From Pseudobutyrivibrio sp. MD2005 (lineage in GTDB: Bacteria > Bacillota > Clostridia > Lachnospirales > Lachnospiraceae): a stretch of 36,735 bases of DNA. Shown piece by piece: positions 1 through 36,735 of this stretch (position 1 is the first letter of the stretch; each line of letters starts with the position of its first letter). The notes beneath the pieces were generated by a model. The model saw only the letters and a program-made list of their open reading frames with translations. It did not search any database and had not been told where the DNA came from. The position numbers and the translations under genes were made by a program. The stretch covers positions 1 through 36,735 of the forward strand of contig NZ_JHXE01000023.1 in the NCBI RefSeq assembly GCF_000621865.1, written 5' to 3'.

Positions 1-217
1 ACTGGGTTCCGCAGGTGGGACAGAATCTACTGTGACATCTGAAAGGGACAAATTTAAGAGTGCCACATTTTGTACATCCGTACATGGCACCACCAAAAGA
101 AGGATTACCACACTCAATCATCTTGTTTACATTATCAATGACAGCCTGGCGTGGATGTGTGGTCATCATAAATTCTTCGTAATTATCTAGGAATATTTCT
201 TGAAGAATGTTACCCAT
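1..217 (-). CDS. IS91-family transposase, N-terminal part (cut by window edge)
   Basis: Reading the minus strand from an ATG at 217 gives about 72 open codons that run off the window. They include MYGCTKCGTLKFVPFRCHSR followed by FCPTCG, the CxxC...CHSRFCPxCG zinc ribbon at the N terminus of IS91/IS1294-type rolling-circle transposases. The start MGNILQEIFLD and the HPRQAVIDNV segment also fit that family. The frame is open upstream to a stop at 299-301, so a slightly earlier start is possible; no clear Shine-Dalgarno is seen. The HUH nuclease domain would lie outside the window, so whether the element is intact cannot be judged. Confidence 0.8.
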   Translation of the reverse strand, partial: MGNILQEIFLDNYEEFMMTTHPRQAVIDNVNKMIECGNPSFGGAMYGCTKCGTLKFVPFRCHSRFCPTCGTQ

Positions 218-252
218 AAGATAATTATAGAAGACTAGAACTAAGAGATAAA

Positions 253-281
253 CCCCACCCCTCATGATTGAGGGGCAGGGG
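253..281. repeat. GC-rich hairpin beside the IS91-type transposase
   Basis: CCCCTCA (258-264) and TGAGGGG (269-275) pair around a TGAT loop, extended by CCCC (253-256) with GGGG (278-281). It lies just upstream of the minus-strand transposase. IS91-like elements carry a hairpin near an end, so this may mark the element boundary. It could also be an unrelated structure. Confidence 0.5.
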
Positions 282-301
282 AGTTGAGTAGGCGTAGCCT
301 A

Positions 302-321
302 TTTTTTATTGCAATAAAAAA
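302..321. promoter_or_regulatory. Perfect 20-nt palindrome with TTGCAA core
   Basis: TTTTTTATTG followed by CAATAAAAAA is a perfect palindrome upstream of the electron-transfer genes. Its TTGCAA core recurs in most intergenic gaps of this locus, so it may be an operator. No regulator can be assigned from sequence alone. Confidence 0.35.
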
Positions 322-460
322 CAAGATAGTGTTGCAGTATAGATATTTTGAAATAAATCCTTGCAAGAATCTAAGTCGAAAATAGAAATATATATAAAGC
401 CAATAGACATCTTTCAAAATACAATAATCTTAACATGAGATTTTGAAGGAGTCTAAAATT

Positions 461-2584
461 ATGGCAATGGTTAATTTAACAATTGATGGCAAAGCTATAG
501 TAGCAGATGAGAATAAAACTGTTCTCGAAGCTGCATTAGATAATGGGATTTACATTCCTCATTTATGTCATCATGGTGATTTACATCCAAATGGTGGATG
601 TCGTCTTTGTGTTGTAAAACAGGAAGGCGTAGATGGAGTTATTACATCATGCTCGACAAAGGTTAAAGAGGGCATGGTAATCAGTACAAAAGAGGAGACA
701 GCAGAGAAGGTACGTAAGCTTTCGGTAGAGCTTATGTTCAAGACTCATCCAAGTGAGTGCGTAGGCTGTCCTAAATATGGCAAGTGCCACCTTGCATCTA
801 TTTCACAGTATGTAGGTGATGCAGGACGTGATCTTCGTCAGCAGAAGTTACCTCTTATTGAGAATGAAGAAAATCCACTGATGCTTCACGAAATGTATCG
901 TTGTATACTTTGCGGACGCTGTGTGCGTGCATGTTCAGAGCTTCGTGGCGTAGGTGCTCTTAAGTTTGAAAAAGTTGATGGCCGAATGAAGGTTGTCATA
1001 AATGGAAACAGTTTAGAGGAGGCAGGATGCCAATTCTGTGGAGCATGTGTTGAGGTTTGTCCAACCGGTTCTATCAGAGATAAGCTGGGAGTATTCAAGG
1101 ATGATCCAAGTCTTAGCAGAGAGATGACTCTTGTGCCATGTAGCGAGGGATGCCCAGCACATATCAATGTTCCAAAATATATTAGATTCATTAAAGAAGG
1201 AAATTATCCGGCTGCAGCAGCGACTGTTAGAGAAAAAGCTCCATTCCCAGAGTCATTAGGCTACATCTGTGTTCATTCTTGCGAGTTACAGTGTAAGAGA
1301 AATCATTTAGATGGTCCTCTTTCAATCAGAAATCTTAAGAGATTTGCAGCAAGCCAGGATGATGGAAGCTGGAAATCAAAGGCATTCATGAAAGATGCAA
1401 CAGGTAAAAAGGTTGCTGTAATCGGTGCAGGACCTGCAGGACTTACAGCAGGATACTATCTCAAAAAGCTTGGCCATGAAGTTACTATTTTCGAAAAGCT
1501 TCCAAAGGCCGGTGGCCAGATGAGATATGGCATCCCTTCATATAGATTACCTCGCGAAGTTCTCGATAGAGAAATTGCAGAGATTGAATCAATCGGCGTA
1601 GAGATTAAGTGTGGTGTGGACGTTACATCTGCAGCAGATCTTAAGAATCAGGGTTATGACGCAGTGTTTGTATCAGTTGGAACACATGCAGGCAACAGAC
1701 TTCCACTTGAAGGAAATGATTTGCCGGGCGTTTACCTTAATGCAGACTTCTTACGTTCTATTAACCTTGGCAAAGCACTTCCAGTTGGTGAAAACGTTGT
1801 TGTACTCGGCGGTGGAAACGTTGCTATCGACTGTGCTGAGTCAGCGCTTCGTCTTGGTGCAAAGCATGTAACTATGACATGTCTTGAGGCTCCAGATAAA
1901 ATGACAGCCTCAGATGAAGAAGTTACATGGGCTAAAGAGGATGGAATTGTAGTTGAAAACTCAAGAACATTTGATGCAATCGAGTCAGAAAATGGCAAAG
2001 TGACAGGCTTAACCGTGACAGGAATTGAAGGCCTCAAGTTCGGACCAAAGGGACCAGAGTTTACACGTATTCCTGATTCAACAGTTACTTTCCCTGCTGA
2101 TACTATTATTTTTGCAGTAGGTCAGCATCCAGATATTACAGATGAGTTTGGATTAGAGCTTAACAGAGGACGTATTGTTACAACAAATGGGCATGAGACA
2201 TCGGTTGCAGGAATTTATGCAGCAGGCGATGCAGTAACAGGAACACGTTCAGTAATCGCAGCAATTGCAGAGGCAAGAGCAGCTGTATCTGAAATCGACA
2301 AGTACCTTGGTGGAGATGGTAACATCGAGGAAAATCTTGCACCAGAGCAGATTGCAAATCCATGCATTGGCAAGAATCCTGAGCTTACAAAGACTCATAG
2401 AAATGAGCCAACAGTAGACGACGCAGAATCTAGAAAATGCAATTTTGAGCCAATGGATCATGGATTTGATTGTAGCAAAGCGGGCTGTGAAGCGAGCCGT
2501 TGTTTACAGTGTGACCTTCGTGTACAGATTACACCACAGAAATTCTGGAGTGATTACGTAGCAGAAGAAGGAGGTCAGCAGTAA
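461..2584 (+). CDS. NuoG-like/GltD-like iron-sulfur flavoprotein (NAD(P)H electron-transfer subunit)
   Basis: The protein probably moves electrons between NAD(P)H and a ferredoxin or partner reductase. Domains in order: plant-type 2Fe-2S ferredoxin (cysteines about 36, 47, 50 and 64), the HPSECVGC...C His/Cys cluster typical of NuoG/HydA-like proteins, two 4Fe-4S motifs (CILCGRC and CQFCGAC, about 149-200), a GltD-type cysteine region (CSEGCPAHINVPKY), an FAD Rossmann motif (GAGPAG, about 318) and an NAD(P) motif (VVLGGGNVA, about 446), ending with a CxxC near the C terminus. This NuoG-GltD fusion resembles the large subunit of Sporomusa-type Nfn (Stn) and related NAD(P)-linked complexes. I chose ATG 461, nine nt after AAGGAG; an in-frame TTG at 443 overlaps that signal. 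The stop overlaps the next start (TAATG), so the two are coupled. The partner and direction of electron flow are inferred. Confidence 0.85.
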   Translation: MAMVNLTIDGKAIVADENKTVLEAALDNGIYIPHLCHHGDLHPNGGCRLCVVKQEGVDGVITSCSTKVKEGMVISTKEETAEKVRKLSVELMFKTHPSECVGCPKYGKCHLASISQYVGDAGRDLRQQKLPLIENEENPLMLHEMYRCILCGRCVRACSELRGVGALKFEKVDGRMKVVINGNSLEEAGCQFCGACVEVCPTGSIRDKLGVFKDDPSLSREMTLVPCSEGCPAHINVPKYIRFIKEGNYPAAAATVREKAPFPESLGYICVHSCELQCKRNHLDGPLSIRNLKRFAASQDDGSWKSKAFMKDATGKKVAVIGAGPAGLTAGYYLKKLGHEVTIFEKLPKAGGQMRYGIPSYRLPREVLDREIAEIESIGVEIKCGVDVTSAADLKNQGYDAVFVSVGTHAGNRLPLEGNDLPGVYLNADFLRSINLGKALPVGENVVVLGGGNVAIDCAESALRLGAKHVTMTCLEAPDKMTASDEEVTWAKEDGIVVENSRTFDAIESENGKVTGLTVTGIEGLKFGPKGPEFTRIPDSTVTFPADTIIFAVGQHPDITDEFGLELNRGRIVTTNGHETSVAGIYAAGDAVTGTRSVIAAIAEARAAVSEIDKYLGGDGNIEENLAPEQIANPCIGKNPELTKTHRNEPTVDDAESRKCNFEPMDHGFDCSKAGCEASRCLQCDLRVQITPQKFWSDYVAEEGGQQ

Positions 2585-3690
2585 TGAAGAATTTAGTTGT
2601 AGTTAGTTGTGTAAGCGACGATAGAAAAGCACCTCTTTCAGTTTACATTCTTAATAATTATCGTAAAGACGTAGTTGAAGGTGTTGAAAAATATGCTTCT
2701 GGATTAGATGCAGATATTATGTATCTTCTTCCAGAAGGACAAAAAGTGGAAGGGCTTGAAGGCGATGTGCGATACACTTGCGCATGTTCACCAACATTGA
2801 ATAACCCATATTCAGTAGTGCAGGTATTATCAGGCAATTTGCCTCGTCCTATGATTCAGGATGATTTTGTAGCTGTGTATGAAGATAAAGCAGTTTCTGT
2901 TATTACACCTGAAGTAGCTTATGGAATCGTAAATGGTTTGGAGGAAAAGTTTGTTGCAGTTAATGTAGGGGATGCAACAGAAATCAAGAAAGTAAAAGTG
3001 GGCACAACTGTAAATGAAGTTGTTGATATTGCAGATGCCAAGGCTGTTCTTTTTGGGGGATTAAAGGGCGAGTTTGTTACAGTTGCTGAAGCAGCAGGAC
3101 TAAAGATTGAAGCTCTAGAGAAGTATAATTCGATCACAGTATATAGTAAGCAGGATTGTATGGTAGATGCATGCGTTCAGCTTATGAATGCTGCTTATGA
3201 GGATTCTTGCGGTAAGTGTGTTCTTTGCAGAGAAGGCACATCTCAGTTCAAGCAGATTGTTACAGAGATGACTACTGGTAAGGCAAAAATCACAGATATT
3301 GATCTTGTGAAGGAAGTTTCTGAGCTAATATCAATTGGAGCATATTGTCCATTTGGTCAGAATATGACAAAGCCTCTTACAACAGCAATGAATCTCTTTG
3401 AAGATGAGTTTGAAGACCATATCAAGAGAAAGACTTGCAAGTGCGGTAAGTGCTATAAGGCCGCAGAGCTTTACTTCATTGATCCTGATGAATGCCAGGG
3501 CTGTGGCGATTGTATCGATGCTTGCCCAGAGGACGCTATCGAAGGCAAGGATGGATATATTCATATTATTGACCAGGATTTATGCGAACAGTGTGGCAAG
3601 TGCGTTAGTGCATGTGATGAAGGTTGCATAAAGACAGCCACAAAGCTTCCTAAGCTTCCAAAGAAGAAAACTAAAGTTGGAAAGTGGTAA
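2584..3690 (+). CDS. NuoF-like iron-sulfur protein lacking the FMN domain, with 2x4Fe-4S ferredoxin tail
   Basis: The protein is a 368-aa electron-transfer subunit. The C-terminal half carries the NuoF N3-cluster motif (CGKCVLCREGT at about 209, then GAYCPFGQ) and two 4Fe-4S motifs (CQGCGDCIDACP about 304, CEQCGKCVSACD about 333). The N-terminal half shows no glycine-rich FMN/NADH motif such as GRGGAGFP, so it cannot be a classical NADH-oxidising NuoF. It starts inside the stop codon of the upstream gene and is followed by a strong terminator, making a two-gene operon. The likely role is to pass electrons from the FAD subunit upstream to ferredoxin or a partner reductase. A lysine-rich tail ends the protein. 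Confidence 0.8.
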   Translation: MKNLVVVSCVSDDRKAPLSVYILNNYRKDVVEGVEKYASGLDADIMYLLPEGQKVEGLEGDVRYTCACSPTLNNPYSVVQVLSGNLPRPMIQDDFVAVYEDKAVSVITPEVAYGIVNGLEEKFVAVNVGDATEIKKVKVGTTVNEVVDIADAKAVLFGGLKGEFVTVAEAAGLKIEALEKYNSITVYSKQDCMVDACVQLMNAAYEDSCGKCVLCREGTSQFKQIVTEMTTGKAKITDIDLVKEVSELISIGAYCPFGQNMTKPLTTAMNLFEDEFEDHIKRKTCKCGKCYKAAELYFIDPDECQGCGDCIDACPEDAIEGKDGYIHIIDQDLCEQCGKCVSACDEGCIKTATKLPKLPKKKTKVGKW

Positions 3691-3714
3691 TTGCCATTAT
3701 TATATTGTTGAATC

Positions 3715-3744
3715 GAGCCGGTTGTTTTTCAACCGGCTCTTTTT
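3715..3744 (+). terminator. Rho-independent terminator after the electron-transfer operon
   Basis: A 10-bp stem GAGCCGGTTG/CAACCGGCTC with a T5 loop is followed by TTTTT. Confidence 0.9.
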
Positions 3745-3759
3745 GGGATTGATTGGCTA

Positions 3760-3788
3760 TTGACAAATCTTTATTCGGAAGTTATATT
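3760..3788 (+). promoter_or_regulatory. Consensus-like sigma-70 promoter reading into repeat array 1
   Basis: TTGACA (3760-3765), a 17-nt spacer and TATATT (3783-3788). The next gene starts about 790 nt downstream, so a transcript from here would carry repeat array 1 and the hairpin cluster as a long leader or as a non-coding RNA. Confidence 0.6.
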
Positions 3789-3993
3789 CTTGTTTATTAA
3801 TTGTTTGAATATCTTTTATTACAACTTTTGTGACATGTGCAATTAATTTCGTCACAATTTACCACAATAATCTGGCTGAGCCAGATAGCTTTTTAGAATA
3901 TAGTGTTTCATCCATAGGGCTATGCTTGGCATTTTGACAATGTAGTAGCTGTTAAAGGAGGAATTTTGTTCCTTATTCCGTTGTTATAGGTAG

Positions 3994-4348
3994 TTTTACT
4001 TGTGTGATTGCAAATAATGCTGTATCACAAGTAGAAAATATTTATGAAAATCCAATGCTACTTGTGATTCGACTAAGTGCAACTAACGACAAGTAGGTTT
4101 AAAACACTAGTTTTGGGAGGCTACTTGCTATTTGCGATTATTTGAGAATCACAAGTAGTTTGCTGGGTGCCGCTGTGGATTCCTACTTGCGTGAAGAGCT
4201 AATTCTTTGGACCACAAGTAGCAGAAAAATAAACTGTATAAAAACTACTTGTGATATGAAGTAATTATTGTGTCAACAAGTAGTTGAAACTGAAAAAGCT
4301 TTTGCGGCTACTTGTGGAAAAAGAGAATATTTGTAATCACAAGTAAAA
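3994..4348. repeat. Inverted-repeat array 1: 12 alternating CTACTTGTG/CACAAGTAG units
   Basis: CTACTTGTGA-type words (F) start at 3997, 4058, 4121, 4183, 4245 and 4308. TCACAAGTAG-type words (R) start at 4025, 4088, 4149, 4212, 4274 and 4337. F-to-R gaps are 19-21 nt and R-to-F gaps 23-24 nt, giving a period of 61-63 nt. Spacers are all different. The outermost words differ from the internal ones but match each other: TTTTACTTGTG at 3994-4004 and CACAAGTAAAA at 4338-4348. No Cas genes are present, and repeats of about 10 nt with alternating orientation are not a CRISPR array. Confidence 0.85.
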
Positions 4349-4382
4349 AAAGCAAAAGTAGCCCAAAATAGAAAAGCAAGAC

Positions 4383-4502
4383 TTCTTGCTGACAGAACAA
4401 TGAAATTGTCAGCAAGAATCCTGCTTTGCAGGACATGAAAATAGATAAATCTATTTTCATGGTATTTACGATTCCTGAAAAAACTGATGTTTTTCAAGAA
4501 TC
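4383..4502. repeat. Cluster of four consecutive hairpins
   Basis: TTCTTGCTGACA/TGTCAGCAAGAA (4383-4418, 12 bp), CCTGC/GCAGG (4420-4432), CATGAAAATAGA/TCTATTTTCATG (4434-4461, 12 bp) and GATTCCTGAAAAA/TTTTTCAAGAATC (4470-4502, one mismatch). None has a proper T-tract, so they are not simple terminators. They sit between array 1 and the PD-(D/E)XK-like gene. Confidence 0.65.
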
Positions 4503-4578
4503 TATGACTTTTAATTAAGCGTGGAATAATAAAAATGTGGGGGAAAGATATTTGATAAATATACAAGGATAGAGAGGA

Positions 4579-5388
4579 ATGGGAAATTTGGAGAACTATA
4601 AAAAGCAGCTGAAGGAGCAAGAAGAATATTTAAAGGCTTTGATTAAGAAGAGTGACAAGAATTTAGAAAAATATAAGGACATTCAAGACAAGAGGATACG
4701 AATATCATATAGCAACGGCTGTAAACAATTTTTAATGTACAACAAAGATACAAAGGAAATAACCTATGTTAAGAATTCAAAACAAAAAGCTGTAGCAAAA
4801 ATATTACAGCGAGACTATGAGCTGGCCCTTAACAAAAAACTTAAAGAGCTATATAAGAAGCTGGAGCGTTTTAATCGCACCTATGATTTTGAGGAGGTTA
4901 AAAGAATATATGATGATTTGCATGCCACAAAGAAAGAGCTGGTTATCCCTATGATTGAGTCTGATGAGCAATTTGTTGCAAGATGGCTTTTAGAACATCA
5001 AGGTGAGCAAAATGATTATCCAGAAGAAGCAAGAATATATACTGCTAATGGAGAGCGTGTCAGATCTAAGTCAGAAAAGATAATTGCTGATTTGTTTCTT
5101 AAATATAATGTTCCTTACAGATATGAGCCAAAGCTAGAGATTGGTAATAATCACATTATTAATCCAGACTTTGTAGTGTTAAATGTAAGAGAAAGAAAGA
5201 CTATTTATTGGGAGCACTTAGGGTTGATAGAAATGGAGAGTTATGCTGTGAAAAACCTTAAGAAAATAAATGATTACAATATAGCGGGATATGAGCTTGG
5301 GGAAGACTTAATTATTTCTATGGAAACTTCTGAGAAAGTTTTTGATTCCAGAAGAATAGAGGATCTGATAGTAAAGTATTGCATCTGA
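4579..5388 (+). CDS. Uncharacterised PD-(D/E)XK nuclease-like protein
   Basis: This 269-aa protein has no family I can name. The N-terminal half (1-130) is lysine/glutamate-rich and probably coiled-coil. The C-terminal part has the pattern RSKSEKIIAD, then PYRYEPKLEI, then NPDFVVLN, then IYWEHLG, which fits the E...PD...(E/D)xK-like core of the PD-(D/E)XK nuclease fold, with WEH in place of the usual ExK. A paralogue with the same motifs lies at 32020-32709. It stands alone: array 1 and hairpins lie upstream and a terminator follows 13 nt after the stop. A function in DNA or RNA cleavage is inferred from the fold pattern only. Confidence 0.6.
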   Translation: MGNLENYKKQLKEQEEYLKALIKKSDKNLEKYKDIQDKRIRISYSNGCKQFLMYNKDTKEITYVKNSKQKAVAKILQRDYELALNKKLKELYKKLERFNRTYDFEEVKRIYDDLHATKKELVIPMIESDEQFVARWLLEHQGEQNDYPEEARIYTANGERVRSKSEKIIADLFLKYNVPYRYEPKLEIGNNHIINPDFVVLNVRERKTIYWEHLGLIEMESYAVKNLKKINDYNIAGYELGEDLIISMETSEKVFDSRRIEDLIVKYCI

Positions 5389-5401
5389 TTAGTTGATAGA
5401 G

Positions 5402-5428
5402 GGAGCGGCCGAAAGGCTGCTCCTTTTT
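5402..5428 (+). terminator. Rho-independent terminator
   Basis: GGAGCGGCC/GGCTGCTCC (9 bp, one G-U) closes a GAAA loop and is followed by TTTTT. Confidence 0.9.
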
Positions 5429-5601
5429 GCAACGCAACCTTGTTATATTTTGCACGGCAGATTTTTTGCCGCCTTTTTGTTGCAATAATAAATAAGGTAT
5501 ATAGAAACTGATGAAAGTTGTGAATGATATGTGATGGTAAATTAATATCAGAAATTGAGAACAAACCTTTTAGGTTTTATTTAAAGAAGGAGAACAACGA
5601 A

Positions 5602-7050
5602 ATGGAAAATTTAAAGACACAGCTTGTTGTTATCGCAGGTGGTCCATCAGGGATGTCTGCAGCGGTTCAAGCGGCAGAAGATGGCGCTGATGTAATCGTT
5701 ATTGAAAAAGCTGCCATTACAGGCGGTGCAGCAAACATGGGTATGGGACCTCTTGGTATTGGTACAAAGTATCAGCAGGAGCAGATGATTGACATAACTG
5801 TTGAAAAGGCATTTAACATGTTTATGGATTACACACATTACAATGTTGATGCGAGACTTGTAAAGAGATATTTTGAGCAGTCAGCAGAGACAATTGAGTG
5901 GCTTGAAGACATGGGCGTTGAGTTTGAAGGTGCTTTCAAATATTTCCCACAGTCAGAGGCTACATGGCATATTGTTAAGACTGGTAATAAGATTGGTCCT
6001 CGTGCAGCAGGTCATATGAACAAGGCTCTTCTTAACAAGGCACAGGAACTTGGCGTAAAGATTATGCTTGAGACAGCTGGTAAGAAGATTCTTAAAGATG
6101 ATGAAGGTAAAGTTTGTGGTGTTGTAGCAGTAAACAAAGATGGTGAAGAATTCACAATCGAGTGTAAGGCAGCTGTTATTGCAACAGGTGGTGCTGGATG
6201 CAATCCAGAATTTATTAAGGAAGAAATTGGTGTTGAGTATGGTAAGGATGTATTCAACTTTGCAATTCCTGGTCTCGTAGGCGATGGTCTTAAGATGGCA
6301 TGGGAAGCAGGTGCAGATCACCTTCCAGTTAGAATTGAATCAGCTTGCGATGTAGGTGGTGGCGAAGAAGCTGGTATTTGTGTAAAGAACGTACTTAGAC
6401 AGCCAAACCTTCTTGTAAATGCATTTGGTAAGCGTGTCATGAACGAAGAGTTCATGCAGAACACAACATATCTTTCAAATGTTGCAAATCACCAGAAGGA
6501 TAAGAAGTTATTCTCAATTGTTGATTCAACAATCGTTAAGTCATATGTAAAGAATGGTGTTGATGTTACATCATTGGTAACACCAGATCCTGATGTTTCA
6601 GGCTTCTATGATGAGATGGATGAAATCATTAATAAGGGCTCTAAGAACTTCTTCAAGGCAGACACAATCGAAGAATTGGCTGAAATGATCGGTGTAGATC
6701 CTGAAGTTCTAGAGGAAACAATTGATGATTACAATGATTACTGCGAAGGAAGAGATGAAGAGTTCTTCAAGAACTACAGATATCTTCGCAAGTTAAAGAA
6801 GGGACCATTCTACTGTGGCACATTCCATCCAGGCGGATACGGAACAGTAGGTGGTATCAGAATCAATGAAAACTGCGAAGTTTGTGATAAGGATTTCATG
6901 CCTATCCCAGGACTTTATGCAGCAGGTGCTGATTCATGTAACATTTACGATGATTCATACATGTTCTTACTTCCAGGTAACTCAATGGGATACGCTGTAA
7001 ACACAGGACGTATCGCAGGTATGGAAGCAGCAGAATACATCGAAGATTAA
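5602..7050 (+). CDS. Fumarate-reductase/KstD-like FAD oxidoreductase
   Basis: This 482-aa soluble flavoprotein belongs to the FAD_binding_2 (fumarate reductase/3-ketosteroid dehydrogenase) superfamily, whose members reduce or form C=C bonds next to carbonyls. The N terminus has an FAD Rossmann motif (VVIAGGPSGMSAAVQA) and IEKAAITGGAA. The C terminus has GGIRINENCEV, then PGLYAAGAD and PGNSMGYAVNTGRIAG. It lacks the FMN-bound domain and signal peptide of exported fumarate reductases, so it is probably cytoplasmic. ATG 5602 follows AAGGAG by nine nt. It lies 20 nt upstream of the small subunit of the first lyase pair, apparently in one operon. I infer that it acts on an enone or alcohol produced in glycoside breakdown, perhaps fed by the Fe-S proteins at 461-3690. 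Confidence 0.8.
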   Translation: MENLKTQLVVIAGGPSGMSAAVQAAEDGADVIVIEKAAITGGAANMGMGPLGIGTKYQQEQMIDITVEKAFNMFMDYTHYNVDARLVKRYFEQSAETIEWLEDMGVEFEGAFKYFPQSEATWHIVKTGNKIGPRAAGHMNKALLNKAQELGVKIMLETAGKKILKDDEGKVCGVVAVNKDGEEFTIECKAAVIATGGAGCNPEFIKEEIGVEYGKDVFNFAIPGLVGDGLKMAWEAGADHLPVRIESACDVGGGEEAGICVKNVLRQPNLLVNAFGKRVMNEEFMQNTTYLSNVANHQKDKKLFSIVDSTIVKSYVKNGVDVTSLVTPDPDVSGFYDEMDEIINKGSKNFFKADTIEELAEMIGVDPEVLEETIDDYNDYCEGRDEEFFKNYRYLRKLKKGPFYCGTFHPGGYGTVGGIRINENCEVCDKDFMPIPGLYAAGADSCNIYDDSYMFLLPGNSMGYAVNTGRIAGMEAAEYIED

Positions 7051-7070
7051 TTATTTGGAGGAAATATAAA

Positions 7071-7466
7071 ATGGCAGGAAGACCTATATACAATCCAGCC
7101 AGCTTTAAGAATGTTTCTGTAGATGGAAATGTGATTGGATTTAGCTTTGAGTTCAAGGCTCAGTATTATCGTTCATTCACACTTTCAATCCTCAGAGATA
7201 TTCAGCTTAAAGTTGATGGAGAAGAAGTTAAGAGAGAAGATATTTGCATTACAGTAAATGGTGACACATTCACACTTGATGAATGTAAAACAGTTGTTGA
7301 TCCAGAGTACCGTTGGGAATTTGGTGAGTACGCAACAGTAACAGTTAAAAAAGAAGGCGGCCTTGCAGCTGGAAAGCACACAATCGAAGGAAAGCAGATT
7401 ATCGCACCTTCATACATGCCTTTCCAGATTGAGGCACCATGTAACATTGAATTCGAGATTAAGTAG
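7071..7466 (+). CDS. DUF6379-like small (beta) subunit of a C-glycoside-cleaving enzyme
   Basis: This 131-aa protein is likely all-beta. It resembles the beta subunits (DgpB/DfgB type, DUF6379) that pair with a TIM-barrel subunit to cleave 3-oxo-C-glycosides. It is paralogous to the 147-aa protein at 9688: shared landmarks are GFSFEFKAQYYRS versus GFQFKVRLPYYRG, the VDGE...DI segment, VKKEGGLAAGKH versus VKKPGGLAQGYH, and a SYMP motif near the C terminus. Its start is preceded by TTGGAGG. It lies 20 nt after the FAD protein and 14 nt before the TIM-barrel subunit. The glycoside it handles is not shown by the sequence. Confidence 0.75.
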   Translation: MAGRPIYNPASFKNVSVDGNVIGFSFEFKAQYYRSFTLSILRDIQLKVDGEEVKREDICITVNGDTFTLDECKTVVDPEYRWEFGEYATVTVKKEGGLAAGKHTIEGKQIIAPSYMPFQIEAPCNIEFEIK

Positions 7467-7480
7467 GGAGGATAAACAAA

Positions 7481-8533
7481 ATGAGCGATATTAAAAGAAG
7501 TGTGTCTCTCTACAGCTATCAGGATGAGTACTATCTTGGAAAGCTCGATTTAGAGGGATGTTTAAGAGAAACAGCTGCAACAGGAGCAACAGGTGTAGAG
7601 CTTCTTGCAGAACAGATGATAAAGCAATTCCCACTTCCAATTGAGACAGAGGAGTTTAGAAATAAGTGGTTCGATTGGATGAAGAAATACAACTTAACAC
7701 CAAGCTGCTATGATGCGTTCTTGGAAAATCGTATATACGATAATCGTACACTTACATTAAAAGAGCAGGTTAAGATGATGGAACGCGATTTAAGACTTGC
7801 TTCATTACTTGGCTTCCCAGTAATTCGTACACTTGTATCAACACCTATGGATGTTATCGAGGGCAGTCTTGAGTATGCTGAAAAGGTTGGTGTAAAGATT
7901 GGACTTGAGGTTCATGCACCATTCTCACTCAACTCAGGTTGGGCTGATGGTTACATGGAAATGATTAACAGAACAGGTACAAAGTATTTTGGATTTATCC
8001 CAGATATGGGTATCTTCTGTAAGAATATTCCTGATGTTGTACGTGACAAGGCTCGCCGTCACGGTGCAAAAGAAGAATGCATCAAGATTGTTGACGATGC
8101 TTATGCAAACCGCGTTGCAAAGGGCTTTACAAAGATTAAATATGACCTTAACCTGGGCAAGGCCAACATGGAATATCGTATGGCAAATGGTATGGCTGAG
8201 ATGATGGATGCTGTTAAGGCTGCAGGCGGTGGCCCTGCTGATTTAGAGTATGCTGGCAACTCATTCACATATTCTTGGTCAGAGCCACAGGATATCATCG
8301 ACAACATCGATTATATCTTCCACACACATGCTAAGTTCTACAATGTTCATGAGGATTTAGTAGAGACAGCAGTTGCACTTCCAGAAGTAATTGAGGCATT
8401 CAAGAAGGCTGGCTATACTGGCTTCTTAAGCTCAGAGTATGAAGGTGGTGAGCACCTAAGAATGGATTTAGACGTAGATTCAATCGAGCAGGTTCGTCGT
8501 CATCAGGCTGCTATGGCAAAGTGGATTGGTTAA
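7481..8533 (+). CDS. TIM-barrel large (alpha) subunit of a C-glycoside-cleaving enzyme
   Basis: This 350-aa protein is of the sugar phosphate isomerase/epimerase (xylose isomerase-like TIM barrel) superfamily, similar in length and motifs to the alpha subunits DgpC/DfgA. Likely metal and catalytic residues lie in GLEVHAPFS, FIPDMGIF, HTHAKFY and SSEYEGG, which supply the Glu/Asp/His/Glu set of this fold. In characterised homologues the alpha-beta complex cleaves the C-C bond of a 3-oxo-C-glycoside by beta-elimination. It follows its probable beta subunit by 14 nt with a GGGAGGA ribosome binding site, and a terminator follows. Compared with the paralogue at 8798 it has an extra segment of about 60 aa around 185-245. 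Confidence 0.75.
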   Translation: MSDIKRSVSLYSYQDEYYLGKLDLEGCLRETAATGATGVELLAEQMIKQFPLPIETEEFRNKWFDWMKKYNLTPSCYDAFLENRIYDNRTLTLKEQVKMMERDLRLASLLGFPVIRTLVSTPMDVIEGSLEYAEKVGVKIGLEVHAPFSLNSGWADGYMEMINRTGTKYFGFIPDMGIFCKNIPDVVRDKARRHGAKEECIKIVDDAYANRVAKGFTKIKYDLNLGKANMEYRMANGMAEMMDAVKAAGGGPADLEYAGNSFTYSWSEPQDIIDNIDYIFHTHAKFYNVHEDLVETAVALPEVIEAFKKAGYTGFLSSEYEGGEHLRMDLDVDSIEQVRRHQAAMAKWIG

Positions 8534-8550
8534 TAATTAATAATGTATTA

Positions 8551-8583
8551 AAAGGCATATCCAGACTGTGGGTATGCTTTTTT
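8551..8583 (+). terminator. Rho-independent terminator
   Basis: GCATATCC/GGTATGC with a one-base bulge, extended by A-T pairs, ends in a T6 run just after the first lyase pair. Confidence 0.7.
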
Positions 8584-8797
8584 GTGCTATATGCAACCCA
8601 CGCTTGTCATTTTTTGCAGGTTAAAAATATAACATTTTCGTATGCAATCAAAGACAAGAGAATGAGAAAAACAGCACAGATGAAAGTGAGAAAACCAAAT
8701 AGAATAAACTTATCGACAGCGAAGTAAAACAGCTCAAGTCCGGCCGGCTAGGAGTGATTAGGGAACTTTTATTTTAATACGAAAAGGAGAGACTAAA

Positions 8798-9670
8798 ATG
8801 TACAAATACGAGAAAAAGGGACCTAAGAGAGGAGTAGCACTTTACAGCTATTCTGCAGAATTTGGTTTAACAAAGACACTAGAAGATTGTTTTGAAGATT
8901 TACATGACATGGGGGCTCATGGAATTGAAATCTTAGCAAATACTCACATTGAGAACTATCCATATCCTACAGATGAGTGGGTAGAGAACTGGTGGAGATT
9001 ATGCGATAAATACGAAATCGTTCCAGTTGAATATGGTAACTGGATTGATTCGCATGTTTTGGGTGATAGAGATCTGACTACAGAAGAGTCAGTTGAAATG
9101 TTGAAAAGAGATATCCGTCTGGCACATAGATTAGGATTTACAGTAATGAGAACTAAGATGCCAGTTATTAACGATAAATTAGAGCCAGTATTGAACTGGA
9201 GGGAGATTATTAAGGGAGCACTTCCACTAGCAGAAGAATTAGGCATAAAAATGTGTCCAGAAATACATACTCCATCAAATTTAAAAGGTAAGCTTGTAAC
9301 TGATTTTGTAGATTTTATTAAGGAGACGGGGACGAAAAATTTTGGGTTAAATATAGATTTCTCAGTATTTAGAACTGAGTTTAAAGAAGGTGAGTGGAGA
9401 GATCCTCTTTACACACCAAATGTGCCAGAGGATATTATTCCATTACTTCCTTATGTGTACTGCTGCCATGCAAAATTCATCAACATGAGTGATGACTTTA
9501 AAGAGACAACAATACCATATCCTGAGATTATCAAGGTTATGCAGGACAACGGATACGAAGGATATTTGCTCAGCGAATATGAAGGAGCTGACAAATACGA
9601 TGATGGCTATGAGGTAGGTCAGACACTTCGTAAACACCACATCATGCTTAAGAATCTATTAGGAGATTAA
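8798..9670 (+). CDS. Second TIM-barrel alpha subunit, C-glycoside-cleaving-enzyme-like
   Basis: This 290-aa TIM barrel is paralogous to the protein at 7481. Conserved positions are [24 protein letters not shown] and LLSEYEGA, matching the metal-site segments of the alpha subunits. The N terminus [13 protein letters not shown] parallels RSVSLYSYQDEYY of the first. It is followed 17 nt later by its own DUF6379-like beta subunit, the reverse of the first pair's order. A terminator upstream and 215 nt of gap suggest separate transcription; no convincing promoter is seen in that gap. The two pairs may take different substrates, for example different sugar positions or C- versus O-linked glycosides. 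Confidence 0.75.
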
Positions 9671-9687
9671 TAGGGAGGATAAAACAA

Positions 9688-10131
9688 ATGGAAAAACAGG
9701 TTATTCAATCAGTTGGATTTAGAAATACAAAAGATGCAGATGGCAAAGTTACTGGATTTCAGTTCAAAGTAAGATTGCCATATTACAGAGGAATCTTTCT
9801 TTCACAGCTTCGCCCAGGCACTCTTTACATTGATGGGGAGAAGATAGAGAAGGAAGATATTGTTTGGAACATTAAGGGCGAGGATTTCACTCTTGAAGAG
9901 ATGAAGAGTGATTTTCAGACTCACTGGGCAGTAGACAAGCCAGCTGTATTAAAGGTTAAAAAGCCAGGTGGATTAGCTCAGGGCTACCATGACATTAAAT
10001 ACGGATTTTGCTTTACATCAAGCTATATGCCACCAATCATTCAGGACCATTTGGATCCAGATGAAGAGAGCATGGTATTTATGCCAGAGTTTGGACATCA
10101 TGTAAACGAAAGACATTTATTGATTGTTTAG
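9688..10131 (+). CDS. Second DUF6379-like beta subunit
   Basis: This 147-aa protein is paralogous to the one at 7071: GFQFKVRLPYYRG, LYIDGEKIEKEDI, VKKPGGLAQGYH and SSYMPP line up with the same segments there. It has an extra acidic C-terminal stretch of about 20 residues (DHLDPDEESM...EFGHHVNERH) that the first lacks. It probably forms a complex with the TIM-barrel subunit just upstream, as DgpB does with DgpC. Its ribosome binding site is GGGAGGA. Confidence 0.72.
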   Translation: MEKQVIQSVGFRNTKDADGKVTGFQFKVRLPYYRGIFLSQLRPGTLYIDGEKIEKEDIVWNIKGEDFTLEEMKSDFQTHWAVDKPAVLKVKKPGGLAQGYHDIKYGFCFTSSYMPPIIQDHLDPDEESMVFMPEFGHHVNERHLLIV

Positions 10132-10156
10132 TAGCGCAATATTTTAATCGAATCTG

Positions 10157-10186
10157 TTGCAAGGACATATATAGGAAAAATATAGA
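10157..10186 (+). promoter_or_regulatory. Possible promoter before the TIM-barrel isomerase
   Basis: TTGCAA (10157-10162), an 18-nt spacer and TATAGA (10181-10186) lie in the 170-nt gap upstream of the gene at 10302. Confidence 0.4.
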
Positions 10187-10301
10187 ATGCAATTATTGAT
10201 TCAAAATAAATAAATAACACAAAGTCTAAGCACAGAATTAATCATAGAATGTGTACATAGAGATGAGACAACGAATCATTACATAGAAAAGGAGAAATGA
10301 A

Positions 10302-11141
10302 ATGAGCAAGAAATTACCAGTTGGTATTCAGGTATATGGTCTCAGAGACTTACTTGAAAACACACCAGAGAATTTCAAAGATGTTATGACTAAAGTAAAA
10401 GAGCTTGGCTATGACGGCGTTGAGCTTGCAGGTCTTTACGGACTTGAGCCAGAGTTTGTTAAGAAGACTCTTGAAGAGGTAGGACTTACACCAATTTCTG
10501 CACACGTTGCATTTGATGAGATGATGAACGATATCGATAAAGTTATCGCTGATTACAAGACAATCGGTGTTAAGTATCTTGTAATGCCATACATGGCAGA
10601 GGAGTATCGTCCAGCTAATCCAGAGGGATTTAAGAAGTTCCTTCCACTTTTAAATGAGGTTGGAGAGAAGATTCATAAGGCAGGAATGACATTCCTTTAT
10701 CACAACCATGATTTCGAGTTTGTGAAGCTTGAAAATGGCAAGTGGGGATATGATGAGATGTTTGATAGCATCCCAGCAGAAAATCTTCAGTCAGAGCTAG
10801 ATACTTGCTGGTGTGATGTTGCTACAGGCGAAGCTCCAGAATTTGTTAAGAAGTATACAAACCGTATTCCAGTAGTTCACCTTAAGGACTACATCAAAAA
10901 GGGTGAGGTTAAGAATATGTACAAGCTCATCGGTATCGATGAGGAAGAATCTGAAGGCGACACAGGATACTTTGGATTCCGTCCAGTTGGTTTCGGCCAG
11001 ATGATTTGGGAACCAGTTCTTGATGCAGCTATTGAAGCCAACGCAAACTGGGTCATCGTAGAGCAGGATGAGCACTACGAGCTTGAGCCACTTGAGTGCG
11101 CTCGCCGCAGCCGCGAATACTTACGTATCCTTGGCTGGTAA
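10302..11141 (+). CDS. Sugar phosphate isomerase/epimerase-family TIM barrel
   Basis: This 279-aa xylose isomerase-like TIM barrel is related to IolE-type dehydratases and sugar isomerases. Visible landmarks are GIQVYGLRD, GYDGVELAGLYG, FLYHNHDFEF, SELDTCWCDVA, VVHLKDY and VIVEQDEHYE, which hold the Glu/Asp/His/Glu metal site of the family. It is a single-subunit type, distinct from the CGD-like alpha subunits. In context it may isomerise or hydrate the keto-sugar fragment released from the glycoside. Codon use matches its neighbours. Downstream lies an anomalous GC-rich patch rather than a terminator. Confidence 0.75.
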   Translation: MSKKLPVGIQVYGLRDLLENTPENFKDVMTKVKELGYDGVELAGLYGLEPEFVKKTLEEVGLTPISAHVAFDEMMNDIDKVIADYKTIGVKYLVMPYMAEEYRPANPEGFKKFLPLLNEVGEKIHKAGMTFLYHNHDFEFVKLENGKWGYDEMFDSIPAENLQSELDTCWCDVATGEAPEFVKKYTNRIPVVHLKDYIKKGEVKNMYKLIGIDEEESEGDTGYFGFRPVGFGQMIWEPVLDAAIEANANWVIVEQDEHYELEPLECARRSREYLRILGW

Positions 11142-11147
11142 AATATG

Positions 11148-11281
11148 GGCGGCCGCTGTAGTTTCGCATGCTCCCGTAGGGCACCCTCCGCACCTTCGCT
11201 TGGGCCCCGCCCGCCGGCGTAGGACCCTCCCAAGCTCGGCACGGTATCCCCTACTCGCGCTTGCCAAGGTTATGAGGCCGC
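11148..11281. repeat. GC-rich intergenic patch bounded by GCGGCC/GGCCGC
   Basis: 82 of the 120 bases in 11161-11280 are G or C (68%), against roughly 40% in neighbouring genes. The ends are inverted (GCGGCC at 11149-11154 and GGCCGC at 11276-11281), and GCTTGGG/CCCAAGC can pair inside. No plausible product is encoded. It could be a small inserted repeat or a structured intercistronic RNA. It ends 30-40 nt before RNA element copy A. Confidence 0.6.
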
Positions 11282-11314
11282 TAATTTACATTACATAAGA
11301 TACATTAGGATTTT

Positions 11315-11410
11315 AGATGAGTCCGGTAGGCATCAAGCTCTTTGTACTCTCAAGCGAGACGTGTTGTCGAGCGGAGAGTATGAAGGCTTGTAGCCGTAAC
11401 CGGACGGATT
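11315..11410 (+). ncRNA. Structured leader element, copy A
   Basis: The conserved 5' word TTAGATGAG and 3' word CGGATT bracket stems P1 GTCCGGT/ACCGGAC (11321-11327/11399-11405), P2 CAAGC/GCTTG (11334-11338/11386-11390) and P3 TACTCTC/GAGAGTA (11345-11351/11374-11380). The apical hairpin is GCGA-GAC-GTGTT-GTC-GAGC (11354-11372) with tandem G-A mismatches. Comparison with copies B and C shows different bases with pairing kept. It ends about 17 nt before AGGAGG of the next gene. I do not recognise it as a known riboswitch class. Confidence 0.7.
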
Positions 11411-11439
11411 ACGTAGTCACGAAATTTAGGAGGAAGAAC

Positions 11440-12723
11440 ATGAAAAAAGAAATAAGAATTGCGATTATTGGTTGTGGTATGATTTCACACCGTCACATGA
11501 CAGTTATTGAGAACCTTAACAAGAGAGGCGAGAACCTTAAGGTTGTTGCAGCAGCTGAAATTGATAAGGAAAAGCTTATGGCTTGGGGCAAGCAGTACGG
11601 AATTGACGAGAAGGATCTTTATGTAGATTTCCGTGAGATGCTTAAGAGAGATGATATTGATGAAGTAGAAGTTTGCGTACACAACAATCTTCATACATCA
11701 GTTGCAACAGCAGTTATGGCAGCAGGCTTCCCTTGCTACTCAGAGAAGCCAATGGCTTGCTCATATGCTGATGCAAAGATTCTTTACGATGCACAGAAGA
11801 AGTATGGTCAGAAGCTTGCTGTTCAGATCAGCTCAATCTACAACCCACAGACACGTATCGCTAAGAAGATGATTGAAGAAGGAAAGCTTGGAAAGGTTTA
11901 TCATGCTCGTTCAGTTGGTCACAGACGTCAGGGCCGTCCAGGATATGATATGCAGTTCTTCTCAAAGGACTTCATCAATCCAGAAATCGGTGTTCACGGA
12001 CCATTATTTGACCTTGGTATTTATCATCTTGCTCAGATGCTTTATGTACTTGGTATGCCAGAGCTTGAGAGTGTATATGGTGTTCAGTCCTGCGATTATT
12101 GGACACATCCAACAATTGATAAGCAGACAAATCGTACAGCTCCAGTAGAGGATCTTGGTATTGGTATCGCTCGTTTCAAGAACGGCCTCTCAATGGATAT
12201 TTATGAGGATTGGGCTATTCACATGGATGAAATTGGTACAAGCTTCATCGCTGGTAAGAACGGTGGTATTAAGTTTATCGATGTTGATTCAACAGGTGGT
12301 CCTATGGCAGTTCCAGAGGGCGGTGCTATCGTAGGTGGTGGCAACCTTCAGACTCCAAAGCTTGAGCACTTCGGTGTTGATGAAGATGGCAACCTCTTTG
12401 AGACAAAGCTTGATTGTGCTATCGGTGATATCACTGGTCAGCAGGAACTTGCTCTTCATCCAGAGATGGCTATGTACAACGACAACCAGCTTCACTGGTA
12501 TTCATATCTTCGTGGCGATCTTACAGATGAGACAAGAATTGATTCACCTTATATCGCAATGCAGACAGCATTCCTTTCAGAAGGTGTTGTTCTTTCGAAT
12601 GAGCTTGGTCGTTCAGTAACAGCGGATGAGATTAAGAAGATGTCTAAGTCAATCGCTATCCGCGAGCAGAAGACAGATTTTGGAACAATCAAGTATGATT
12701 TTGATGAGTATATTCCAGAGTAA
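11440..12723 (+). CDS. Gfo/Idh/MocA-family sugar oxidoreductase
   Basis: This 427-aa NAD(P)-dependent dehydrogenase has a Rossmann motif near the N terminus (IAIIGCGMISHRH), the family signature YSEKPMACS and the GPLFDLGIYHLAQ segment that carries the conserved Asp and His of the active site. Family members oxidise sugar hydroxyls, including the C3 oxidation (DgpA-like) that precedes C-glycoside cleavage, which suits this neighbourhood. The true start is ATG 11440 after TTTAGGAGG; codons further upstream in frame overlap RNA element copy A. A terminator-like multi-stem structure follows. Substrate and direction are inferred. Confidence 0.82.
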   Translation: MKKEIRIAIIGCGMISHRHMTVIENLNKRGENLKVVAAAEIDKEKLMAWGKQYGIDEKDLYVDFREMLKRDDIDEVEVCVHNNLHTSVATAVMAAGFPCYSEKPMACSYADAKILYDAQKKYGQKLAVQISSIYNPQTRIAKKMIEEGKLGKVYHARSVGHRRQGRPGYDMQFFSKDFINPEIGVHGPLFDLGIYHLAQMLYVLGMPELESVYGVQSCDYWTHPTIDKQTNRTAPVEDLGIGIARFKNGLSMDIYEDWAIHMDEIGTSFIAGKNGGIKFIDVDSTGGPMAVPEGGAIVGGGNLQTPKLEHFGVDEDGNLFETKLDCAIGDITGQQELALHPEMAMYNDNQLHWYSYLRGDLTDETRIDSPYIAMQTAFLSEGVVLSNELGRSVTADEIKKMSKSIAIREQKTDFGTIKYDFDEYIPE

Positions 12724-12748
12724 TATAAACTAAATTAGAATTTTTAAT

Positions 12749-12812
12749 TAGCCTGCAAGGCTGCGTGTTTTACCCAAAAGAGGTTGAGAAATGCAGCAGC
12801 AGGCTATTTTTT
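12749..12812 (+). terminator. Long-loop terminator
   Basis: TAGCCTGC (12749-12756) pairs with GCAGGCTA (12799-12806), followed by T6. An inner CTGC/GCAG pairing can form in the loop. Confidence 0.7.
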
Positions 12813-12889
12813 GTGGCAAAAAGATTCTTTGTATAAGTTCGAAATTTTGTGATAAAATGTCTTGTGATATTTTGTTTTACGAGGTGTCT

Positions 12890-15298
12890 ATGAATAGTTT
12901 TAATCAGTTTCAGACAAATATATATAGAAATTATCAGGAAGATCAGCATTTGCATACAGATGTTGAGCTTCTATACGTTGTAGATGGCAGCATCACTGTA
13001 AAGTTAAAGGATGCTGTTTTTGAACTAAACAAAGATGATGTAATTGTTATAAATTCAAGTATTCAGCATAGCATCAGCACAAAAGAAAGAAGCATTGTAT
13101 GCTCAATCATGTACGATTATCAGGTGCTTGTTCACATATTAAAAAAGCCAAATAGCTTTTTCTTATGCAATAGTGTTGCTGATAAAGCAAAGAACTACGA
13201 TAAAGTTATAGAGATTTGCAGAGATATAATTTATCAGCAGGTATCTTCTCTTAAGAAAACCGATAGCTTAAAGTATAGTATGCTCTATCAGTTGCTAGAT
13301 GAGCTTATCGAAAACTTTGTGCTCGATGATACTAATTCAGAGATTTCGGAGAATTATGATGCGGATGAAAAGCTTCAGCTGATTATCCACTATGTACATA
13401 CCAATTATCAGGACGGCATCAGTTTATCTGATTTGGCTAAGCAGATGTATACATCCACATCGACCTTGTCTCGTTTGTTTAAAAAGCAGACAGGAACATA
13501 TTTTGCAGAATACGTTAACCAGGTTCGTACTAGATACGCGGTTGATGAACTTTTATATACAGAAAAGAACATGACAAAGATTGCCATGGATTGTGGTTTC
13601 TCCAACGCCAGTGCTTTCACAAAAGTCTTCAGAGAAATCTACAGCATGGCGCCTACAGAATATCGTCAAAAGATGAAGGGCAGTGTCAGTGAGGCTAAGC
13701 CTATTGATGATGATATTAGAGAGCAAATCCAGCTGGAGTATAAAAAGAATATTCCTGCACCAGAGGTGGAATCTAAGGTTGAGGCAGTTCTAGATGTTAG
13801 AAATACCACTGATTTTATTCGCAACTGGAATAAGCTTGTTAATGTTGGTTTTGTACATGATGTACTGAAGGCTAATAATCAGTATCATATTCAGTATCTT
13901 GCAAAGGAACTGGATTTTACTTATGCAAGAATATGGATGGTATTCAATTCCAAGACAATGGTTTCCGACGGAAAGACAATAGGCAATTACAACTTCGATA
14001 TGATATTCGAAGCATTGGATTTCCTTGTAGACAACAATATAAAGCCATGGCTTGATTTTACTAATCGACCATATGCCAATGTAACAAATCCTGCAGAGTC
14101 TGAATGGTTTGAAGACCTTAGGATTATTTATAAAGATAAGAGAGTTTGGGAAGAGCTATATCGTACTTTCGTTAAGCTTCTCATCAGAAGATATGGTGAA
14201 AAGGAAGTATCATCATGGCGATTTGAGATTGGTCTTGAGGGCTTCCATGATGATTATGATGAGTTTTATGCGTCAGGTGGATTTGATTTTGTGGACGTTT
14301 ATTCATTTGTTGCCAAAACAGTCAAAGAGGTATTACCTGATGCACAAGTAGGATATTCTGCCGGTGCAGCTATTGATTATCCTACCGAGCTGGAGCCAAT
14401 ACTTAGAATGCTTAAAGAGGGGGAATACCCACCAGATTTTATCTCTGCAATTCTTTTCCCTTATGTGCCAAAGCATGTAAAGACACTGGATGGTGGCAAG
14501 GCGCAGTTTGTTCGCACTAAGGACAGAGACTTTGAAGGTACAGAGATAAATCGTATATACGATATGTTTGATAAGGTTGGAATTCCAAGAGAAAAGCTTT
14601 CCATAAGTGAGTGGAATTTAACCTGTAGCAATCGTAACTATTTAAATGACAGTTGCTTTAGAGCATGTGTATTCATCAGAAACGTAGTTAAGTTCGCATA
14701 TGCGATAGATGTTTTGGGATTATGGATTGCAAGTGATTGGCAGTGTAATTCATTTAACTCCAGAAGTATCATCAATGGAGGCGGAGGTATTCTTTCGAAG
14801 GACACTATCCGTAAGCCTATCTTCTTTGCAATCAAGATGCTTAATCATCTTGGCTCAAAGCTTATTGCAAAAGGTGACAATTTTATTGCAACAAAGGCTG
14901 GAACTGATGAATATCAAATCGTATGCTTCAATCCGGTTTGGTTTAGTCCTAGCTACTATATAGATGCGGAAAATCAGGCTACAGTTGATGAAGCAAAATC
15001 ATACTTTAATCTTAAAGAAGATAAAAAGCTCGTCATCAAGCTTACAGGCGTCAGCGAGAATGCAGGCTACTACATAAAGCGCAGAAGAGTAAATCAGAAT
15101 TTTGGCTCAATCATAGATGAATGGGAGAAATTCGATAACGATAGCAAGCTTGAGCGTACAGATGTTAAATACTTGCAGGAAATGTGTGTGCCAAATCTAT
15201 CACGTACACACGCAGTATCAAAAGGAAATGTACTTACGATTGAGATTGATATGCAGGCAGAAGAATTCTGCGCATTGCATATTTTCCCAGATTATTGA
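12890..15298 (+). CDS. AraC-family regulator fused to a GH39-like domain (first copy)
   Basis: This 802-aa protein has an N-terminal cupin-like sensor (HLHTDVELLYVVDGSITVKL), a double helix-turn-helix AraC domain (about 174-262, ISLSDLAKQMYTSTSTLSRL...MAPTEYRQKM) and a C-terminal GH39-like barrel (about 300-800). The usual GH39 acid/base motif WNEP is replaced by FEIGLEGFH (about 445-453), while the nucleophile region ISEWN is kept. The barrel is likely a sugar-sensing domain rather than an enzyme. ATG 12890 follows GAGGTG and matches the start of the paralogue at 18307; an earlier in-frame ATG at 12791 lies inside a terminator and is unlikely. It probably controls the adjacent glycoside genes. 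Confidence 0.82.
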   Translation: MNSFNQFQTNIYRNYQEDQHLHTDVELLYVVDGSITVKLKDAVFELNKDDVIVINSSIQHSISTKERSIVCSIMYDYQVLVHILKKPNSFFLCNSVADKAKNYDKVIEICRDIIYQQVSSLKKTDSLKYSMLYQLLDELIENFVLDDTNSEISENYDADEKLQLIIHYVHTNYQDGISLSDLAKQMYTSTSTLSRLFKKQTGTYFAEYVNQVRTRYAVDELLYTEKNMTKIAMDCGFSNASAFTKVFREIYSMAPTEYRQKMKGSVSEAKPIDDDIREQIQLEYKKNIPAPEVESKVEAVLDVRNTTDFIRNWNKLVNVGFVHDVLKANNQYHIQYLAKELDFTYARIWMVFNSKTMVSDGKTIGNYNFDMIFEALDFLVDNNIKPWLDFTNRPYANVTNPAESEWFEDLRIIYKDKRVWEELYRTFVKLLIRRYGEKEVSSWRFEIGLEGFHDDYDEFYASGGFDFVDVYSFVAKTVKEVLPDAQVGYSAGAAIDYPTELEPILRMLKEGEYPPDFISAILFPYVPKHVKTLDGGKAQFVRTKDRDFEGTEINRIYDMFDKVGIPREKLSISEWNLTCSNRNYLNDSCFRACVFIRNVVKFAYAIDVLGLWIASDWQCNSFNSRSIINGGGGILSKDTIRKPIFFAIKMLNHLGSKLIAKGDNFIATKAGTDEYQIVCFNPVWFSPSYYIDAENQATVDEAKSYFNLKEDKKLVIKLTGVSENAGYYIKRRRVNQNFGSIIDEWEKFDNDSKLERTDVKYLQEMCVPNLSRTHAVSKGNVLTIEIDMQAEEFCALHIFPDY

Positions 15299-15414
15299 TA
15301 CTAAATTTGCTATTGCAACAAGACCTTACTTTTGATTGCATCAATAATACGCCAAATAATACCTTTGCAATTATATGCAAAATATTTAAAACCTCATAAG
15401 AGAACACAACAGGG

Positions 15415-15462
15415 AAAGTCGGTATCATATGTTTAGATAGAAATAGAAGATATCGACTTTTT
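15415..15462 (+). terminator. Terminator hairpin just upstream of a ribosome binding site (possible attenuator)
   Basis: AAAGTCGGTATC (15415-15426) pairs with GATATCGACTTT (15449-15460) through 12 bp with one G-T, and a T5 run follows. The next Shine-Dalgarno starts about 20 nt later, leaving no room for a promoter between. It either ends the AraC transcript or attenuates the next gene. Confidence 0.7.
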
Positions 15463-15493
15463 ATTTGTTTAAAAATCCAAAGGAGGTTACATA

Positions 15494-16564
15494 ATGGAAA
15501 CAATAAAGATTGGTATTATTGGCCATGGTTTCATGGGACACGAACATGAAACTATGCTCACACGTCTTGATGGCTACAAGGTTGTTGGTATTTCTGATAT
15601 TGATCCTAAGCAGCTTGAAGACGTTAAGGAAGGAATCAAGAGATATTCTTCAAACGAGGAAATGTTTAACGACCCTGATGTTGATGTAGTACTTATTGCT
15701 GCAAACAACAATCAGCATCACGACCTTGTAATTCAGGCAGCTCGCGCAGGTAAGGACATCATCTGCGAAAAGCCAGTTGCAATGAATCTTGCAGAGCTTG
15801 ACGACATGGTTAAGGTTGTTGATGAGTGTGGTGTTAACTTCACGGTTCATCATCAGAGACGCTACGATAAGGACTTCAGAACAATGAAGAATGTATTCGA
15901 TAGCGAGACATTAGGTGATGTTTACAGCATCAAGAGTAGCTTATACGGCTTCAATGGAAATATGCATGATTGGCATGTATATATTGCAGAAGGTGGTGGA
16001 ATGCTTTTTGATTGGGGCGTTCACCTTCTTGACCAGATGCTTTGGATGATGCCTGGTGCAAAGATTAAATCAGTATTTGCTGATGTAAGAAATGTAATCA
16101 ATTTTGAGGTAGATGATTACTTCAAGATTCTAATGAAATTTGATAATGGTATTATGGCTGAGGTTGAACTTGGTACATATTTCCTTACAGACAAGATGGA
16201 CAACAAGTGGTTTGAGCGTCATTGGATTATGGGCGGCAACAAGGGTACAGCTTACTCAGACGGATTTGATCCACAGGGCGCAATTGTTCGTACAAACGGC
16301 TTACTTCAGAATGTAGGCGGACAGCGTACAATGACTGCGGCGGGCCCAACTCGTTCATTTGGACCACCACCAGAAGGAAAGCTCATAACAGAGCCATTAC
16401 CAGTTGCAGATACAACACATGAGAATTATTTCGAGAACTATCAGAGAGCTCATGACGGACAGGAAGATTTCCTAGTTAAGATTCCAGAAACAAGACGTGT
16501 TCTTAGACTTATGGAAGCTGCTAGAGAATCAGCTCGTACTGGTAAGTCAGTTGATTTTGAGTAG
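15494..16564 (+). CDS. Gfo/Idh/MocA-family oxidoreductase (second copy)
   Basis: This 356-aa NAD(P)-dependent dehydrogenase has IGIIGHGFMGHEHE at the N terminus, ICEKPVAMN as the family signature, and GGGMLFDWGVHLLDQM with the conserved catalytic Asp/His. At 356 aa it is of ordinary family length, about 70 aa shorter than the paralogue at 11440. It is a candidate for 3-oxidation of the glycoside sugar or for reduction of an anhydro- or keto-sugar product. ATG 15494 follows AGGAGG. A hairpin terminator lies directly upstream and another follows at 16587. Confidence 0.82.
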   Translation: METIKIGIIGHGFMGHEHETMLTRLDGYKVVGISDIDPKQLEDVKEGIKRYSSNEEMFNDPDVDVVLIAANNNQHHDLVIQAARAGKDIICEKPVAMNLAELDDMVKVVDECGVNFTVHHQRRYDKDFRTMKNVFDSETLGDVYSIKSSLYGFNGNMHDWHVYIAEGGGMLFDWGVHLLDQMLWMMPGAKIKSVFADVRNVINFEVDDYFKILMKFDNGIMAEVELGTYFLTDKMDNKWFERHWIMGGNKGTAYSDGFDPQGAIVRTNGLLQNVGGQRTMTAAGPTRSFGPPPEGKLITEPLPVADTTHENYFENYQRAHDGQEDFLVKIPETRRVLRLMEAARESARTGKSVDFE

Positions 16565-16586
16565 GATATAAGTGTGAAAAAAATGA

Positions 16587-16625
16587 GTGCAACGAAATGT
16601 AACAAATCGTTGCACCATTTTTTTT
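16587..16625 (+). terminator. Rho-independent terminator
   Basis: GTGCAACGA/TCGTTGCAC (9 bp) followed by CCA and T8. Confidence 0.9.
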
Positions 16626-16681
16626 GCCTTAGAATTCTTGCAATATTAAATAAGTAATTGAAATTGGAAAATAAAAAGACT

Positions 16682-16720
16682 GTCAGCTTTGATGATAAGA
16701 TTTTATCATCAAAGAACTGA
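16682..16720 (+). promoter_or_regulatory. Long hairpin directly before the symporter ribosome binding site
   Basis: CTTTGATGATAA/TTATCATCAAAG (12 bp, GATT loop) is extended by TCAG/CTGA across two unpaired A. It ends three nt before GGGAGG and has no T-tract, so it is more likely an operator or an mRNA structure than a terminator. Confidence 0.5.
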
Positions 16721-16736
16721 TAGGGAGGTATTTACA

Positions 16737-18164
16737 ATGAGTGATGTTTCAATGACTGCTATGCAATCAACAGCAGCTACTACATCAAAAAAAGAGGGGG
16801 CAAATCCAGTATTGGGAATAGGATATGCCTTCGGTGAGGTTGGATGCCAGATGTCTTGGTATATGATTAACAACTTCCTCACATTATTTTACACCGATAT
16901 TGTCGGACTTACAGCAACAGCAATTTCGTTTATCATGTTTGTTGCAAGAGTATGGGATGCAATTAATGATCCTATGATGGGTTCTATAGCGGATAGAACA
17001 AACACAAGATGGGGACGTTTCCGTCCATACATTTTCTTTGCACCACCATTTTTGGCAATATTCAACATTTTAACATTTACTGTATGGCCATTAGAAGGAG
17101 CTTTAAAAGTGCTTGTTTGCCTGGTTTGCTACATCGGAACAGGTATGGCCTACACCGCAGCTTCAATTGCATATCAGGCACTTCAGAATGTTATTGCTAT
17201 TGATTCAAAACAGAGAATGCTTCTTGCTACATGCCGTAACATTGGTGCTTCAGTAATTGGTATTGTACTTTCTGTTGTTGCTGCTCCAACACTTCTTAAG
17301 CTTTCACATCCAGGAGTTGCAGCAGCTGATGCACAGGGATATTTTAGATTTGCAATCATTATGTCAATTGCTTTACTAGTTCCATTCCTTATTTGTGGAA
17401 TTATTTGTAAAGAGAAGTACACAGAAAAGCTTCATGCAAACAAAGGTAACACTGAAAAACTTGGCTTCTTCTCAGCTTTAAGAGAAATTGCAAAGAATGA
17501 TCAGCTTCTTATGGTTGTTCTTGCAACAGTACTTGGAACAATCTGCGTAGCAGGCCGTATGGGAATCCTTACATTCTACATCATTTACGTAGTTGGTGAT
17601 TTCATGCACATCGCAACATTCTTTACAGTAATGACTGTTGCACAGTTAATCGGAAGTTTCTTCCTTCCACTTGGTACAAACCTTATGACAAAGAAGGGCT
17701 ATCTTATTTTCTTACAGATGGTTATGAACGTTGGCTTCATCGCAATGTTCTTACTTCCAAATGCTGGTATTCCAACACTTCTTGCAATCTCTGCAGTCTG
17801 TGGTTTCTGTAACTCAGCTTCAGGTGTTTGCTACGGTCTTGTTGGTGACTCACTTGAGTATGGTGATTGGAAGCTAGGTCGTCGTCAGGAAGGTGTTGCA
17901 GCATCAATGCTTTCATTTGGTGTTAAGATTGCTACAGCAATCTGTGGTTCAGCAGGTGTTCTTCTTCTTGCAGCAGTTGGATATGTTCCAAACGCAGAGC
18001 AGACAGAGGCAGCTCGCCAGGGAATCAACGCAGTAGTTAACCTTCTTCCATTTGTAATCGGTGTGCTTTCAGTAGTTCCAATGTTCTGGTACAAGCTTAC
18101 ACCTGCAAAGGTTGAAGAGATTAGAAATGACCTTGAAAATGGTGTACATGCATACGACAACTAA
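16737..18164 (+). CDS. GPH-family sugar:cation symporter (first copy)
   Basis: This 475-aa inner-membrane protein has about 12 predicted hydrophobic segments. It belongs to the glycoside-pentoside-hexuronide:cation symporter family (MelB-like), with the conserved NDPMMGSIADRT and RWGRFRPYI loop after the second membrane segment. It probably imports a glycoside together with Na+ or H+. ATG 16737 follows GGGAGG; an earlier in-frame ATG at 16689 lies inside the hairpin at 16682-16720 and has no ribosome binding site. It is followed by a terminator, so it is a single-gene unit. It is paralogous to the symporter at 21896. Confidence 0.88.
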   Translation: MSDVSMTAMQSTAATTSKKEGANPVLGIGYAFGEVGCQMSWYMINNFLTLFYTDIVGLTATAISFIMFVARVWDAINDPMMGSIADRTNTRWGRFRPYIFFAPPFLAIFNILTFTVWPLEGALKVLVCLVCYIGTGMAYTAASIAYQALQNVIAIDSKQRMLLATCRNIGASVIGIVLSVVAAPTLLKLSHPGVAAADAQGYFRFAIIMSIALLVPFLICGIICKEKYTEKLHANKGNTEKLGFFSALREIAKNDQLLMVVLATVLGTICVAGRMGILTFYIIYVVGDFMHIATFFTVMTVAQLIGSFFLPLGTNLMTKKGYLIFLQMVMNVGFIAMFLLPNAGIPTLLAISAVCGFCNSASGVCYGLVGDSLEYGDWKLGRRQEGVAASMLSFGVKIATAICGSAGVLLLAAVGYVPNAEQTEAARQGINAVVNLLPFVIGVLSVVPMFWYKLTPAKVEEIRNDLENGVHAYDN

Positions 18165-18179
18165 ATAATAATCTTTGTG

Positions 18180-18205
18180 GCCCTGCAATATGCAGGGCTA
18201 TTTTG
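18180..18205 (+). terminator. Rho-independent terminator
   Basis: GCCCTGCA/TGCAGGGC (8 bp, ATA loop) followed by a T-rich tail. Confidence 0.8.
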
Positions 18206-18306
18206 TTGCGCAAAAAAAGCCACAATATGTGAAAATTGCAATAGGAAAGTTACAGAAAAACAATATTTAAAAGCAATAGTGCTAGTCCGGGGCTAGAATA
18301 TGTACT

Positions 18307-20706
18307 ATGGAAAAGATTAGAGAAATTGTTCAATTTAATATTATTCATGAGACGAATAGTGAGCCAAGGGAGCAGCATTATCATCAGAATCTGGATTTGC
18401 TGTATGTGTTGGAGGGGACAGTAGATGTGGTTTTGGATGATAAAGAATACCATTTGCTGCCAGAGGATGTCATACTTATTAACTCCAACAAGCGGCATAA
18501 GTTTGAGAATTCGGGTAATCTACTGGCAGTTCGATTTGCCATTGATTATTATCTTTTGTCTCAGACAGTGGGAACTACACAGATTCTGTTTTTATGTAAT
18601 TCTGTGATTGATAAAAGCACAGCTTATGATAGATTGCGCAAACAAATGCAGGAGATTATCAAGTGCTTTTATACAGGTAGCAATAGTGATAGCTGCCATC
18701 TTCAATCTCTTTATTATCAGATGCTGCACATCTTAATTGCCAACTTTATGGTAAAGACTGATGAGGTGAAAATTCTGTTTGATAATAATGTACAGAAGGA
18801 GAGAATAGGCGAGATTCAAAGCTATATTCAGGGGCATTATCAATCTGCTATTAGCCTCAACGATTTGGCTGAAAAAATGTATCTTACACCGGCATATCTA
18901 TCGAAATATATAAAAAAGAAATTCGGAATGACATTTGTCGATTACTTGAACAACATCAGGCTTTTTCATGCGGTGGATGAGTTGATTTATACAGACAAGA
19001 GTTTGACTCACATAGCAATGGATAATGGATTTTGCACTTCGGCTGCATTCAATAAATCGTTCAAAAAAATGTTTAATGTCTCTCCAGGTGAGTATAGGCG
19101 CAATGCAGAAAGCAGAACCTTTGAGAACGTAGAAAATCAAAATGATGAGCAGGGTAAGCAAGAGATTATCTCATACATTAATAACGTATATACGAATCAT
19201 GCAAAGGATTCACTTGATAAAGAAATAATAGAAGTGGATTCTACGGATTATAAAACAAGATATGTAGATGATGTAAGAGTAATCAATATCGGTAATGTGT
19301 ATATGCTGCTTCAGCAGGAGGCCAGAGATCAGCTACTGATTTTAAAAGAGAAGCTTGGCATCAATTACATTCGTGTATGGAATGTTTTTGCACCAGATAT
19401 CTGTATAAGAGCAGACGGTGAATACAGCTTTCACAAGCTTGATAATGTGCTGGATTTTTTGACGGATCAGGGGATTAAGCTTTATATGGAATTGGGACAA
19501 AAGCCTACGCTTCTTATGTACGCCCCAGATCGATATATTAACAATGAGAAAGAGCAAATAAATGTATTTGAATATGAGTATTACAAAAAACTTATCAAGG
19601 ATTTGAGCATCCATCTTGTGAATCGATATGGCGTTGAGGAGATAGAAAAATGGTTTTTTGAATTTTGGAATAATCCTAAGCTTAATATGGGACGCGCAGA
19701 TGGGGATTATTACAAATATTTTGATATGATTTATTCTACCTTGAAAAAAATCAGCGAAGATATTCAGGTGGGTGGTCCAGGACTGATACTTGGCTACGAA
19801 AAAGATTTGAGCCTTAAGGTATTTGATATTTGGAAGAGGCGCGAAATTAAACCGGATTTCTTATCATTTGGCTCATATCAATATATATCCGTAAAAGAAG
19901 GAAACTATATTTACGGTAAGAAGTCCATTGATAAGGATTATGTAGTGCATCAAGTATCGGAAATCAAAAAAGCACTTAAAGACTGTGGTTTTACTGAGCC
20001 TAGAATTCATCTGGACGAGTGGAACTATACCATTTCCAATCGAAATATTATTTCGGATAGCTGCGAGCAAGCGGCCTATATCATGAAAAACTATATTGAT
20101 ATGATTGGTCTTGTGGACGTTATGGCGTATTGGCATGGCCTTGATTTGTACACGGAAAACTATGATACAAACACATTGCTTTGTGGTGACTCTGGGCTTA
20201 TTTCAAGGGATGGAATCAAGAAGCCTTCCTTCTATGCAGTTGAGTTTTTAAACAGAAGTTATAGCAGAGAGATTCTCAGGTTTGCAAACGGGCTGATTTC
20301 CACAAATGGAAGAGGCAGTTTTTCGATTATCTGTCATAATTTTAAAGCACTATCAGACGAATATATTGATATGGAAGAGGATGAAATCAAGATAAAGGAT
20401 TTAGATAATTTCCTTGAAGATACTAATGATATCAACCTTCAGTATATCTTGAAAAACGTACAAAACGGCAGCTACCAGGTGAAGACATACTATATTAATC
20501 AAGAGTACGGTAGCGTGCAGGATTTGTGGAAGCGCTTGGATTTATCCAACTCAATGGAAAGTGAGGAAATCAATTTCATAAAACAGCATGCAAATCCTAA
20601 TATGGAAATGCAAAAGCTTTCAGTTTCTAATGGTAATTTAGAAATCAATTGTAACCTTAAGCCAATGGAAATAAGGCTTATAGAAGTTAAGTACCAGTTT
20701 GGGTAA
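18307..20706 (+). CDS. AraC-family regulator fused to a GH39-like domain (second copy)
   Basis: This 799-aa protein is paralogous to the regulator at 12890. It has an N-terminal cupin (HYHQNLDLLYVLEGTVDVVL), an AraC helix-turn-helix (ISLNDLAEKMYLTPAYLSKY...VSPGEYRRNA) and a GH39-like barrel. At the acid/base position it has FEFWNNPKL (about 451-459), with Asn in place of the catalytic Glu of WNEP, while the nucleophile region reads LDEWNYT. The barrel is thus probably non-catalytic and used to sense a ligand. The Shine-Dalgarno is weak. A strong terminator follows. Confidence 0.82.
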   Translation: MEKIREIVQFNIIHETNSEPREQHYHQNLDLLYVLEGTVDVVLDDKEYHLLPEDVILINSNKRHKFENSGNLLAVRFAIDYYLLSQTVGTTQILFLCNSVIDKSTAYDRLRKQMQEIIKCFYTGSNSDSCHLQSLYYQMLHILIANFMVKTDEVKILFDNNVQKERIGEIQSYIQGHYQSAISLNDLAEKMYLTPAYLSKYIKKKFGMTFVDYLNNIRLFHAVDELIYTDKSLTHIAMDNGFCTSAAFNKSFKKMFNVSPGEYRRNAESRTFENVENQNDEQGKQEIISYINNVYTNHAKDSLDKEIIEVDSTDYKTRYVDDVRVINIGNVYMLLQQEARDQLLILKEKLGINYIRVWNVFAPDICIRADGEYSFHKLDNVLDFLTDQGIKLYMELGQKPTLLMYAPDRYINNEKEQINVFEYEYYKKLIKDLSIHLVNRYGVEEIEKWFFEFWNNPKLNMGRADGDYYKYFDMIYSTLKKISEDIQVGGPGLILGYEKDLSLKVFDIWKRREIKPDFLSFGSYQYISVKEGNYIYGKKSIDKDYVVHQVSEIKKALKDCGFTEPRIHLDEWNYTISNRNIISDSCEQAAYIMKNYIDMIGLVDVMAYWHGLDLYTENYDTNTLLCGDSGLISRDGIKKPSFYAVEFLNRSYSREILRFANGLISTNGRGSFSIICHNFKALSDEYIDMEEDEIKIKDLDNFLEDTNDINLQYILKNVQNGSYQVKTYYINQEYGSVQDLWKRLDLSNSMESEEINFIKQHANPNMEMQKLSVSNGNLEINCNLKPMEIRLIEVKYQFG

Positions 20707-20720
20707 GAATAGAATAATTA

Positions 20721-20767
20721 ATAAAGGACAAAAATTGTAATAGGATTTTTGTCCTTTATTTTTTTTG
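20721..20767 (+). terminator. Rho-independent terminator
   Basis: A perfect 15-bp stem ATAAAGGACAAAAAT/ATTTTTGTCCTTTAT followed by T8. Confidence 0.92.
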
Positions 20768-20877
20768 AAAAAAACAAAGATAGATATAGGAAAAGAAACT
20801 CGGCCAATATGGAAAAGAAAATAGCACTGACAATAAATAGAATTAATACAGAAGTTGTAAAAGGAAGGAGTAAAGAA

Positions 20878-21834
20878 ATGAAAGTATTAGGGATTTCTTT
20901 TGGTCGTATAGATCAAAGAAGTGATGTTATGGTAAAGGAGGCTTTATTTGCTGCAAAGGCTGCAGGCGCAGAGGTTGAATTTATCAATACGATAAGACTT
21001 AATATTGGTCATTGCCGTGCATGCGATTATTGCAGCAGATGTAGAGATAAAGGCGATGTGGAGATTCATTGCTGTATGAAAGATGATTATTCAATTCTTG
21101 AAGAAAAATGTTTTGATGCAGATGGAATCATTATTGCTGCACCTGTTTATGCAGTTGGTATTGTTGGTCAGTTTAAGAACTTTGTAGATAGATTTGGTCC
21201 ATCACATGATAGAGCAGCTCTTTTGGAGGAGAACAAGAAGCGTAAAGAGGCAGGCAAGCCACTTCTTGATGAGAGATATTTTAAGGACAGATATGTAGGA
21301 TACATTTCAGTTGGTGGAGCGCAGACTCACAACTGGGTAGCACTTGGTCTTCCAATGCTTGATTTATTCTCATTCTCATTCTGCATGAAATGCGTAGGTC
21401 ATGTAGATGCTTATGATCAGGGTAGAACAGGACATCCATTATTTGATGAGAAGCTGATGAAGAAATGTGCTGAGCTTGGAACAGCTGTAGCAACATCTCT
21501 TGGTAAGCCATACGATGAGGTGGATACATGGGTAGGCGATAAAGGAGTGTGCCCAGTATGCCACAATCCATTGCTATCAATGAATGGAACAACTACAGTA
21601 GAGTGTCCAATCTGCGGTATTTTCGGAAAGCTTTCAATCGAAGGGGAGAAGGTAACAGTAGAGTTTTCTGAAGAGCAGAAGAATAGAGCTCGAAACACAC
21701 CAATCGGTATTTACGAACACTACAACGAGATTCAAAACATGATTGATGTTTGTGTTCCAAAGCTTATGGCTAACAAGGATACACTTCCAAAGATGATGGA
21801 GAAGTACAAAAACTTCGACGAGCATTGGGCATAA
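20878..21834 (+). CDS. Iron-sulfur flavoprotein-like NAD(P)H:FMN reductase with zinc ribbon (first copy)
   Basis: This 318-aa protein has a flavodoxin-like N-terminal domain (MKVLGISFGRIDQRSD; APVYAVGIVGQFKNFVDRFG) with a cysteine cluster CRACDYCSRC plus a later Cys, as in iron-sulfur flavoproteins (Isf). A C-terminal CPVC...CPIC zinc or rubredoxin-like ribbon lies at about 227-247. It probably passes electrons to a low-potential acceptor or reduces a substrate double bond. ATG 20878 follows GGAAGGAG; an earlier in-frame ATG at 20749 falls within the terminator. It lies 61 nt upstream of the second symporter, so the two may be co-transcribed. It is paralogous to the protein at 24030. Confidence 0.75.
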   Translation: MKVLGISFGRIDQRSDVMVKEALFAAKAAGAEVEFINTIRLNIGHCRACDYCSRCRDKGDVEIHCCMKDDYSILEEKCFDADGIIIAAPVYAVGIVGQFKNFVDRFGPSHDRAALLEENKKRKEAGKPLLDERYFKDRYVGYISVGGAQTHNWVALGLPMLDLFSFSFCMKCVGHVDAYDQGRTGHPLFDEKLMKKCAELGTAVATSLGKPYDEVDTWVGDKGVCPVCHNPLLSMNGTTTVECPICGIFGKLSIEGEKVTVEFSEEQKNRARNTPIGIYEHYNEIQNMIDVCVPKLMANKDTLPKMMEKYKNFDEHWA

Positions 21835-21895
21835 GTCAAGATTCAACTAATTGGGGAATTAGTTAATCTAATAAAAAATTATATGGGGGAAAAAG

Positions 21896-23359
21896 ATGGA
21901 TACAACTAATATGGCAGATACAACAATCAAATCTGGTATTACAAAAGCTAATCAGTATGGCATGGCTCCACTTAAGCCAATCAACTATGTTGTTTATGGT
22001 ATGGGAAATTTTGCTTCTCAGCTTTCATGGACAATGGTAAGTACTTATCTTTCTATTTTTTACACAGACGTATTCGGTCTTGGAACTGGAGCGGTAGCTC
22101 TTCTTATGCTTATTGCAAAGGTATGGGATGGTATTAATGATCCTATGATGGGAACAATTATGGAACGTACCCACACAAAGCATGGTCGATTCCGTCCTTA
22201 CATTGTTGTCGGCGCAGTATTCTTGGTAATATTTACAATCCTTACATTTACGGTACCAGGATTTGGCGGTCCTGCTAAGCTTGCATATGCATACATTACA
22301 TACATCGGTCTTGGCATGTCATACACAATGACAAATGTACCTTACCTTGCATTGCCTATAGTTATGACACGTGATCCTAAGGAAGTAAACAGATTAAATG
22401 CAGCTCAGATGATGGGTATGACAATCGGACAGATTATTCTCAACCTTTCTGTTCTTCGTCTTGTAGAATGGTTTGGCCATGGGGATCAGAAAGCCGGTTA
22501 TCACTCAACAGCAATAGTCCTTGCACTTATTGCGCTTCCATTGTTCTGGGCAGTAGCAGCTCTTTCAAAGGAAAGAATCAATGTTAAGAAGGAAGACCAG
22601 GGAAGTGTTATTGAAGGTCTCAAGCTTATTGCTAAAAACAGAAATCTTGTATGTGCACTTACATACAGCATGTTTAACATGTTTGGTATGCTTGGACGTA
22701 TTTCAGTAGCAGTATTCTTCTACATGCATGTAGTAGGCGACATGAAGCACATCACAATTTTTATGATGATGCAGATGATAGTTGGTACACTTGTAATGCC
22801 ACTTGCTCCAAAGCTTTGCATGAAATATGGTAAGAGAAACATCGGTATCGTTTCAATGCTTATTCAAGGTCTTTCACTTATTATCATCTTCTTTGGCCCA
22901 TCAACAAATGTTGCATTCAACTTTGTGATGATGATTATTTATGGCTTTGGTTATATTGCAGGCCCTTCAGGAGCTGGTATGATTGTAGATGCTATCGATG
23001 ATTTTGATCTCAAGTATGGTTACAGAAATGATGGTATGGCATTCTCATTCTCAGGAATGGCTACAAAGATTGGAACAGCTCTTGCAAACTCAACATTCCT
23101 TGTAATCATGGGATTATATGGCTATGACAGCATGTTTGCACTTAAAGGACAGCTTGAAGGTGCAACAGATCCTGGAATCATTGCAAGCCTTACAGATCAG
23201 ATTACACACATTCAGTTTGGTATTAACATGTGTGCAAATCTACTGCCAGGTATCGTATTTTTAATTGGTATCATTCCTCTTCTTATCTACAACTTGGATA
23301 AGCCAGGTTACATGGATAAAGTAAGAGATGGTCTTACAGACAGAGACGCATGTAAATAA
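21896..23359 (+). CDS. GPH-family sugar:cation symporter (second copy)
   Basis: This 487-aa membrane protein of the MelB/GPH family has the motif NDPMMGTIMERTHTKHGRFR and about 12 hydrophobic segments. It resembles the symporter at 16737 but diverges in the C-terminal half, which suggests different substrates. It follows the flavoprotein gene by about 60 nt and ends with a terminator. Confidence 0.87.
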   Translation: MDTTNMADTTIKSGITKANQYGMAPLKPINYVVYGMGNFASQLSWTMVSTYLSIFYTDVFGLGTGAVALLMLIAKVWDGINDPMMGTIMERTHTKHGRFRPYIVVGAVFLVIFTILTFTVPGFGGPAKLAYAYITYIGLGMSYTMTNVPYLALPIVMTRDPKEVNRLNAAQMMGMTIGQIILNLSVLRLVEWFGHGDQKAGYHSTAIVLALIALPLFWAVAALSKERINVKKEDQGSVIEGLKLIAKNRNLVCALTYSMFNMFGMLGRISVAVFFYMHVVGDMKHITIFMMMQMIVGTLVMPLAPKLCMKYGKRNIGIVSMLIQGLSLIIIFFGPSTNVAFNFVMMIIYGFGYIAGPSGAGMIVDAIDDFDLKYGYRNDGMAFSFSGMATKIGTALANSTFLVIMGLYGYDSMFALKGQLEGATDPGIIASLTDQITHIQFGINMCANLLPGIVFLIGIIPLLIYNLDKPGYMDKVRDGLTDRDACK

Positions 23360-23371
23360 CATCCCTATATG

Positions 23372-23397
23372 CCAGAGGCGAAATGCCTCTGGTTTTT
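23372..23397 (+). terminator. Rho-independent terminator
   Basis: CCAGAGGC/GCCTCTGG (8 bp, GAAAT loop) followed by T5. Confidence 0.9.
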
Positions 23398-23437
23398 GCT
23401 TTGTTATGAAGTAGTAAAAGTTTTTGATTTCGGTGGG

Positions 23438-23778
23438 GTATCGCAAAAAGTCTAAGATATAAGGCTTGCTGGAGGATTTGTGATACAGAACATGAGAATA
23501 TTGCGAAGGTGTATCACAAAGAGACGAACGCAAGAGGCATGCTGGAGGATTTGTGATACAGAATTTTAGAATATTTATAGAATATATCGCAAAGAAACGA
23601 GTATATGCGGTTTGCCAGAGAGTTTGCGATACAAAATAGAAGAATCTGCAGATTTTATATCGCAAATTGTTTGGGAGGTCGCATAACTTAAGTAGTTTGC
23701 GATAAAAATAGCTGATTATTAGCATTTCTGTATCGCAAAAAGTATTACAAGCCAGAAGTTACTGTGAGTTTGCGATAC
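23438..23778. repeat. Inverted-repeat array 2: exact 73-nt period, 10 alternating TATCGCAAA/TTTGCGATA units
   Basis: R words (TATCGCAAA type) start at 23439, 23512, 23585, 23658 and 23731. F words (TTTGCGATA type) start at 23477, 23550, 23623, 23696 and 23769. Every R-to-F gap is 29 nt and every F-to-R gap 26 nt, so the period is exactly 73 nt throughout. Spacers are largely unlike one another. F1, R2 and F2 carry matching changes (TTTGTGATA/TATCACAAA), keeping pairing. The outer words pair over 10 bp (GTATCGCAAA/TTTGCGATAC). Confidence 0.92.
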
Positions 23779-23932
23779 ATCCAGCTATACACCCAGAGAT
23801 ACACCTAAGAATAGGCTCTGTGAAATGCCTTGCAATAGATATATCCAGTAATTTGTGTAGTTATTATTCAGCTTGCAATAAAAATAAAACATGCATTGCA
23901 AGTAAAATAGCAGCAAAAAAATCCTGCAAAAT

Positions 23933-24001
23933 TTGACAAATATGGACACAACATTTTTAAAGTGGAACATTATGTCGTGATATATATTATTACCATAATG
24001 T
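23933..24001 (+). promoter_or_regulatory. Promoter with overlapping inverted repeat
   Basis: TTGACA (23933-23938), 17 nt, then TTTAAA (23956-23961), a weak -10. ACATTATG (23967-23974) and CATAATGT (23994-24001) form an inverted repeat around the likely start site, which looks like an operator for the gene at 24030. Confidence 0.5.
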
Positions 24002-24029
24002 AATAAACAAACCCGGAGGTAATTATTAA

Positions 24030-25037
24030 ATGGAAAAGAAGAAAGTTCTTGGTATTTCATTTGGACGTAAGATGTCTAACTGTGATGTCATGGTTAAAGA
24101 AGCGCTTATGGAGTGCGAGAGAGAAGGCTGTGATGTTGCATTCTTACGTGCAGATGATTTAGATATTAACAACTGTACAGGATGTATCGCATGTGTAATC
24201 GGCATGATGTCAGGCAGAGGCCGCGGCTACTGCGTAAAGCATGATGATTTTGATATTCTTGATGAGGCTGTAATGCAGGCTGATGCTGTTATCCTTGCTT
24301 GCCCTACATATGAGACATCTGTTACAGGTCGTTTCAAAACAATTTGCGATAGAATCGGACCTAGCCATGATCTTTCATTCAGAAAGGTTAGAATCGAGGA
24401 AGGCAAGGCAGCAGGTGTTCCAGATGAGCAGCTTCCAGATGTTCGTTGCTTAAAGAAGCGTTCAGCAGCTCTTATCTCAGTTGGTGGAGCTATGACAGAG
24501 GAGTGGATTGCTCTTACACTTCCAATGATGTATGAGTTCACATTCCCATGGGGCATCGATGTTGTTGATACAGTTGAGTACTACGGTGCTATGGCTTGCG
24601 AAAACGTAGCTGGTAATCCAGATATGATGAAGAGAATGACTCAGGTTGGTAAGAATATTGTTGCTTCTATCAATGCTGATACAGAAGAAGAGAGACTTAA
24701 GTTCCGTGGTGAGGAAGAAGGTACATGCCCAATTTGCCACACAAGACTTGTTCAGTTCTCTCATGATAGAAAAACAGCTTCATGTGTAGTATGTGGAAGT
24801 CGCGCAACATTTGATATTGTCGATGGTGAGTTCAAGCTCAACTTTACAGATGAAGAGCTTGACCGTTCAAGACTTCGTTGGGGTGGAAAACTAGAGCATT
24901 CTACAGAGATTAAGACCCAGGCACAGCCTTCAGGTACAATCAAGAATCTTAAGGAGCTCAAGCAACCATATGCAGATTTCAATCCTGGGGTATGGCCAGC
25001 TGATAAAAATGCATTTGGTAATGTAAAAAATGCTTAA
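24030..25037 (+). CDS. Iron-sulfur flavoprotein-like NAD(P)H:FMN reductase with zinc ribbon (second copy)
   Basis: This 335-aa protein is paralogous to that at 20878: KKVLGISFGRKMSNCDVMVK at the N terminus, CTGCIAC plus a later Cys (GYCVKHDD) as a cluster motif, CPTYETSVTGRFKTICDRIG, and a C-terminal CPIC...CVVC ribbon. The fold is flavodoxin-like, binding FMN. It may be an auxiliary electron carrier or a reductase for the aglycone or sugar enone. ATG 24030 follows CGGAGG. A hairpin follows the stop. Confidence 0.75.
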   Translation: MEKKKVLGISFGRKMSNCDVMVKEALMECEREGCDVAFLRADDLDINNCTGCIACVIGMMSGRGRGYCVKHDDFDILDEAVMQADAVILACPTYETSVTGRFKTICDRIGPSHDLSFRKVRIEEGKAAGVPDEQLPDVRCLKKRSAALISVGGAMTEEWIALTLPMMYEFTFPWGIDVVDTVEYYGAMACENVAGNPDMMKRMTQVGKNIVASINADTEEERLKFRGEEEGTCPICHTRLVQFSHDRKTASCVVCGSRATFDIVDGEFKLNFTDEELDRSRLRWGGKLEHSTEIKTQAQPSGTIKNLKELKQPYADFNPGVWPADKNAFGNVKNA

Positions 25038-25046
25038 TAAATTTTT

Positions 25047-25074
25047 AGAAGTGCTATGAAATCATAGCACTTCT
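25047..25074 (+). terminator. Strong hairpin between flavoprotein and isomerase genes
   Basis: AGAAGTGCTATGA/TCATAGCACTTCT is a 13-bp stem with a tiny loop, followed by TATGTATTTG rather than a clean T-run. It may be a weak terminator or an intercistronic processing/stability element, since the next start is 25 nt away. Confidence 0.5.
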
Positions 25075-25098
25075 TATGTATTTGAAGAGGTGAAGGAT

Positions 25099-26067
25099 AT
25101 GAAAATTGGAGTTTGTTCAAATGTAAGAGGAGATTTGCCTTGGAGAGAGGCACTTGAATATTTTGCTGAAAAGGGAATCCAGTGTGTTGAAGTAGGTGTA
25201 GGTGGATATCCAGGAAAAGATCATTGCAATCCTGATGTTTTATTAAATGATGAGGCTGCATATGCTGAGTGGAAAAAGGCATTAGACGATACTGGAATTA
25301 CCGTGTCTGGCTTCTCATGTCACTCAAATCCTGTACATCCTAACAAGGAATTTGCAGCAGAGTCTGATAAGGCTATGAGAGATGCTGTTCTTATGGCAGA
25401 AAAGTATGGCATTCATAATATCGAGTGTTTCTCTGGTTGCCCTGGTGATAGCGAGACATCTAAGTATCCAAACTGGGTAACATGCCCATGGCCAAACGAT
25501 TTTGGTGAGATACTTGAATACCAGTGGAATGAAGTGCTTATTCCATACTGGAAGAACTTTGTAAAGTTTGCAAAAGAACATGGAGTTACCCAGATAGGAC
25601 TTGAGATGCATCCAGGCTTTTGTGTCTACAATACACAGACACTATTAAAGCTTCGTGAGGCAGTAGGTCCAGAAATCGGATGCAACTTTGATCCATCTCA
25701 TATTATCTGGCAGGGAATGGATCCTGTTACAGTTATTCGTGCTCTTAAGGATGCGATTTTCCATGTTCATGCAAAGGATACAAGAATAGATGAAAACAAC
25801 ACACGCTTAAATGGTGTGCTTGATACTAAGTCATATTCTGACGAGATTAATCGTTCATGGATATTCCGTTCATGTGGATATGGTAACGACAGATTATATT
25901 GGAATGATATTATTTCAAACCTTAGAATGGTAGGCTACGACAAGGTTATGTGTATAGAGCACGAAGATTCTCTTATGAGCCTTGATGAAGGTCTTGAAAA
26001 AGCAGTAGAGTGCATGAAGGACACAATCATCAAGGAAGAGAAACTTACTAATGCTCGTTGGATTTAA
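25099..26067 (+). CDS. Sugar phosphate isomerase/epimerase-family TIM barrel (second isomerase)
   Basis: This 322-aa xylose isomerase-like TIM barrel has IGLEMHPGFC, CNFDPSHIIWQG, FHVHAKDTR and MCIEHEDS, carrying the Glu/Asp/His/Glu metal site. It resembles the IolE/YcjR-type isomerases that act on keto-sugars. ATG 25099 was preferred to an in-frame GTG at 25090, which overlaps the ribosome binding site. It precedes the DUF1097 membrane gene by 76 nt. It is a candidate for conversion of a 3-keto or anhydro sugar into a glycolytic intermediate. Confidence 0.78.
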   Translation: MKIGVCSNVRGDLPWREALEYFAEKGIQCVEVGVGGYPGKDHCNPDVLLNDEAAYAEWKKALDDTGITVSGFSCHSNPVHPNKEFAAESDKAMRDAVLMAEKYGIHNIECFSGCPGDSETSKYPNWVTCPWPNDFGEILEYQWNEVLIPYWKNFVKFAKEHGVTQIGLEMHPGFCVYNTQTLLKLREAVGPEIGCNFDPSHIIWQGMDPVTVIRALKDAIFHVHAKDTRIDENNTRLNGVLDTKSYSDEINRSWIFRSCGYGNDRLYWNDIISNLRMVGYDKVMCIEHEDSLMSLDEGLEKAVECMKDTIIKEEKLTNARWI

Positions 26068-26099
26068 ATGCCGTTTGCTATATTCATAAGCCTTAAGGA

Positions 26100-26126
26100 T
26101 AATCCAAGGTCTACTAATTTGGATTA
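26100..26126 (+). repeat. Small hairpin before the DUF1097 gene
   Basis: TAATCCAA (26100-26107) pairs with TTGGATTA (26119-26126), ending five nt before the GGAGG ribosome binding site. No T-run. Confidence 0.4.
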
Positions 26127-26143
26127 GATGGAGGAAAGATTAT

Positions 26144-26647
26144 ATGAAAGAAAAATGGATTAATGCTTTGACACTAGCATTTACAGTTGCACTACTTCCA
26201 CCAATCTGGGCAGTGCTTTCACCATACATTGGAGTGACAGTAGGGGCAGTAGCACTTATCTGTGCAGGACTTTTTGCTTGCCTTAATAATGATATCAAGA
26301 TGGCGGTTCCAGTTTCTCTTGGATTCTTATGTGGAGACATTTGGGCAGTTATCGCAACAAATGTGATGGCTGCATCAAACCTTGGAACAAACGTCACAGT
26401 ATATCTTACTTTATTTATTATGGGTGGATTAGCAGTTGTTATTGGCACACTTCTTGATAAGCTTGTTTTCATTCCAGCGTGGCTGGCAGGATGGGCAATC
26501 GGCCTTACAATTATGGGGCCTATGGATGTCACAAACCTTGGAACAACGCCATTTCAAATTGGTGCTGCAATGCTTTCCGGCGTTTGGTATGTAGGTGTTG
26601 TAGGAGATTTATTCCAGAAGTTGCTTATAAAGATTATTAAGAAATAA
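26144..26647 (+). CDS. DUF1097-like integral membrane protein
   Basis: This 167-aa, very hydrophobic protein has about five predicted membrane helices (for example TLAFTVALLPPIWAVLSPYI and the LFIMGGLAVVIGTLL segment). It resembles DUF1097 proteins such as YcdZ, whose function is not established. It follows the isomerase and precedes butyrate kinase by 168 nt. Export or uptake of a small metabolite is possible, but nothing in the sequence shows it. Confidence 0.6.
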   Translation: MKEKWINALTLAFTVALLPPIWAVLSPYIGVTVGAVALICAGLFACLNNDIKMAVPVSLGFLCGDIWAVIATNVMAASNLGTNVTVYLTLFIMGGLAVVIGTLLDKLVFIPAWLAGWAIGLTIMGPMDVTNLGTTPFQIGAAMLSGVWYVGVVGDLFQKLLIKIIKK

Positions 26648-26814
26648 GAATAATCGGTATCATTGCAACGCATATTTATCAATTATTGCAGATATCGTAT
26701 ATACGGTTTGAGATATGCAATAAAAGAAAAAGATATAGGCTTTATAAAATATGATAAGAGCTTAATCAAACATAGAATAATCTTAGAATTTAAAGAAAGT
26801 TTTGAGAGAGAAAA

Positions 26815-27912
26815 ATGAGTTACAAAATACTAACAATTAACCCAGGCTCTACATCAACAAAAGTTGGATTTTTTGATGGAGAAGAGCTTAAGTTTTCGGC
26901 AAATGTATCTCACGATGCTTCAAAGCTTGCTGAATTTGCAGGTATTAGTGATCAGCTTCCATACAGAAAAGAGATTATCTTAGCTGAGCTTGAAAAAGCT
27001 GGAGTTGATTTATCTACAGTGGATGCATTTGTTGGAAGAGGCGGTGGCCTTCTTGCGGTAGAAGGTGGCACCTATGAGGTGAACGATGTGATTTTAGATC
27101 ATGCACGCAGGGGAGCTAATGGAATTCAGCACCCAGCACAGCTTGGTTCACAACTGGCAAATGAATTTGCGACACAGTTTAATAAGCCTGCATTTGTAGT
27201 AAATCCACCTGATACAGATGAGTTTATTATCGAAGCAAGAATGACAGGTATCAAAGGCGTTTATCGTGACTCACATCTTCATGCACTTAACCTTAAGGAG
27301 ACAGCTATTAGACACAGCAATCTTAAAGGGGTTAAGTACGAGGATAAGAATTATGTGGTTTGCCATATTGGAGGTGGTATTTCCATTTCAGCCCACCGCA
27401 AAGGCAAGATGATTGATGGCAATGACATCGTTGCAGGTGACGGCCCAATGGCACCAACTCGTTGTGGTTCAGTGCCAGCGGCACAGATGATTCGCTATGC
27501 ATACGACCATCCAGATATGAAAGAGACACTTTCTCTTACAACAAAGACTGGTGGTTTTGTAAGTCACTTGGGAACATCTGATGCTCTTGAGGTATTCAAC
27601 AGAGCAGAGGCTGGCGACAAGGAAGCAAAGCTTATCTGGGACACAATGACATATCAGATTATCAGATACATTGGTTCAATGGCAGCGGTTTTGCATGGCG
27701 AAGTAGATGGTATTCTTCTTGGCGGTGGAATGGTCCACAACAAGAAGCTTGTAAAAGATATTACTGATGCATGCTCATGGATTGCAGAAGTTACAGCATA
27801 TCCAGGAGAATTTGAGCTTGAGGCTATGGCAGCCGGCGCCATCCGTGTTCTCGATGGCGAAGAGCAGGCAAAGCAATATACAGGAGAACCATGCTGGCGC
27901 CCAGAGTCGTAA
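26815..27912 (+). CDS. buk: Butyrate kinase family acyl kinase
   Basis: This 365-aa protein of the acetate/propionate/butyrate kinase family transfers phosphate from an acyl phosphate to ADP. Markers are ILTINPGSTSTKVG at the N terminus (phosphate loop), FVGRGGGL, PPDTDEF, CHIGGGISISAH and GILLGGGMVHN. The length fits butyrate kinase rather than acetate kinase (about 400 aa). A Pta-type transacylase lies further down at 30343, so the pair can make ATP from an acyl thioester. It has its own gap of 168 nt upstream, and RNA element copy B begins about 30 nt after its stop. The acyl chain used is not certain. Confidence 0.9.
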   Translation: MSYKILTINPGSTSTKVGFFDGEELKFSANVSHDASKLAEFAGISDQLPYRKEIILAELEKAGVDLSTVDAFVGRGGGLLAVEGGTYEVNDVILDHARRGANGIQHPAQLGSQLANEFATQFNKPAFVVNPPDTDEFIIEARMTGIKGVYRDSHLHALNLKETAIRHSNLKGVKYEDKNYVVCHIGGGISISAHRKGKMIDGNDIVAGDGPMAPTRCGSVPAAQMIRYAYDHPDMKETLSLTTKTGGFVSHLGTSDALEVFNRAEAGDKEAKLIWDTMTYQIIRYIGSMAAVLHGEVDGILLGGGMVHNKKLVKDITDACSWIAEVTAYPGEFELEAMAAGAIRVLDGEEQAKQYTGEPCWRPES

Positions 27913-27941
27913 ACATAGGTAATACGCGATAAGCTTTAATG

Positions 27942-28120
27942 TTTAGATGAGCAAGTAAGTAACAAGCTCTTAGGTTTTAGATGAGTCGGTAGGTAACAAG
28001 CTATGATGATTCTTAAGCGAAGCATTCTAAGCTGAGCGAAGAATTACCATGCTTGTTACCGTAACAGACGGACTAAAGTATATAGAAGAACTAGGCTTGT
28101 TACAGTAACTTGCGGATTAA
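27942..28120 (+). ncRNA. Structured leader element, copy B, nested double copy
   Basis: Outer copy: TTAGATGAG (27943-27951) ... CGGATT (28113-28118), with P1 GCAAGT/ACTTGC (27951-27956/28108-28113) and P2 GTAACAAGC/GCTTGTTAC (27959-27967/28095-28103). In place of its apical part stands a complete inner copy at 27977-28075: P1 GTCGGT/ACAGAC (one mismatch), P2 GGTAACAAGC/GCTTGTTACC (10 bp), P3 ATTCTT/AAGAAT and apical GCGA-AGC-loop-GCT-GAGC (28017-28037). The ribosome binding site of the thiolase gene begins immediately after. Confidence 0.7.
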
Positions 28121-28133
28121 AAAGGAGAGAAAA

Positions 28134-29894
28134 ATGAATCAGACAAAGATTAATAAGTATTCACGAAGCGTCTCAATCGTAGGCGTAAGCTGCACTCCAT
28201 TTATGAATACTCTTGATAATCCAGAGACTGCAGGATTAACAGAGGGTGAAATGTTTGGTTACGCAGCACTTAAGGCAATGGAAGATGCAGGCGTTGAGCC
28301 AAAGGATGTAGATTATTACTTCCATGGTGAGGCTAGCCCACTTAACGGTTCAAACTACATTACACCAAATGTACAGGTTGCAAACTGGTTTGGTATGAAG
28401 GGTAAGGGCTCTATGCATCATTCAGAGGCATGCTGTACAGGTTATCTTGCACTTGAAATTGCAGCAAATGCAGTAGCATCTGGAAAGTATGATTGTGTAC
28501 TTACAGGAGCTGTTGAGTTTGGAGATGCTATTCCAACTCCAAGCGAGAGCGTAGAGCAGCCAAAGCATCCATATAAGAGAGATAAAATGACCATGGATAA
28601 GTTCCTTAAGACAACTTCATGGATTTATGATAAGACATACGCAAGACCTCTTATGGCTCCAATGGAGCTCATCTATGATGATTGCGCAGAAGACTATGTT
28701 AGAACACGTGGTATCACTCCAGAGCAGATGGATGATACTTTAAACCATATGGCTATCAACAATAGACATAATGCAGTTCACAATCCACTTGCTATTACAC
28801 ATGAAGAGTTTGCAGATATTGCAAAGGAAAAAGGCTTCGATGATGTTATGGATTACATGAGAAGCCCATACAACCCTAAGTCTGGCGACTTCCTTAGAAT
28901 GGAAGGCATCGAGCGTAAGTGTGATGGTGCAGCAGCATGTATCGTTATTGCTACAGAGAAGATTCCTGAGCTTTGCAAGAATTTGAGACATAAGCCAATC
29001 GAAATCATCGGTATTGGTAGTGCAGCTTGCGAGGCATCAACACCTCACTTTGAAATCAATGCAACAAAAGAAGCTATCCGTCAGGTGTACGAGCTTACAG
29101 GAAAGTCTGGAGATGATCTTGATATTTTCTTCGCAAACGACTTTATCATCACATCACACCTTTATGCAGCTGAGCTTGCAGGATACTTACCATACGGTGA
29201 AGGTTGGAAATACATTTGCGAAGGCAGAACAGCATTTGATGGTGATAAGCCAATCAATACAAACGGTGGCCGTACATCATTCGGACATGCTCATGCAGCT
29301 TCAGGTCTTGCTGATGTATACGAGTGCTGCATGCAGATGCGTGGCGAGTGTGGTGAGCACCAGGTAAAGAAGCTTCCTAAGACAGCAATGCTTAGAGGCT
29401 ACGGCGGATCTCAGAATGTAGCAGCTATCATGCTTGAGACAGTTGATAACTTTGAGCCATCAAAGGAGCCAGCTAAGGAATCAAATCTTAAGCTTGAGAA
29501 GGTTGTTCAGACATATTATGAAGGTTTAGAGCAGGGCAAGCTTCTCGGTAGAAAGTGTAAGAGATGTGGCGCTGTTGAGTTCCCACCTGTTTATGCATGT
29601 AACTCTTGCGGCTGCGATGATACAGAATGGGTAGAGCTTAGCGGTAAGGCTGTTATGAAGTCTATCGTACTTCCAGCTCCACTTTCATCAAAGCCAGAAT
29701 ACAAAGAGCGCATGGGTAAATACGCTTATGGCGTTATCGAGACGGAGGAAGGCGCTGAATTCAACGGAGTTGTTATCGGAATCAGCAAGAAGACTCGTCC
29801 AGAGCTTCTTGAAAAGCTCCCACTTCCAGTTCACGCAAAAATCATCGATCGTGACGGTGGATTCAAGACAGTAGTCTACGAATTAGACGAGTAG
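28134..29894 (+). CDS. Thiolase-DUF35 (OB-fold) fusion protein
   Basis: This 586-aa protein has a thiolase-fold domain of SCP2-thiolase type (about 1-440): probable active-site Cys in SEACCTGYLALEIAAN (about 97-112), a NTNGGRTSFGHAHAASG segment with the conserved His, and YGGSQNVAAIM near its end. A DUF35 domain follows (about 455-586): zinc ribbon CKRCG...FPPVYACNSCG, then an OB fold. Separate thiolase and DUF35 proteins form acyltransferase complexes in archaeal HMG-CoA synthesis and in PhlACB, which acylates phloroglucinols. Here both are one chain. It is followed by ACP, phosphotransacylase and AcpS genes, which suggests C-acyl or beta-ketoacyl cleavage onto a carrier protein or CoA. ATG 28134 follows AAAGGAG. 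The substrate is inferred. Confidence 0.8.
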   Translation: MNQTKINKYSRSVSIVGVSCTPFMNTLDNPETAGLTEGEMFGYAALKAMEDAGVEPKDVDYYFHGEASPLNGSNYITPNVQVANWFGMKGKGSMHHSEACCTGYLALEIAANAVASGKYDCVLTGAVEFGDAIPTPSESVEQPKHPYKRDKMTMDKFLKTTSWIYDKTYARPLMAPMELIYDDCAEDYVRTRGITPEQMDDTLNHMAINNRHNAVHNPLAITHEEFADIAKEKGFDDVMDYMRSPYNPKSGDFLRMEGIERKCDGAAACIVIATEKIPELCKNLRHKPIEIIGIGSAACEASTPHFEINATKEAIRQVYELTGKSGDDLDIFFANDFIITSHLYAAELAGYLPYGEGWKYICEGRTAFDGDKPINTNGGRTSFGHAHAASGLADVYECCMQMRGECGEHQVKKLPKTAMLRGYGGSQNVAAIMLETVDNFEPSKEPAKESNLKLEKVVQTYYEGLEQGKLLGRKCKRCGAVEFPPVYACNSCGCDDTEWVELSGKAVMKSIVLPAPLSSKPEYKERMGKYAYGVIETEEGAEFNGVVIGISKKTRPELLEKLPLPVHAKIIDRDGGFKTVVYELDE

Positions 29895-29964
29895 TAATCA
29901 TTTAGCCGTACATATGTCAAGTTTGCGAGTACGGATTGATAAATGTAATAAAGAAAAACAACTA

Positions 29965-30063
29965 TTAGATGAGGCAGTAGTGCACAAGCTCTTAGGTTTT
30001 TCTAGCGAAACGTGTTGTTGAGCTGAAAAACACTAAGGCTTGTGAACGTAACTGCCGGACTTT
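29965..30063 (+). ncRNA. Structured leader element, copy C
   Basis: TTAGATGAG and CGGACT bracket P1 GGCAGT/ACTGCC (29973-29978/30051-30056), P2 CACAAGC/GCTTGTG (29983-29989/30038-30044), P3 CTTAG-GTTTTTC/GAAAAAC-A-CTAAG (29991-30002/30025-30037) and the apical hairpin GCGA-AAC-GTGTT-GTT-GAGC (30005-30023). Stem bases differ from copies A and B while pairing holds. The AGGAGG of the ACP gene follows within a few nt. Confidence 0.75.
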
Positions 30064-30078
30064 AGGAGGATTTAGAAA

Positions 30079-30318
30079 ATGGAAAGAAAAGAACTTGAGG
30101 CAGCAATTATTAAGATGGTAGCACAGTGCTACAACGCAGATGAGTCTAAGCTTAGCATAGATTCAGAGTTTGGTAAGGATATCAGCGGCACATCAGTTAT
30201 GATGGTTGGTCTTGTTTCAGAAATTGAGAATGAATTAGATGCTATGATTCAGCTTGCTGATGCAGCAGCTTGTAAGACAATCGGGGACCTTGTAGAGAAG
30301 GTTGAAGAGGAATTGTAA
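30079..30318 (+). CDS. Stand-alone acyl carrier protein with atypical serine motif
   Basis: This 79-aa acidic protein is of the size of ACP. Aligned on VGLVSEIENELD (the VELVMALEEEF helix of ACP), the phosphopantetheine serine falls in GTSVMMV, so the usual DSL is TSV. The Ser is kept but the Asp that normally contacts the phosphopantetheinyl transferase is replaced by Thr. A dedicated AcpS is encoded two genes downstream, which may match this variant. The gene follows RNA element C and precedes pta by 24 nt. It probably carries the acyl group handled by the thiolase fusion rather than serving bulk fatty acid synthesis. Confidence 0.75.
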   Translation: MERKELEAAIIKMVAQCYNADESKLSIDSEFGKDISGTSVMMVGLVSEIENELDAMIQLADAAACKTIGDLVEKVEEEL

Positions 30319-30342
30319 TTCGTATATACGAAGGAGAATACA

Positions 30343-31344
30343 ATGAGCGTACTTGATAAGATTTATGAAAAGGCTAAGGCAAACCCTCAAAAGGTTGCGT
30401 TTCCTGAAGCTGAAAATGAAAAGATGATGCAAGCCGCTTACGAGACAGGTAAAGAAGGATACATTAAGCCTATCTTAGTTGGTGATAGCGCTCGCATCAA
30501 AGAGCTTATAGCTGAAAGAGGCTATGAGGAAAACGTATTTACGATAGTAGATATTGATGAAGAAAGCTACAAGAATGATATTATTGCCAAGTATGTTGCA
30601 CTTCCACACACTTTGCTTAAGGAAAAGGCACTTGGTCGTAGAATGGCAAATCCACTCTACTATGCAATGGCTATGCAGGCTGTTGGAGAAGCAGATGTTA
30701 CATTTGCCGGTATCGACAACACCACTGGTGATGTTCTTCTTGCAGGCCAGATGATTATTGGATTAAAAGAAGGAATCAGCACAGTTTCATCTATCGGTCT
30801 TTGCGATATCCCCGGATTTGAAGGAAGCGAAGGACAGCTTCTCGCTGTAGGTGATAGTGCGGTTTGTACAAACCCAACAGCTGAGCAGCTTGCAGATATT
30901 GCTATCTCAGCTTGTGATACAGTAAAGGGACTTCTTGACTGGGAACCAAGATGTGCTATGATTTGTTATTCAACACTTGGCTCAGGTCAGGGCGAGCTAA
31001 TTGATAAGGTCAAGGAAGCACTTGCGATTGCAAATGAAAAGCGTCCAGATCTTGATATTGATGGGGAGTTCCAGCTTGATGCAGCAATTGTTCCAGCAGT
31101 AGCAGCAAAGAAGGTTAACCGTGAGAGCAAGGTTGCAGGTAAGGCAAATGTACTTATCTGGCCAGATCTTAACGTAGGTAACACAGCTGTTAAGCTCATT
31201 CAGCAGTTTGGCCATGCAGATGCTTATGGCCCAATGCTTCAAGGCTTCAACAGCATTGTATGTGATTGCTCAAGAGGGGCACCTGTATCAGAAATCAAAG
31301 GAAATGTTGTAATTTCAGCAGTTCGTGCTATGGGACAGAAATAA
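30343..31344 (+). CDS. pta: Phosphotransacylase (Pta-type phosphate acyltransferase)
   Basis: This 333-aa protein belongs to the phosphate acetyl/butyryltransferase family and is closest by motif to Pta: VAFPEAENEKMMQAA, MICYSTLGSGQG, the DGEFQLDAAIVPAVAAKK segment, GKANVLIWPDLNVGN and YGPMLQGFN. It converts acyl-CoA (or possibly acyl-ACP) plus phosphate to an acyl phosphate, the substrate of the kinase at 26815. The operon order is thiolase, ACP, pta, acpS. The stop codon overlaps the acpS start (TAATG). Confidence 0.87.
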   Translation: MSVLDKIYEKAKANPQKVAFPEAENEKMMQAAYETGKEGYIKPILVGDSARIKELIAERGYEENVFTIVDIDEESYKNDIIAKYVALPHTLLKEKALGRRMANPLYYAMAMQAVGEADVTFAGIDNTTGDVLLAGQMIIGLKEGISTVSSIGLCDIPGFEGSEGQLLAVGDSAVCTNPTAEQLADIAISACDTVKGLLDWEPRCAMICYSTLGSGQGELIDKVKEALAIANEKRPDLDIDGEFQLDAAIVPAVAAKKVNRESKVAGKANVLIWPDLNVGNTAVKLIQQFGHADAYGPMLQGFNSIVCDCSRGAPVSEIKGNVVISAVRAMGQK

Positions 31345-31727
31345 TGGCAAATGTTTTAGGCGTAGGTATCGATTTGGTATCTATCTCAGAAATTAAAGAA
31401 TTAGATAATCGCACTAAAGGTGCTTTTGCTAAGAGAACATATTCAGATATTGAAAAAGAGGATGCTAAGACTGCGTCTAATTATTATGAATTCCTTGCAG
31501 GGCGTTTCGCCGTAAAGGAAGCATGCTATAAAGCAATATGTGGCAACTTTCCTGAAGTCAATTTTGATTTCAGACAGGTTGAAACAATTCGATTATCAAA
31601 TGGAGCTCCAAAGTTTAATGGTAATGAGAACATCCTAAAGATTCTAGACCAAATCGGAGCTTCAGACATTAAAATATCGATTTCAAATCAGGGCGATTTC
31701 GCCATAGCAATTGCAGAAATAAATTAA
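31344..31727 (+). CDS. acpS: Holo-ACP synthase
   Basis: This 127-aa 4'-phosphopantetheinyl transferase of AcpS type attaches the arm of CoA to ACP serine. Signatures are GVGIDLVSISEI at the N terminus and FLAGRFAVKEACYKA in the middle, with the Mg2+-binding Asp and Glu. ATG 31344 overlaps the pta stop. Its place in a catabolic operon with an ACP of altered motif suggests it serves that ACP. A terminator follows at 31731. Confidence 0.88.
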   Translation: MANVLGVGIDLVSISEIKELDNRTKGAFAKRTYSDIEKEDAKTASNYYEFLAGRFAVKEACYKAICGNFPEVNFDFRQVETIRLSNGAPKFNGNENILKILDQIGASDIKISISNQGDFAIAIAEIN

Positions 31728-31730
31728 AGT

Positions 31731-31768
31731 GGCTGTCACACTAATTACTTGGTGCGGCAGCCTTTTTT
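31731..31768 (+). terminator. Rho-independent terminator
   Basis: GGCTGTCACAC pairs with GTGCGGCAGCC (a wobble and one mismatch), followed by T6. It ends the thiolase-acpS operon. Confidence 0.8.
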
Positions 31769-31801
31769 GATACTAAAATAAGAGTTTGTTAATAACAGTC
31801 C

Positions 31802-31830
31802 TTGCAAATATTATTTTTACATGTTATATT
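31802..31830 (+). promoter_or_regulatory. Promoter before the second PD-(D/E)XK-like gene
   Basis: TTGCAA (31802-31807), a 17-nt spacer and TATATT (31825-31830) lie about 110 nt upstream of the GAAGGGAG ribosome binding site. Confidence 0.5.
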
Positions 31831-32019
31831 ATCCAAGTCTTATTTTCTAAGGACGCTTAGTCCTTTCAATTATTAAGTGCGTATCGCACAATTTTTCAGT
31901 ATTAATTAGTATTTATAGTTTTGAATGAAGGGAGTGTATGAGTTATAGAGGAATACTATCTTAAAAAATTATATGAAATAGATAAAGAACTAACAGAAAT
32001 AGACAATGAACTAAAGACT

Positions 32020-32709
32020 ATGCCATCGGGAGAACTAAAGGCATATACAAATAATAAATCACATCGATGGTACTATATGGATGGGAGCGCCAGGGAATAC
32101 CTATCTAGAAAAAATCGCCAATTAGCAGAAAAGCTAGCGCTAAAGAAATATCTATTGCTGAGAAAAAATGAATTGTTGGAAGATAAGAGTAACATCAATC
32201 ATCGATTAATGTTATTAGATTCTAAATGCCATGAAGAGATGGAGAAGTTTTTGAATAGTGCAAGCTATTTTGAATTACTACCAAAGAATATTAATAAGAA
32301 GGAAGATTGGCAAAATGAAGAATACAAAACAAATCCGTTATATCCAGAACAGAGAAATGTACTTTGTCCCTCGGGTAGATATGTTCGCTCAAAATCAGAG
32401 GTATTTATTGATATGGCATTAACACAGGCTGGAATACCATATCGATATGAGTGTGAATTAATACTTGGAAAACAGAATTATTATCCGGATTTTACAATTA
32501 AACATCCCGGCACAGGAATGTTAATATATTGGGAACACTTTGGAAAAATGGACAATCCAGACTACGCTAAGGCAGCCTTTAATAAGATTAGAAAGTACTA
32601 TGAAAATGGATTGATACCGGGAAAGAATATAATTGTCACATTTGAAACTAGAGATAATCCATTTACTTTTAATGAAGCCAAAGCTGCACTAGCAATGATG
32701 AAGCTGTAA
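32020..32709 (+). CDS. Uncharacterised PD-(D/E)XK nuclease-like protein (second copy, start uncertain)
   Basis: This 229-aa protein is paralogous to that at 4579. Shared core: YVRSKSEVFID, IPYRYECELI, YYPDFTIK and IYWEHFG, the probable PD-(D/E)XK-like motifs. The frame stays open back to a stop at 31939-31941, and those 26 extra codons (31942-32019) have the charged, coiled-coil look of the paralogue's N terminus, but contain no ATG, GTG or TTG. A good GAAGGGAG lies at 31927-31934, followed by an ATG at 31938 in another frame that stops after eight codons. Either an indel has disrupted the start or an unusual start is used. 32020 is the conservative ATG. Array 3 begins 14 nt after the stop. 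Confidence 0.55.
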   Translation: MPSGELKAYTNNKSHRWYYMDGSAREYLSRKNRQLAEKLALKKYLLLRKNELLEDKSNINHRLMLLDSKCHEEMEKFLNSASYFELLPKNINKKEDWQNEEYKTNPLYPEQRNVLCPSGRYVRSKSEVFIDMALTQAGIPYRYECELILGKQNYYPDFTIKHPGTGMLIYWEHFGKMDNPDYAKAAFNKIRKYYENGLIPGKNIIVTFETRDNPFTFNEAKAALAMMKL

Positions 32710-33153
32710 AACCAATATATTTAGGGGGGTTTATCGCAACGAGACGAGAGCATGCTGGGTATATGAGATTTTGCGATATGAATTCCTTTGAAAATGCTAG
32801 ATATTATCGCAATGGAATGGATACATGCGGCATTCTGGGAAGTTTGCGATAAAAAATAATAGATTTTGCTGATTTTGTATCGCAAATTATCTGGAAGACT
32901 GCATCACTACGTTTGCCTGCGATAAATTGATATGAGTAATAGATTTTTTATATCGCAAAAAGTCTATTAAGCCAGAAGTATTCGTTGGGATGCGATAAAT
33001 CCCCCAAGAACTCAAGCACCCCAAGACCTCCAAGACCGCATTGTTTCTAATGACTTACTCAGCTTTAATTGTTTTTTCACGATTTGGATTTATATTTGTG
33101 CTAAGATACGTTTTAGAGAGAGTTTTAGGGGAGAAGGAAAGGTTGAGTGACCT
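32710..33153. other. 444-nt gene-free region holding repeat array 3
   Basis: It contains array 3 (32724-33005). The remaining 148 nt before the next gene are AT-rich with TAAGAT at 33102 preceded by TG (extended -10 look) but no good -35. No gene is seen. Confidence 0.65.
32724..33005. repeat. Inverted-repeat array 3: exact 73-nt period, 8 alternating units, with terminal inverted repeats
   Basis: R words (TATCGCAAN) start at 32732, 32805, 32878 and 32951; F words (NNTGCGATA) at 32770, 32843, 32916 and 32989. Gaps are 29 and 26 nt throughout, period 73 nt. Spacers of units 1-4 can be aligned in order with units 2-5 of array 2, for example AAGCCAGAAGT in the last unit of both. The array ends pair over 15 bp: GGGGGGTTTATCGCA (32724-32738) with TGCGATAAATCCCCC (32991-33005), one G-T. 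Confidence 0.92.
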
Positions 33154-34035
33154 ATGGGGAAAAACGCTGGTACAGAGTTTGACGAGTTTATTGCAAAAGA
33201 AATTAAAACCTATGCCGGAGTTGCAATGCCGGTAAAAGCAGGGCTTTTAAATCGTTTTTTTGTATCTAAAGCGGCATGCAAGAAATTGCATCCAAATCCA
33301 GATGATGAGTTTTCAATTCCATCAGTTGGACCAAGCTATAGAATTATTTCTGATTATGAAAAGAAATTTATTCATAATGAAAATACCAACGGGTATTACT
33401 ATGATGGTGAAGAGCCAATTATGGTAGAAAAGATACGACCCGATGGATATATGATTCTAAATGGTCATCACAGATGGGCTGCTGCCGTTAGATTGGGAAA
33501 GCCAAGGATTCCTGTTAAGGTTATTAATGTGACCCACGAACAGGAAATCAGGGATATAATCAAGAATTCTAATCATGATAAAAGAGTTACGCTAGATTTA
33601 GATGAAGTTGTATTTTGGAATGAAAATAATGGCCCAGCAGAAAAAGCTTTACCATTTCCTATAAACAGGATTTATAAAGACAGATTGAGATTAGGAATTC
33701 CAGCATTGTTTAACATGTTTAACAAAAGTGGATATGATATCTGGATTTATAGTTCCAAATTCTATTCTACCGATTATATACAAAATCTTTTCAAAAAGTA
33801 TCATGTGCATGTGACTGGAATTATTACTGGTACATCAAAACGTAAGCAGCTTAAAGATGATAAGAATGCTATTCAGGATTTATATTCAAAAAAATACTTA
33901 GTTACCTTACATGTAGATAACGATGTTGTATTAATGATTGATAATAAAACAAAAGACTTCCAGGAATTCAACATCGATGGTGAGGAAAACTGGTCCAAAG
34001 CGGTTATGGACATAATAAAAGGACTGGATACATAA
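33154..34035 (+). CDS. ParB/Srx-like domain fused to a HAD-like domain
   Basis: This 293-aa protein has two parts. About 75-140 has a ParB/sulfiredoxin-like pattern (EPIMVEKIRPDGYMILNGHH then RWAAAVRLGKPRIPVKVI), in which GHHRWAAA is the typical nucleotide-binding box. From about 146 on, VTLDLDEVVFW is a HAD motif I, WIYSSKF a possible motif II and LHVDNDVVL a possible motif IV. The HAD part is paralogous to the next gene, 13 nt downstream. No characterised member with this architecture is known to me. A nucleotide- or phospho-substrate role is possible. Confidence 0.55.
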   Translation: MGKNAGTEFDEFIAKEIKTYAGVAMPVKAGLLNRFFVSKAACKKLHPNPDDEFSIPSVGPSYRIISDYEKKFIHNENTNGYYYDGEEPIMVEKIRPDGYMILNGHHRWAAAVRLGKPRIPVKVINVTHEQEIRDIIKNSNHDKRVTLDLDEVVFWNENNGPAEKALPFPINRIYKDRLRLGIPALFNMFNKSGYDIWIYSSKFYSTDYIQNLFKKYHVHVTGIITGTSKRKQLKDDKNAIQDLYSKKYLVTLHVDNDVVLMIDNKTKDFQEFNIDGEENWSKAVMDIIKGLDT

Positions 34036-34048
34036 AGAGGATAAAGGG

Positions 34049-34549
34049 ATGAATAATGACAGTTACAGTGAAGAAAAAATGAGGGTATCTTTCGACTTGG
34101 ATGAAGTTCTTTTTGTTTCGCCAGATACTCATAAAACGGAACCAGCTCTTAGGTTTCCTTTTAACAAAATATATAAAGAACGTCTCAGACTTGGTACACC
34201 AGATTTGGTAAATGAGCTACAGCGACTAGGGTATGAAGTTTGGGTTTACACATCTTCATTTCGTACAGAAAGATACATTAAAAACTTATTCAAACATTAT
34301 AAAGTTCATTTTGACGGAATTGTAAATGCTCAGCGTCATCTAAAGGAAGTGCAGGGAAACAATAAAACAATACTTCCACAAAAGCTTCCAAGCAGATACA
34401 GGATTTCTCTTCATATTGATGATGAGACAGTGGTATGTTCTTTGGGGCCTCAGTATGGTTACAAGACATATCAGCTTGATGCGGAAGATGACGAGTGGAA
34501 AGAAAAAATCATAAAGGAAGCTGAGCACATAAAGAATCTGCCAAGATGA
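34049..34549 (+). CDS. HAD-like hydrolase, small
   Basis: This 166-aa protein is paralogous to the C-terminal half of its upstream neighbour: VSFDLDEVLF (motif I Asp residues), FPFNKIYKERLRLGTP, VWVYTSSFRTERYIKNLF and LHIDDETVV. It lacks a cap domain. It is probably co-transcribed with the fusion gene, 13 nt apart, and 29 nt before the GH3 gene. The function is unknown beyond a likely phosphatase fold. Confidence 0.6.
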   Translation: MNNDSYSEEKMRVSFDLDEVLFVSPDTHKTEPALRFPFNKIYKERLRLGTPDLVNELQRLGYEVWVYTSSFRTERYIKNLFKHYKVHFDGIVNAQRHLKEVQGNNKTILPQKLPSRYRISLHIDDETVVCSLGPQYGYKTYQLDAEDDEWKEKIIKEAEHIKNLPR

Positions 34550-34578
34550 TAGCATAGTGATATGTATTGGAGGGTGAC

Positions 34579-36399
34579 ATGATTAAAAAGAAATTTGCAA
34601 TATTAATGGCTATGTGTATGACTATCTCTACAATTGTATGTGCCACTAATCCTATGACAGCCAATGCTGCTGATGGGATTAAAGCTATGGTTGATAGTAT
34701 GACCACAGAACAGAAAGTAGCCCAGATGCTGATGCCTACTATCAGATATTGGAACGAGGGGAAAACAAGTGTTACAGAATTGAATGATGCACAAAAAGAG
34801 TTGCTTAGAAAATATAGTTTTGGTGGAGTGATAGTGTTCGCTCAAAACTGCCAGAACGCTGCTCAAACAACATCTCTGATAAAATCTATGCAGCAGGCCA
34901 ATTTAGAAGGCGGCGCAACAAGTTCACTTCTGGTATCAATTGACCAAGAGGGCGGATACATCACAAGACTTAATACTGGTACTGCGATGCCAGGAAACAT
35001 GGCGATTGCGGCTACAGGCAATCCTGAAAATGCATATAGCGCTGCTTCTGTGATAGGAAATGAGCTGGCGGTTCAGGGAATAAATGTAGATTTTGGCCCA
35101 GTAATGGATGTGAATAATAATCCTGAAAATCCAGTAATTGGCGTCAGATCATTCTCTGACAATCCACAGGTTGTAGCAACCTACGGAGCCAAGTATATTG
35201 AAGGGCTTCACAGCAATGGTGTAATGGCGGCCTTAAAGCATTTCCCAGGCCATGGAGATACAGCTACTGACAGTCATACAGGGCTTCCAAAAATCAATAA
35301 GACTTATGAAGAGTTGAAAAGTCTGGAGTTGATTCCATATGCAAGTGCCGCTAAGCAGGCTGATTTTATTATGACAGCGCATATTCAGTATCCTAAGATT
35401 GAAACTCAGACATACAAATCAATATCAACTGGTGAAGAAATATATTTGCCGGCAACATTGTCAAAAACGATTTTGACAGACATTCTTAGAAAAGACATTG
35501 GTTATAAAGGCATTATTATCACAGATGCAATGTATATGGATGCAATTTCTGCTCATTTTGATGAACAGGATTCGGCGCGGCTTGCAATAAATGCAGGGGC
35601 TGATATGATTCTTATGCCTGTCGATTTATCCTCTACAAAAGGCATAGAAAACATGGATAAATATATAGCTGGGGTAGTGGCACAGGTCGAATCAGGAGCA
35701 ATTTCATCAGAGCGAGTGGATGAATCTGTATACAGGATTTTAAAGACAAAAGCGAAATATGGGCTGCTGAATGATGATTCTTTAAATGTCATGAAGAAAT
35801 CAGCTAGAATCACACCATCAGAAACATTGGCCGAAAATACTGTTGGCTCAAGCGAGCATCACGCAATCGAATGGAACATAGCAGTGGAAGCTATAACAGC
35901 AGTCAAAAATGACAGTGCATTTCCAGTAACTTCAGACAAAAAAGTTGTAGTCCTTTATCCCGATGCTAACATGGCGAATTCTATTATTTATGGTATTGAA
36001 ATTGCAAAGGCAACTAATGTGGATGTAAACAGCGACAATATACAATCTGTTTGCTTGAAGAACATGGGCGATAAAAGTGTGATATCGGCAATCAATGGAG
36101 CCGATGTTGTAATTATGATTTCTGTTGATTTTACAAATCAGGAATTGGCAAACAAGCTTGTAGCAAAGACTCATGAGAATGGCGGTAAATTTATTTTGCT
36201 CAGCGCTAAGTTGCCTTATGACGTCACAATGTGTCCGGAGGCAGATGGTGTAGTTGCTTGCTATTGTCCAAAGGGGATGCCAGAGATGCCTACAGGAAAG
36301 CCTAATTCAAAGCAGTATGGTGCTAACATCCCAGCTGCAATTTTCACATTGTTTGGTGGCAGCACACCAACTGGCAAGCTCCCAGTAACAATTAAATAA
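34579..36399 (+). CDS. Secreted GH3 beta-N-acetylhexosaminidase (NagZ-like)
   Basis: This 606-aa protein starts with a signal peptide (MIKKKFAILMAMCM..., cleavage near TANAADG), so it is exported. The catalytic domain has the NagZ signature KHFPGHGDTATDSHTGLP with the His/Asp pair, and IITDAMYMDAI with the nucleophile Asp. It hydrolyses terminal beta-N-acetylhexosamine from muropeptides or glycans. A C-terminal alpha/beta domain of about 200 aa follows, ending in GKLPVTIK. ATG 34579 follows GGAGGGTGAC. The stop codon is 3-6 nt from the 3' end of a group II intron on the other strand. Confidence 0.88.
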   Translation: MIKKKFAILMAMCMTISTIVCATNPMTANAADGIKAMVDSMTTEQKVAQMLMPTIRYWNEGKTSVTELNDAQKELLRKYSFGGVIVFAQNCQNAAQTTSLIKSMQQANLEGGATSSLLVSIDQEGGYITRLNTGTAMPGNMAIAATGNPENAYSAASVIGNELAVQGINVDFGPVMDVNNNPENPVIGVRSFSDNPQVVATYGAKYIEGLHSNGVMAALKHFPGHGDTATDSHTGLPKINKTYEELKSLELIPYASAAKQADFIMTAHIQYPKIETQTYKSISTGEEIYLPATLSKTILTDILRKDIGYKGIIITDAMYMDAISAHFDEQDSARLAINAGADMILMPVDLSSTKGIENMDKYIAGVVAQVESGAISSERVDESVYRILKTKAKYGLLNDDSLNVMKKSARITPSETLAENTVGSSEHHAIEWNIAVEAITAVKNDSAFPVTSDKKVVVLYPDANMANSIIYGIEIAKATNVDVNSDNIQSVCLKNMGDKSVISAINGADVVIMISVDFTNQELANKLVAKTHENGGKFILLSAKLPYDVTMCPEADGVVACYCPKGMPEMPTGKPNSKQYGANIPAAIFTLFGGSTPTGKLPVTIK

Positions 36400-36401
36400 T
36401 A

Positions 36402-36735
36402 ATAATAGAGTAGGAGGCGGTGACTAACCGCCGTCCTCTCACGGCACCGTACGTACCGTTCGGTATACGGCGCTTTCAATAGTTGACGTGCACAGACTGA
36501 TAGGCTGTGGCTAAATCATAGAAGCCACTGTTTATCAGTCTTTCTTTTGTCATTGCCATGTTGACTGCGACTGTATGTGTGGTAAACCAATGTCCGCGCC
36601 GACTGTTACCAGCCAAAAGCGCCAAGTCCTTGGGCACGCCCATCTTTATGAGATTGCGTACTTTAGTTTTTGGCTTCTTCCACTGTTTCCATATACACAT
36701 ACGTATTCTGTGATAGAGCCACCCATTGATTTCGT
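36402..36735 (-). mobile_element. Group II intron, 3' part (maturase end, domains V and VI)
   Basis: On the minus strand the maturase end is followed by domain V (36474-36444): AGC triad, GCGCCGTA/TACGGTGC stem, a two-base CG bulge and TACC-GAAC-GGTA. Domain VI (36440-36408) has GAGAGGA paired to TCCTACTC with one bulged A (complement of 36411), the branch point. The 3' splice site should fall at about 36405 or 36402. The 5' part lies outside the window. Confidence 0.85.
36476..36735 (-). CDS. Group II intron reverse transcriptase/maturase, C-terminal end (cut by window edge)
   Basis: The minus-strand frame is open from the window edge: EINGWLYHRIRMCIWKQWKK, then KTKVRNLIKMGVPKDLALLA, then GNSRRGHWFTTH, ending SVHVNY. 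This is the maturase X-domain tail found at the end of LtrA-like intron proteins (W..W....R...L..LG.....A......GYW). The RT domain is outside the window, so integrity is unknown. Domain V begins two nt after the stop. Confidence 0.85.
   Translation of the reverse strand, partial: EINGWLYHRIRMCIWKQWKKPKTKVRNLIKMGVPKDLALLAGNSRRGHWFTTHTVAVNMAMTKERLINSGFYDLATAYQSVHVNY

Follow-up and report, generated by a model that had tools for sequence, protein, structure and literature searches.

Helically phased arrays of alternating words and a nuclease-like gene family in a gut bacterium and its relatives

The closest described counterparts of the arrays reported here are REP sequences and their BIME arrangements, which are alternating, regularly spaced intergenic repeats with family-specific words, a RAYT gene beside its own repeat type and gene-less copies elsewhere in the genome (PMC2817692, PMC3733652). 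REPs carry an unpaired GTAG or CGTC at one foot, are served by a Y1 (HUH) transposase and number more than 100 copies per genome (PMC2817692, PMC3733652). Set beside these, the system we describe likewise has alternating regular extragenic repeats, an enzyme gene adjoining repeats of its own type, family-specific words and gene-less copies. RAYTs, however, are HUH/Y1 tyrosine transposases, whereas the gene beside our arrays is PD-(D/E)xK-like and has no such domain; REPs are short palindromes in more than 100 copies, whereas here we find few long arrays, with 37 places for units built on the word TATCRCA; and the arrays here, unlike REP/BIME, keep their period at whole helical turns. The Y1 transposase profile PF01797 had no match in the host genome and matched 5 of 14 control genomes, and of 38 TATCRCA units in the same genome, one had a GTAG or CGTC foot on one or other strand, no more than 6 nt beyond the unit; GTAG is also the end of ACAAGTAG, the word of array 3. 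With no Y1 transposase, no foot and a low copy number, membership of REP/BIME with RAYT was rejected, in agreement with an earlier note on this DNA that had set the array apart from ordinary REP.

The fold match to I-Bth0305I, which we take to belong to the EDxHD/Vsr-like homing endonuclease family, covers only residues 150-255, and the family gene described here, compared with that enzyme, is adjoined by an array resembling binding sites. The ends of Tn7 have arrays of binding sites, but the sites here, unlike those of Tn7 with its TnsA, alternate in orientation. A CRISPR array was rejected on the same ground, as the words are not direct repeats of one orientation; the earlier note had said as much. 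Searches of open-access papers turned up nothing like a gene with a phased array, which matches that note's remark that no named element is alike, and on this limited basis we call the gene-array system categorically new.

The window, by which we mean the whole 36,735-nt stretch analyzed, comes from the genome of a gut bacterium, probably a Pseudobutyrivibrio, and contains the features listed in Table 1. In array 1, ten words alternate with gaps of 29 and 26 nt without exception, exactly as first reported in the earlier note, with 26-bp spacers, a period of 73 bp and the unit order F F F R R; it is a satellite array, with no family gene adjoining. Array 2 (F F R R) begins about 22 nt past the orphan gene, and array 3 has a period of 62.4 bp, or six turns; neither array figures in the earlier note on array 1, nor does the associated gene family. 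TATCRCAAA, with up to one mismatch, matches the window 70 times, against a shuffle mean of 27.2 (sd 5.1, maximum 42, 100 shuffles). We propose that each array is a set of double-stranded DNA binding sites for a cognate, undescribed nuclease-like protein, and that gene and array form a module dispersed in trans, a reading to which we assign a probability of roughly 0.6.

Table 1. Positions of arrays, family genes and RNA feature in the window
Feature	Coordinates	Strand	Description
Array 1	23439..23777	.	five 47-bp units = 10 words TATCRCA/TGYGATA
Array 2	32732..32997	.	four 47-bp TATCRCA-type units, period 73
Orphan PD-(D/E)xK-like gene	31942..32709	+	adjoins array 2
Array 3	3996..4346	.	12 alternating words ACAAGTAG/CTACTTGT, one per ~31 bp
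Paralogous PD-(D/E)xK-like gene	4579..5388	+	269 aa, downstream of array 3
Group II intron RNA	36405-36475	-	contig end; above Rfam gathering score

The TATCRCA unit is an imperfect 47-bp palindrome, and the 26-bp spacer is AT-rich. After orientation by best match, 63 distinct units have the common core TATCRCAAnCnAACGAAnnATGCGGCTTnCCAGACTTYTTGYGATA, so that the "free sequence" once ascribed to the stretches between words does not hold for the 29-nt inserts. The companion claim that the spacers are mostly unrelated is partly right: the inserts are conserved, and arrays 1 and 2, in the better of two registers, are alike at 64 of 72 positions in the words, 69 of 116 in the inserts and 44 of 78 in the spacers. 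Units occur in two orientations, most commonly as F...F R...R, with FRRF, RRF, RRR and others also present. The gapped word pair that the earlier note had put forward as a search pattern was found, with up to three mismatches, at 37 places in the host genome (including a few isolated three-mismatch ones) and at none for the reversed control; the genome has 12 TATCRCA arrays, the two in the window included. Among 29 genomes of the genus, 9 contained an exact three-word pattern, against 0 of 32 others; its control was at 0/61. The arrays are extragenic, though small ORFs cross some, and one overlaps the end of the preceding gene by about 18 bp.

The genes around TATCRCA arrays are varied (20 scanned), save for one homologous orphan family, which adjoins such arrays in the window, in G002 and, with an array on either side, in G010. 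The family has nine copies in the host genome, occurs in 28 of 29 genus genomes at 1-11 copies each and in 4 of 32 other genomes. Public genomes contain at least 530 relatives, some of them in Butyrivibrio, Roseburia, Ruminococcaceae and Treponema. The window's two members are 21-22% identical. Among 71 members profiled, no curated family was found in Pfam or NCBIfam, each profile at E 0.01 being matched by a single member. E153, P182-D183 and E198-H199 are conserved in 71 of 71 aligned members, a count subject to ascertainment, as the scan patterns, by which 69 rows had been selected, drew on portions of these motifs. Fold matches are PD-(D/E)xK-like, but near background level, and an AlphaFold model (mean pLDDT 93.8, pTM 0.62) lays out a helix (2-25), a sheet (31-54), a helix (56-93) and then the nuclease domain. 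Judged by its modeled core fold and conserved acidic residues, the C-terminal part is PD-(D/E)xK-like. In the gene beside array 2, homology runs from 31942, with an in-frame TGA shortly before it, and 32020 is the position of the first canonical start codon; the 5' end of the gene may therefore not be intact. An in-frame stop also occurs in some other copies (L074 at C1:161193 and some genus copies).

Two candidate-defense profiles of PADLOC have a related nuclease domain, PDC-S68 matching 71 of 71 members and HEAT_CxxC_PD-DExK 50 of 71. These matches, and the finding that alleles at one locus differ between species, would suit a defense or addiction system in which the nuclease acts as toxin or anti-phage effector, titrated or licensed by the array. 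We regard this as quite improbable: the match is confined to the nuclease part (residues ~119-247, the ranges of one member) and lies near the C-terminal end of PDC-S68 profiles of more than 1,200 positions, arrays form no part of the PADLOC profiles, and the dispersal of gene-less arrays would be left unexplained.

Most paralogs are adjoined by repeats of alternating words, usually a different word for each copy. With a grid detector (8-letter words, one mismatch, spacing constant within 2, one missing grid point allowed), at least five words lay within 1 kb of the gene in 8 of the 9 copies of the host genome, in 44 of the 60 copies fetched from the genus and in 32 of 80 wider relatives, the last being the best 80 of at least 530. 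Arbitrary loci in two genus genomes gave 0/20, flanks 2-3 kb away gave 2/80 loci (142 flanks of at least 400 bp), and Markov shuffles gave 0/9, 0/60 and 0/80 (0/149 overall). At four or more words, the counts were 8/9, 55/60 and 47/80, with controls of 1/20 for arbitrary loci, 7/80 for distant flanks and 0/9, 2/60 and 3/80 for shuffles. Gene and array are demonstrably associated, and the words are demonstrably diverse; many wider relatives have no detectable array, which we count against the proposed mechanism.

When proteins at least 95% identical were dropped, 77 loci remained; in 57 of them the best array precedes the gene, and in the other 20 it lies downstream. The upstream majority, and the suitability of phased inverted sites for cooperative repression, are points in favor of the main rival to our reading, namely that the protein binds the array only as an operator to control its own expression, with gene-less arrays as recombination debris. 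We think this unlikely, given the 20 downstream arrays, the presence of TATCRCA-type arrays at 12 places and AAGGTATA-type arrays at 9 against nine family genes in the genome, and a gene-less array, described below, that keeps its words and spacing as spacers erode.

Array periods are quantized. For 74 of the 77 deduplicated arrays, the period is below 95 bp and falls into one of four groups with nothing between (32 at ~52.4, 12 at ~63.0, 22 at ~73.1 and 8 at ~83.5 bp), and these groups at 52, 63, 73 and 83 bp correspond to 5-8 helical turns; the three remaining periods are 96.3, 113.0 and 126.0 bp. The mean resultant is 0.83 at 10.5 bp, with a best-fitting period of 10.45, compared with 0.04 for chance triples from shuffles (n=150). 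Keeping a single array from each protein cluster gives 0.83 (n=57, clusters at 60%), 0.82 (n=40, 50%), 0.84 (n=23, 45%) and 0.91 (n=14, 40%). In the looser four-word set of an earlier detector, R was 0.69 (n=53), and one period, 68.0, was off phase. We take this quantization to be the signature of double-stranded DNA that is read from a single face. The suggestion, made when array 1 was first described, that geometry is under selection through phased protein binding is strongly supported by the quantized periods and by words that outlast eroding spacers; spacing in relatives is not random, the periods of related arrays sitting at whole turns.

The same periods, recurring across families with different words, would be unexpected for a multi-hairpin non-coding RNA or a cruciform under selection for pairing, a possibility also raised in the earlier note and one we find highly improbable. 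The arms are complementary and RNA folding over the array is strong (minimum free energy z -8.4), both points in favor of such an RNA or cruciform, but the suggestion finds little support, as pairing of the arms is often broken. At the variable arm position, 82 distinct units comprise 54 Watson-Crick, 19 A/C and 9 G/T combinations, leaving 28 of 82 non-Watson-Crick, so that the claim of pairing kept by paired changes is weak; the compensated pair cited for it spans a 26-nt spacer rather than lying within one unit. The two arm sides are associated over all 82 units (Fisher p 0.009), but the association is lost (p 0.27) with four closely related loci removed (71 units). Rfam had no match over the array, its sole match in the window being the group II intron.

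The word also follows the protein. Pairs of proteins at 60% identity or more have a word in common in 22 of 27 cases, against 0 of 2652 pairs below 40%, and in pairs with N-terminal identity of at least 70%, it is the same in 11 of 11. For the word, the partial correlation reaches 0.119 against the N-terminal half, where the highest value in 1000 permutations was 0.086, and 0.008 against the nuclease half. Sequence comparison thus demonstrates a word that tracks the N-terminal half. L200 (G012) and L242 (G020) are 93% identical in the upstream flank and 91% identical over a stretch of nuclease half and downstream flank, and are therefore one and the same locus; at the protein level their nuclease halves are 97% identical, their N-terminal halves 45%, and their arrays differ in word and in spacing. 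With N-terminal half, word and spacing all changed, this locus therefore records a natural swap of reader and array.

Array 3 and an array on contig C7 agree at 93 of 96 word bases and at 115 of 253 spacer bases, where composition alone predicts 30% spacer agreement; the C7 array is gene-less, with no family motif within its 3-kb locus. Arrays of the AAGGTATA type occupy nine places in the host genome, and only C10:13832 is near a family gene; in most copies the terminal units are common and the number of internal units varies. Some of these arrays, by eye, start directly past apparent intrinsic terminators of the neighboring gene (left flanks of L303, L304, L306, L310 and L311). At the spot of array 1, upstream of a reductase gene, TATCRCA words are absent in 7 of 7 relatives. 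L267, L268 and L271 have the same transporter ahead of the reductase, with gaps of 296, 222 and 271 bp against 670 bp in the window, in which the detector finds at most a chance triple. In L269 (G013) the gap is 828 bp, and this spot (L269:887-1210) is occupied by a different four-word array, TACGGGTT, together with a short frame containing WEHxG, possibly what is left of a gene. In the 1.3-1.5 kb examined after pta, none of the seven relatives shows a family motif or a grid of more than four words; acpS follows pta in six of the seven, as in the window, L293 being without acpS there. Gene-less copies are demonstrably dispersed, and arrays are present or absent at orthologous sites. G022 and G009 share a 1,928-bp stretch, comprising gene and array, at 94.8% identity and with non-matching flanks. 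Against the proposed mechanism we count that no target duplication was seen, that the fold matches are near background level and that G012 and G003 have TATCRCA arrays but no gene with this word among the copies fetched; these were 7 of 8 in G012 and 6 of 7 in G003, and one G003 copy had no detected word.

Dispersed gene-less copies, with no target-site duplication or transposase defined, might also be passive repeats spread by an unrelated transposase, the nuclease genes lying nearby by chance or hitch-hiking. This is the least probable of the readings considered, as the gene-array association far exceeds controls, the word tracks the N-terminal half and the PF01797 result given above leaves the genome without a Y1 transposase.

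In the module of binding sites and cognate nuclease-like protein that we prefer, the N-terminal part (helix, three-stranded sheet, long helix) would be the word reader, joined to a nuclease domain of the PD-(D/E)xK (Vsr/EDxHD-like) kind. Units of the protein would bind inverted words on one helix face, as an oligomer through the N-terminal half; spacing would therefore be fixed at whole turns, with the sequence between words freer. The nuclease domain would probably start breaks that lead to copying or recombination, expansion and dispersal of arrays in trans, and gene-less copies may spread in trans much as REP/BIME are thought to be spread by RAYTs. We infer that the protein binds the words and that an active nuclease drives dispersal. 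To us it appears to be a novel type of selfish or self-organizing DNA system. The odds seem to us evenly balanced that it is a new class of selfish element, comprising a nuclease, a swappable word reader and a private phased array spread in trans, a counterpart of RAYT/REP with an unrelated enzyme, in Firmicutes and Treponema. If so, reader part and array would be exchanged together, and lineages would therefore keep making new, non-cross-reacting word families.

A large nameless family (at least 530 relatives) is tied to a matching DNA signal, and its function is therefore testable at once. The protein-word pairs found in nature number in the dozens, at least one swap among them, and are available for cracking a DNA-recognition code. 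If the proposal is true, REP-like genome colonization has arisen a second time, on the basis of an unrelated enzyme, and selection on the intergenic repeats of bacteria can act on helical phase instead of on sequence or RNA structure.

Some further observations concern the surroundings of TATCRCA arrays. By eye, several array ends have a G-run or a CCCC run no more than about 30 nt away, at 23435-23438 and 32724-32729 in the window and in the flanks of L021 and L058. Two YhcG/DUF1016 PD-(D/E)xK genes adjoin such arrays (L020:5616-6830 and L022:7040-8182), the latter flanked by arrays on both sides; this is possibly chance. Finally, metA has a TATCRCA array 43-62 bp away in four species (G003, G010, G012 and G000; L054, L055, L057 and L022), and a solo array can therefore persist at one site.
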